Shown here: positions 1-44,651 of the stretch, one piece after another
Layout: each line of letters starts with the position of its first letter
Numbering within the stretch: the stretch's first letter is position 1
Notes under the pieces: generated by a model
Seen by the model: only the letters and a program-made list of their open reading frames with translations
Told to the model about the DNA's origin: nothing
Databases searched by the model: none
Position numbers and translations under genes: made by a program
Assembly: GCA_016215155.1 (NCBI GenBank)
Contig: JACRLQ010000021.1
Location: 1-44,651, forward strand
Source: Nitrospirota bacterium
Lineage (GTDB): Bacteria; Nitrospirota; Thermodesulfovibrionia; Thermodesulfovibrionales; UBA6898
Direction: 5' to 3'
Length of the DNA stretch: 44,651 nt

Positions 1-1
1 G

Positions 2-115
2 AATCGACAGACGCCGCTGGGTGACGCGACATGGCTGATGAAAGTCTGCCGGAAGTTTGGGCTGGAATCGACAATCAGAAGAAGAGGGAGACCAATGAAG
101 GAGACGGCAGCATGA
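2..115 (+). pseudogene. C-terminal end of a REP-associated (Y1/RAYT-like) transposase, cut by the window edge
   Basis: The frame beginning at base 2 reads through to a TGA at 113-115 and gives a typical RAYT tail: a segment containing TPLGDATWLMKVCRKFG followed by LESTIRRRGRP and a short end. The PLGD...W and RRRGRP features are what I recall from C-termini of the REP-associated branch of HUH/Y1 transposases. The catalytic HUH and Tyr residues would lie upstream of the window, so whether the full gene is intact cannot be judged. It is followed at once by a tandem duplication of its own last codons. Identification rests on about 37 residues, so it is moderately sure. Confidence 0.6.
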
Positions 116-244
116 ATAAAGTAGCCTGTCCCCTTTTTTGTGCCCTCTTTTTTGTGCCCTTGGAATCGACAATCAGAAGAAGAGGGAGACCAATGAAGGA
201 GACGGCAGCATGAATAAAGTAGCCTGTCCCCTTTTTTGTGCCCT
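63..244. repeat. Tandem duplication of the transposase 3' end and its trailing T-rich sequence
   Basis: Bases 63-146 and 161-244 are identical 84-base copies. The 14 bases between them (147-160) repeat the last 14 bases of each copy (133-146), so the structure is a 98-base unit duplicated in tandem with a minor slippage at the end. Each copy holds the last codons of the transposase plus a trailer ending CCCCTTTTTTGTGCCCT. Identity with no mismatches implies a recent event. Confidence 0.9.
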
Positions 245-338
245 AAATATCATAAGGGAACTAATCATGAACAACAAAGACAGGATAAAGGAGGCATGGC
301 ATGAGCACTGCGGTGAAACTGCAAGAAGTAAGAATTAA
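243..338 (+). pseudogene. DUF4160 gene fragment (C-terminal third only)
   Basis: The frame directly after the second repeat copy reads LNIIRELIMNNKDRIKEAW and on to a stop at 336-338. This resembles the C-terminal helix of DUF4160 proteins, which are usually about 80-90 residues and are encoded just ahead of DUF2442 genes. The upstream two thirds are missing: the frame runs straight into the transposase-derived repeat. It overlaps the DUF2442 start, as in intact pairs. An in-frame ATG at 267 could still give a 23-residue peptide, but I read it as a remnant and a carrier of the downstream ribosome-binding site. Confidence 0.5.
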
Positions 339-582
339 AGATGTAAAAGTTACCGCGGATACAATAACGGCTCAATTTGTTGATGGACGTACAGTCAGCG
401 TGCCGCTTGCATGGTCATGGCGTTTATCGGAGGCCACGCCGAGACAGCGGTCAAATTTTGAAATTATCGGCGATGGTGACGGCGTGCATTGGCCGGACAT
501 TGATGAAGACATCAGTGCGGAAGGTATGATATATGGCATTCCGGCATATCGCCCTCAAAAGCAAAAAGCAAAATCAAAGTAA
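301..582 (+). CDS. DUF2442 domain protein
   Basis: A 93-residue protein. The segment with FVDGRTVSVPLAWSWRL and the later IIGDGDGVHWPDIDEDIS is typical of DUF2442, a small family often encoded beside DUF4160 in pairs that have been suggested to act as toxin-antitoxin-like modules. An AAAGGAGG ribosome-binding site at 287-294 sits seven bases before the ATG, which supports this start. The DUF4160 partner upstream is broken, so this is a lone survivor of the pair. Its molecular role is unknown. The C-terminus is a short Lys-rich tail. Confidence 0.8.
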   Translation: MSTAVKLQEVRIKDVKVTADTITAQFVDGRTVSVPLAWSWRLSEATPRQRSNFEIIGDGDGVHWPDIDEDISAEGMIYGIPAYRPQKQKAKSK

Positions 583-679
583 TACACGGAATAAGCCTGG
601 CACGTTTTCAGTTTGGCTTCGTGGCACGGCGGCTCAAAATTTTCGTTAACCCTCTCAGATTATTTCGTTAACCCGCGCC

Positions 680-719
680 AGTTGCAATTACGAAGACCTG
701 CGGAGCAGTCGTTGTAACT
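680..719. other. Hairpin in the gap downstream of ccoS
   Basis: Bases 680-719 form an imperfect inverted repeat with a CTGC-GGA-GCAG tip and AGTT...AACT ends. It lies just past the ccoS stop codon on the minus strand and could end the cbb3 transcript, but there is no T-run after it in that direction. Upstream, TTTCGTTAACCC occurs twice (around 643 and 664). Nothing else is recognisable between 583 and 736. Confidence 0.3.
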
Positions 720-736
720 GTAAGTAATTCCATCGT

Positions 737-913
737 CTAACTTTCCTTTCCCTTCCCTTTCTTTTTCCCCTCCTCTTCATCGTCATCCAGCATCCTGTAT
801 TTAGGCCCTTCAGGGTCGTCGTACTGGCCGCTTTTTACCGACCAGACAAAAAACAGCCATGCCCCGATCCCGAGGATGATCGAAAGAAATATCAGGAAGG
901 TTATCGTCCACAT
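737..913 (-). CDS. ccoS: CcoS, cbb3 oxidase assembly protein
   Basis: A 58-residue protein too short for usual length cut-offs. It has one N-terminal membrane segment (residues 3-26, ending FFVWSVKSGQYDD), then the PEGPKYRMLDDD motif characteristic of CcoS, and an acidic then Lys-rich tail. CcoS is needed for cofactor insertion during cbb3 oxidase maturation. It starts four bases after the ccoI stop codon and is the last gene of the cbb3 operon, as in many bacteria. Confidence 0.9.
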   Translation of the reverse strand: MWTITFLIFLSIILGIGAWLFFVWSVKSGQYDDPEGPKYRMLDDDEEEGKKKGKGKES

Positions 914-917
914 GGTC

Positions 918-3368
918 TTATTGTCCTGCCTGCCTGAAGTTTCTGATCCTCAGGGAATTGCCGACCACAAACAGCGAGCTTGCGGCCATCGCGCCTGCCG
1001 CGATGACGGGGTGGAGAAGTCCTGCCGCCGCAACGGGGATGGCAAGAAGGTTATAGATAAAGGCCCAGAAAATATTCTGTCTTATTATCGCGTATGTTTT
1101 TTTTGACAGACCTATAAGAAACGGGACAAGACGAAGGTCGTTTCTGAGCATCACCGCGTCCGCGCTTTCGATCGCGATGTCCGTCCCCCTTCCCATCGCA
1201 ACCCCGATGTCGGACTGCGTCAGGCCCGGAGCATCGTTTATGCCGTCTCCCACCATCATCACGATTTTGCCCTCCTTCTGCATTTCGAGGATCCTCGTGC
1301 GTTTCATCTCAGGTGTAGCCTCATGGATGCTCGTGCCGATTGACGCCTTTGAAGCGATCGACCTGGTTGTGCTTTCGTTGTCCCCGCTGATGACGGAGAT
1401 GCCGAGCCCCATCTTATGCAGCTGTGCCGCGGCCTCCGCCGATTCGTCGCGAAGGATATCAGAGACGGCCATTACCGCCCTGAGTTTTCCGCGCCATCCC
1501 ATGAAGACGACGGTCTCTCCTTCCCTTTCGGGGCCGCCGGTGATGTCCGATATATTGAGCGGCATGGCGATGCCGTTTTCGTTCATCATGAGCCGGTTTC
1601 CGATGAAGACGTCCTTTCCGTCGGCCCTCCCGAAAATCCCCCTGCCGGGGACCGCCGCGAACCCCGTGACTTCAAAGTTCCGGGCCTTCTCAAGGAGACT
1701 TTCGGCCTTCAGTACCGCGTTGCCGATGCTGTGCTCCGAGAGTCTCTCAAGGGAGGCCGCAAGGCTGATCAGGTAGTCCCTTTCAAAATCCGGGTCCATG
1801 ACCATGGTCTCCCTGAGAGAAGGCCTGCCCTGTGTAAGCGTGCCCGTCTTATCGAAGAGCACGTCCGTGCATTTCCCTGCCTTCTCCACGGCGTCCCCGC
1901 GCCTGATCAGGACCCCGGCCGACGAGGCCATGCCCGTAAATATGAGCACCGCGAGGGGGGTCGCAAGCCCCAGGCTGCAGGGGCAGGCTATTACGAGCAC
2001 CGCGACCCCGGTCATCAGAGACCTCTCTGCCGACTGCCCGGAGGCCATATGATACAGGCCCGTTATCACGGCCAGAATAAGCATGGACGGGACGAACATC
2101 CCTACGACCCTGTCAGCGACGCCCTGGATCCGCGGTTTGGCCGACTGGGCCTCTTCGACCGATCTGATTATGCCCGAAAGTATGGTCTCCTCGCCCGTAG
2201 CCGTGACCTCCAGCTTTATTGACCCGTAGAGGTTGATGCTCCCTCCTATGACTTTTGAGCCCCGCCCCTTGGGCACCGGCCGTGACTCCCCGGTGATGAT
2301 CGACTCGTCGGCCTCGGAACTGCCGCCGACTACAACCCCGTCAATCGGGACCCTTTCTCCCGGTGCCACCTCGACAAGGTCGCCTTTTTTTAAAGAGGCC
2401 AGCGGCACCCTGAGCCTTTCCGTCTCCATCCCTTTGCCCGACACTATGAGTCTGGCTTCGGCGGGCGCAAGGTCCGTCAGTCTGTCGATAGCCTCTGAGG
2501 CCTTTCCTTTTGCCGAAAGCTCGATATACCTCCCAAGGAGTATAAGGGTCACGATCATGGCGGATGTGTCGAAATACACCTCCGCGCCCTTTGTCATGGC
2601 ATAGATGCTGTAAAAAAACGCGGACAGGGTCCCGATCGTGATCAGGGAATCCATATTGAATCTGAAATGCCTCAGTCCGGTCAGAGTGCTTTTTATAAAA
2701 CCGCCTCCGGAATAAAAGATAACGGGGGCGGTAAGGAACATGGCGATGACCTCAAGTATGGTCTTCGTGGTCCTGTCCATGCCCTGAAAGTATCCGGCAT
2801 AGAGTGCGATGCTGTATATCATGAGCTGGGACGACAGGAACCCCGCGGTGCCGAGTTTTACGAGCATCTCCCTTGATTCGGTCTCCCTCAGCTTAAGTTG
2901 CCCGGACCGGGAGAAAGGCTTCGGCATGTATCCGATAGACTGGATTTTCTTTAAGACCGCGCCGATCCCCGTTACGGCAGGGTCCCATGACACGCGGGCC
3001 CTGTGTGTCGCGTAATTGACATTTACCTTCATTATCCCGGGCGTCCTTGAAAGGACCTTCTCGTTAAGCCAGACGCATGAGGCGCAGCGAATGCCGTCGA
3101 TCAGGATATCGGTCTGTTTATATGCCCCGTCGTCGCTGGCCTGCGCTTCGAAAGGTCCCGGGTCGATCTCTTTTTCGAACAGGAGGGTGTCGATGCCGGT
3201 TTCGCTCCATCTTCTGTTGCTGTAGAAGTTGTCGAGGCCCTCAGAGTGTATCAGAAGGTATATACCTGAGCAGCCGCCGCAGCAGAAGACTTTAGGGGCG
3301 CCGTCGATTTCGAGATGCACCGCATCTCTCGGGGCGAAGGTCCGCAGGCAGTGGTCGCACTTATACAT
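918..3368 (-). CDS. ccoI: CcoI/FixI-type copper-transporting P-type ATPase
   Basis: An 816-residue P1B ATPase that moves copper across the inner membrane for cbb3 assembly. The order is: an N-terminal Cys-rich zinc-ribbon-like segment (CDHC and CCGGC, residues 4-33) typical of FixI/CcoI; a heavy-metal-associated domain with CASC at residues 95-98; membrane helices; the ion-binding ACPCSLGLATP motif; the phosphorylation motif DKTGTLT; and GDGINDAPGL. The usual SEHP of the nucleotide-binding domain reads SEHSIG here, with Ser in place of Pro. Its ATG overlaps the end of the upstream TauE-like gene, and ccoS follows. The CcoI assignment rests on the N-terminal ribbon and on context. Confidence 0.93.
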   Translation of the reverse strand: MYKCDHCLRTFAPRDAVHLEIDGAPKVFCCGGCSGIYLLIHSEGLDNFYSNRRWSETGIDTLLFEKEIDPGPFEAQASDDGAYKQTDILIDGIRCASCVWLNEKVLSRTPGIMKVNVNYATHRARVSWDPAVTGIGAVLKKIQSIGYMPKPFSRSGQLKLRETESREMLVKLGTAGFLSSQLMIYSIALYAGYFQGMDRTTKTILEVIAMFLTAPVIFYSGGGFIKSTLTGLRHFRFNMDSLITIGTLSAFFYSIYAMTKGAEVYFDTSAMIVTLILLGRYIELSAKGKASEAIDRLTDLAPAEARLIVSGKGMETERLRVPLASLKKGDLVEVAPGERVPIDGVVVGGSSEADESIITGESRPVPKGRGSKVIGGSINLYGSIKLEVTATGEETILSGIIRSVEEAQSAKPRIQGVADRVVGMFVPSMLILAVITGLYHMASGQSAERSLMTGVAVLVIACPCSLGLATPLAVLIFTGMASSAGVLIRRGDAVEKAGKCTDVLFDKTGTLTQGRPSLRETMVMDPDFERDYLISLAASLERLSEHSIGNAVLKAESLLEKARNFEVTGFAAVPGRGIFGRADGKDVFIGNRLMMNENGIAMPLNISDITGGPEREGETVVFMGWRGKLRAVMAVSDILRDESAEAAAQLHKMGLGISVISGDNESTTRSIASKASIGTSIHEATPEMKRTRILEMQKEGKIVMMVGDGINDAPGLTQSDIGVAMGRGTDIAIESADAVMLRNDLRLVPFLIGLSKKTYAIIRQNIFWAFIYNLLAIPVAAAGLLHPVIAAGAMAASSLFVVGNSLRIRNFRQAGQ

Positions 3369-3922
3369 ATAAGGAAATACCCCTTATGATGAACAACACT
3401 CCGGTGAGAACCACGAGCAGGCCGCTCGCGGAATACAGAATCCCTCTCATCCTCATGCCGATTGCCGAGGCCGCAAACCCGAATAAAAGGAGGGCGGGGG
3501 CTGTGCCCAGTCCGAACAAAAGGGCCAGGAGGCCCCCCCGAAGCATCCCCCCCGAACCGGCAGCGCCTATGAATACTGAATACGACAGCCCGCAGGGCAT
3601 GAACCCAATCAGAAGTCCCAGAGGGTAGTACTGCAAGGACCATGATGACCCCGGAGATTATCGCTATTGCGTTTTGGAGGCCGGCGATTTTACCGGCCAG
3701 GTTCAGAAACGATCCTCCAAGCCCGGCCATCGAACCTATAAAGGTATAGGTAGTTATCCTTCCCGTATTGAAGATGATCTGGGGAATGAGCGCAGTCAGT
3801 GATAGACGGCGCGGGCCGCAATGAAGCACATAGGATGCGGTAAAGGGCCCGCACATCCCGAGGCAATGACCGAATCCCCCCAGCAGGCCGGTAGAAAAGG
3901 CCAGGAAATATCCGGCTTCCAC
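3361..3922 (-). pseudogene. TauE/SafE (UreH-like) membrane protein, frameshifted with an internal deletion
   Basis: A GTG start at 3922 overlaps the stop of the lipoprotein gene (TAGTG). The first frame gives membrane helices with STGLLGGFGHCLGMCGP, the hallmark of the CcoI-linked TauE/SafE or DsbD-like family, and runs to about 3640. The second half, from YYPLGLLIGFMPCGLSYS to the stop at 3361, is in another frame. Intact relatives are about 220-230 residues, and I recall about 35-40 residues between these two blocks that are absent here. So a deletion plus frameshift lies near 3630-3640. A separate TTG-started second half is conceivable. In intact form the protein is thought to help copper or thiol handling in cbb3 maturation. 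Confidence 0.75.
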
Positions 3923-4341
3923 TATCGATCGACCCTGAAGATAAAGGACGCCCTGGCCGGACCTTTTTCCTTGCCGTCCTTCCTCTGCATAATGACCTCG
4001 GCCTTCCAGAGCCTCCTGCCGCTTGTGCATCTGGGGAGTACGCCTTCTCCTTCATAGCTGCCGTCCGCATTAGGCCTCAGCCTTATCCTGTTGTCGTGCA
4101 TGTACATTCCCGGCATCGAAAGGTCGAGGACGACCTCTGTATCAGGGACTGCCGCCGGGCCGCCCCCCGGCCTGACGCTGAAGCCGAGCCGTTTCATCGA
4201 CGCTACCGGTTTCGGAACGATATCGAAGGCCACCTCAATGTTTTGGCCGGCGACCGTCTTCACGCATGCCCCGGAGTTGATGTCGCAATCCACCAGGGCA
4301 TTATCATCCCTGCCGCCGCACGCGGCGAGAAAAAGAAGCAT
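3922..4341 (-). CDS. Exported lipoprotein with a FixH/YtkA-like domain
   Basis: A lipobox-like LFLAACGG is followed by a domain of about 130 residues containing SMPGMYMHDNRIRL and a terminal WKAEVIMQRKDGKEKGP...FIFRV. This layout resembles FixH/YtkA-like immunoglobulin-fold proteins. The conserved MPGMYMHDN region with Met and His could bind copper, which would suit the operon, but that is inference. The start is unclear: the first ATG (4341) leaves almost no signal peptide, while the hydrophobic stretch extends upstream in frame to about 4371, where only an ATA follows an AAGGAG site. It overlaps the TauE-like gene and lies next to the cytochrome gene. Confidence 0.7.
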   Translation of the reverse strand: MLLFLAACGGRDDNALVDCDINSGACVKTVAGQNIEVAFDIVPKPVASMKRLGFSVRPGGGPAAVPDTEVVLDLSMPGMYMHDNRIRLRPNADGSYEGEGVLPRCTSGRRLWKAEVIMQRKDGKEKGPARASFIFRVDR

Positions 4342-4367
4342 CAGCGCTGCCGGAAGAGGTCCTGCCG

Positions 4368-4715
4368 CTATTTTTCGATACTCCTTAAATAGGCTATCAC
4401 CTTCCAGATCTTTTCGGTCCCGAGGGTCTTGTCCCAGTTGGGCATCCCGCCCTGTTTTCCCTTGGCGATCGTATCGAAAAGGTCGGCGTCGGAATTGCCG
4501 TATTTCTTTTTCTTCGTGGTAAGATCGGGACATATCTCGCCTTTGGCCCCTTCACCATGGCAGCTTTTGCAGTTGAACTCATATATCTTCAGGCCTTCCT
4601 TGATCATCTTCTGGTTGCCTTCATAGGGGTTTTTTGTCTGAAGGCCGGCCCCAAAAGATATGCCCGTGATCAAGACCGCCATTGCCAGAGAACTTCCCAC
4701 TGTTGTTTTGTTCAT
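4368..4715 (-). CDS. Small periplasmic c-type cytochrome (one heme)
   Basis: A 115-residue protein with a signal peptide (residues 1-23, MNKTT start and a hydrophobic core) and one class I cytochrome c domain. Heme attaches at CKSCH, and GGMPNWDKTLG supplies the likely axial Met, before a C-terminal helix typical of the fold. Its ATG overlaps the fixH stop (ATGA). Because the fused CcoO-cytochrome upstream carries one fewer heme than a normal CcoO plus CcoP set, this protein may serve as the missing electron-input heme. That is inference from the operon. It could equally be a soluble electron donor. Confidence 0.85.
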   Translation of the reverse strand: MNKTTVGSSLAMAVLITGISFGAGLQTKNPYEGNQKMIKEGLKIYEFNCKSCHGEGAKGEICPDLTTKKKKYGNSDADLFDTIAKGKQGGMPNWDKTLGTEKIWKVIAYLRSIEK

Positions 4716-5170
4716 TTCACGCCTCCTTGTTCTACGTATGTCCTTTCGTTAAATGATACACGTTTTTTGTCCTGAGTTACAGATGTATTAATGTCCCACA
4801 ATCCATGCAGGGGGAAATTGACTGACGCGCAATAGCTGCCGTGGGGGTCCCTGTCCGCCTTGTAGAGGCGGTCATACGCAGCAGTTCCGGGCCTGCTCAG
4901 GGTTATCGTTACAGCGGCGTCCTTGAGAGGGGCCTTCCGTCTGTCGTAAACGGACAAAGACAGTTTTACCTCTCCCGTTTTGAGCTCCCTGTTGTTGACG
5001 GTAACGTCCCAGCCCGTCTCCTTTTTTTCCCTTGCCGCCCTGTCCCAGTCGAGACCTGTTTCATAGGGCTTTTCAGTGACGGTCCCGTCGAAACTCCTGC
5101 TTCCGATAAATACGGCTCCGAATACCGCGGCAAGGCCTATGATGGATACGATAATCAGTGTTGTCTTCAC
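4712..5170 (-). CDS. fixH: FixH/CcoH family protein
   Basis: A 152-residue protein with an N-terminal membrane anchor (residues 4-24) and a periplasmic FixH domain with GLDWDRAAREK, LSLSVYDRRKAPL, ITLSRPG and LHGLWDINTSV. FixH/CcoH stabilises assembling cbb3 oxidase together with CcoG, CcoI and CcoS. It overlaps ccoG by four bases on one side and the cytochrome gene by four on the other, so translation is probably coupled. The YETGLDWD block near the start matches the usual family motif. Confidence 0.85.
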   Translation of the reverse strand: MKTTLIIVSIIGLAAVFGAVFIGSRSFDGTVTEKPYETGLDWDRAAREKKETGWDVTVNNRELKTGEVKLSLSVYDRRKAPLKDAAVTITLSRPGTAAYDRLYKADRDPHGSYCASVNFPLHGLWDINTSVTQDKKRVSFNERTYVEQGGVK

Positions 5171-6384
5171 GGTCCTCCCGGTATTTTAAACGGCACATTA
5201 ATTATTACGCGGTCCTCCGGAGACGGGCCGAAGGCCGCCGTAAAGGAAACATCCCTCCCGTCCGGATGGGCGCCCGTATCTTCCCCGACGGCGAATATTG
5301 TCAGTTTCTTATGCGCGCCGGCCGCCATCGAGATGGTGTCCGGGTTGAGGCGGAACAGCCCCCGCGGCGTCTCCGACGACATCGACAGGGACAGTTCAAG
5401 GTCTTTTCCCGACCTGTTTTCTACAAATACGCTATAGGCATTGATCGTCCTTCCGTCAGGGGACACCCGGGCGGGGATATCGCTAGCCGGAAAAACAGTG
5501 AGGTCAACCGGCGTCCTGTTTAAAGACAGATAGATAAAAAAAAAGAGCAGTGAAAGCGTGGCGGCCGACATCAGCAGCACGCTTTTTCTCATTATGGGGT
5601 TTTCCTGCCCGGGCCGGCCGAAGAAATAGCCGATCAGGCCCCGCCCCCCCGATATCTCCTTCATGTCCCTGCATTTGTCTATGCATGCGGCGCAGGTTAT
5701 GCAAGCCGGGTCCTGGCCCTTTCTTACATCTATCTTTACAGGGCAGACCCTTACGCAGGCCGAACAGTTCATGCACTCGTCCTGCCTCCTCTGATCGAAC
5801 GCGATGACCATGGTGCTCCCGTCAAAGAGAGTCGACTGCATCTTCGAATAAGGACATGCAGTGGCGCAGAACCTCTGCCTGACGAACGCAAGGTCGGCGA
5901 AGATGACCGCGCTCAGAATGCCCCAGGACCAGGTAATCGCCGGACCAGGATGAAGGTCTCTGATTTTTTCGAAAAATTCATACGGACTGACAAAATACCA
6001 GATTAACGTGGCGGACACAAAGGCGCTGATTACAGACATGAACAATAATGAAATCAAATTTAGCGGCATGCCTTTGAGTTTCCAGCGTTCAAGGAAACCG
6101 GTCAGATCGGTCAGGACGGTCTGCGGGCATATCCACCCGCACCATATCCGGCCGAAAGTCAGGGTAACAAGCATGAGGAGAAATAACAGAAAAAGGACGG
6201 CCGCAAGCACTATGAAAAACTCCTGCATCCAGATTGCGGCGCCGAAAAAATACAATTTCAGAGATGGAACATCAAAGCGCAGGGCGCTTTCTCCCTTAAT
6301 CCTTACGAAGGGAAGACCCGCGATGACCGTCGCCTGTAAGACCCCGGCCAGCCGCCGAAACGGCCGGATCCGGTCAATCCTCAT
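5167..6384 (-). CDS. ccoG: CcoG, cbb3 oxidase accessory protein (copper-reducing ferredoxin)
   Basis: About 405 residues. There are several membrane helices, the conserved WCGWICPQTVL turn, CATACPYSKMQ, two 4Fe-4S sites (CMNCSACVRVCPVKID and CITCAACIDKC), another membrane helix, and a C-terminal immunoglobulin-like domain. CcoG is reported to reduce Cu(II) before delivery to cbb3 oxidase. I chose the ATG at 6384, although an in-frame TTG at 6390 is possible. Both overlap the end of the small CcoQ-like gene. It is followed by fixH with a four-base overlap. Confidence 0.92.
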   Translation of the reverse strand: MRIDRIRPFRRLAGVLQATVIAGLPFVRIKGESALRFDVPSLKLYFFGAAIWMQEFFIVLAAVLFLLFLLMLVTLTFGRIWCGWICPQTVLTDLTGFLERWKLKGMPLNLISLLFMSVISAFVSATLIWYFVSPYEFFEKIRDLHPGPAITWSWGILSAVIFADLAFVRQRFCATACPYSKMQSTLFDGSTMVIAFDQRRQDECMNCSACVRVCPVKIDVRKGQDPACITCAACIDKCRDMKEISGGRGLIGYFFGRPGQENPIMRKSVLLMSAATLSLLFFFIYLSLNRTPVDLTVFPASDIPARVSPDGRTINAYSVFVENRSGKDLELSLSMSSETPRGLFRLNPDTISMAAGAHKKLTIFAVGEDTGAHPDGRDVSFTAAFGPSPEDRVIINVPFKIPGGP

Positions 6385-6517
6385 CGTCAAATATCCTGTA
6401 CTTGGGCTCTTCCACCTTTTTCGTGCGTTTTCTGGAATAGTAAAAGCCTATAATGACTCCAAAAAGTATTACCAGAGAGAGTCCGAATATAAAATAGGCC
6501 GCGCTTTGGGCATTCAT
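6374..6517 (-). CDS. Small membrane peptide, CcoQ/CcoS-like
   Basis: A 47-residue peptide with one membrane helix (residues 6-28, FIFGLSLVILFGVIIGFYYS), then a basic stretch RKRTKK and an EEPKYRIFDDED tail. The tail recalls the PEGPKYRMLDDD end of the CcoS in this operon. The helix-plus-basic-turn layout also fits CcoQ, the small subunit of cbb3 oxidase. Its position between the oxidase genes and ccoG favours CcoQ. It overlaps the ccoG start. Confidence 0.7.
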   Translation of the reverse strand: MNAQSAAYFIFGLSLVILFGVIIGFYYSRKRTKKVEEPKYRIFDDED

Positions 6518-6527
6518 GGCAGGCCCG

Positions 6528-6620
6528 TTACTTCTTCCTGCTGGCCATGTAATAAAGATATATCGCCGCAGCGGTCGGCAAAACAGTAAATGCGATTGTG
6601 GCCATTATCGAAATATCCAT
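6528..6620 (-). CDS. Thirty-residue membrane peptide in the cbb3 operon
   Basis: A very short frame with ATG at 6620 and TAA at 6528-6530 encodes 30 residues that are almost all one membrane helix (ATIAFTVLPTAAAIYLYYM) and end ASRKK. Its location 10 bases before the CcoQ-like gene and the strong hydrophobic-helix-then-positive-tail design suggest a small oxidase subunit comparable in size to CcoM of other cbb3 enzymes. I know no sequence match that would prove this. Confidence 0.5.
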   Translation of the reverse strand: MDISIMATIAFTVLPTAAAIYLYYMASRKK

Positions 6621-6641
6621 AAATTATCTCCCTCACCCTGA

Positions 6642-6663
6642 CCCTCTCCCTCAAAGGAGAGGG
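6642..6663. repeat. Short hairpin (REP-like)
   Basis: CCCTCTCC at 6642-6649 pairs perfectly with GGAGAGGG at 6656-6663 around a six-base loop. It sits inside the cbb3 operon between the FixP_N-type gene and the 30-residue peptide. The sequence CCTCACCCTGACCCTCTCCC is of a kind that I recall as dispersed in many genomes. It may protect or process the upstream ccoNO message. Confidence 0.6.
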
Positions 6664-6691
6664 AAATCAGGACTTATTATGAAGTTATCTC

Positions 6692-6877
6692 TTATTTATT
6701 CACCGATTCCTGATAGGCCTTTTCCTGGGTCCACCCGCTTATGGCCGGCGAGTATGCCGCGAAATAGTAGATACCCCAGAGTATAAGGCCCCAAAACAGA
6801 ACGAGCCAGCCCACGGGCAGTTTTCGCGATGTCTCTTTAGCCTCAAATGCCTCGATGTTGTCGCCGTTATCCGTCAT
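6692..6877 (-). CDS. Stand-alone FixP_N (CcoP N-terminal) membrane protein
   Basis: A 61-residue protein. After an acidic start comes KLPVGWLVLFWGLILWGIYYF, the membrane anchor typical of the FixP_N domain that normally begins CcoP, followed by AYSPAISGWTQEKAYQ. No cytochrome domain follows; that part is fused to CcoO in this operon. I chose ATG 6877 because GGGAGG lies five to ten bases before it; an ATG at 6889 is in frame but overlaps that site. Inference: it anchors or docks the heme-carrying subunit as the N-terminus of CcoP does. Confidence 0.8.
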   Translation of the reverse strand: MTDNGDNIEAFEAKETSRKLPVGWLVLFWGLILWGIYYFAAYSPAISGWTQEKAYQESVNK

Positions 6878-6898
6878 ATTTCCTCCCATTTAGGATCC

Positions 6899-7834
6899 TT
6901 ATTCAGCCTTTTTCGACCTGAGGAACGCCACGATCGACCATATGTCGTCTTTCTTGAGACTGTCCTTATAACCGGGCATTCCGCCTCTGGCCGTGCGTCC
7001 ATCCTCAACGGACCCCTCGGAGGTCCCGTTATTGATGACCTCAAAGTAGTCGTCGTCGGGCAGATCACCCTTTATGTAGAAGAATTCGTCGTCGACGAGG
7101 CTCGGGCCTATGTCGCCCTTTGCGTCAGGGCCGTGGCAGGAGGCGCATTCCTTTGCGTATAGTTCGGCGCCCCTTGCTATCGCCTTTTGGTCATTGGCAA
7201 GGGGGTTCGGAATATGCGTCTCTTTTATGACTCCCGCCGCCACTGCCGGGGCCGCAGTCTTTTTAACGGCGGCTCCGATGACCTGCATATACGCAACCAG
7301 GGCGTCCATATCGGTCTTTTCTTTCAGGGCCTGTATTTCCCCCGGAGAGTAAGGGAAGCCGAGGGCCTTCATATGCGCCTCGACCGCTTCCGGGTCAAGC
7401 CTCGCGTCTTTTAAAAAGGCATAGGCGGGCATGTTCGACTGAGGGAACATCGACTGGGGACTCAAAAAGTGCTTGACGTGCCAGGCGTCGGGATATTTGG
7501 CCCCTATCCTCGCAAGGTCAGGACCGGTACGCTTCGAGCCCCATAGAAACGGGCGGTCGTAGGCGAATTCACCGGCCTTGGAATACTCGCCGTATCTCAT
7601 CACCTCGGTCTTAAGCGGCCTGACGGTCTGGGTATGGCAGTTGACGCACCCCTCCCGCTGATATATGTCCCTGCCCGCGAGCTCCAGAGCGGTAAAGGGT
7701 TTGAGGCTGTCCAGTTTAGGATGCATCTGGACGGTCATCATCGGATAAAACATCGTCACCGAGGTCCCGATCAGGATTACGACAGTGGCAGTGATCGCAA
7801 AGGCTATCGGTTTACTGTAGATTCCGCCTGACAT
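6899..7834 (-). CDS. ccoO: CcoO fused to a single CcoP-like cytochrome c domain
   Basis: About 311 residues. An N-terminal membrane anchor and a CcoO domain carry the heme site CVNCH (residues 63-67), with YGEYSKAGEFAYDRPFLWGSKRTGPDL and the MPAYAFL region that are standard for CcoO. A linker rich in Ala then leads to a second class I cytochrome domain with CASCH (230-234) and a GGMPGY Met ligand. Normal CcoP has two such domains and its own anchor. Here only one is present and the anchor is a separate gene. I preferred ATG 7834 because AGGGGG precedes it; a GTG at 7840 is also in frame. Confidence 0.9.
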   Translation of the reverse strand: MSGGIYSKPIAFAITATVVILIGTSVTMFYPMMTVQMHPKLDSLKPFTALELAGRDIYQREGCVNCHTQTVRPLKTEVMRYGEYSKAGEFAYDRPFLWGSKRTGPDLARIGAKYPDAWHVKHFLSPQSMFPQSNMPAYAFLKDARLDPEAVEAHMKALGFPYSPGEIQALKEKTDMDALVAYMQVIGAAVKKTAAPAVAAGVIKETHIPNPLANDQKAIARGAELYAKECASCHGPDAKGDIGPSLVDDEFFYIKGDLPDDDYFEVINNGTSEGSVEDGRTARGGMPGYKDSLKKDDIWSIVAFLRSKKAE

Positions 7835-7843
7835 ACGCACCCC

Positions 7844-9241
7844 CTAAGCCTTAGCCATCTCAGGGGTCTTGCCCCTTCGCATGGTCATGTAGATGTTGTA
7901 TATGAAGAAGAGCATCCCCGCCGTGAAAATTATGCCGCCGAGGGTCCTTACCTGCCAGAACGGGTAGTTTTTTATAAGGGTCTCGACGAAGGTATATTTT
8001 AAACTGCCGTCGGGATTGACCGCCTTCCAGAGGGCGCCCTGCTGGATGCCGGTAATCCACATCGTGACCGAAAAGATGAGCTGTCCGATGAGCACGAGCC
8101 AGAAGTGGATGTTTGCCACCTTCTCACTGTAGATCTCCGTGTCGTAAATTTTCGGGATTACGTAGTATATCGAGGCGGCGGTCGTCATCGTCACCCACCC
8201 CATGGTGCCCATATGCACATGCCCGGGCACCCAGTCCGTGTAATGGATCAGCTGACTCACTATCCTCAGGCCCTGGGTAGGTCCCTGGACCGTCTGCAGT
8301 CCGTAGAAAGTTATGCCCATGATGAAGAATTTTGTGAGATAGTTCGTATTCATCTTCGACCAGTCTGACCCCACCGTGTAGTAGCCGTTTACCACCGAAC
8401 CCCACGAAGGGGCGATAAGGAAGATCGTAAAGACAATGCCCAGGGTCTGTATCCAGTCGGGCAGGGGGGTATACACAAGATGATGTGCCCCTGTCCAGAG
8501 ATAGGCGAAAACGAGCGACCAGAACGCTATGATCGAGAGCCTGTGGCTGTAAATCGGTATGCCCGTGGATTTCGGAAGGAAATAATAGAACATTGCCAGT
8601 ATAGGGGTGGTAAATACGAAACCTACCGCGTTATGCCCGTACCACCACTGCACGTTGGCGCTGTTGACCCCCGCAAACAGGTGATATGACTTAAAGAGCC
8701 CGGCGGGTATAGAGAGGTTGTTCACAATATAGAGTACGGCCACGGCTATGACCGTTGCGATTATATACCACAAAGAGATATACATCTGTTCTTCCCTGCG
8801 TTTGATGACAGTGCCGAAGACGTTTACCGCAAACATCACCCACAAAACTACTATGGCGATGTCGATCGGCCATTCGAGTTCGGCGTACTCAAGCGACTGG
8901 GTGTAGCCCATCAATAGCGTCACCGCGGCCAGGGTTATGCCGATGTTGAATAAATAGAGCTGAACTCTTGCAAGCCTCGGGAACAACAGGGGCCTTTTGG
9001 CGAGCCTCATCAAAATATAATAGGACAGACCGAAGATCGCCCCGACCCCGAGCCCGAAGGCGAGCCCGTTCGTATGCACCGCCCTCAATCGTCCGAAGGT
9101 AAATAAAGGCTGGAAATTGAACTCGGGCCGCCACATCTGGACCGATATCAGCAGACCGAGCAAAATTCCGACTACACCCCAGAAGATGGAGGAAACTATG
9201 AAACCCGTTACTGTCTGATTATCATACTGATAATCGTTCAT
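7844..9241 (-). CDS. ccoN: CcoN, catalytic subunit of cbb3 cytochrome oxidase
   Basis: A 465-residue membrane protein with about 12 helices that reduces oxygen to water. Visible ligands and motifs: H of RAVHTNGLAFG, the CuB ligands in WWYGHNAVGF and WTGAHHLVYT, the heme ligands in VPGHVHMGTMGW, and the helix VII Tyr in GITFYGLQTVQGP that forms the His-Tyr cross-link in the C-family. Length and motifs are normal for CcoN. It follows the Rrf2 gene by 25 bases and precedes the ccoO fusion by nine, so it is co-transcribed. cbb3 oxidases have high oxygen affinity, implying micro-oxic respiration. Confidence 0.96.
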   Translation of the reverse strand: MNDYQYDNQTVTGFIVSSIFWGVVGILLGLLISVQMWRPEFNFQPLFTFGRLRAVHTNGLAFGLGVGAIFGLSYYILMRLAKRPLLFPRLARVQLYLFNIGITLAAVTLLMGYTQSLEYAELEWPIDIAIVVLWVMFAVNVFGTVIKRREEQMYISLWYIIATVIAVAVLYIVNNLSIPAGLFKSYHLFAGVNSANVQWWYGHNAVGFVFTTPILAMFYYFLPKSTGIPIYSHRLSIIAFWSLVFAYLWTGAHHLVYTPLPDWIQTLGIVFTIFLIAPSWGSVVNGYYTVGSDWSKMNTNYLTKFFIMGITFYGLQTVQGPTQGLRIVSQLIHYTDWVPGHVHMGTMGWVTMTTAASIYYVIPKIYDTEIYSEKVANIHFWLVLIGQLIFSVTMWITGIQQGALWKAVNPDGSLKYTFVETLIKNYPFWQVRTLGGIIFTAGMLFFIYNIYMTMRRGKTPEMAKA

Positions 9242-9266
9242 TACCTGACCTCCTTTAGCGCTTTAT

Positions 9267-9713
9267 TCATTTTTTCCCTGCCCGGTCATCCCGATGGAGT
9301 TCATACGCGCCTCCGTGTTTTTTAAGGGTCTCGAAATTAACGCTTCTCAGGTGCCCCTCAACGATCGTCCTGAGTTTTTTCCAGACCGGGTGGACCGTGC
9401 AGGTACCGGAGAAGTTGCAAAGTTTTCCTTCGATGCCGCACTTGTTCATCGTCACGGGACCCTCGATCGCCTCGACCACATCGAGGAGTGTAATATCCAG
9501 AGGGGCCCTCGTGAGCCTGAAGCCCCCGCGGACACCCCTGAAGGACCTGACGATGCCGGCCTTTGAAAGCTTCTGAAGTATCTTTGCGAGAAAACTCCGC
9601 GGGATCTCCATCGAACCCGCTATCTCTTCAATCATGACGTTTTTTTCCGGTGACGTCCTTGACAGGAAGAGCACGCAGCGTACAGCATAATCTGTTTCCT
9701 GGGTTATTTCCAT
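9267..9713 (-). CDS. Rrf2-family regulator with a three-Cys Fe-S site
   Basis: A 148-residue protein. The winged-helix N-terminus (EITQETDYAVRCVLFLS, then IPRSFLAKILQKLSKAGIV and SFRGVRGGFRL) is classic Rrf2. Cys92, Cys99 and Cys105 in KCGIEGKLCNFSGTC fit the cluster-binding loop of IscR/NsrR/RsrR-type members. It is the first gene of the cbb3 operon and so probably senses iron-sulfur status, NO or redox state and controls the operon and itself. Which signal it senses cannot be told from sequence. Confidence 0.9.
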   Translation of the reverse strand: MEITQETDYAVRCVLFLSRTSPEKNVMIEEIAGSMEIPRSFLAKILQKLSKAGIVRSFRGVRGGFRLTRAPLDITLLDVVEAIEGPVTMNKCGIEGKLCNFSGTCTVHPVWKKLRTIVEGHLRSVNFETLKKHGGAYELHRDDRAGKK

Positions 9714-9725
9714 TATACAAGAGTA

Positions 9726-9754
9726 ATTTTATCCTGTTTTAAAGTTTCTGTCAA
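9726..9754 (-). promoter_or_regulatory. Sigma70-type promoter of the rrf2-cbb3 operon
   Basis: On the minus strand a perfect TTGACA (9754-9749) and TAAAAT (9731-9726) are separated by exactly 17 bases. The predicted start of transcription, near 9719, is only a few bases before the Rrf2 ATG at 9713, and there is no ribosome-binding site, so the first gene may be read from a nearly leaderless message. No clear Rrf2 operator could be picked out. Confidence 0.7.
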
Positions 9755-9848
9755 GCGAAAAATTAAAAATATAATTAGCAAGGCAACTGAACATTACAAT
9801 TAACTTATATCACGGCGTATTTACGAAAACAAGGTACGAGGTTATATA

Positions 9849-9877
9849 TTTACAGTTTATTCTCATAATGATATAAA
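9849..9877 (+). promoter_or_regulatory. Probable promoter of the VWA protein gene
   Basis: TTTACA (9849-9854) and TATAAA (9872-9877) are 17 bases apart, in an AT-rich gap shared with the divergent cbb3 promoter. The message would have a leader of about 50 bases with AGAGGT shortly before the ATG at 9936. Confidence 0.55.
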
Positions 9878-9935
9878 CTATAAAACTGCTTTTATTTTCT
9901 GTAATATCGCGCGTCACTTATAAAGAGGTCAGGAT

Positions 9936-11258
9936 ATGAAAAAAATGACGGTTATATTGAGAGAGGTTTTCGCCTGGAGGACATTCCGCTGTCAGATTCC
10001 GGCAGTCTTTCACCTCTTTGTCCTTTCCGCGGCTGTAATTATTGGCCCTTCCGCGGCTCACGCCAGGGAAGAGCGAATGGTGGAAGTCATCCTTGACGCC
10101 TCCTCGAGCATGAACCAGAAACTTAAGTCAGGCGATATGAAACTCTCCGCGGAGAAAAAGGCGGTCGAGAGTCTCCTTATGAGGCTTGATGGAAATACCG
10201 TCATTTCTTTTCGGGCATTCGGCCATCAGTCTCCAAGGGAAAAGCGCGACTGCCTGGACACCAGGGCACTGACAGGTTTCTCACCCCTGATCGGGATAGT
10301 CACAAAGATGCTTGTCCAGACGATCGGGCTCAGGGCGCTGGGGTCCGCGCCTGTGTCACAGGCCCTGTCCGAGGCGGTCAGGGACTTCCCTCCGGATTTC
10401 AAGGGAGAGACGGTCGTTGTGCTGGTAAGCGACGGGAAGGACACCTGCCAGGGGGACCCGTGCAGCACTGCCCAGGGGCTGACAAAAGACAGGACAAAAC
10501 TGGTAATTCATACCATTGGGCTCGAGGTCGACGACGCGGCGCGGACCCAGCTTGAGTGCATAGCGAAGGTCTCCGGCGGGAGATATTTTGGCGCCGAGGA
10601 TCCAGGCCAGCTGGCTAGGGCGCTTCAGTCCGCCGTCGAGACGTCAAGGGGGATGATAGTGAGGAAAAAAGGCGAGGGCCGGTTGTCGGTCGAAGGGGCC
10701 GATGTTTCGGGCAGTGTGGTGGTAAACTCCGAGACCGGTGAGAAGGCAGGCGCGCTTATGCCGCAACAAGCGCCTTTAAAGCTTCCTGCCGGGATTTACA
10801 CGGTCGGGATCGGAAAGTCTTACTGGGAGAGTGTCGAGGTGAGTCCCGGAGAGACTACCGTGCTGAGACCGGCGGTCATAAAGATTGAACATCTTTCCTC
10901 CGGCGTCCATAAAGTCGTCGAACGGGAGACGGGGGAGGAACTGGGCCAGATCAGCCAGGCGAAAGATTTTATAGTTCTGGCGCCGGGTGAATACGATATT
11001 TTCTTCGGTAAGACCGTCTGGCCCGTCAGCGCGGGACAGGGGGCAAAAATCGTACTTAAGCCCGGCACGGTCATTTTAAAAGGCGCGACCCCGCAGGGAC
11101 ACAGGATCAGAAAGCCGGGAGGCGATGTAGTCGAGACGCTCAGTAATACAGCCCCGTCGGTGCAACTTCCGCCCGGGGACTATACAATAGAGATCGACGG
11201 GAAGCTGAAGCAGTTTTCACTCAAAGAGTCCGAGACTCTGACCTTTCAGAAAAAATAG
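9936..11258 (+). CDS. Exported von Willebrand factor A protein with repeated beta domains
   Basis: A 440-residue protein. A signal peptide ends near residue 45 (PSAAHA). A VWA domain follows: VILDASSSMNQK gives the DxSxS metal-binding (MIDAS) motif and VVVLVSDGKDTCQGDPCS the later part. The C-terminal 200 residues hold three related segments with the pattern L-P-x-G-x-Y-x-(I/V) (LKLPAGIYTVGIGK, IVLAPGEYDIFFGK, VQLPPGDYTIEIDG), suggesting three small beta-sandwich repeats. Its role is unknown; VWA domains usually mediate metal-dependent protein binding. It is transcribed divergently from the cbb3 operon. Confidence 0.8.
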   Translation: MKKMTVILREVFAWRTFRCQIPAVFHLFVLSAAVIIGPSAAHAREERMVEVILDASSSMNQKLKSGDMKLSAEKKAVESLLMRLDGNTVISFRAFGHQSPREKRDCLDTRALTGFSPLIGIVTKMLVQTIGLRALGSAPVSQALSEAVRDFPPDFKGETVVVLVSDGKDTCQGDPCSTAQGLTKDRTKLVIHTIGLEVDDAARTQLECIAKVSGGRYFGAEDPGQLARALQSAVETSRGMIVRKKGEGRLSVEGADVSGSVVVNSETGEKAGALMPQQAPLKLPAGIYTVGIGKSYWESVEVSPGETTVLRPAVIKIEHLSSGVHKVVERETGEELGQISQAKDFIVLAPGEYDIFFGKTVWPVSAGQGAKIVLKPGTVILKGATPQGHRIRKPGGDVVETLSNTAPSVQLPPGDYTIEIDGKLKQFSLKESETLTFQKK

Positions 11259-11261
11259 ACT

Positions 11262-11358
11262 GTAGGGGCGCATCCTTGTGATCGCCCTGTGTTTTTGATC
11301 CTGACGGCTTCGGACAGGCGAATGTCGCGGACAGGGCGGACACAAGATTCGCCCCTAC
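11262..11358. repeat. Imperfect inverted repeat between convergent genes
   Basis: Arms at 11262-11289 and 11332-11358 pair over about 27 bases with few mismatches; both begin or end with GTAGGGGCG read outward. It lies between the VWA gene and the convergent polyferredoxin gene, whose stop codon falls inside the right arm. It could be a bidirectional terminator or a dispersed REP/MITE-like unit. The TAGGGGCG sequence is of a kind that I recall as repeated in many environmental genomes. Confidence 0.7.
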
Positions 11359-12869
11359 TTGAGCATCATCTGGTTCGAAGACGACCGGGTCTCGCCGATC
11401 GACGTGACCCTCACCGCCGCCTGATCACGCACAGGGCACTTGTTTTCACAGATCCCGCAGCCGATGCAAAGTTTAGGGTCCATGACCGGGCGTTTCAGCG
11501 TCTTTTTTTTACCGTCCCTGAGCTGAACTTCGACAGTCTCAAACCATATCGCCTTTGGAGACGTCGGACACACCTCTTCACAGACGATGCAGTCTATGTT
11601 CATGGCCCACGGCAGGCATCTTCCCCTGTCGTAAAAAGCGGTGCCTATTTTGACAGGTCTTTGGGGCGCTTCCGTCCCCAGTTTTTTTCCGATCGTAAGC
11701 GGGGTGATCGCCCCGGTCGGGCATACCCGGCCGCAAAGAACGCAATTATATTCGCAGTAGCCTATGCTGTTTATGAGAATGGGGCTCCAGAGCCCCTCGA
11801 ACCCTGCCTCCAGGAGCGCCGGTTGTATGACATTCGTCGGGCAGACCTTCATGCACTGACCGCACTTAAGGCAGCGACGCAGAAACTCTGATTCCGCCAA
11901 TGCCCCGGGAGGCCTTATTACGCCGGGCCTGGCAGCGGTCCCTGACGATATGCTCGACCTCATCACCGGGAATATTACCGCTCCGGCAAGGGCCGTCTCT
12001 ATGAGCCTGCGGCGGTTGATATCAAGCGGAAGATGAGCGGCGCTCGCTTGCCGGGGAAGCCCGTAATGTATGGCATCCTCGGGGCAGTCTTCAACGCAGT
12101 TCATGCAGACGTGGCATTCAGTTATGCGAAGCGACGCGTGAGGGTCGCAGCCTCCGTGGCAGTGCCCCAGACATTTTTTGCAGTCGGTGCAGCGTTCCAC
12201 GTCACGCCATATCCTCAAGAGGGGTCTGAAGGAAAGAAGCCCGAGCAGCGCGCCGAGCGGGCATATGGCGCGGCACCAGAACCTTGGGAGGAACCTGTTG
12301 GCCGCGATGACCGCAATAAAGATAATGCCTATAAGCGTTCCGCCATTGAAGAGGGGCTGTTTGAGATACAGTTGCCCGGACCCCAGATTGATCGACGGGA
12401 ACACCGAGACCGAAAACGATCTCGTAATAAAGGGTATGGGATCGAGAAGCCCGGTCTGGAGGGCGCCCAGGCCTGAGATGGCAAAAAGCGCCGTGAGCAG
12501 ATAGTATTTAAGCCGGTATAAAGGACGATATGAATTAAGCGCTACAGTGTCCGCCGCCCTGAGCCTGTTTATAATGCTTCCCGCCGTCTGATTGATAATC
12601 CCCATCGGACAGACCCAGGAGCAGAAAAACCTGCCGAACAAAAGGGTCCCGACAATAATAATAAGCGAAAGGGCAAGCCCCCGATAGACCGTCCAGCTCG
12701 TAAAGAATGCCGCTATTGAAACGAGAGGGTCGAGTTCCAGAAACAACGGCGTTTCGTAGCCCTTCATCCGCCGGAAGCTTGTGACGAAAAGAAGAAGGAC
12801 GAACAGTAAAAGAAAAAAAACCGCGTAGATGCGTCTGATGTTCCTAAGCGTAAGTATTTTCCCGGTCAT
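11355..12869 (-). CDS. NapH/NapG-like membrane polyferredoxin
   Basis: A 504-residue protein. The N-terminal half has membrane helices and the NapH-type turns CSWVCPMG and CRAICPLGALLG. Cys clusters follow: CTDCKKCLGHC, CHVCMNCVEDCP, CLKCGQCMKVCP, CVLCGRVCP, CIVCEEVCP and CIGCGICENKCP, enough for several 4Fe-4S clusters. It looks like a fusion of NapH-like and NapG-like parts and probably passes electrons from the quinone pool to a periplasmic or membrane partner. It is the last of four genes read from 16036; its start overlaps the DUF362 stop. The substrate is unknown. Confidence 0.85.
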   Translation of the reverse strand: MTGKILTLRNIRRIYAVFFLLLFVLLLFVTSFRRMKGYETPLFLELDPLVSIAAFFTSWTVYRGLALSLIIIVGTLLFGRFFCSWVCPMGIINQTAGSIINRLRAADTVALNSYRPLYRLKYYLLTALFAISGLGALQTGLLDPIPFITRSFSVSVFPSINLGSGQLYLKQPLFNGGTLIGIIFIAVIAANRFLPRFWCRAICPLGALLGLLSFRPLLRIWRDVERCTDCKKCLGHCHGGCDPHASLRITECHVCMNCVEDCPEDAIHYGLPRQASAAHLPLDINRRRLIETALAGAVIFPVMRSSISSGTAARPGVIRPPGALAESEFLRRCLKCGQCMKVCPTNVIQPALLEAGFEGLWSPILINSIGYCEYNCVLCGRVCPTGAITPLTIGKKLGTEAPQRPVKIGTAFYDRGRCLPWAMNIDCIVCEEVCPTSPKAIWFETVEVQLRDGKKKTLKRPVMDPKLCIGCGICENKCPVRDQAAVRVTSIGETRSSSNQMMLK

Positions 12870-13858
12870 ACGTTTGACTCATCTATGCGCATGCCGTTTA
12901 GGTCCGACCTGCCGATGCCCCTCTTTTCAGCCATCCCGATAAAAGGCACATCCTCAGCCTTCAGGTCGAGGAACCTCAGTCCGTAGGTCTCTACAGCAAC
13001 GAGATCGACCCCGGCAATAACCGTGTCCCCGGCCTTAACGTCCGAGAGGTTTCCGCCGGTGGGGCCGTTTCTCATGAGTACGCGGGTCGCATCAAGCACA
13101 GTCAGTGTCGGCCTGATTGCCGAGGCCAGGTCGGCGATAGAGGTGTTTATGTCCTGGTGCAGGCGGTTCCTCTGCCCTCCCAAAGACCCGTAAAGGTTCT
13201 TCATGCCCATGGTGCATTTTGAAAGGGAATGGTGTTTTGCGATCGGCACGTTTATGAGTTTGTCGGCCTCATGATAGAAACCGGACACCGGCCATATTTT
13301 TAGAGACTCGCCCCTCAGGTCAGTGGATACGAAGTCGTTTTCTCCGGTAAGCCTGATCTTTCCGCCGGCCCTGTTTACCGCCTCCTCGATCCCCGAGCGC
13401 GCAAAGCACCTGTAGGCGTCATTCACGGGGATATCGGTTACCCATACGGCAGCGGCTTTCGCCTCCAGGCAGAGTCGTACCACCGCCGCCACGACCAGGG
13501 GGTTTGTATTTGCCGCCTGTTCAGGCTGCCTGTCCCAGGCTACATTGGCCTTGATAAGGACCTTTTCCCCGGGGTTGATAAAGCGGGTCATGCCGCCTAT
13601 TTTCTCAACGGCGGCACGGACCATCTTCTCCGCGTCCCTGCCACGGACTACCGCAAGCTCCGGATAGACTTTCACGACGTCTGTACGATAGTCCCTGAAG
13701 GTCAGAATCTTTGCAGCGCTCCTTCTAACAGGGTCATTACTGTAAAAAGTGTACCCCCAGATTCCTGCCGCGGCCGCAAGTCCACAGACGGAGGCGGTCC
13801 TTGCAAGAAGCTCTCTCCTGCTGAGCACAGGTTGTTTTTTATAGTTTCGGGACGTCAT
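12866..13858 (-). CDS. Tat-exported DUF362 protein
   Basis: About 330 residues. A Tat-like signal (LSRRELLARTASV followed by a hydrophobic stretch) precedes a DUF362 domain with NPGEKVLIKANVAWDRQ, AVWVTDIPVND, INVPIAKHHSLSKCTMGMKNLYG and a terminal AVETYGLRFL block. DUF362 proteins usually accompany ferredoxins, and their chemistry is unknown. I chose ATG 13858, which follows the upstream stop by seven bases; a longer frame to 13912 overlaps the previous gene and would displace the Tat motif. The next gene, the polyferredoxin, overlaps its end by four bases, so the two products likely work together. Confidence 0.85.
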   Translation of the reverse strand: MTSRNYKKQPVLSRRELLARTASVCGLAAAAGIWGYTFYSNDPVRRSAAKILTFRDYRTDVVKVYPELAVVRGRDAEKMVRAAVEKIGGMTRFINPGEKVLIKANVAWDRQPEQAANTNPLVVAAVVRLCLEAKAAAVWVTDIPVNDAYRCFARSGIEEAVNRAGGKIRLTGENDFVSTDLRGESLKIWPVSGFYHEADKLINVPIAKHHSLSKCTMGMKNLYGSLGGQRNRLHQDINTSIADLASAIRPTLTVLDATRVLMRNGPTGGNLSDVKAGDTVIAGVDLVAVETYGLRFLDLKAEDVPFIGMAEKRGIGRSDLNGMRIDESNV

Positions 13859-13865
13859 ACCTGGT

Positions 13866-14846
13866 TTAACCCCTGCGTTTTCCCTTGAAAAAATAATCGA
13901 CCACAGTCTCATCCTCAGTGCCGAAGACCCCGAATATCGCCTCGCGGCCCGGTATCATAAACCAGTTCCCTTCGTATTTGTCCATGATTCTATAGAATTC
14001 CTGCCCTTGTCTTTCAGCCTTTTCATAACGCATGGCTGATTTCCTGAAATAATCGAAGAACAAGGCCTTCAGCGAGGTCATGTCCTGACCTTTGCCACCC
14101 ATCATGGCCACAGTGACTTTTCGTCCTCCGGCCGTATACTCCCTCTCGACTACATTACTAAGGAAGTCAAGTCCGCGGTAACCTTCCCTGATGAACCTTG
14201 TTTTCTCGACCTTACCCAGATCCGGAAGTCTGGAAAATATGGCCAGTGAGTCCCGGCCCCCGGGCAGGGAGCCGTCAATCGCCTTCGCAAAGTTGAGCGC
14301 GGATATCTTCCGGTCAAATACCGTTGTCTTGACGTAAAACCGTCCCTTTATGAAATTAATCCCCCCGGAGTTTTTGTATCCCATGGCGCCGACAGACGCA
14401 GGCTGAGGGTTATCGCCCGATTCATCGGCCAGGACGCCGAAGGCCTGGATTGCGTTTCCCATGTCGAAGACCTCTGCCTGAAATTCCGGCTCAACTGACT
14501 TGGAATCCTCTTTTACGTAATCGGTGACCGTAAGGGATAAAAATCCCGCGCCTATGAAATATTCGGCATGACCGTTTACATGCTCGTAGAGGTTGTCCTT
14601 TACATAACGCTGTTCCCTTCCGACCTGCCTGAACCCCGCAACCTTTTTTATATCAGTGCCCGGCTTGTCCGTGGCAGCAGCTTCGAGGGGGGGGCCAGCG
14701 GGCTGAGTCTCGGCAGGCTTTTCAGAGACGGTCTTGAAATCGATCAGTGCAGGATCAAAGTGCTGTCCCCTGGCATACAGCACTGCTGCTATGACCGGGA
14801 GTAAGGCCAGCAGCAGTATCCTCAGGATCAGAGGTGGCGAATTCAT
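13866..14846 (-). CDS. DUF6599-like exported or membrane-anchored protein
   Basis: A 326-residue protein with an N-terminal hydrophobic segment (residues 7-25, ILRILLLALLPVIAAVLY) and a domain containing VKDNLYEHVNGHAEYFIGAGF. The Y-E-x-(V/I)-N-G-x-A-E motif is what I recall from DUF6599 proteins. No catalytic residues are obvious. It begins with an ATG overlapping the aldo/keto reductase stop by one base and precedes the DUF362 gene, so it belongs to the same operon. It probably sits in the periplasm beside the Tat partners. Confidence 0.7.
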   Translation of the reverse strand: MNSPPLILRILLLALLPVIAAVLYARGQHFDPALIDFKTVSEKPAETQPAGPPLEAAATDKPGTDIKKVAGFRQVGREQRYVKDNLYEHVNGHAEYFIGAGFLSLTVTDYVKEDSKSVEPEFQAEVFDMGNAIQAFGVLADESGDNPQPASVGAMGYKNSGGINFIKGRFYVKTTVFDRKISALNFAKAIDGSLPGGRDSLAIFSRLPDLGKVEKTRFIREGYRGLDFLSNVVEREYTAGGRKVTVAMMGGKGQDMTSLKALFFDYFRKSAMRYEKAERQGQEFYRIMDKYEGNWFMIPGREAIFGVFGTEDETVVDYFFKGKRRG

Positions 14847-16036
14847 TACGCCGAAAAGGACATTATCTCATGGGCGTCGCTCAACATATCCCTGACAGGA
14901 AGTCCATAGGGGCATTTCGTAATACAGACAGGCTGATCGCAGCCGGGGCAGGTGGCGGCGTTATTTTTAAGGAGACCATAGGACTCCATCGCCCTCTTCT
15001 CCATGGAATAGTCGCGGAAATACATGCGATACCTGAGCACTGTGGCGATCTCTACCCCCGAAGGACAAAACCCTTCGCAGTCTCCGCATCCTGTCCGGCA
15101 GTAATCGCCTGAATGCATGGCTGCATAGCGGTCGAGTACCCGCTGATCAGATGCGGTGAAGGACGCGCCGGATGCTTTAAGGTAGAGTTCAATGTCAAGG
15201 GCGGTCTTCATAGTAATGATCAGGCCGCTCACCTCCGGGTGCTTAAGTACCCACTTAAAGGCAGCATGAGAAAATTCTCCGCCTTTACCATCCATATTCA
15301 TATCCTTGGCGCCGGCAAGGGTCTTCATTGCGATGACTCCCACCCCTCGCGTATGGGCCTCTTTCATAACTTCGGGCAGCTTTGGAAATTTCATGAAGTT
15401 GAAGGCCGGCTGTATAACATTGAAATGGCCCGACTTGACCGCCGTCATGAGGAGTTCCTCCATATTGCTGGGGCCGTGAGAGGAAGTCCCCAGGAAACGG
15501 ACCTTGCCGGCCTTCTTCAGGGCAGCGAAGGCCTCAAGCATCTCGTTGTCGAGGAGCCTTTTTTTCTCCGTCTCCAGGTCCTTGCTGGATTCGCCTATAG
15601 CGTGAACAAATATGAAATCAAGGTATTCGGTCTTCATCCTCGAAAGGCTCGCCTCGACCGCCGAAATATAGTCTTTCTTCTTTGCGCCGAGCGGCAGATG
15701 GCCGGGATAAGGCAGAGGGCTGCAGAATTTTGAGGTGATTATGACCTTGTCCCTCTTAATTCTGGCCATCGCCTCGCCGATAGTTTTTTCCGACTGGCCA
15801 TAGTCCGGGGCCGTGTCGAAGTAGTTTATACCGCTGTCGATTGCCCGGAGGACCATGGACGCCGCGGACAATTTTCCGGCCCCGAAGGAGATGTCGCTCA
15901 TAGTGAGCCCGGTGTTGCCGATAGCCCGGTAACTTTTTACCGCGGCGGGCTCCGGCGCTGTCTCGGCCTGGACCGCGGTAACGGTAACGGCCGCAGTGGA
16001 AAGGGCCGCCGCCCTCAGAAAATCCCTGCGCTTCAT
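14846..16036 (-). CDS. Tat-exported aldo/keto reductase with C-terminal ferredoxin-like domain
   Basis: A 396-residue protein. It starts with a twin-arginine signal (MKRRDFLRAAALST, cleavage near residue 25). The aldo/keto reductase barrel shows the catalytic tetrad as Asp74, Tyr79, Lys103 and His145 (FDTAPDYGQSE, TSKF, FVHAIGES). After the barrel come CRTGCGDCEGFCPSG and CPGCDQPVCITKCPYG, giving two probable Fe-S sites. The Tat signal implies folding and cofactor loading before export, unusual for an NADPH enzyme, so the ferredoxin part may supply electrons instead. GGAGGA precedes the ATG. It is the first gene of a four-gene operon. Confidence 0.88.
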   Translation of the reverse strand: MKRRDFLRAAALSTAAVTVTAVQAETAPEPAAVKSYRAIGNTGLTMSDISFGAGKLSAASMVLRAIDSGINYFDTAPDYGQSEKTIGEAMARIKRDKVIITSKFCSPLPYPGHLPLGAKKKDYISAVEASLSRMKTEYLDFIFVHAIGESSKDLETEKKRLLDNEMLEAFAALKKAGKVRFLGTSSHGPSNMEELLMTAVKSGHFNVIQPAFNFMKFPKLPEVMKEAHTRGVGVIAMKTLAGAKDMNMDGKGGEFSHAAFKWVLKHPEVSGLIITMKTALDIELYLKASGASFTASDQRVLDRYAAMHSGDYCRTGCGDCEGFCPSGVEIATVLRYRMYFRDYSMEKRAMESYGLLKNNAATCPGCDQPVCITKCPYGLPVRDMLSDAHEIMSFSA

Positions 16037-16077
16037 TGTCTGTCCTCCTTTGTTACGGGGAATCGGTTGATGACTTA

Positions 16078-16106
16078 ATTTTACATTCGGAAGGTCAAAA
16101 CATCAA
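16078..16106 (-). promoter_or_regulatory. Probable promoter of the aldo/keto reductase operon
   Basis: On the minus strand TTGATG (16106-16101) and TAAAAT (16083-16078) are 17 bases apart, giving a leader of about 35 bases before the ATG at 16036. The IS1182-type element begins only 23 bases upstream of the -35 box, so any more distant regulatory site has been displaced. Confidence 0.5.
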
Positions 16107-16160
16107 TTCATTTATTCTTAAGAAGTAACCCTTCAGAAGCTGTGAAAAAATTAAAGAACA

Positions 16161-16189
16161 GTGACATAGCTATATAGCTATGGTATAAT
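16161..16189 (+). promoter_or_regulatory. IS promoter with an 18-base palindrome in the spacer
   Basis: GTGACA (16161-16166, one mismatch to consensus) and a perfect TATAAT (16184-16189) are 17 bases apart. The spacer is almost filled by the perfect palindrome CATAGCTATATAGCTATG (16165-16182). A protein bound there would block RNA polymerase. The obvious candidate is the AbrB-like protein encoded by the first gene of the element, which would make this an autoregulated transposition switch (inference). Confidence 0.7.
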
Positions 16190-16198
16190 AATGCCATC

Positions 16199-16352
16199 TC
16201 AACAGAGGAGGAATAGAGATGGGCTATATTTCAAAAGTGCAGGTTATTCAAAGGAGCAACGAGAACCGTCAGTATTCAACAGAGGAGGAATAGAGATGGG
16301 CTATATTTCAAAAGTGCAGGTTATTCAAAGGAGCAACGAGAACCGTCAGTAT
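16199..16352. repeat. 77-base tandem duplication at the start of the AbrB-like gene
   Basis: Bases 16199-16275 and 16276-16352 are identical. Each copy carries the ribosome-binding site (GAGGAGG), the ATG and the first 19 codons or so of the AbrB-like gene. As 77 is not a multiple of three, translation from the first ATG (16219) runs into a stop after about 24 codons, and only the second ATG (16296) gives the full protein. The first copy thus acts as a short decoy or leader frame. Confidence 0.92.
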
Positions 16353-16502
16353 TACTTAATCTGTCCTGCACCCTTGGCGCAGGCGCTTGAGATAGAGAAG
16401 GGCGAAACCATAGAGTGGGTGGTTGAAGATAAGCAAACACTGACAATCAGACGGTTGGATGCAGGGCAGCATAAAACCGGAGCGCGTAAAAATGCGAAGT
16501 GA
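16296..16502 (+). CDS. AbrB/MazE-like protein of the IS1182 element
   Basis: A 68-residue protein of the swapped-hairpin AbrB/SpoVT fold: KVQVIQRSNENRQYYLICPAP, then LAQALEIEKGETIEWVVED and LTIRRLD. Such small DNA-binding proteins are encoded ahead of some transposases. The start at 16296 follows GAGGAGG in the second copy of a tandem duplication. Its end overlaps the transposase start (ATGCGAAGTGA), so translation is probably coupled. It is the likely binder of the palindrome in the promoter; no direct evidence. Confidence 0.75.
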   Translation: MGYISKVQVIQRSNENRQYYLICPAPLAQALEIEKGETIEWVVEDKQTLTIRRLDAGQHKTGARKNAK

Positions 16503-18027
16503 CAAGAGGAAACTGGTCATAGGAGAAGATAAATCAGGCGACTCTGTGGCGAAGCCGAGAGTTCAGGTCATTAATCGGCAGCAATTGCTCCTAAGGACAG
16601 TAGACGTAGAGCAGCTTGTGCCGGAAGATCATGAGGTGCGGGCCATATGGGAGTTTGTCGGGCGGATGGATTTAGGCGGATTTTATAAAGCTATACGGGC
16701 GATAGAAGGAGTGGCGGGGCGCGAGGTGACAGATCCCCGGCTGCTTGCCAGTTTATGGATATACTCATATGCACAAGGCATAAGCTCAGGCCGTGAGATA
16801 TCCAGGCTATGCGACTATACTCCGGCGTATCAGTGGCTGACCGGTATGAAACCGGTCAATTATCACACGTTGACTGATTTTCGGATCAAGCATAAGGAAG
16901 CCCTGGATGAGTTGTTCACGGAAGCTCTTGGTTTGATGAGCGCGGAAGGACTGATCACGTTAGAACGGGTAATGCACGATGGGACGAAAGTGAAGGCCTG
17001 TGCCGGTTCTGACAGTTACCGGCGGGAGGAACCGGTACGGCAACACTTGGAGGCAGCGGAGCGTCAAGTAAGGGAGTTGGGCGATCCTGAAACTGCGGAG
17101 GAGATAAGTCCTAAGGTGGCGGCCGCTCGCCAACGTGCCGTCCGAGAAAGACAACAAAGGCTTGAGTCGGCTTTGGAGGAGTTAGAGAAGATACGACAGA
17201 CTAAATCGGGAGCAGCGGCTAAAGCCGGGGCGCGCGTAAGTGAAAGCGACCCCGAAAGCAGAATAATGAAACAAGGCAATGGGGGATATGCGCCGAGTTA
17301 TAACGTGCAGATATCGACGGATGAAGCGGCGGGGATAATTGTAGGTGTTGGAGTAACCCAGGCTGCGGTTGATTATGGAGAATTGGTTTCGTCTGTGCAG
17401 AGGATAGAAGAGAATTTTGGGGAGAAGCCGCAGCAGATGGTAACAGATGGCGGGTACACCAGCAGGGCTAACATAATTGAGCTTGAGCAACAAAACGTCG
17501 ACTTTATCGGATCAATCGGAGATGGGGCAGCCCAGATAGCGGCCCAGATGAACCGCAGGGGCGTAGACCCTGCTTATTACCCTGGCGTCTTCAGCTATGA
17601 GCCTGTCACGGATACCTATATATGTCCCTGCAACAAAGAACTCAGATATGACAGTACAGAGGAAGAGCCGGGGCGAACGAATTACAAGTACCGGGCAAAT
17701 GCTACGGATTGTGGGAACTGTTCGGTAAAGGATAAATGCTGTCCGCACAATGCGGTCAAGGGGCGCACGATTGTGCGGGGTGTGGACGATCCCGTAGTAA
17801 TTGCGTTTAAAGAAAAAATGCAGACTGAAGAGGCAAAGCTGATATACAAGCGAAGGGGAGCAGTTGCTGAATTCACCAATGCATGGCTCAAGGAGAAAAT
17901 CGGTCTTCGCCAATTCTGTGTCCGAGGGTTGATAAAGGCGGGCATGGAAACCCTTTGGGCCTGTCTGACTTGCAACATCAAACAATGGATTCGTCTCAGG
18001 TGGAAGGTGAAATATGCGTCAACATAA
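16492..18027 (+). CDS. IS1182-family DDE transposase
   Basis: About 511 residues, full length for the family. The N-terminal part has the IS1182 pattern VPEDHEVRAIWEFV and DPRLLASLWIYSYAQGISSGREISRLC. The catalytic acidic residues can be placed at MHDGTKVKAC (first Asp), MVTDGGYTS (second Asp) and AVAEFTNAWLKEKIGLRQF (Glu). A Cys-rich segment (CPC, CGNCSVKDKCCP) fits a zinc finger typical of the group. No stop or frameshift is seen. ATG 16492 overlaps the upstream stop; an earlier in-frame ATG at 16459 lies inside the AbrB-like gene. Confidence 0.93.
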   Translation: MRSDKRKLVIGEDKSGDSVAKPRVQVINRQQLLLRTVDVEQLVPEDHEVRAIWEFVGRMDLGGFYKAIRAIEGVAGREVTDPRLLASLWIYSYAQGISSGREISRLCDYTPAYQWLTGMKPVNYHTLTDFRIKHKEALDELFTEALGLMSAEGLITLERVMHDGTKVKACAGSDSYRREEPVRQHLEAAERQVRELGDPETAEEISPKVAAARQRAVRERQQRLESALEELEKIRQTKSGAAAKAGARVSESDPESRIMKQGNGGYAPSYNVQISTDEAAGIIVGVGVTQAAVDYGELVSSVQRIEENFGEKPQQMVTDGGYTSRANIIELEQQNVDFIGSIGDGAAQIAAQMNRRGVDPAYYPGVFSYEPVTDTYICPCNKELRYDSTEEEPGRTNYKYRANATDCGNCSVKDKCCPHNAVKGRTIVRGVDDPVVIAFKEKMQTEEAKLIYKRRGAVAEFTNAWLKEKIGLRQFCVRGLIKAGMETLWACLTCNIKQWIRLRWKVKYAST

Positions 18028-18290
18028 AACCCGATAGAATAAGGATGGCTATGGGAGCATAGAAATTGACACAAAACACACCCCTATGACCTCTAAGCAT
18101 TATGATATGTGCCGCCGAGATTTGTGCTGACGCTTCATAGGCGGTGCTTCCCCAGACGGAGATGGGAACCGGAGTTCGCCAAAAGCAATTTTTTCACAGC
18201 TTCTGAAGGGCTGCCTGAAGAAGCCGGTTGAATCACGAAGGCGGAGAGAAGGAAGAACCCATAACGGGTTAAAACAAGGGCTCAGATTAT

Positions 18291-20042
18291 TTATGCCGTT
18301 ACTTTCTTTTTATGCTGCTTAGGTTTTTTTGGGGCTGACTTTGGGCTGCCGCCCGAATATGAGCGCAGAGGTTTGTTTCGTTTTTTTTCGGCCGCGGGCG
18401 CCTTGACCAACCTGTTGTTCATATAATATTTTATTTTTGATTTTGGACCGTCAGTGAATAATTCGACCTCTTTGTTGTAGCCCTTGTTCCGGGCAAATTT
18501 CTTCGTATAGAAAAGTTCTCCCTTCAGCGGCTTCTCGTTTTTGTCAAAGTACAATATCAACCGTTCATACCCCTTATGTAACGCGGTCCTGTCGGTGTAA
18601 TACGTTTCCATCCTGGTTTTCTTCCCGTTGCCGTCAAGATACACAAACTGTTTGCCGTAATTTTTTTCGGCGGCCGCTTTGTCCGAATAAAATAATTCCA
18701 TTCTGGTTTTTTTACCGCTGCCATCGAGGACCGACAAAGATTTTACGATGCCTTTTTCTCCCGAGACCTTGTCCGTATAGAAGATTTCGAGTTTCGTCAC
18801 CTTTCCTTTTCCGTCGAGGTAGGAGACGTCTTTGGTGAGACCTTTATCAGTGGCTGACCTGTCGGTCCAGATGCGCTCTATCTTAGACTGTCTCCCGTCA
18901 TGGCCGAAGTACTCGATAGACCTGTCATATCCCATCTCAACCGCAAACTTCGCAGTGTGGAAGTTCTCGATTTTATACGCCGCGCCGTTTTTGTCGTAGT
19001 AGACAATGTCCCTGGAAATTCCTCTGCCGGCTGCGTGCGGGTCAGCCATAAAGCGCTCTGTCCTGAGAGGTCCAGGCCCGCCGTCATAGTATTCGACGGA
19101 CCTGTCGTAATTTTTTTCATCCCGAAACCTGTCCGTGTAAAAGAGTTCCACTTTAGATATATTCCCCCGGCTGTCGTAGTAGACAATGTCCCTGGCAATT
19201 CCCCTGACGCCCGGGAAGGCGTCGGAAGTGAAACGCTCCGTCTTGAACGGTTTCTGCCGGTCATCATAGAAATCAGTGGACCTGATATACCCTTTTTCAG
19301 AGGCAAAATTATCTGTATGAAGGTGCTCTTCCCTTAACGTATTGCCGTTTCCGTCGAGGTATGCCCGGGACCTTATGACCCCGTTGTAATTTGCGTAACC
19401 GGTCGTCCAGTGGCGCTCTCTCATAACGGCCTTATCGCCTCCGTCATAGTAGCGTATTTCCAGGGTGTACCCCTTTTCGGCCGCGCCCCTGTCGGTATTA
19501 AAGATTTCTGCCTTTGTCAGCTTCTCATTTTCGTCGTAATGGTCTATCTCCCTGCTGAAACCCCTGGCTTCCGATAGTCTCTCCGTAAAAAAGAACTCGT
19601 TCCGCAACTTTTTACCGCTTTCATCGAATTCCTTGACTTCCCTGTCGTATCTCTTTTCACCCGCGGCCTTTTCGGTATAGAATATCTCTCTTTTTACCGC
19701 ACTCCCCGTTTTTCCAAAGTGGTCTATCCTCCTGTTACTTCCATGTCTGTCTGCAAAGGCGTCGTTATAGAAAATTTCCTTCCTGATCGGCCTGCCGTCG
19801 GCATTACTGAAGACGATCTCCTTAAGTGTGGACTCGGAACCCGGCTCTCCCGCCTCCGGTGTAATCTCCGTGGTTTTACCGCCATACTCGTTTTGCTCCG
19901 GGAGGGTGAGCAGGGTTCCGGCAGTGGCGGTGCCGGCAAGAAAAATCAGGCATAAAATCGGGAGAATGAAATATGGCGGAGCTGTTGAGGTCTCAGTTTT
20001 TTGTGTGGTCCACGCCGGCATATGACCCCCGCGAAACGTCAC
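18291..20042 (-). CDS. Secreted protein built of fifteen 30-residue repeats
   Basis: A 583-residue protein. After a signal peptide (hydrophobic core FILPILCLIFLAG, near residues 24-40) come about 15 consecutive repeats of exactly 30 residues and a partial sixteenth, then a Lys/Pro-rich tail. The repeat pattern is (V/E/D)-Y-(Y/F/L)-D-x3-(K)-x2-K-x-E-x-F-Y-T-D-x4-E-K-G-Y-x-R-x-(I/V). The aromatic-Asp-Gly start recalls MORN/YwqK-like beta-hairpin repeats, but the period and the FYTD motif differ from the MORN proteins that I know. A regular elongated beta structure is likely. Function unknown. A second possible start, ATG, lies seven codons downstream. Confidence 0.85.
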   Translation of the reverse strand: MTFRGGHMPAWTTQKTETSTAPPYFILPILCLIFLAGTATAGTLLTLPEQNEYGGKTTEITPEAGEPGSESTLKEIVFSNADGRPIRKEIFYNDAFADRHGSNRRIDHFGKTGSAVKREIFYTEKAAGEKRYDREVKEFDESGKKLRNEFFFTERLSEARGFSREIDHYDENEKLTKAEIFNTDRGAAEKGYTLEIRYYDGGDKAVMRERHWTTGYANYNGVIRSRAYLDGNGNTLREEHLHTDNFASEKGYIRSTDFYDDRQKPFKTERFTSDAFPGVRGIARDIVYYDSRGNISKVELFYTDRFRDEKNYDRSVEYYDGGPGPLRTERFMADPHAAGRGISRDIVYYDKNGAAYKIENFHTAKFAVEMGYDRSIEYFGHDGRQSKIERIWTDRSATDKGLTKDVSYLDGKGKVTKLEIFYTDKVSGEKGIVKSLSVLDGSGKKTRMELFYSDKAAAEKNYGKQFVYLDGNGKKTRMETYYTDRTALHKGYERLILYFDKNEKPLKGELFYTKKFARNKGYNKEVELFTDGPKSKIKYYMNNRLVKAPAAEKKRNKPLRSYSGGSPKSAPKKPKQHKKKVTA

Positions 20043-20121
20043 CGGGGTCCCCTGTCAATCGACCTGTCTTGATAGCTCATATGCTCATATTAAGTACTGA
20101 ATGCAATATCACACGATGGAA

Positions 20122-20433
20122 CTATATTGTTTTTTTGTCTCTGTGGATATATATCTGGATCTTCGCCGCATCGGGGTTGGACAGTTTTTCCGTGCTGAAC
20201 CCCGGCATTGAGGATATCGGGTTCCGAATTCGTTCGATGATGTTTTTTACGTCCCTCAGTCTGTTGGGGTTAGGATGGCAGGCCGCACAGTATCTCTTGT
20301 AAAGGGTCTTCCCCTCATTCTCGCCCGTTTCCCCGGATGCGGATCGAGGGAAATTTGTAACCCCCGCTATCAGCATAAAACAGATGCCTGCCATGAAACT
20401 GACCGCATATGTGTAACGTCCGTTGCATTCCAT
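20122..20433 (-). CDS. Small c-type cytochrome (one heme)
   Basis: A 103-residue protein with a signal peptide (VSFMAGICFMLIAGV) and one heme site CAACH, followed by NPNRLRDVKNIIERIRNP and ISSMPGFS, where the Met is the probable axial ligand. ATG 20433 is chosen because AAAGGAGG stands nine bases before it; a longer frame to 20508 lacks such a site. It is divergent from the P-type ATPase gene. Its partner is unknown. The short domain fits a soluble electron carrier or a fragment-like single-domain cytochrome. Confidence 0.8.
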   Translation of the reverse strand: MECNGRYTYAVSFMAGICFMLIAGVTNFPRSASGETGENEGKTLYKRYCAACHPNPNRLRDVKNIIERIRNPISSMPGFSTEKLSNPDAAKIQIYIHRDKKTI

Positions 20434-20547
20434 CTGGACTTCCCTCCTTTGACGCACACTATTTTGACAGAAGAGGCATAAAAAATAAACAGAAATTATC
20501 AATCCCATGGTAACTCATGTCCGTTTCAAATATACTATTAATTAATC

Positions 20548-23103
20548 ATGTCAAAAGAGGTCGATATTACCGCCCTTACCGGGCTCTCCGAAGCCGAAGC
20601 GGCGGAAAGGCTTAAACGGGGAGGGTCCAACGAGCTGCCCTCTTCAAAGCAGAGGAGTATTTTAGCCATAGCTTTCGATGTGCTTAAAGAGCCGATGTTT
20701 CTGCTCCTCGTTGCCTGCGGCATAATATATCTGATTTTGGGGGATGTCCGGGAGGCGGTGATGCTCCTCTGCTTTGTATTTGTGGTAATGGGGATTACCC
20801 TGTACCAGGAGCGTAAGACGGAGCGCGCGCTGGAGGCCCTGCGCGACCTCTCCAGTCCGCGCGCGATGGTGGTCCGGGACGGAATGCAGAGGCGTATCGC
20901 CGGCAGAGAGGTCGTTCGCGGTGATATCCTCATCCTCGTCGAAGGCGACAGGGTCCCTGCTGACGCGGTCCTCATTTCCTGCATAAATCTTTCCGTCGAC
21001 GAGTCCTTACTGACGGGGGAATCGCTGCCCGTGCGCAAGACCCCCTGTCCCGACGACATCGGGATGGAACGTCCCGGCGGAGGCGGCCTGCAGTGTGTAT
21101 ATTCAGGCACCCTGATAGTGCAGGGGCAGGGGATCGCGAAGGTCAGCGCCATCGGCGCAGATACCGAACTTGGCAGGATAGGGAAGTCCTTGCAGACGCT
21201 TGGATCTGAAGATACTTTGCTGCAAAAAGAAACGAGAAGACTGGTCAACAGACTTGCCCTTGCGGGAATGGCGCTTTGCGCGTTCGTGGTGATTCTCTAC
21301 GGGGCCACAAGGGGCGACTGGCTGAACGGTTTCCTGGCCGGCATAACCCTTGCCATGGCCACTTTGCCTGAGGAATTTCCTGTTGTACTGACGATCTTCC
21401 TTGCCCTCGGGGCCTGGAGGATATCGAAGAAGAATGTCCTTACACGCCGTGTCCCGGCCGTGGAAACTCTCGGGGCATGTACCGTCCTCTGCGTCGACAA
21501 GACAGGAACACTGACGATGAACAGTATGACGGTAAAAAAAATATTTGCGGGAGGCGTCTTCTGCGATATCACCGTCCGGGACCATGGGGCACTGCCTGAG
21601 GAATGCCACGAGGTCGTCGAATTCGGTATCCTGGCTAGTAAAACAGACCCTTTTGACCCGATGGAAAAAGCGTTGAGACAACTCGGCATATATTCCCTCT
21701 CGCACACCGAACACCTCCATGACGACTGGACTCTGGTGCATGAATATCCCCTGTCCCATGAACTGCCGGCGCTCTCCCATGTCTGGAAATCTCCTGCCGG
21801 CGCGGATTACGTCATCGCTAACAAAGGCGCTCCGGAGGCCGTCTTCGACCTCTGTCACCTGGACAATGAGGAGAAAGAGAGGCTTTATCCCCATATCAAT
21901 GCGATGGCGGAGGAGGGGCTGAGGGTGCTCGGGATCGCAAAGGCGGGATTCAGGGCTGCGGACCTTCCGAAGGGCCATCATGATTTTACCTTTAAATTCC
22001 TTGGCCTGGTCGGGCTGGCTGACCCCGTGCGCCCTTTCGTCGCGGATGCCATAACGGAGTGTTTCTCGGCCGGTATCCGCGTGATCATGATCACCGGGGA
22101 TTATCCGGGCACGGCGAAGAACATCGGAAAACAGATAGGTCTTGATTCCACCGGAGAGTTCGTCACAGGGCCTCAGCTCGAGGGCATGAGTGACGAAGAA
22201 CTTCTTCTCAGCATCCGGAAGGTGAACATTTTCGCTCGGGTCGTGCCGGAGCAGAAACTGCGGATCGTAGATGCCCTGAAGGCCACGGGCGAAATAGTCG
22301 CCATGACCGGAGACGGGGTCAACGACGCGCCTGCGCTGAAATCCGCTCATATCGGGATCGCGATGGGCGCGCGCGGGACGGACGTGGCCAGAGAGGCTTC
22401 ATCGCTCGTCCTCCTGGACGACGACTTTTCATCGATAGTCGGCGCGGTCAGGACGGGCAGAAGGATCTTCGATAACCTGAAAAAGGCCATGGCCTATATC
22501 TTTTCCGTACATGTGCCTATTGTAGGACTGTCGCTGCTGCCCGTGGTCTTCGGATGGCCGCTCATTCTCCTTCCGGTGCATATCGTTTTTCTGGAACTGA
22601 TCATCGACCCCGCGTGTTCGATCATCTTCGAGGCCGAGGCCGAGGAGCGTGACATTATGCGGCGCGGGCCCAGGGACCCAGGCGAGCCTTTGTTCGGTAT
22701 CAGGTCGATAGGGCTCAGCATCCTTCAGGGCATAAGCGTTCTGGTCATCGTCGTCTCGGTCTTTGTAATCGCGTTTTTTAGAGGGCATGGCGAAGCCGAC
22801 GCAAGGACCCTCACCTTTACCACACTGGTCATCGCGAACCTGGGACTTATATTCGCGAACCGTTCCTGGTCCCGCACCATCCTTTCGACCCTTCGTTCCC
22901 CTAACCCGGCGCTGTGGTGGATATCGGGAGGCACTCTTTTGTTTCTGGGCCTTATACTCTACGTCCCCTTCCTGCGGGAGCTCTTCCATTTTTCGATACT
23001 TCATCCGGCTGACCTGGTAATCTGTTTTTCAGCGGGAATAATAAGTATACTGTGGTTTGAGCTGCTAAAGATATACGGTGTGAAGAAAGGCCCTCTCGGA
23101 TAA
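20548..23103 (+). CDS. P-type cation-transporting ATPase (P2-like)
   Basis: An 851-residue transporter. The N-terminal cation-ATPase domain (LTGLSEAEAAERLKRGGSN) is followed by VDESLLTGES, the membrane motif ATLPEEFPVVLTIFLALG, the phosphorylation site CVDKTGTLT, GDGVNDAPAL and a C-terminal bundle of helices. PEEFP stands where calcium pumps have PEGLP, so the ion (calcium, magnesium or proton) cannot be stated with certainty. There is no HMA domain and no CPC, so it is not a copper pump. The start has no good ribosome-binding site. Divergent from the small cytochrome gene. Confidence 0.9.
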   Translation: MSKEVDITALTGLSEAEAAERLKRGGSNELPSSKQRSILAIAFDVLKEPMFLLLVACGIIYLILGDVREAVMLLCFVFVVMGITLYQERKTERALEALRDLSSPRAMVVRDGMQRRIAGREVVRGDILILVEGDRVPADAVLISCINLSVDESLLTGESLPVRKTPCPDDIGMERPGGGGLQCVYSGTLIVQGQGIAKVSAIGADTELGRIGKSLQTLGSEDTLLQKETRRLVNRLALAGMALCAFVVILYGATRGDWLNGFLAGITLAMATLPEEFPVVLTIFLALGAWRISKKNVLTRRVPAVETLGACTVLCVDKTGTLTMNSMTVKKIFAGGVFCDITVRDHGALPEECHEVVEFGILASKTDPFDPMEKALRQLGIYSLSHTEHLHDDWTLVHEYPLSHELPALSHVWKSPAGADYVIANKGAPEAVFDLCHLDNEEKERLYPHINAMAEEGLRVLGIAKAGFRAADLPKGHHDFTFKFLGLVGLADPVRPFVADAITECFSAGIRVIMITGDYPGTAKNIGKQIGLDSTGEFVTGPQLEGMSDEELLLSIRKVNIFARVVPEQKLRIVDALKATGEIVAMTGDGVNDAPALKSAHIGIAMGARGTDVAREASSLVLLDDDFSSIVGAVRTGRRIFDNLKKAMAYIFSVHVPIVGLSLLPVVFGWPLILLPVHIVFLELIIDPACSIIFEAEAEERDIMRRGPRDPGEPLFGIRSIGLSILQGISVLVIVVSVFVIAFFRGHGEADARTLTFTTLVIANLGLIFANRSWSRTILSTLRSPNPALWWISGGTLLFLGLILYVPFLRELFHFSILHPADLVICFSAGIISILWFELLKIYGVKKGPLG

Positions 23104-23157
23104 GCGCAATACGGCCGAGCAATGGCAAAGTCCTTTTTTTTATGCTATTAATAAAGC

Positions 23158-23616
23158 ATGGGAATGAAAAAGGTCTTTTTAGCGTTGTCACTGCTTTTTT
23201 TTGCCTCTGCGGCCGCGGCGGAAGAGGACGACACTGTAGCATTTATTATGAAGGACGGACTAGTGGTCAGGTGGAGCTCCTATTACCTTGGACCGGAGGA
23301 CAATTACTGCGCTAACTTAAGCGGCGGCACGGTCTGCATTCCCAAGTCTGATGTTCTCAGAGTAGTCACGGGAAGTGAGGCGAGGAAGATTGGAAAGACA
23401 GTGCGTTCAGGGGATGAAAGGGTGTTTCAAAGTCCTCCTGAGAGGGCGACAGGCGGCCACGGCAGGACAGCCGGCGGCGGCAGGGAGCCCGGGGTTTCCG
23501 CTGCCGGGCACGAAGAGAAAGAGGCCGCTAAATCCGGAGGCGTATTGACAAGGTCCAGGGCCGCGGTGGAAAAGTTCAACGAGAGTTCAACCGGCGGTCA
23601 GCCCGGAGGCCGGTGA
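23158..23616 (+). CDS. Secreted protein of unknown function
   Basis: A 152-residue protein. A clear signal peptide (MKKVFLALSLLFFASAAAA) precedes a short folded part with FIMKDGLVVRWSSYYLGPE and CANLSGGTVCIPKSDVLRV, in which two Cys may form a disulfide. The rest, rich in Gly, Arg, Glu and Ala, looks disordered. I recognise no family. It starts 54 bases after the P-type ATPase, from which it may be co-transcribed. Confidence 0.65.
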   Translation: MGMKKVFLALSLLFFASAAAAEEDDTVAFIMKDGLVVRWSSYYLGPEDNYCANLSGGTVCIPKSDVLRVVTGSEARKIGKTVRSGDERVFQSPPERATGGHGRTAGGGREPGVSAAGHEEKEAAKSGGVLTRSRAAVEKFNESSTGGQPGGR

Positions 23617-23687
23617 GTAAATCAGTTCTTCTTCATCTGGTCCGGCCGGCAAACTCAGGGAAATAGGTAAGAACTGAAGGGCCCGGA

Positions 23688-25031
23688 ATGAGACCGCGCA
23701 TGAAACAATCAAAACCTGACATGAAAAACGGCAAGGCTGAAGCGGCCGGAAAAACCGGCCTCCGCCTCCGCGCGGAAGAATCTTTGAAAAAGCGCAGGAC
23801 CGCATCCGATGTTCCCGGGACTGAGGCCGGCATAAAGAAACTCCTCCATGAACTTCAGGTCAACCGGATCGAACTCGAGATGCAGAACGAAGAGCTCAGG
23901 GCTGCAAAGGCCGCCATAGACGCCGTTTTTGAGCGATATAACGATCTCTATGACTTTGCTCCGGTGGGGTATTTCACCTTAGACGCCGCGGGCATTATCG
24001 GGGAAGTCAATCTGACCGGCGCAAGTCTTCTTGGCACAAACAGGTCCGGTCTTGTAAGTAAACGTTTTGATTCCTTCGTTGCCGCGGATGACCGGCAGGC
24101 CTTCCATGCCTTCCTCGGCAAGGTATTCGAAGGAAAAGGCAAAGAATCCTTCGAGATGAGGCTTCTTAACCAGGATTCTCTTATGCGCCTTGAGGCTGTA
24201 ACCTCTTCGGGGGGACAGGAATGCAGGGTCGTCCTGATCGACATAACAGGGCTGGCGAGGGCGGAAGCCGAAGTCATGAGATTAAACAGGGTCCTTGAAG
24301 GAAAGGTTTCCGAGCTCTCGGCGGCAAACGAGGCGCTCGAATCCTTCATCTATTCTATCTCTCACGACCTGCGCTCCCCCCTGCGCTCCATGTCGGAGTT
24401 CGCAAGGATTGTTCTTGCGGACTATGCCGACAGGCTCGACGAGCAAGGGAAAGACTATCTGGGCCGGGTGCGCCGGGGCGCTGCGAAGGCAAATGATCTC
24501 GTTGAGGGCATTCTGGAGCTTTCGAAGATTTCAAAACAGGAGATAAATCGCAGTCAGGTCGACATGAGCGGGATCGCCGATTCCATAATTTCCGAACTGC
24601 GCAGGTCTGATCCGCAAAGAAGGGTCGATGCGGACATCAAGGAAGGTCTTACCGTCTTTGCGGACCGGAGACTGATCGAACTCGTTCTTTCGAACGTCCT
24701 CCGGAACGCATGGAAGTTTACCTCGAAGACAAAGGATCCCAGGATCGAATTCGGAAAGACAAGCGCGGATGAAACAGGTCCCATAAGTCAAGCAGGACTT
24801 ATGCCTAAAACAGGGCCTGTTTTTTTTATCAGAGACAACGGCGCCGGGTTCGATCCGGCATACGCGGAGAAAATGTTTCTGCCTTTTCACCGGCTCCATG
24901 GGGATTCCGAATTCGAAGGCACAGGCATCGGCCTCGCCATAGTCGAGCAGATCATCCGCCGCCATGGCGGCAAGGTCTGGGCCGAGTGCGACAGGGAAAA
25001 GGGGACCACAATCTTCTTCACTTTCGGATGA
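23688..25031 (+). CDS. PAS-domain sensor histidine kinase
   Basis: A 447-residue cytoplasmic kinase with no membrane segment. The order is: a Lys/Arg-rich start, a coiled segment (LLHELQVNRIELEMQNEELRAA), a PAS domain (YNDLYDFAPVGYFTLDAAGII), a second coil, HisKA with the phospho-acceptor in SISHDLRSPLRSM, and HATPase with NVLRNAWKFTS, FFIRDNGAGFDP and EGTGIGLAIVEQIIRRHGG. The phytochrome-like SISHDLRSPLRS and FDPAYAEKMFLPFHRLHG places it with kinases that use CheY-like partners, and one follows. About 20 residues between IEFGKT and FFIRDNG look like an insertion coded by a hairpin. Confidence 0.92.
   Translation: MRPRMKQSKPDMKNGKAEAAGKTGLRLRAEESLKKRRTASDVPGTEAGIKKLLHELQVNRIELEMQNEELRAAKAAIDAVFERYNDLYDFAPVGYFTLDAAGIIGEVNLTGASLLGTNRSGLVSKRFDSFVAADDRQAFHAFLGKVFEGKGKESFEMRLLNQDSLMRLEAVTSSGGQECRVVLIDITGLARAEAEVMRLNRVLEGKVSELSAANEALESFIYSISHDLRSPLRSMSEFARIVLADYADRLDEQGKDYLGRVRRGAAKANDLVEGILELSKISKQEINRSQVDMSGIADSIISELRRSDPQRRVDADIKEGLTVFADRRLIELVLSNVLRNAWKFTSKTKDPRIEFGKTSADETGPISQAGLMPKTGPVFFIRDNGAGFDPAYAEKMFLPFHRLHGDSEFEGTGIGLAIVEQIIRRHGGKVWAECDREKGTTIFFTFG
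24773..24821. repeat. Hairpin inside the histidine kinase gene
   Basis: CATAAGTC (24782-24789) pairs with GACTTATG (24796-24803), and outer AACAGGTC pairs with GGCCTGTT (to 24821) with one mismatch and a bulge. It encodes the Gly/Pro-rich stretch just before the FFIRDNGAGF box, where related kinases run directly on. It may be a small palindromic insertion kept in frame. Confidence 0.4.
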
Positions 25032-25034
25032 TCC

Positions 25035-25436
25035 ATGAAAACCTCGCAATTTCATACGATATTGATCGTGGACGACAATCCCGACGACGTAGAAATCTCG
25101 AAGATGCTGATAAAGAGAATCGACCAAAATATCCGGACGGAACCGGCCCTCCGTGGAGAAGTCGCGCTGAAACGCCTCAGAAGCGGGGGACCGTTGCCCT
25201 CCTTGATACTGCTCGACCTGAAGATGCCCGGAATGAGCGGTTTCGATGTCCTGCGCGAGATCCGGGCAGACAAGCAGCTGAGGCATATACCGGTAATCGT
25301 GGTCACGGCTTCGTCATTGGAGGGTGATAAGAAAGGCTCTTACGATGCCGGCGCGGACGGCTTTATTCAGAAGGCATTTAACATGGAACAGTTCGGCCTC
25401 GATTTAAGTTCCATCATTACTAGATTTCTTGGATAG
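25035..25436 (+). CDS. CheY-like response regulator (Rcp1 type)
   Basis: A 133-residue single receiver domain. VDDNPDD supplies the acidic pocket, LLDLKMPGMSG the phospho-accepting Asp, VVTASS the Thr, and IQKAFN the Lys. The DDNPDDVE start and the stand-alone form match Rcp1-like partners of phytochrome-type kinases. It begins three bases after the kinase stop, so kinase and regulator form a co-transcribed pair. The absence of an output domain suggests that it acts through protein contacts. Confidence 0.92.
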   Translation: MKTSQFHTILIVDDNPDDVEISKMLIKRIDQNIRTEPALRGEVALKRLRSGGPLPSLILLDLKMPGMSGFDVLREIRADKQLRHIPVIVVTASSLEGDKKGSYDAGADGFIQKAFNMEQFGLDLSSIITRFLG

Positions 25437-25490
25437 AACATGTTACGGAAAGCAATTGACCGACTGGTTTGCCGACCATACCGGGCCCAC

Positions 25491-25514
25491 ATTCCCGAGG
25501 TAGTAGTCGGGAAT
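25491..25514. terminator. Hairpin downstream of the response regulator
   Basis: ATTCCCGA (25491-25498) pairs perfectly with TCGGGAAT (25507-25514) around an eight-base loop, 55 bases after the response regulator stop. There is no strong T-run, so intrinsic termination is possible but weak. A second small hairpin (AGGGG-TGATG-CCCCT) lies near 25540. Confidence 0.4.
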
Positions 25515-25580
25515 CCATTCTCATTATGTTCTTGTTTCCAAGGGGTGATGCCCCTAATTGAAATAATCCCTGTATTTACT

Positions 25581-25596
25581 TGATAATTGATTATCA
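25581..25596. promoter_or_regulatory. Fur-box-like palindrome ahead of a small gene
   Basis: TGATAATTGATTATCA is a palindrome with seven-base arms (TGATAAT/ATTATCA) and lies 66 bases before the ATG at 25663. The GATAAT/ATTATC half-sites resemble those bound by Fur-type iron regulators, though the spacing is shorter than the classical box. No convincing promoter hexamers could be aligned, so this is only a candidate operator. Confidence 0.35.
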
Positions 25597-25662
25597 TGAA
25601 AACAGGCGGAAACGATCCCTGCCTCTGTGGCAGCGCGGGCCCTGGACTTAAAAGGAGGTAGT

Positions 25663-25941
25663 ATGAGTATTACAGTCGAGAAAAAAACGAACAGGGGCGG
25701 GGTGTTTTATGACATTACCGTTGACGGAGTAACAATCTATGGCTGCCAGCGCAAGACCGGGACCGGGGCAAAGGGTGATTATGATTTCATCAGTACTCCG
25801 AGGCGCAAGTATCAGGATAAAGATGGACAGGACAAGTGGGCCGATATCGTCAAGTTCGATAAGGACACCGCCGACAGGGTGCTGGCTGCGGTCAAGGCCC
25901 AGGAAGGTGATGGTTCAGGGGAAGGCGAATATCCGTTTTAA
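25663..25941 (+). CDS. Small conserved-looking protein, unknown (possibly SpoVG-like)
   Basis: A 92-residue protein with a strong AAAAGGAGG site before the ATG. It reads VFYDITVDGVTIYGCQRKTG, then YDFISTPRRKYQDKDGQDK and a C-terminal helix (DTADRVLAAVKAQEG) with an acidic tail ending in EGEYPF. The acidic tail with terminal Phe recalls single-stranded DNA-binding proteins, and the beta pattern with STPRRKYQDKDG recalls SpoVG. Neither match is strong. No membrane segment or signal. Confidence 0.6.
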   Translation: MSITVEKKTNRGGVFYDITVDGVTIYGCQRKTGTGAKGDYDFISTPRRKYQDKDGQDKWADIVKFDKDTADRVLAAVKAQEGDGSGEGEYPF

Positions 25942-26463
25942 GGATACTAAGGAATAGGTGGCTTGAACATATAGTCAGAAGAAGAATAAGGCAATAAAAA
26001 AAGAAGTGCAATACCTTGGGGGAGGGTATCGTTAGACTCTTTTTAAGTGTGGGTGCTTCGGCAGATGCTTCAGGCTTCCTCCTCGCTGATGGAGGCATGC
26101 ACACCGCGACCTGCTCCCGCTCCCGGACTCGTATTGGTTCTAAACTTTAACCCATTCCAAGGCACTGACTTCTTCTGCTTTAAAAGTGGCGTTTGTTCTT
26201 CCCTGGCCTGACGATCAGGACATACTGTGAAGCCTTGCCTGAAAGTTGCTCTTTTCAGGCAGTACGTCCAACCGATCCTGACCTTTTGATGCCGGGCCGG
26301 GAAGAGCAAAACCACCACTACTTGTGCCCTTCTTGTTTACAATCTACGCCTTTTTTTTGCGCTTGTCAAATTAAATATTGAGGCCTATGTATTGAGTAAG
26401 ATTCCAAACATAACCCATATGTGACATAATTTAAGTATAACCACGACAACAGAGGTGTAACGT
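25942..26463. other. 522-base stretch without a recognised gene, containing a large hairpin
   Basis: No convincing gene is seen. A minus-strand frame at 26070-26318 is open but has no family resemblance and is largely the hairpin. The main structure is a long imperfect inverted repeat, about 26183-26322, with the tip TGCCTGAAA (26236-26244) / TTTCAGGCA (26253-26261) and outer arms that match for many bases. The last 130 bases are AT-rich and presumably hold the promoter of the flavodoxin-like gene. Confidence 0.6.
26183..26322. repeat. Long imperfect inverted repeat
   Basis: The left arm (about 26183-26244) and right arm (about 26253-26322) match as inverted copies: GGACATACTG against GGACGTACTG, TTGTTCTTCCCTGGCC against TTGCTCTTCCCGGCCC, and a perfect nine-base tip. 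Such a structure could be a non-autonomous mobile unit, a REP-type palindrome or a structured RNA. No transposase is near. Confidence 0.65.
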
Positions 26464-27114
26464 ATGAAAATTATGGCGTTTAACGGGAGTCCCAGAAAGA
26501 AATGGAACACGGGGACCCTTCTTGAGAGGGCACTTGAAGGCGCCGCATCAGCCGGGGCTGAAACAGAGCTGGTCCATCTTTATGACCTCGACTACAAGGG
26601 GTGCATAAGCTGCTTTGCCTGTAAAACCATAGGGGGAAAGAGCTACGGCAGGTGCGCCGTACAGGATGATCTGGCCCCTGTGTTTGGCAGAGTTGAACAG
26701 GCCGATGCCATTATCCTGGGTTCACCTATCTATTTCGGTGAGGTCTCAGGAGAGATGAAATCATTTATGGAGCGGCTGATATTTCCTTATTCCACATATA
26801 CCAATCCCCCGCAGTCGCTTTTTCCAGGAAAGGTCAGGGCGGGATTTATCTATACAATGGGTGTGACGGAGGAATTGATGCATAAGATGGGATACGATCA
26901 ATACTTCAGCCGTCATGAGATGGTCCTGACAAGGATATACGGGTATTCGGAATATATCTGCAGTTTCGACGCAAACCAGTTCGATGACTATTCAAAGGTT
27001 GTGGCAACCCGCTTTGATCCCGTGAGGAAAAAGAAGAGGTATGAAGAGATATTTCCTCTGGAATGCCGGAAGGCCTTTGAAATGGGGGCAAGACTGGCAG
27101 GGGAAAAAGCATGA
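26464..27114 (+). CDS. Flavodoxin-fold NAD(P)H-dependent reductase / iron-sulfur flavoprotein
   Basis: A 216-residue protein. The start MKIMAFNGSPRKKWNTGTLL is the FMN phosphate loop of the flavodoxin-like reductase family; GCISCFACKTIGGKSYGRC gives four Cys that fit the Fe-S or disulfide motif of iron-sulfur flavoproteins; ADAIILGSPIYFGEVSGEMKSFMERL is the second FMN contact. It likely reduces small molecules or quinones in the cytosol. GAGGTG precedes the ATG. It is translationally coupled (ATGA) to a Cys-rich micro-gene. Confidence 0.88.
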   Translation: MKIMAFNGSPRKKWNTGTLLERALEGAASAGAETELVHLYDLDYKGCISCFACKTIGGKSYGRCAVQDDLAPVFGRVEQADAIILGSPIYFGEVSGEMKSFMERLIFPYSTYTNPPQSLFPGKVRAGFIYTMGVTEELMHKMGYDQYFSRHEMVLTRIYGYSEYICSFDANQFDDYSKVVATRFDPVRKKKRYEEIFPLECRKAFEMGARLAGEKA

Positions 27115-27278
27115 CAGAAAGACACAACCATAAACGCCCGGGCCTAAAGGACTTCTTCACCAACCTCTCGGGCCCCATGCCGCTTAAGGATAAGATCCGG
27201 CTGTTCATTAAAAACAATGCGATCAAGATAAAAACCGGCAAGGAATGCTGCGGCCATCCCGGAGAGCCCGGGTGCTGA
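27111..27278 (+). CDS. 55-residue Cys-rich small protein (C-terminal CCGxPGExGC-type motif)
   Basis: ATG at 27111 overlaps the flavoprotein stop. The 55-residue product is basic and amphipathic (LKDFFTNLSGPMPLKDKIRLF, then IKNNAIKIKTG) and ends with ECCGHPGEPGC. I recall short proteins with this same layout, a basic helix followed by a terminal CCGNxGxPGC, in anaerobes and clostridia, so the frame is very likely real. The clustered Cys could bind a metal or Fe-S cluster. Its pairing with an iron-sulfur flavoprotein suggests a redox role. Function unknown. Confidence 0.7.
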   Translation: MTERHNHKRPGLKDFFTNLSGPMPLKDKIRLFIKNNAIKIKTGKECCGHPGEPGC

Positions 27279-27514
27279 CAAAAGGAAGATCATGGCTCAT
27301 CCGGGGGATGAGGAAGTCGGATGTAACTTTCGATCCTTGGCGATCGATTGAACGATAGTAGAAAGGAATATCGGGGCGTTGCCCCGGACCCATCTGAGCA
27401 ACGAAGCATAACTGATTATTATTCCGCAATTTTCCCGGGGTGTGATACAATAGCGAGGAAATGGAAGTTATAAGGGGATTTAGATCTTGAATAGCTACCG
27501 GATGCGCAAACGCA

Positions 27515-28055
27515 ATGTGGGATAACGAAGCGGATACCTGCCGAAAATATGTCTTGCCGAAACTTTACGATTCTGGCTGGAATGACGATCAGATAAGCGA
27601 GCAGAAGACTTTCACCGACGGACGAATTGTTGTTGCCGGCACTAAGTGTCATCGCAAAAAGCCCAAAAGAGCTGACTTTCTCCTGCGATACCGGCGGGAT
27701 TTTTTAATAGCAGTCGTTGAGGCTAAAGCCTCTTACAAAAACCGAGGCGATGGGCTCCAGCAGGCAAAGGATTATGGCATCGAGGCAAAGTCTCTGCCTT
27801 ACCTGCTTAGCCAGCTGAATCTAATGCTTCATGGGCTTGAGTATCCACAGATTGACCCCGGCAATGCCCTCCGGTTTCCGCTTAATGAGATCGGCGAACA
27901 ACTTTAACCTGGATATTAAGAATCCGAGCGGTAAAAAAGACTTCGAGCACCAGCCGCCGGAAAAGCTGGTGGAAGATATCATCGAAAAGGAGCAACGGAT
28001 TCTTGAGATTATGGCGGAGATAAAACAAGTGTTGGCTGAGGGGTCTAAGCAATGA
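27515..28055 (+). pseudogene. Collapsed type I restriction locus: hsdR start joined to hsdM end
   Basis: The frame from ATG 27515 begins as HsdR (NEADTCRKYVLPKLYDSGW, then RADFLLRYRRDFLIAVVEAK and GDGLQQAKDYG) and then switches without a stop to HsdM-type sequence (EAKSLPYLLSQLNLMLHGLE, PGNALRFPLNEIGE). It stops at 27907. The true C-terminus of HsdM (NLDIKNPSGKKDFEHQPPEK and a coiled end) continues in another frame from about 27890 to 28055. Two deletions can explain this: one removed most of hsdR and the front of hsdM, the other about 130 codons of hsdM. Neither nuclease nor methylase can be active. Confidence 0.8.
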
Positions 28056-28453
28056 CGAAGAAGAACCTGCCGGCAAAAATGAAAGCGGCGACCGGCTATG
28101 ATGCTGTCTTGTCCGGAGTCTCGGAACTTCTTGAAGCCGCACGCCGGACTTCTGTGCGTGCGACTAACGCTCTCATGACGGCGACTTACTGGGAAATTGG
28201 ACGGAGGATCGTGGAGTATGAACAGAAGGGGAAAAAGAAGGCTGACTATGGAGAAGAGCTGATAGCTCAGCTTTCTATTGATTTGACCGGCCGCTTTGGC
28301 CGCGGCTTCGGCCCCGTCAATCTAAGTCAGATGAGAAAGTTTTTTCTTTACTGGCCATCTGACCGAATTTTTCAGACAGTGTCTGAAAAATTGCATACTC
28401 CATCCGCAGAATTTTCTTTGCAGATTAGAAAAGGGGGCAGGCTATTTTTATAG
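28052..28453 (+). pseudogene. Truncated DUF1016 (YhcG-like) nuclease-family gene
   Basis: The ATG overlaps the hsdM stop. The 133-residue frame has the YhcG N-terminal domain (SVRATNALMTATYWEIGRRIVEYEQ, ADYGEELIAQLSIDLTGRFGRGF, NLSQMRKFFLYWP). The family usually has about 340 residues with a C-terminal PD-(D/E)XK nuclease domain, which is absent; the frame ends soon after DRIFQTVSEKLHTPSAEFSL. It was probably once an accessory gene of the type I system. A perfect 27-base palindrome at 28366-28392 lies in the last coding part. Confidence 0.75.
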
Positions 28454-28487
28454 CCTTATCAAGATCAATAACTTAAGGGATGGCGTC

Positions 28488-28784
28488 ATGACTTGCAAAC
28501 AGCGACAAACCAGAGCTGCGCATAAGCAGTGTAAAATATGCGGGGAAAACTTCCCTTTAGCTGAGTTCTCTTATGGCCGGAGAGATGATAGGATCTATTG
28601 CCAAAAATGCAATAGGGAGCATCATGCAGCTTATCGGCAGGGTGGCAAAGAAGCCACGCTCGAATATAGGGAGCGAAAACGGGCAGAATCGAAGAAAGCT
28701 AACGTATTTTGCTCTCTTGCTCTCCTGAACTATCAGTTTTTTGCTCTCTTATGCCCTTCTCATCCGTCTTCTGTTCATGCCTGA
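28488..28784 (+). CDS. Small zinc-ribbon-like protein, possibly run-on at its C-terminus
   Basis: The first 75 residues are plausible: CKICGENFPLAEFSYGRRDD, YCQKCNREHHAAYRQ and a basic helix. Two CxxC pairs suggest a zinc ribbon of the sort found in small phage- or HNH-linked proteins. The last 25 residues (from about 28710) are antisense to the well-formed 28699-28881 gene and hydrophobic, so the true end may have been lost and the frame extended. Start follows AAGGGATGGCGTC, a weak site. Located in a decayed accessory zone. Confidence 0.45.
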   Translation: MTCKQRQTRAAHKQCKICGENFPLAEFSYGRRDDRIYCQKCNREHHAAYRQGGKEATLEYRERKRAESKKANVFCSLALLNYQFFALLCPSHPSSVHA

Positions 28785-28881
28785 ACGATACAGTCTTTCC
28801 GCAGGCGCACGTAATGGACCTGCTGAATTCAAACAGGGTGACATCGTAACCCCTTCCGCATGAGGGACATTGCACAGCCAT
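28699..28881 (-). CDS. Small zinc-ribbon protein
   Basis: A 60-residue protein starting MAVQCPSCGRGYDVTLFEFS and continuing SITCACGKTVSF: two Cys pairs (CPSC and CACG) form a zinc ribbon. I recall short conserved proteins beginning with C-P-x-C-x(3)-Y-D-V-T-L-F in Desulfobacterota and Nitrospirota. The C-terminal half is charged and repetitive (EQKTD twice). It lies five bases before the O-methyltransferase on the same strand but downstream of it, so it is probably the last gene of that unit. Confidence 0.65.
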   Translation of the reverse strand: MAVQCPSCGRGYDVTLFEFSRSITCACGKTVSFRHEQKTDEKGIREQKTDSSGEQESKIR

Positions 28882-28886
28882 TTCCG

Positions 28887-29567
28887 TCAGGCCCCCGTGC
28901 GCTTCCTGATTACGTATATCCCGTCACGGACCGTAAGGAAAAGCTTCTCTGCACGGGTGTCCGAATTCACCATATCGTTGAAGGCGGCCACTGCGCGGCT
29001 GTCGTCGTCTTTTGGATCAAAGACCCTGCCGTACCATAGGGCGTTGTCGGCAAGTATCAGTCCTCCCTCCCGCAGTATCCGCATCGACTCCTGGTAGTAT
29101 GCCGCATAGTTTTGTTTATCCGCATCGATAAATACGAGATCGGTCTTTCCATCGGGCAAGGTCCTCAGAGTTTCGAGCGCGTCTCCCTGACGGAGGGTGA
29201 TCCTGCCCGAACTCGGGCTCCGTTTGAAGAACCCCTGTGCGATCTTTGCATGTTCAGGATTATGCTCGATCGTGATGAGCCGCCCGTCCTCCGGAAGCAC
29301 CTCCGCCATCGCAAGGGCCGAGTAGCCTGTAAAGGTGCCGATATCGACGATCTGCCGCGCGCCGGAGAGCTGCGCCATCAGCCTCAGAAAGCGGCCTTCG
29401 ACCCTTCCGGTTAGCATGCCGGGGTAGGCGGTGGATGTCAGGGTGAAGGCCTCGACTTCCTCAAGTAGCGCCGATAACGGCGAGGTATGGGCCAGGGCGT
29501 ACCCTTCAGCCTCTTTTGAGGCAATATCCATAAATGAGTACGGCCCGCCTGAAGGCTCTTCTTTCAT
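28887..29567 (-). CDS. O-methyltransferase family 3 (caffeoyl-CoA type)
   Basis: A 226-residue SAM-dependent methyltransferase. Motif I is IVDIGTFTGYSALAMAEVLP, then ITIEHNPEHAKIAQGFF, the DALETLRTLP acidic site, VFIDADKQNYAAYY (metal-binding Asp) and ADNALWYGRVFDP. These are the standard blocks of cation-dependent O-methyltransferases acting on catechol-like or small phenolic substrates; the substrate is unknown. Its ATG overlaps the stop of the glycerophosphodiesterase gene, indicating an operon. Confidence 0.9.
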   Translation of the reverse strand: MKEEPSGGPYSFMDIASKEAEGYALAHTSPLSALLEEVEAFTLTSTAYPGMLTGRVEGRFLRLMAQLSGARQIVDIGTFTGYSALAMAEVLPEDGRLITIEHNPEHAKIAQGFFKRSPSSGRITLRQGDALETLRTLPDGKTDLVFIDADKQNYAAYYQESMRILREGGLILADNALWYGRVFDPKDDDSRAVAAFNDMVNSDTRAEKLFLTVRDGIYVIRKRTGA

Positions 29568-30232
29568 ATAGGCTCCCCGAACAGATCGGCCCTGTCACTT
29601 GCGATACCGTCTACGCCCTTTGAGATGTAATCTTCGATCTCTTCCTTTTTATTGATCGTCCAGACGATCACACCGAGGCCATGTTTATGGGCGTCCTCAA
29701 CATTTTTCCTGTGGGTGAACCTGTAAAGCGGAAGGAGGTATTGGGCCTTCAGCCCGAGGGCGGTATTGACCGGATTTTTGTGTCTCGCGTAGATCAGGCC
29801 GGTCTCGATTTCAGAATCGGCATCTCTTACGGCGCGGAGCGCCTCTTCGTGGAAGGAGACGATAATCACCCTTTCCATTGATGTTTCCTTCTTTATCGAG
29901 ACAAGGGCCTCCTTTTCGCAGCCCGTCTCTTTCAGTTCGACGAGAATCTTTTCAGGACGTTTTCCCAGAAACCTGAGGGCCTCATCCAGAGTCGGAATTC
30001 TGCCGCCCGTAGCCTGTTTCAACTCTTTAAGCGTGGCCTTGTGTATTTGGAGATCAATACCGAAGACCCTGTTTAAGTTATCGTCATGGCTTACTACGAG
30101 GGCGCCGTCTTTTGACCTGCGGACATCCAGTTCAATGGCGTTTGCGCCCAGCTCAAGCGCGTGCCGGAAACTTTCGAGGGTATTTTCCGTCTCAAACGCG
30201 CCCGAACCCCGGTGGCCTATCTTCAGAAACAT
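29564..30232 (-). CDS. Glycerophosphodiester phosphodiesterase
   Basis: A 222-residue GDPD-family enzyme with no signal peptide, so cytosolic. The active-site blocks are visible: IGHRGSGAFETENTLESF (His and Glu), AIELDVRRSKDGALVVSHDD (metal-binding Glu/Asp and the second His), ILVELKETG, and the terminal VIVWTINKKEEIEDYISKGVDGIASDRADL. It hydrolyses glycerophosphodiesters to glycerol-3-phosphate and an alcohol. Overlaps the next gene by four bases. Confidence 0.92.
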   Translation of the reverse strand: MFLKIGHRGSGAFETENTLESFRHALELGANAIELDVRRSKDGALVVSHDDNLNRVFGIDLQIHKATLKELKQATGGRIPTLDEALRFLGKRPEKILVELKETGCEKEALVSIKKETSMERVIIVSFHEEALRAVRDADSEIETGLIYARHKNPVNTALGLKAQYLLPLYRFTHRKNVEDAHKHGLGVIVWTINKKEEIEDYISKGVDGIASDRADLFGEPI

Positions 30233-30239
30233 GACTGCT

Positions 30240-30653
30240 CTAAAAATCCGCCTCGACCTTCGAGTCCACCTTCATGACCGAGTTCTTCCTGTACAACTGT
30301 TTGTAACTCGTCCGAATATATTCTATGGCTTCGGTCTCGGATTTCCCGTCCTTATGGAGCAGCACAAGTATCTTTGACCTCTCCAGTATCATCTTCCTGC
30401 TCTGGGCGTTGATCCATTCCCTTTGCGCATCGACTATCGTAATGCCGTCGGGAAATTTGGGGGCAATGACAAAGTCGACGAAATACTGCCATTCGGAGTC
30501 CGCGATGAAATCGGCGTCACGAGCGCAGGTCTCATTTTTGCAGAGGCTGAAATGGAGTTCAGTCCTTACGAATTGCCTTTCAGACGAACAGGCCGAAAAC
30601 AAAAAAAGGACCGCCATAAGGAACACAGTAACTATCGGGACCCGCTGTTTCAT
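30240..30653 (-). CDS. DUF3574 lipoprotein
   Basis: A 137-residue protein with a lipoprotein signal (FLMAVLFLFSACSS). The domain matches DUF3574 in outline: RTELHFSLCKN, DSEWQYFVDFVIAPKFPDGITIVDAQREW and SKILVLLHKDG. Cys in FSLCKNETCARD may form a disulfide. Function unknown. It lies seven bases upstream of the phosphodiesterase on the same strand, so it is the first gene of that unit. Confidence 0.8.
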   Translation of the reverse strand: MKQRVPIVTVFLMAVLFLFSACSSERQFVRTELHFSLCKNETCARDADFIADSEWQYFVDFVIAPKFPDGITIVDAQREWINAQSRKMILERSKILVLLHKDGKSETEAIEYIRTSYKQLYRKNSVMKVDSKVEADF

Positions 30654-30784
30654 CTAACTCCTCCCATAACATGTCGATATGTCTCACGGTATAAATATTA
30701 TTACAGAGAAGGCCGGAATATCAATGCATTAGTGCCGCAGCCGGTCGATTATCGGTTATAATAAAGCTGGAAAAAATCCTTGCC

Positions 30785-31486
30785 ATGAACTTTAAAGAAA
30801 CAATAATATCCTCTTTTTTCTTTCACCTGATTCTATTGCTGCTCATGATAGCGGTATCGAATTATACGAGGGGCTTCTCCGGCGACATCCAGAAAATTCT
30901 CTCCGTAGACCTTACGGGAGAAGACGCGGTCAAAGAGCCGCCGGCAGTCATGGGCGAATCTGAAGGCGTGCCGCCGATGGTCTCAACACCGCCCTCGGAT
31001 GAGGATGCGCGCCTGCCGGAGCAGGACGCAGGCAGTCCTCCTGCGGAGTCAACAATAATTCCGGAGTCAATAACGAAGGCCGGGCCCGCGGCCGGACCGG
31101 AGAAGATCGAAAAGGCCGAAAACCCTGCCCTGCAAAAAGACGGGTCCGCAAGCGCGGAGGCCTATTACCGGTTCATCATGCTCCATAAAAAAATCTTCGC
31201 GCAGCAGGCCGGCGTCAGGGTAAACAGGCTTCTGGGGGAGGCCCTTAATGTAAATAAAAGGGTTTTTTTCGGCGGCAATGCCACCGTCAATTTACACTTT
31301 GGACCTGACGGCAAATTGAATGAGGTCCTTGTCGATTCAGAGTCCCCGTCATTGAAGGCCTTCCTTGAAGAGATCGGCTGGGGCGGCATGCCTTCGCCTG
31401 CCCAATATTCGCTTGGGGGCCTCAGGGTACAGATAGACTTTGCCGTGCGCGAGGGATATATGGATTTTAATGTAAGGACACAATAA
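30785..31486 (+). CDS. TonB-like periplasm-spanning protein
   Basis: A 233-residue protein with one N-terminal membrane helix (SFFFHLILLLLMIAV), a Pro/Glu/Ala-rich spacer (residues 50-125) and a small C-terminal domain containing ALNVNKRVFFGGNATVNLHF and DGKLNEVLVDSESPSLKAFLEE. This layout is that of TonB/TolA-type energy transducers. The C-terminal domain has the TonB-like alternation of strands and one helix but no unmistakable YP motif. No ExbB/ExbD lies beside it. It could alternatively be a cell-envelope linker of unknown role. Confidence 0.6.
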   Translation: MNFKETIISSFFFHLILLLLMIAVSNYTRGFSGDIQKILSVDLTGEDAVKEPPAVMGESEGVPPMVSTPPSDEDARLPEQDAGSPPAESTIIPESITKAGPAAGPEKIEKAENPALQKDGSASAEAYYRFIMLHKKIFAQQAGVRVNRLLGEALNVNKRVFFGGNATVNLHFGPDGKLNEVLVDSESPSLKAFLEEIGWGGMPSPAQYSLGGLRVQIDFAVREGYMDFNVRTQ

Positions 31487-31611
31487 AAAGAAAAGGCGGT
31501 CCCGGCTCACGATCTTAAAGCCTCTGCATTTGGCAAACATCGCACCACATCTTGATATTCCGGCGTCCCCCGCGATACAGCCCATTTCCGGCGTGATATA
31601 ATTGATTCGGA

Positions 31612-32385
31612 GTGCGCATTTCGATGTGCACTGGTGAAAGTCATGGCGCGGGAGGAGAGTTGGTCCAAAAAGACGACATAAAAAAGAAGCCCTTCCCGAA
31701 GATCATAGTCGGCTCCGTAGTTTTGTCGGCGGTCGCTGCATACTTCTTACTGGATCTCGGACAGTATCTCGAACTTTCTCAGATCAGGGCGTCACAGGAC
31801 CGGTTTGCCGGCCTCTATGCCGGGCACCGGCTGATGGTACTTTTGGGATACGCGTTGATCTATGTGCTTGTGACCTCTCTGTCTCTTCCGGGGGCGGCGG
31901 TCCTGACGCTTGCGGGCGGCGGCCTCTTTGGTTTTTGGACCGGTACCCTGGTCGTCTCTTTCGCAAGTACGATCGGCGCGACACTCGCCTGCGCCGCTTC
32001 CCGGTTCATCCTCAGTGAGTGGGTCGGGTCGAGGTTCGGTCAAAAGATCCGGACGGTCAATGAGGGGATCGAAAAAGAGGGGGCTTTTTATCTTTTTACC
32101 CTCAGGCTTATCCCCGTGTTCCCCTTTTGGCTGATTAATCTCGTGATGGGGCTCACGAAGATGCCGCTACGGAAATTCTACTGGGTATCACAGGTGGGGA
32201 TGCTGCCGGGGACGATCGTATATGTGAACGCGGGCAGGGAACTCGCGAAGGTCGAATCGGTCTCGGGGGTGTTTTCCCCTGGACTGATCATCGCATTTTC
32301 GGTCCTCGGCGTCTTCCCGATTGTCGCCAAAAGGATACTTTCGCTCTACAGGAAAAAGATAGGCCGGCAAAGGCGGACCGCATGA
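31612..32385 (+). CDS. TVP38/TMEM64 family membrane protein
   Basis: About 240-257 residues with five or six helices. The VTT domain shows SLSLPGAAVLTLAGGGLFGFWTG, TIGATLACAASRFIL, FTLRLIPVFPFWLINLVMGL and QVGMLPGTIVYVNAG, all conserved in the DedA/TVP38 group of lipid-scramblase-like proteins. The start is uncertain: GTG 31612, ATG 31624 or TTG 31660 are all in frame, and the last has GGAGGAG just ahead. It overlaps the flavoprotein start by four bases, a pairing that is common for this family. Confidence 0.88.
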   Translation: MRISMCTGESHGAGGELVQKDDIKKKPFPKIIVGSVVLSAVAAYFLLDLGQYLELSQIRASQDRFAGLYAGHRLMVLLGYALIYVLVTSLSLPGAAVLTLAGGGLFGFWTGTLVVSFASTIGATLACAASRFILSEWVGSRFGQKIRTVNEGIEKEGAFYLFTLRLIPVFPFWLINLVMGLTKMPLRKFYWVSQVGMLPGTIVYVNAGRELAKVESVSGVFSPGLIIAFSVLGVFPIVAKRILSLYRKKIGRQRRTA

Positions 32386-33854
32386 GCAGCTTCGACTACG
32401 ATATCGGGATCCTTGGCGGAGGGTCGGCTGGCCTCACTGTCGCCGCGGGCGCGGCCCGGTTCGGCGCCAGGACGCTGCTGATCGACAGGGAGGCCAGGCT
32501 GGGGGGCGACTGTCTCCATTACGGCTGCGTCCCGAGCAAAACGCTGATAAAGACCGCCCGTGTCTATCACCTTATGAAGAACGCCCCGAAATTCGGGCTC
32601 CCCGGTCATGAGATAAGGCCCGTGGACTTCAGGGACGTCTCGGACCGCATACGGTCGGTCATCGCCGCCATCCAGGGTCATGATTCCGTCGAGCGGTTCT
32701 GCGGTCTGGGCGTGAAGGTCGAGTTCGGCAATGCGGTATTCAGGGACGAACATACGGTCAGCCTTAACGGCAGGGAGATATCGGCCAAAAACTGGGTCAT
32801 CGCCACGGGTTCGTCGCCCGCGGTGCCCGAGCTTGAGGGGCTGGACCGGACGCCTTTTTTAACAAACAGGGACATCTTCTATCTCGACCGTCTGCCGAGG
32901 TCCATGATCGTCATCGGCGCGGGCCCGATCTCGACCGAGATGGCGCAGGCCTTTCGCAGACTCGGCTCGGACGTCACCGTCATCCAAAGGAGCGGCCGTA
33001 TCCTCGGACGGGAGGACGCCGACATGGCCGATGCCGTTATGCGGGTCCTCATTGCGGAAGGGGTGAGGTACCATCTCGATACGTCCCTGCTTTCCATCAA
33101 AGACCTCGGGCATGAACGGGAATTGACGGTCAGGAACAAAGACGGCACGGTCGGGGTAATCAGGGCTGAAGCGGTCCTGGTTGCAGTCGGACGGAAGCCG
33201 AACCTGGGCGGGCTGGGGCTCGAAAATGCCGGGGTCGAGTATGACCGGAGCGGGCCCAGGCTCGACAACAGACTGAGGACGACGCAGAAACATATCTTCG
33301 CGGCAGGAGACGTGACCGGGAGATACCAGTTTACGCACGCGGCGGAATATGAAGGAGGGGTCGTGCTGGCGAACGCGGTCCTTCACCTGCCTCGGAAGGC
33401 CGATTACCGATTGTTCCCCTGGTGCACCTATACCGACCCGGAACTAGCGAATATCGGGATGAACGAGACTGCCGCCCTGGGGGCCGGGCTGAAGTATGTC
33501 GCCTGGACCGAAGAGTTCAGGATGAACGACAGGGCGCTGGCCGAAGGAGAAGGGACCGGCCTGATCAAGCTTTTGCTGGATGAGAGGGAAAGACCCCTTG
33601 GAGTCCAGATACTGGGGCCCCGCGCGGGCGAACTGATAGGCGAATGGGTGGCGGCGCTCAACGGAGGGGTGAGGCTTTCCGTCCTGGCGCGGGCCGTGCA
33701 CCCCTATCCGACGCTTGCCGAGATAAACAGGCGGGTCGTCGGCAATTACTTCTCAGGCAGGATCTTTTCGGAGAAGGTGAAAAAGACGTTGAAGTTTTTT
33801 TTCAATTTGAGAGGCAGGGCCTGTGAGGGACGGCAGCCTCCCTCAGGCTCCTGA
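32382..33854 (+). CDS. FAD-dependent pyridine nucleotide-disulfide oxidoreductase, mercuric-reductase-like
   Basis: A 490-residue flavoenzyme. FAD binding: IGILGGGSAGLTVAAGAARFG; redox-active disulfide: GGDCLHYGCVPSK; NAD(P) binding: IVIGAGPISTEMAQAFRRLG; then IFAAGDVTG and the C-terminal dimerisation domain ending HPYPTLAEINR. It lacks the N-terminal HMA domain and the C-terminal Cys pair of true MerA, so mercury reduction is not supported. Its substrate, probably a disulfide or quinone-like compound, is unknown. It is coupled to the TVP38 gene upstream. Confidence 0.9.
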   Translation: MSSFDYDIGILGGGSAGLTVAAGAARFGARTLLIDREARLGGDCLHYGCVPSKTLIKTARVYHLMKNAPKFGLPGHEIRPVDFRDVSDRIRSVIAAIQGHDSVERFCGLGVKVEFGNAVFRDEHTVSLNGREISAKNWVIATGSSPAVPELEGLDRTPFLTNRDIFYLDRLPRSMIVIGAGPISTEMAQAFRRLGSDVTVIQRSGRILGREDADMADAVMRVLIAEGVRYHLDTSLLSIKDLGHERELTVRNKDGTVGVIRAEAVLVAVGRKPNLGGLGLENAGVEYDRSGPRLDNRLRTTQKHIFAAGDVTGRYQFTHAAEYEGGVVLANAVLHLPRKADYRLFPWCTYTDPELANIGMNETAALGAGLKYVAWTEEFRMNDRALAEGEGTGLIKLLLDERERPLGVQILGPRAGELIGEWVAALNGGVRLSVLARAVHPYPTLAEINRRVVGNYFSGRIFSEKVKKTLKFFFNLRGRACEGRQPPSGS

Positions 33855-33884
33855 AAGTAAGCGCCGCCTCCGCGGCCAAAGAGA

Positions 33885-33912
33885 CGCCCTCTGACAGTGT
33901 ATCGTCAGGGCG
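33885..33912. terminator. Hairpin between the flavoprotein and msrB
   Basis: CGCCCT(CT)GAC pairs with GTCAGGGCG around an eight-base loop, 30 bases after the flavoprotein stop. A TATAAT box at 33937-33942 follows, then AGGAGG at 33951-33956 and the ATG at 33964, so the hairpin separates two transcription units. No upstream -35 hexamer is convincing. Confidence 0.45.
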
Positions 33913-33963
33913 GATGCCGATGCTCTAAAATTAGGCTATAATGAAAATAGCAGGAGGTCTCGG

Positions 33964-34116
33964 ATGATATACACCGGAATATTAAGGAGGATATTTTTGA
34001 CAGGTATCATCGCCTGCGGCGTCGCCTCCGCATGCGCGATGGAAAATAAGGACGGGACGGCCGCTTCGGCCTCGCCGTCTCCGATCAGGGTCTATTCCTC
34101 TGAAAAGGGAGGCTAG
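33964..34116 (+). CDS. Lipoprotein-type signal segment split from MsrB by an in-frame amber codon
   Basis: A 50-codon frame with a good AGGAGG site. It encodes a signal peptide with lipobox-like GVASAC and ends IRVYSSEKGG before TAG at 34114-34116. The next codons, in the same frame, are ATC ATG and then the MsrB domain. Exported MsrB proteins that I recall read EKGGYxMSE at this place, so the TAG most simply replaces a Tyr codon (TAT or TAC). It is therefore the leader of an exported MsrB made separate by one base change. It may be translated as a short lipopeptide. Confidence 0.7.
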   Translation: MIYTGILRRIFLTGIIACGVASACAMENKDGTAASASPSPIRVYSSEKGG

Positions 34117-34119
34117 ATC

Positions 34120-34524
34120 ATGAGTGAGACCGTGATAAAGACCGAAGACGAGTGGAAAAAGCTGTTGACCCCGGAGCAGTACCGGATCCTTCGTGAAAAG
34201 GGGACAGAACGTGCCTTTACGGGAAGTTACGACAAGCACTATGAGCACGGGGTATACCGTTGCGCGGGCTGCGGGCTCGATCTGTTCAGGTCCGAGGACA
34301 AATACGATTCCCGCACCGGCTGGCCGAGCTATACGGCGCCCATTGCCCCCGAGAACATTATCACCAGAGCTGACAACACCCTTTTTTCGCGGAGGACTGA
34401 GGTGCTCTGCAGACGCTGCGAAGGGCACCTCGGCCATGTGTTCGATGATGGTCCCAAACCGACGGGTCTGCGTTATTGCATGAATTCGGCCGCCCTGCGG
34501 TTCGTGGGGACCACGAAACAGTAA
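34120..34524 (+). CDS. msrB: Peptide-methionine (R)-S-oxide reductase MsrB
   Basis: A 134-residue MsrB domain that reduces methionine-R-sulfoxide. Zinc ligands are Cys48, Cys51, Cys97 and Cys100 (CAGC, CRRC); the catalytic Cys120 lies in RYCMNSAALRF; TGWPSY and GHLGHVFDDGP are also present. It follows an in-frame TAG that separates it from a signal segment. As it stands, translation from ATG 34120 (ribosome-binding site AAAGGGAGG about ten bases before it) gives a cytosolic enzyme. With msrA it forms an operon for repair of oxidised Met. Confidence 0.95.
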   Translation: MSETVIKTEDEWKKLLTPEQYRILREKGTERAFTGSYDKHYEHGVYRCAGCGLDLFRSEDKYDSRTGWPSYTAPIAPENIITRADNTLFSRRTEVLCRRCEGHLGHVFDDGPKPTGLRYCMNSAALRFVGTTKQ

Positions 34525-34543
34525 CATCATAAAAGGAGGCGCC

Positions 34544-35149
34544 ATGCAAATGGCCCGTATCGCGATAATCGGGTTGTCGGTCATGCTCTCCGCCGCCGAG
34601 TATACCGGGGCCGCCGGCTATGAAAAAGCGACCTTTGCGGGAGGCTGCTTCTGGTGCATGGAGCATCCGTTTGATGAGCTTCCGGGTGTGGTTTCCGTTA
34701 CCGCCGGTTATACAGGCGGTCACAAGAAAAATCCTTCTTACGAAGAGGTCTCGGCAGGGGGGACCGGACATGCCGAATCAGTGCGGATAGTGTATGATCC
34801 GGCAAAGGTCAGCTATGAGAAACTCCTGAGCGTCTTCTGGCATAACATAGACCCGACCACGAAAGACCGGCAGTTCTGCGATTCCGGCAGCCAGTACCGG
34901 AGTTCAATTTTTTATCACGGCGAGCATCAGCGCAGGCTGGCGTTGGAGTCGAAGGCGGAACTGATAAAGAGCAAGACCTTCAGGGAACCCGTCGTAACGG
35001 AGATCGTGCAGGCCGGAGAATTCTACCCTGCCGAAGAATATCACCAGCACTATTACAGGAAGAACCCGATCCGCTACAAATTCTATCGCAGCCGTTGCGG
35101 TCGCGACAGCCGGCTCAGGGAACTTTGGGGCGATGCCGCGGGTCATTGA
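34544..35149 (+). CDS. msrA: Peptide-methionine (S)-S-oxide reductase MsrA
   Basis: A 201-residue protein. A probable signal peptide (ARIAIIGLSVMLSAAEYTGAA) precedes the MsrA domain with catalytic Cys35 in AGGCFWCMEHPFDELPGV, SVTAGYTGG, GTGHAESVRIVYDP and the YHQHYY block. It reduces methionine-S-sulfoxide. If the signal is functional it works in the periplasm, which fits an ancestral exported MsrB partner upstream. AAAAGGAGG precedes the ATG. The last 35 bases overlap the convergent glycosyltransferase gene. Confidence 0.93.
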   Translation: MQMARIAIIGLSVMLSAAEYTGAAGYEKATFAGGCFWCMEHPFDELPGVVSVTAGYTGGHKKNPSYEEVSAGGTGHAESVRIVYDPAKVSYEKLLSVFWHNIDPTTKDRQFCDSGSQYRSSIFYHGEHQRRLALESKAELIKSKTFREPVVTEIVQAGEFYPAEEYHQHYYRKNPIRYKFYRSRCGRDSRLRELWGDAAGH

Positions 35150-35780
35150 AACGCGCGGACCCGAGGGTCCCGATGCTACCTTCTTTGAGATAGGACCTAA
35201 GCCCCTCAACGGTATCGATGTCCGAAAGGGCCGGCAGGCATTTGTAGCTTCTCCCTGACCGCGTGATCGCCCCGACCGTCTCCGAATAGACGTCCTCCGT
35301 GCTCCAGGGGATGTCGCGAAAAAGCACGGGCATGGGGGACTTCATCCCGATCAGGTAATAACCTCCGTCAAGGGCAGGGCCGATAACGACGTCCGCGCCC
35401 TCAAGCAGTTCAAAGGCCTGAAGGACCGTCTCTTTCGCGAGGTCCGGTATGTCGGAGCCGGTAATGACAGCCTTGTCCGCCCCGTTGTCAAACAGGCATG
35501 TGACCGCGTTATGCATCCTCTCTCCGATATCGCCGCCCCTCTGGCATATTAATTTTTCATCGGGCAGCCAGGACCCGAACTCATCGGTCCTCTCCGGGGG
35601 ACCATAGAACACAAACCGGACGTATCCGCCCGAAGGAGGCGTGGTCTGCTCCATTACGCGTTCAGTGATTTCCCTCGACAGGACCGCGGCGTCCGCGGGC
35701 CCGATATCCGCCGCAAGCCGTGTCTTGACCCTTCCCGGATCGGGGTACTTGATCATGATGCCGTAAAAGTCCCTGCTCAC
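35115..35780 (-). CDS. TIGR04282-type (rSAM/selenodomain-associated) glycosyltransferase
   Basis: About 221 residues. IMIKYPDPGRVKTRLAADIG, AVITGSDIPDL and VIGPALDGGYYLIGMKSP are typical of the DUF2064 nucleotidyl/glycosyltransferase family that is encoded beside ArsS radical SAM genes. GTG 35780 is the likely start, overlapping the upstream glycosyltransferase stop (GTGA); longer frames run into that gene. It probably takes part in building an arsenosugar or related modified sugar. The substrate has not been shown here. Confidence 0.88.
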   Translation of the reverse strand: MSRDFYGIMIKYPDPGRVKTRLAADIGPADAAVLSREITERVMEQTTPPSGGYVRFVFYGPPERTDEFGSWLPDEKLICQRGGDIGERMHNAVTCLFDNGADKAVITGSDIPDLAKETVLQAFELLEGADVVIGPALDGGYYLIGMKSPMPVLFRDIPWSTEDVYSETVGAITRSGRSYKCLPALSDIDTVEGLRSYLKEGSIGTLGSARFNDPRHRPKVP

Positions 35781-36508
35781 CGGTAATAGATCCTCGCGAG
35801 CCGGCCCGGGGCGGCGCCGCACCTGTAGAGCAGCATGACGCACTGGTTGATGGCCGCGGTCGTCACAAGCCCTTTTTTGGACCATCGCCGCGCCGACGTG
35901 GCCGCTTTTTTATCCAGGATAACGACGGGCCCCGTTTCCTTCAGCCGGCCTATAAAATCGACGTCCTCCATAAGGGGAATATTTTTATATCCCCCGATGA
36001 GCTCAAACGCGCTTTTTCTGACGAAGATGGCCTGGTCTCCATACGGCAAACAGCAGAGTTTCACGCGTAACTTCACCCATGCCTCGACGAGCCTGAATTT
36101 CCATAAGGGTGACCGGATGCTGAAGGTGAAGGCGCCCCCCGATATCGGACCCCGCTTAAGCACGGAAATCAGTTCTTCCGTCCACCCTGCCTCCAAAAGC
36201 GTGTCCGCGTGGAGGAAGACAAGGACCTCGCCTGAGGCCGCCCGCGCGCCGGCGTTCATCTGCACACCGCGGCCTCTTTCAGACAGGACGACCGCTACCC
36301 CCGGATAACTCTCCGCGAACTCCCTTGTCCTGTCGCTGCTGCCCCCGTCCGCCACAATGATCTCGCACCCGCCTCCACCGCCGAGAAGACCCTCTATGCA
36401 CCGCCTGATCCGGTCCTCCTCGTTCAGAGTCGGGATGATGACGGAGATCACGCCGGCGCGAGGGCAGGGGAAACGGACCGGAGTCAGGGGCTTACCGGCT
36501 GAATCCAT
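35777..36508 (-). CDS. TIGR04283-type (rSAM/selenodomain-associated) GT2 glycosyltransferase
   Basis: Up to 243 residues. The GT2 blocks VISVIIPTLNEEDRI, VADGGSSDRTREFAE, GRGVQMNAGA, VLVFLHADTLLEAGW and LMEDVDFIGRLKETG fit the family that accompanies ArsS and the TIGR04282 enzyme. The start is uncertain: ATG 36508 or a GTG at about 36450 just before ISVIIP. Overlaps the TIGR04282 gene, so both are made together. It is divergent from arsS, with a 194-base gap. Confidence 0.88.
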   Translation of the reverse strand: MDSAGKPLTPVRFPCPRAGVISVIIPTLNEEDRIRRCIEGLLGGGGGCEIIVADGGSSDRTREFAESYPGVAVVLSERGRGVQMNAGARAASGEVLVFLHADTLLEAGWTEELISVLKRGPISGGAFTFSIRSPLWKFRLVEAWVKLRVKLCCLPYGDQAIFVRKSAFELIGGYKNIPLMEDVDFIGRLKETGPVVILDKKAATSARRWSKKGLVTTAAINQCVMLLYRCGAAPGRLARIYYR

Positions 36509-36662
36509 GTTTTCGGCAGGACGTGTCCATAGCGTATGGGCCCGGATATAGCGCTCATCATACCTCTATTTTATATGATAGACGTCGCCCGTTCAATGCG
36601 TACCCGTCTCCATGAAGACAAGACGTCCGGGCTTTTATCGACAGTCCTGCGTGCCGTTTTTA

Positions 36663-36691
36663 TTTAAAATTCGCGTCCCGTCGGTTACAAT
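36663..36691 (+). promoter_or_regulatory. Probable arsS promoter
   Basis: TTTAAA (36663-36668) and TACAAT (36686-36691) are 17 bases apart; the predicted start of transcription is about five bases before the ATG at 36703, and only a weak AAGG lies between, so the message would be nearly leaderless. The rest of the 36509-36702 gap shows nothing else. Confidence 0.45.
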
Positions 36692-36702
36692 GTAAATAAG
36701 GT

Positions 36703-37656
36703 ATGCCGAAGAAATTTGAGACAAGAGTCGAGGAAACGCTCGGCGCGCCTCTTTCAGCCGTAGACCTCCTCAGCCTTCAGGTAAATATGGGCTATAGATG
36801 CAACATGTCCTGCAGGCATTGCCACGTCTCCGCCGGACCCGGCAGGATGGAGATCATGGGAGAGGAGACCGTTGAACAGGTCCTTTTTGCGCTGAAGCGA
36901 TATGCCGTCAGAACGCTCGACATCACCGGCGGCGCGCCTGAATTGAACCCTCATTTTTCCTATCTTGTCGCAGAGGCGAAGAAGGCCGGCTGTCATATCG
37001 TCGCGCGAACGAATCTGACCGTCTTTTTTGAAAAAGGCTATGAACATCTGCCCTGGTTCTATCGCGACAACGACATAGAAATCACCGCCTCGTTCCCTCT
37101 CTACTTTGACGCGGGCGTCGACGGGGTGAGGGGAGAGGGGACGTTCGTAAAAAGCATCAGGGCGCTTCAGCTTCTCAACGGCCTCGGCTACGGAGACGGC
37201 AGGAGGAGGCTGAACCTCGTGTATAATCCTCCCGGCGCGCAACTTGCGCCTTCCCAGGAAGGGCTTGAAGAACAATACCGGCGCCTGCTTGGGGGGTATC
37301 ACCGGATTTTCTTCGACCGTCTCTATGTCTCTTTAAACATGCCTATCGGCAGATTTAAGGCCCACCTTGAAGAAACGGGTTCATCGGAAAAATATCTTAA
37401 GGCTCTGGAAGAGTCCTTTAACCCCCTGACACTCGGCGGGCTGATGTGCAGGCGCCTCATAAGTGTCGGCTGGGACGGGGCCCTCTATGACTGCGACTTT
37501 AACCAGGTCCTCGGTCTGCATCTCCCCGGGCGCTACCCGCAGCGGATTGCCGATTTTGACCTAGACCGTCTGTCGGGCAGGCGCATACGGGTAAGTGAAC
37601 ACTGTTACGGCTGTGCCGCCGGCCAGGGATCTACCTGAACGGGCGCAATCGCGTAA
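36703..37656 (+). CDS. arsS: Radical SAM ArsS-family protein, probable selenoprotein (UGA at codon 312)
   Basis: A radical SAM enzyme of the arsenosugar biosynthesis/selenodomain group (TIGR04167). The Fe-S/SAM motif is CNMSCRHCHV near the start, and the C-terminal DUF3641-like part includes GGLMCRRLISVGWDG and LYDCDFNQVLGL. The tail reads EHCYGCAAGQGST, then TGA at 37636-37638, then TGAIA and a TAA at 37654-37656. Homologues that I recall end CTAGAGSSC(or Sec)GG with Cys or selenocysteine at exactly this place. With the hairpin following the TAA, the TGA is best read as Sec, giving 317 residues. The conventional reading stops at 37638 with 311 residues. Confidence 0.85.
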
Positions 37657-37670
37657 CAGGCGGTCGCCTG
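37639..37670 (+). promoter_or_regulatory. Candidate bacterial SECIS element of arsS
   Basis: After the TGA come 18 bases and then the stem CAGGC (37657-37661), loop GGTC (37662-37665) and stem GCCTG (37666-37670). The loop is the same GGUC as in the Escherichia coli fdhF SECIS, and the loop lies 23 bases after the UGA, a spacing allowed for bacterial elements. The unpaired U that SelB contacts in fdhF cannot be placed with certainty. Confidence 0.6.
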
Positions 37671-37682
37671 GAGAAAAAGAGT

Positions 37683-38684
37683 TCAGAAATTCGCATCGAT
37701 AAAACTGAGGATGGTCTCTCTCGCCCTTTTGTCAAACAGCATCTTCGCATGGTTAAGCGGAAAATCGTGATGCTCGTCGGACCAGGGCAGCCGTGAACTT
37801 TCGGCGGTCACGAGTCCGTCTCCGTATCCCTTTTTCATTTCATCAGGGTAGAGCATCGAGGGGACGATTTTTTCGAATACCCCCGGAAAGGAGAGCATTT
37901 CTTCAGGATAGGACAGACTGCCTCTTTCCGTCCGCTTTTGCTTCCACCGGTATACACTGAAAAGACCGGGATCCGTGCCGCCGAGGGTAAGGCAGCGAAC
38001 GCCGTCCATTTTTCCGTCACGGAGCGTCTCGAAGAAACCGGAGGCGGGCAGCAGTTCGCTGACGGCGCTGCTTTTTATAAAATCAGTCACCCGGGCCATC
38101 GTTTTTTTCAGCGTCGAAGGGTCCCCGGCGACGGAAATAAAGGGCGCGATGATTTTTACGAACGGCGACATATACGCGGCAAGTCCGGCCAGAGAACTCC
38201 CCTTATGTGGGGTGCAGACGGTGATGAGCGCCCGAATTTTCGAAACTGCTTCTTTCCGGCAGCCGCCTGCCAGGTATTTCCGGGCGATCAGCCCGCCCCT
38301 GCTGTGGCAGACAAGGACAATATCACCTTCATGCCGTCTGACCGCCCGGTCCATGACTTCGGCCAGCTCCGACACTGCCGAGTCAACCGGCCCGGCCGGT
38401 CTTCTCTGACTCCAGGTGACAGTGGGGTAACCCCTGTCTCTGAGATCGTGGAATATCGTACGCAGTTTGAGCGGATCAGGCAGATCTCCGATGGATATAT
38501 TCGGGCTTATAGTGTCGCAACGTAACGGTTTCTCCGACAGGAGGACCGTGATAGGCAGGGCGCCGCCAAGAATGCGCGCGGAAGACGGATCGGTCCAGAT
38601 ATATTCGTCCATGCCGAGACCATGGACGAATATAATCAGCGGCTTTCCGCGGTCTCCCTCATCAACGGACATGTCGGACTGCAT
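37683..38684 (-). CDS. Alpha/beta hydrolase, lipase/PGAP1-like
   Basis: A 333-residue protein. LIIFVHGLGMDEYIW is the oxyanion region, and IVLVCHSRGGLIARKYL the nucleophile elbow with Ser in C-H-S-R-G, where a Cys replaces the usual first Gly of GxSxG. A later DGLVTAESSRLPW and HHDFPLNHAKML supply plausible Asp and His. No signal peptide is seen. It probably hydrolyses an ester or lipid; the substrate is unknown. It is convergent with arsS and ends 13 bases past the SECIS-like hairpin. Confidence 0.8.
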   Translation of the reverse strand: MQSDMSVDEGDRGKPLIIFVHGLGMDEYIWTDPSSARILGGALPITVLLSEKPLRCDTISPNISIGDLPDPLKLRTIFHDLRDRGYPTVTWSQRRPAGPVDSAVSELAEVMDRAVRRHEGDIVLVCHSRGGLIARKYLAGGCRKEAVSKIRALITVCTPHKGSSLAGLAAYMSPFVKIIAPFISVAGDPSTLKKTMARVTDFIKSSAVSELLPASGFFETLRDGKMDGVRCLTLGGTDPGLFSVYRWKQKRTERGSLSYPEEMLSFPGVFEKIVPSMLYPDEMKKGYGDGLVTAESSRLPWSDEHHDFPLNHAKMLFDKRARETILSFIDANF

Positions 38685-38793
38685 GGCATTAGTGTAACCT
38701 AAAAAGCCTCACTGCATCTAAAAAAGGACCAGCCATGCCCGACAAAGGCAAAAAACCGGCGGCAGAGGGTCCGGGACGTCCGCCTTCGGCGAC

Positions 38794-40278
38794 TTATTTT
38801 ATAGTCAGCTTATCCAGGACCAGGGCGCCCGCGCCGCTTATTGTCAGCGAACCCTGAAGGTCGGTCATGCCTGCACTCGCGCTGTAGAGAGTGTCATACC
38901 CGCCGATAAAGGTCACAAACCCCGCGCTGCCGATGTTTATATTCAGGTTCGGTTCGTTAAACTGGACCCCCCACGCCTCGACCGTATCGCCCTGGGCCGA
39001 GTTCGCAAACGCATCCGTGAGGGCAGGGTAGTTCTGTGAGCCGATACGAACGGGGGCAAGTTGAGTCGTCGCGGTATTCGAAAAAATGGAATCACCGGTC
39101 GCGTTGAACGCCAGGACGCGATACGAATAGACCGTGAAAGCGGCGATGGCCGTATCGACGTATGAACCCGCTCCGGGCCCTACGGTGTTTAAAGGCAGAA
39201 ACTGGCCGTTATTCGAGGCCCGCTCGATACGGAAGCCGGTCTCGTTGTCCGAGTTATCATTCCAGGAGAGATTTACATGGGGAGTGACCGGGTCTACCTC
39301 GGCAGCGGTCAGGTTTGACGGTGCAGCGGGGATCGCGGTAGAGAACACCTGCACACGGTTGTTTTGCGAGTCCACCACATATACGCTGCCGGTGACGGCA
39401 TTGACGGCCAGTCCCTCGGGCGCGAGAAAACTTCCGGGGTCGGACCCGAAGGCCCCCCATTGCGTGAGGAAATTAAATGTGCTGTCAAATTTCTGGACCC
39501 TTACGTTTCCCGAGTCGGTCACAAAGATATTTCCGGCGCCATCGACCGCGATGCCCCGGGGAACAAAAAATTGTCCGTTGCTGTCGCCCTGGGCGCCCCA
39601 TTCCGCGATAAAACCACCGTTGCCGTCAAACTTCTGGATGCGGTCGTTAAAGCTGTCCGCCACGTATACATTGCCGGCAATATCCAGAGCAACGCCCTCG
39701 GGCTGGAAGAAGGCCCCGTCTGGCCCGTTATTGCCGCTCCATTTAGATACGAATACGCCGCTTCCGTCAAACTTCTGCACCCTGTCATTTATCGAGTCGG
39801 TCACGTAGATAATAGTTCCGGCGGCGTTCACGGCGATATTAAAAGGGCCGGTGAATTCGCCGTCGGCAGTGCCGGCCGCGCCGAAGGTCATCAGCCATGC
39901 GAAATTGTTGTCGAATTTCTGAACACGGTTGTTATGGAAATCCGTAACGTAAATATTGCCCGAGGCGTCGACGGCAACACCCCTGGGGCCGTTAAACTGT
40001 CCGTTACCCGCGCCTTTTGTACCCCAGGTCCCGAGAAAAACCCCCGTGCTGCTGAATTTCTGGATGCGGTCATTTCTTTCATCCGCGACATAGACATTTC
40101 CGCTGGTATCGACAGCTGCGCCCGAGGGTCCGCTGAACTGGCCGTTGCCGCTGCCGGACGTCCCCCACTCGTCGGCGAAAAGGTAGTCGGGGACAGCCGC
40201 CCGCGTCTCCGCCGAAAAACCAAGGACCAACAAGGCAAACACCAGTATTAATTTAAGAAGCATAAACCTATTTTTCAT
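38794..40278 (-). CDS. Secreted NHL-repeat beta-propeller protein with FN3 domain
   Basis: About 494 residues. The signal peptide (LKLILVFALLVLGFSAETRA) is followed by six NHL repeats, each with a (G/A)VAVD-x-GN-(I/V)-YV-D-x-N-(D/N)-R-(I/V)-QKF pattern, together one propeller (about residues 30-320); an FN3 domain (PSNLTAAEV..VNLSWNDNSDNETGFRIERA); and a C-terminal region (QNYPALTDAF..GDTVEA...FIGGYDTLYS) that I recall from Nitrospirota and Desulfobacterota surface proteins. ATG 40278 has GGGGAAG ahead; ATG 40290 is an alternative. It is downstream of the multicopper oxidase pair and may be its partner. Confidence 0.88.
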   Translation of the reverse strand: MKNRFMLLKLILVFALLVLGFSAETRAAVPDYLFADEWGTSGSGNGQFSGPSGAAVDTSGNVYVADERNDRIQKFSSTGVFLGTWGTKGAGNGQFNGPRGVAVDASGNIYVTDFHNNRVQKFDNNFAWLMTFGAAGTADGEFTGPFNIAVNAAGTIIYVTDSINDRVQKFDGSGVFVSKWSGNNGPDGAFFQPEGVALDIAGNVYVADSFNDRIQKFDGNGGFIAEWGAQGDSNGQFFVPRGIAVDGAGNIFVTDSGNVRVQKFDSTFNFLTQWGAFGSDPGSFLAPEGLAVNAVTGSVYVVDSQNNRVQVFSTAIPAAPSNLTAAEVDPVTPHVNLSWNDNSDNETGFRIERASNNGQFLPLNTVGPGAGSYVDTAIAAFTVYSYRVLAFNATGDSIFSNTATTQLAPVRIGSQNYPALTDAFANSAQGDTVEAWGVQFNEPNLNINIGSAGFVTFIGGYDTLYSASAGMTDLQGSLTISGAGALVLDKLTIK

Positions 40279-40323
40279 GGTCTTCCCCATCCTCTCTTTT
40301 ATCTTCCTCCTTCCGGGCCATGG

Positions 40324-41616
40324 TCATGAAATCGTCACGGGAATCAGGCCATTGAGAAGGAGCGAGTCGTTTTTCTGATTATGCCTGAACTCGACCGTCG
40401 CGAAAGAATTCACGGGTGTCGATGACCTCATAAGCACATCGAAACGCCGGGCGGTGCTTAGTTCATATGACGTTCCTGCCGGAAGTAAAAAGGCGTGGTT
40501 GTACTGTGCGAAAGGCGGCACGCCCAGGGCGCGTCCGTCAAAGGCTATGATCACCACATCTACCGGGAACCTGACCCTTATGGTGACATATGAGGCATTC
40601 AGCACGCGGACCAGGACCGTCTGGTTGACCTGGGCGTTCACCGAGACCTGCATCCCGGTGACTCCGCTGTTAAGGTGTGCGGGCACGACGACATTCGGGG
40701 CGCAGGAGACGGTGCTTCCCACAGGCGCGGGGAAAGGCACCCCGGTCACGAAAAAATAATCCGGATTGAAGTCATGGAAATCTCCTTTGAAGAACTGGTC
40801 GTCCACACCAGGATTCAGGAGGCCATGTGAGGGGAAGGTGGCCTTCGCGTTCGCCATCTTGTCGCGCCATACGGAGTCAACGTCGTCCAGTACCCAGAGG
40901 GCCTCGGCAGCATAAGGGACGGTATAGGCATGCGGGTCTCCGCCGGCGAGATCCCCGGCGACGAACCCGGGAAATTGAGGGAAGTTTGCAAGGTTTGCCG
41001 CAGTCCTCCTTGGATAACCGCCGGCAACCGCGGGGGCGCCTGAAAACGCGTCAGGCGGCTCGACAAGGAGCATGCCGTACAGGCCGAATTCAAAATGCTG
41101 CATGGTGTTTCTGTGGCAGTGGTAAAAATATGTCCCGATAAAGTTCGGCTGAAACTGATACGTGTAGGACCCTATCTCCATCGAGCAGTGTCCGACTCCG
41201 TCATTCATCGGGGTGGGTTCTATGCCGTGCCAGTGGATCGTATGGGGCGGAGGCCCTCCCGCGGACGATTCCCCGTGAAAGACAACCCCCCGGGGCGCCC
41301 GGATCGTCGGCCCCGGCCAGACGCCCCCGCCGGTGGCCGGGACATCGGGGTCGCTGAAGGTAAAAAACCTCACCTTCTTGCCGTCGTACATGGTGAGATC
41401 GGTCCCATGCATCAGGTCCCTGCGAATAGTATTGGGGACGGTGTTTTTGGCCCCGGGGACATTGGCGGCTATGAATGCCGGGACCGGATTCGTCGGGGCC
41501 AGTAGTTCCGGCGTGGCGGGACTGTCAGTCGGCGGATCGAACATCTTGCACCACTCCGCCTCTTCGCCGACTACTGACCTCCTGGGTATTGTGTAAGCCG
41601 GGGCTGTTGCTGACAT
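40324..41616 (-). CDS. Multicopper oxidase, N-terminal half-type subunit (no signal peptide)
   Basis: A 430-residue cupredoxin protein. Copper motifs are HTIHWHG (residues 125-131, HxHG) and YFYHCHRNTMQHFEFGLYG (HCH at 166-168 and the later His174), which would supply trinuclear-centre His residues and a type 1 copper Cys. Its second cupredoxin domain (LVRVLNASYVTIRVRF onward) has none. The start has a strong AAAGGAGA site but no export signal. The adjacent gene upstream encodes a Tat-exported protein with the complementary His motifs. MofA-like oxidases share the HTxHWHGIEP and FYHCHxNT wording, as far as I recall. Confidence 0.88.
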   Translation of the reverse strand: MSATAPAYTIPRRSVVGEEAEWCKMFDPPTDSPATPELLAPTNPVPAFIAANVPGAKNTVPNTIRRDLMHGTDLTMYDGKKVRFFTFSDPDVPATGGGVWPGPTIRAPRGVVFHGESSAGGPPPHTIHWHGIEPTPMNDGVGHCSMEIGSYTYQFQPNFIGTYFYHCHRNTMQHFEFGLYGMLLVEPPDAFSGAPAVAGGYPRRTAANLANFPQFPGFVAGDLAGGDPHAYTVPYAAEALWVLDDVDSVWRDKMANAKATFPSHGLLNPGVDDQFFKGDFHDFNPDYFFVTGVPFPAPVGSTVSCAPNVVVPAHLNSGVTGMQVSVNAQVNQTVLVRVLNASYVTIRVRFPVDVVIIAFDGRALGVPPFAQYNHAFLLPAGTSYELSTARRFDVLMRSSTPVNSFATVEFRHNQKNDSLLLNGLIPVTIS

Positions 41617-41684
41617 ATTTTATATCTCCTTTCTCTTTTGAGTTCCGAGACTTATCGTTATCAATAGGGTCTCCCTCATTTATT

Positions 41685-43076
41685 TCATCCGGCCGCCGGT
41701 CCTGTGCCCTCAGGGCCATGTTCCGCCGGAGCGTTCGGGAAGGTCGTGACACCGCCGGGAGTATTCCGGTCGCCGGTGAAGACTATGCCGCTTATGAGCC
41801 CGCAGTTATAATTGCCGCCCTGAGCGCCCTGGGAGGTCTCGGAATGGTCATGCATCGGATAACATAACGGCGACAACTGCACCGAAATATCGACGCCGAC
41901 AAGACCGCCCGAAAGGGTCCCGACGGGTGGAAAAAATGTCTCAAGCTCCTCGAGCGGAGGCCAGGCCGGGTGGCCGCTGATGGTGGTAAGCGGAGTGTCG
42001 GCCCGTCCGATGCCCCTCACATTCGGGACGTCCGGAGGCCTCATAAACGGCACGGTCCAGTCCCATACGTCGAGAGGGTGCAGGGTCATGGTGTCCACCC
42101 ATAAGGGATTGGGCTGGGACACCCCATTGATGGCGGTCACGAATACATGGTTTGCGTGGATGTGCATGGAGTGGGTGTAGAGTCCGGCGTTAAGGACTCG
42201 AACAAGAGCAGGTTCGCCGACGCGGTGGTTCGGGCAGAGGTAAGGGTTGTTATGCACAAAGTGGCCGGACTGACCGCTTATAGTAAAAAAATGGGGCTTG
42301 CGGTTAAAGACCCCGGTGTTAAATGTGTCCGCGTATGCGTCGTTCATAAAATAATTTATAAACTGGGCCGCCGGGTAGTCCGCCCCCGGGGTGTAATTAC
42401 CGACTTCCGAAAAGAGCACCGGGCTGGCCTGATGACACACCCAGACATACTGACGAAAGGCGGGTGTGTCAGAGCCGGGGTCTCCCTGCTCCCAGGAGAG
42501 GCCGGGCCAGTGAGAGGACGAGCCGAAGTCGTCAAAGAGCTGCTGGACCGCAGGAGAGGGCACGGTGTAAGGGGTGATTTTATGTCCGGTATGCGCGGCG
42601 CTCGGCATGACGACCAGCGCGCCATGAAGGCCCATCACTCGGTTTACCGGAGCGTTCAGGTTATCGTAATAAAGGTAGGTCCCCGCCCTCAGGGCCCTGA
42701 ACCTGAATGTGGCGGTTGCCCCCGGAGCGATCGCCTTGCTGTCGAAAATGCCCGGTATGTAAAACGCATGCGGTTCATCCAGCGCGTTTCTCAGGGTTAT
42801 CGTCACTATATCGCCTTCAGTCGTAAATATGGTCGGCCCCGGACACTCGGGCAACAGGTTGGGGGTGTTGCTTTTATATATCCAGAAATAGCACCTTGCG
42901 TCGTTTGTGGGGTTGTGGGTAACCATCTCCTTCATCGCATCGGTCATCGTCAAGTCGAGCGTCGGGGTCTGGAAGGCGGCATAGGCCCTGCTTTCCATGA
43001 GCCACGGCATCTCACTGCCCACGACCAGGGCAGCCATACTTCCCGCACCATATTTAAGAAAATCGCGTCGTTTCAT
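41685..43076 (-). CDS. Multicopper oxidase, C-terminal half-type subunit with Tat signal
   Basis: About 463 residues. Tat signal MKRRDFLKYGAGSMAALVV; the chosen ATG (43076) has GGGGGAG ahead, and an ATG at 43088 is in frame. The first cupredoxin domain lacks copper ligands (EPHAFYIPG and TYLYYDN stand where HxHG and HSH are usual). The later domain has HSMHIHANH (HxxHxH, about residues 302-310) and YPMHDHSETSQ (HDH instead of HCH, so no type 1 Cys). It therefore complements the neighbouring gene: together they hold all four classical His motifs and one Cys. Exported through Tat, perhaps with the other half bound. Confidence 0.88.
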   Translation of the reverse strand: MKRRDFLKYGAGSMAALVVGSEMPWLMESRAYAAFQTPTLDLTMTDAMKEMVTHNPTNDARCYFWIYKSNTPNLLPECPGPTIFTTEGDIVTITLRNALDEPHAFYIPGIFDSKAIAPGATATFRFRALRAGTYLYYDNLNAPVNRVMGLHGALVVMPSAAHTGHKITPYTVPSPAVQQLFDDFGSSSHWPGLSWEQGDPGSDTPAFRQYVWVCHQASPVLFSEVGNYTPGADYPAAQFINYFMNDAYADTFNTGVFNRKPHFFTISGQSGHFVHNNPYLCPNHRVGEPALVRVLNAGLYTHSMHIHANHVFVTAINGVSQPNPLWVDTMTLHPLDVWDWTVPFMRPPDVPNVRGIGRADTPLTTISGHPAWPPLEELETFFPPVGTLSGGLVGVDISVQLSPLCYPMHDHSETSQGAQGGNYNCGLISGIVFTGDRNTPGGVTTFPNAPAEHGPEGTGPAAG

Positions 43077-43114
43077 GTTCTCCCCCATGTGTGAAATTTG
43101 TAACTAATAAATAA

Positions 43115-43143
43115 ATAACAGGTTTTTTCAAATTCCATGTCAA
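43115..43143 (-). promoter_or_regulatory. Promoter of the multicopper oxidase operon
   Basis: On the minus strand a perfect TTGACA (43143-43138) and TGTTAT (43120-43115) are separated by 17 bases, about 40 bases before the ATG at 43076. The operon would include both oxidase halves and probably the NHL protein (gaps of 68 and 45 bases). Confidence 0.6.
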
Positions 43144-43536
43144 TGGCATAGTTGAGTGTATGACCTCTCTCAAGCCGGAATCGGCATCGCATTAACAAAC
43201 GTTAATTGTGCGAATAGTTAAGCAATAAAAGGGCCAATATGCCGTTCTTTGATTTTCATTTATTATCAAATGGTTAGAGTAAAGGCGTTTGTGCGATGAT
43301 TCATTTTGGGCCGGTCAAAATAGCCCTTGGTTCGTTTCAGGCCGTTTTTGCTCTGAATTGAGCTGAATACTGTTGGACAAAAGACTGGATACATGTTAGG
43401 ATTTTTTAAAGAATATTATCTTCGGGATCAGAAAGGTAAAGGATGTTAAAAGAAAAAATGATATCGCTCATCCCTGGGATGCGGAGCGCGTGATTGGCTG
43501 ATGACCCCGTAACGGCATGGATGCTCGCCGGATTTG
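43144..43536. other. Intergenic region between divergent genes
   Basis: About 390 bases without a gene. It holds an ATTAAC-AAAC-GTTAAT dyad at 43191-43206 that could be an operator, and a run of AT-rich sequence to about 43480. No small frame with a ribosome-binding site is convincing, and no clear promoter for the kinase gene was found. Confidence 0.5.
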
Positions 43537-44651
43537 ATGAAAAATAGCGGACCAGCGCCTGGAAAGCCTTCTCCGGGTCGTTCGAAACGGGTGAAGAAGA
43601 GGTGCGGCCATTATTGTGAAGCCGCCCGCTGCGCTGCCGAAGACGAGATCAATGCCATAATCCGGACCTCCATGGACGGCTTCTGGGTCATGGATCCCGA
43701 TGGCCGGTTCCTGGACGTCAACGACGCATACTGCGGCATGATAGGCTATGGCAGGGCAGAGCTTCTTTCCATGCGCGTTATGGATATCGAGGCCTCCGAG
43801 AGTCCCGAAGAGACCGCATTCCATATGGAAAAAGTAAAGAGGGCGGGGTTCGACCGTTTCGAGACCCGCCACCGGCACAGGGATGGCGGGCTCATCGACG
43901 TGGAGGTCAGCACAACCGCCATAAATTCAAGGCCCCCGAGGTTCATAGTGTTTATCAGGGACATCACGCTGCGGAAGAAGTCCGAGTCCCTGCAGGCACA
44001 GCTCGTCCAGGAACTTCAGATCATGAACACGGAACTGTCCGAATTCGCCCATATCGTCTCACATGACCTGAAGGCGCCGCTCCGTTCGATCAACTCGCTG
44101 GCGGTCTGGCTCGTGGAGGACTATGCTGATAAACTTGACGGGCCGGGCAGAGACAAAATTGAGCTGCTTATGAAGATGGTGCGGGGGATGCACAATCTTA
44201 TTGAGGGTATCCTTCAGTACTCGAAACTGGGAGGGGAGAGGGACGAAATTACCCCCGTTGACCTCGGTGAACTGGTGCCCCGGATTATCTCACTCCTTGC
44301 CCCGCCTGCCCATATAAGGATTGTCATCGAAGATACGCTTCCCACAATAGTCTGTCAGAGGACGCGCGTCGCGCAGATCTTCCAGAATCTCCTGAGCAAC
44401 GCCATTGAGGCCATCGACAAGCCTGAGGGCGAAATCCGGATCGGGTGTTCCAGCGACGGTGAGTATTTCCGGTTCAGCGTTTCGGACAACGGGCGGGGAA
44501 TCGAAAAAAGGTACTTCGACAAGATCTTTCAGGTTTTCCAGGTGATATCCGAGAATAAGGAAGACGGCAGTTCCGGGATAGGCCTCGCCCTTGTGAAAAA
44601 AAATGTCGAGCTTTACGGAGGCAGGGTCTGGGTAGAGTCGGAACCGGGACG
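43537..44651 (+). CDS. PAS-domain sensor histidine kinase, cut by the window end
   Basis: At least 371 codons, open at the window edge. A basic start leads to a PAS domain (IRTSMDGFWVMDPDGRFLDVND, then FIVFIRDIT), then HisKA with SEFAHIVSHDLKAPLRSI, and HATPase with NLLSNAIEAI, FSVSDNGRGIEK and GSSGIGLALVKKNVELYGG. No membrane segment is seen. The last few residues are missing. The domain build is close to the kinase at 23688-25031, so the two could be paralogues. A partner regulator would lie beyond the window. The ATG has only a weak ribosome-binding site. Confidence 0.92.
   Translation, partial: MKNSGPAPGKPSPGRSKRVKKRCGHYCEAARCAAEDEINAIIRTSMDGFWVMDPDGRFLDVNDAYCGMIGYGRAELLSMRVMDIEASESPEETAFHMEKVKRAGFDRFETRHRHRDGGLIDVEVSTTAINSRPPRFIVFIRDITLRKKSESLQAQLVQELQIMNTELSEFAHIVSHDLKAPLRSINSLAVWLVEDYADKLDGPGRDKIELLMKMVRGMHNLIEGILQYSKLGGERDEITPVDLGELVPRIISLLAPPAHIRIVIEDTLPTIVCQRTRVAQIFQNLLSNAIEAIDKPEGEIRIGCSSDGEYFRFSVSDNGRGIEKRYFDKIFQVFQVISENKEDGSSGIGLALVKKNVELYGGRVWVESEPG

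Follow-up and report, generated by a model that had tools for sequence, protein, structure and literature searches.

The question raised by this locus is whether an ArsS-type radical SAM gene, found in a 44,651-nucleotide contig of a Nitrospirota bacterium (this whole stretch is hereafter the window, and the genome from which it derives is G000), terminates at an in-frame UGA or reads that codon as selenocysteine (Sec). Based on the conservation of the UGA column, the read-through tail, a downstream hairpin and the decoding machinery of the genome, we propose that the gene codes for a radical SAM selenoprotein of the ArsS family (TIGR04167) in which the UGA at 37636-37638 is read as Sec, a reading to which we assign a probability of roughly 0.95. 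The same four lines of evidence support the proposal of the initial annotation that this codon probably specifies Sec.

An ArsS-type gene interrupted by UGA

Under translation table 11 the forward-strand open reading frame at 36703-37638 closes at the TGA at 37636-37638 and, as the initial annotation had remarked, it does so abruptly after the C-terminal motif HCYGCAAGQGST (37600-37635, forward strand), which contributes Cys301 and Cys304. When the TGA is translated as U the frame reads ...EHCYGCAAGQGST-U312-TGAIA-stop, in agreement with the continuation that had been described earlier, and yields a product of 317 residues ending in ...SEHCYGCAAGQGST-U-TGAIA. The tail and the TAA at 37654-37656 together occupy 37639-37656, and the complete predicted selenoprotein gene, as delimited by the domain matches, this translation and the conserved tail, would thus span 36703-37656 on the forward strand. 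Directly after the TAA lies a candidate SECIS-type hairpin, CAGGC-GGTC-GCCTG (CAGGC-GGUC-GCCUG in RNA; 37657-37670, forward strand), which is situated entirely 3' of the stop codon and whose first loop base falls 23 nucleotides past the TGA, precisely where it had been reported.

The protein scores 379.5 bits over residues 21-311 against TIGR04167 (curated whole-protein cut-off 300), a family named by NCBI 'arsenosugar biosynthesis radical SAM (seleno)protein ArsS', and also matches the Radical_SAM (PF04055) and C-terminal DUF3641 (PF12345) domains of Pfam. The PF04055 match, which starts at residue 27, includes the CxxxCxxC motif C33-NMS-C37-RH-C40 (36799-36822, forward strand), which we take to be the motif binding the SAM [4Fe-4S] cluster in radical SAM enzymes. 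A search for solved structural relatives returned none at E 0.001. On its 5' side the gene is flanked by two divergent neighbours on the opposite strand, namely a TIGR04283 arsenosugar-type glycosyltransferase (35777-36508, reverse strand; 242.6 bits against a cut-off of 182) and a TIGR04282 arsenosugar-type transferase (35115-35885, reverse strand; 183.8 bits against 134), both likewise named by NCBI after arsenosugar biosynthesis. The one arsenite methyltransferase model tried, NF008823, gave no match above its cut-off in the genome (best 43 versus 263 bits), and arsenosugar is therefore used here as a family label rather than as a demonstrated pathway. Methylation may be carried out by a different enzyme, or the pathway name may be inapplicable here, and the reaction of this ArsS protein would be termed arsenosugar synthesis by family alone.

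We collected homologues as 79 loci from species-representative genomes and 30 loci from 296 surveyed genomes within the phylum of the window, which after merging gave 28 distinct TGA sequences (the window included) and 71 loci with Cys at the column of position 312, these counts including related genomes and hence not representing independent events. An HCxxC...GS[ST] pattern is kept across the ArsS homologues, and in the 79 species-representative loci the column following GSS or GST is mostly Cys, with TGA in many members from Nitrospirota; the GST-UGA of the window gene conforms to this pattern of GSS/GST followed by Cys or Sec. The phylum survey recovered TGA-containing ArsS genes from 20 genomes belonging to several families, and one further member comes from a distant lineage (L096, Lagierella). 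The predicted Sec form of ArsS is common in the lineage of the window gene. That relatives would carry Cys or Sec at position 312 had been anticipated by the initial annotation, and the homologues do not naturally end at this residue, as all 71 Cys loci run on with Cys-x-Gly. Near the HCxxC motif, Sec312 would probably act in redox chemistry, as a nucleophile or in metal binding.

Decoding machinery and the identity of residue 312

The search for selA, selB, selD and tRNA-Sec that had been proposed together with the Sec reading recovered all four in G000, an assembly of 3.43 Mb in 101 contigs with 100% completeness. It encodes a canonical tRNA-Sec with a UCA anticodon (69.5 bits), a selB gene (368 bits versus a cut-off of 242) adjoining selA (613 bits) on contig 67, and a selD gene (343 bits; L017, G000:C87:19306-20232) with an in-frame TGA of its own in the context ...SSCAG-U-AAK. 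SelD, too, is predicted to be a selenoprotein here, and a hairpin lies downstream of the selD UGA. With this complement, SelA would form Sec-tRNA-Sec from selenophosphate supplied by SelD; when the ribosome reaches the UGA at 37636-37638, SelB together with Sec-tRNA-Sec would bind the hairpin at 37657-37670 and insert Sec312, and translation would end five residues further on, at the TAA at 37654-37656.

Across the phylum, selA above cut-off was found in 18 of the 20 genomes with TGA-containing ArsS versus 10 of 31 with Cys-containing ArsS (Fisher p = 5e-5, a value that overstates the independence of the sample because the counts include related genomes). Both TGA-ArsS genomes without selA (G217 and G084) possess tRNA-Sec; a full selB above cut-off was not found in either, and their lack of selA and full selB fits a missing contig. 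No intact canonical tRNA-Sec was found in three other TGA-ArsS genomes, G032, G272 and G276. The first of these is 100% complete, has selA and a tRNA-Sec-shaped tRNA-Cys, and retains a 5' half of the canonical tRNA-Sec that ends in the anticodon loop beside an unrelated stretch (L175, G032:C5:10020-10059), along with a 3' piece on a different contig (L177, G032:C12:17966-17990); only 3' fragments are present in G276 and G272 (L174 and L176). We read these fragments as the result of mobile islands integrated at selC and/or of assembly loss, and not as proof of absence. In a further genome a tRNA-Sec 3' end (G113:C12:226105-226130) is located about 3 kb from the intact copy. Such remnants suggest that, in this phylum, mobile islands integrate at selC.

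In addition to the canonical tRNA-Sec and to an ordinary tRNA-Cys located separately on contig 87, G000 encodes a tRNA (G000:C79:23364-23453; L002 1500-1594) that matches the tRNA-Sec family at 53.7 bits (gathering threshold 47) and displays both Cys identity elements, a GCA anticodon and U73 (a T before the encoded CCA). Similar genes occur in G032 (L143), G182 (L151) and G217 (L156), and by sequence G270 (L152) and G254 (L153) also carry a tRNA-Sec-shaped tRNA-Cys. In the literature the selC* tRNA-Cys is called tRNA-ReC, and tRNAs of this type can carry Cys to SECIS-marked UGA codons via SelB. The selC* class has been reported from Nitrospirae and other anaerobes (PMC7609411), and a paper that PMC8762117 cites points, by its title, to such tRNAs bringing Cys to SECIS-marked UGA.

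This raises the alternative that SelB delivers Cys-tRNA from a selC*-type tRNA, so that the ArsS UGA yields Cys in all or some of the product, with Sec being used where selenium is available. The presence of the tRNA-Sec-shaped tRNA-Cys over and above the ordinary one speaks in its favour, and Cys would be tolerated at residue 312, given that it is the residue found there in other homologues; the GCA anticodon, however, mispairs with UGA, and G000 has the canonical UCA tRNA-Sec as well as selA and selD. Since all three are present Sec should dominate, and we consider it improbable that Cys is the usual or an alternative product; because a tRNA-Sec-like tRNA-Cys is co-resident, partial incorporation of Cys at 312 is nonetheless the only rival of appreciable probability. 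A specific two-way use of the codon, with Sec inserted via tRNA-Sec in the presence of selenium and, under selenium shortage, Cys via the tRNA-Sec-shaped tRNA-Cys, is likewise an unlikely scheme, under which one SECIS-marked gene would make both the Sec and the Cys forms of an enzyme. The genomic complement of G000 thus points to Sec, rather than Cys, as the probable residue inserted at 312.

The read-through tail and the hairpin

The UGA might instead be a genuine stop, as the closure of the frame under table 11 would have it, in which case the protein would end at Thr311 and the tail and hairpin would be remnants or a terminator. The TGA genes, however, share a tail of the form x-Gly-x-x-x-stop, with the stop exactly six codons past the UGA in 25 of 28. 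Gly is found at +2 after the UGA or Cys in all 27 TGA sequences compared (L096 being left out) and in all 71 Cys sequences, and in the TGA set its codon has zero entropy at the first two bases and 1.58 bits at the third; at codons +3 and +4, too, variation is greatest at the third base. As the Gly is invariant while only the third base of its codon varies, the tail is translated. The read-through tail is under constraint at the protein level, a pattern that an untranslated trailer would not be expected to show.

Taken as a single sequence, the window hairpin is only modestly unusual: mononucleotide shuffles give p = 0.047 for loose placement and p = 0.008 for the conserved placement, a 61-nucleotide fold at the hairpin has z = -2.5, and the chance of such a structure is about 0.01-0.05. 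The case therefore rests on comparison. A G+C-rich stem of at least 5 pairs occurs at the conserved spacing in 26/28 TGA genes versus 0/71 Cys genes, a contrast far beyond chance that is descriptive and not a pre-set test, as the stop-to-hairpin threshold was chosen after the score of the window itself had been seen. By a looser measure (stem score of at least 11, any placement) 27% of the Cys genes also have hairpins, and therefore only the placed hairpin discriminates. In the alignment of 27 TGA sequences, 92.6% of stem cells are paired, an underestimate given that MAFFT set the stems of L024, L029 and L031, which have 7 positions, one column off; sliding the partners by up to 3 columns lowers the value to 25-51%. 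One shuffle in 500 reached the covariation score of the hairpin. The third stem pair exchanges A-U, G-C, G-U and C-G among the TGA sequences; this covariation is real but thin, because double changes occur at only one of six pairs. The contrast of presence and absence is the stronger evidence. Coding cannot explain the conservation of the hairpin, because a stop codon precedes it in nearly all members.

A few members depart from the usual arrangement. In L036 and L105 the first UGA is the predicted Sec codon and a second UGA six codons on is the stop codon, directly ahead of the hairpin, and in L028, L121 and L122 the usual stop before the hairpin is missing and the frame continues into or through it. 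A scan of the hairpin against Rfam found no family covering it; a sub-threshold match to RAGATH-25 (19 versus 49 bits) was taken as chance. The possibility that the hairpin is a terminator was ruled out by the missing U-run, which was found on neither strand, and by the lack of any such hairpin in the Cys homologues.

The hairpin thus goes with the UGA and not with the family, variation past the UGA is confined to third positions and homologues have Cys in its place, so that a genuine stop at this codon is very improbable and is already contradicted by the comparative data. Genome-wide reassignment of UGA to another residue, as might be envisaged from an in-frame stop codon at the conserved Gly position in the Gracilibacteria homologues L093 and L094 (consistent with the code of that group, in which UGA specifies Gly), is the least credible alternative and is ruled out for G000 by its selA and selB matches in open frames free of internal UGA, by ordinary neighbouring genes, which suggest that UGA ends genes in this genome in the canonical way, and by the UGA stops of the relatives L036 and L105.

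Comparison with known selenoprotein systems

The SECIS of E. coli fdhF has a GGUC apical loop starting 18 nucleotides after the UGA. The window hairpin resembles SECIS elements of this type in being short, in its GGUC apical loop and in its position downstream of the UGA, but differs in that its stem has no bulged nucleotide, its loop starts at 23 nucleotides and it lies in the 3' untranslated region. As the hairpin in nearly all of the UGA-containing ArsS genes is past the stop and its conservation free of coding constraint, they offer clean material from which the bacterial SECIS of this lineage can be defined. The tRNA at G000:C79:23364-23453 resembles the selC* tRNA-Cys (tRNA-ReC) in its GCA anticodon, U73 and tRNA-Sec-like body, a likeness that bears on a possible decoding partner and not on the ArsS gene itself. 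Its co-residence makes this gene a natural test case for Sec and Cys decoding of one UGA.

The locus is of value mainly for annotation and for providing SECIS hairpins that lie outside coding regions. As the initial annotation had warned, calling genes with UGA as a stop truncates this protein, removing its last six residues including the likely reactive one, and it also trims the UGA-containing relatives, which amount to 27 further distinct sequences. Two reviews (PMC13188914, PMC9312934) include TIGR04167 (rSAM_SeCys) in their tables of predicted prokaryotic selenoprotein families, with AAR34688.1 as the listed selenoprotein, and the newer of the two gives the motif as GxxU. The window gene resembles this family in domain make-up, in its C-terminal GxxU, in having homologues with Cys in the same column and in its TIGR04282 and TIGR04283 neighbours, and may differ in its hairpin, which lies wholly past the stop codon. 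Because the family is already tabulated, the gene is best regarded as a clear further example of a catalogued selenoprotein family and not as a new kind.
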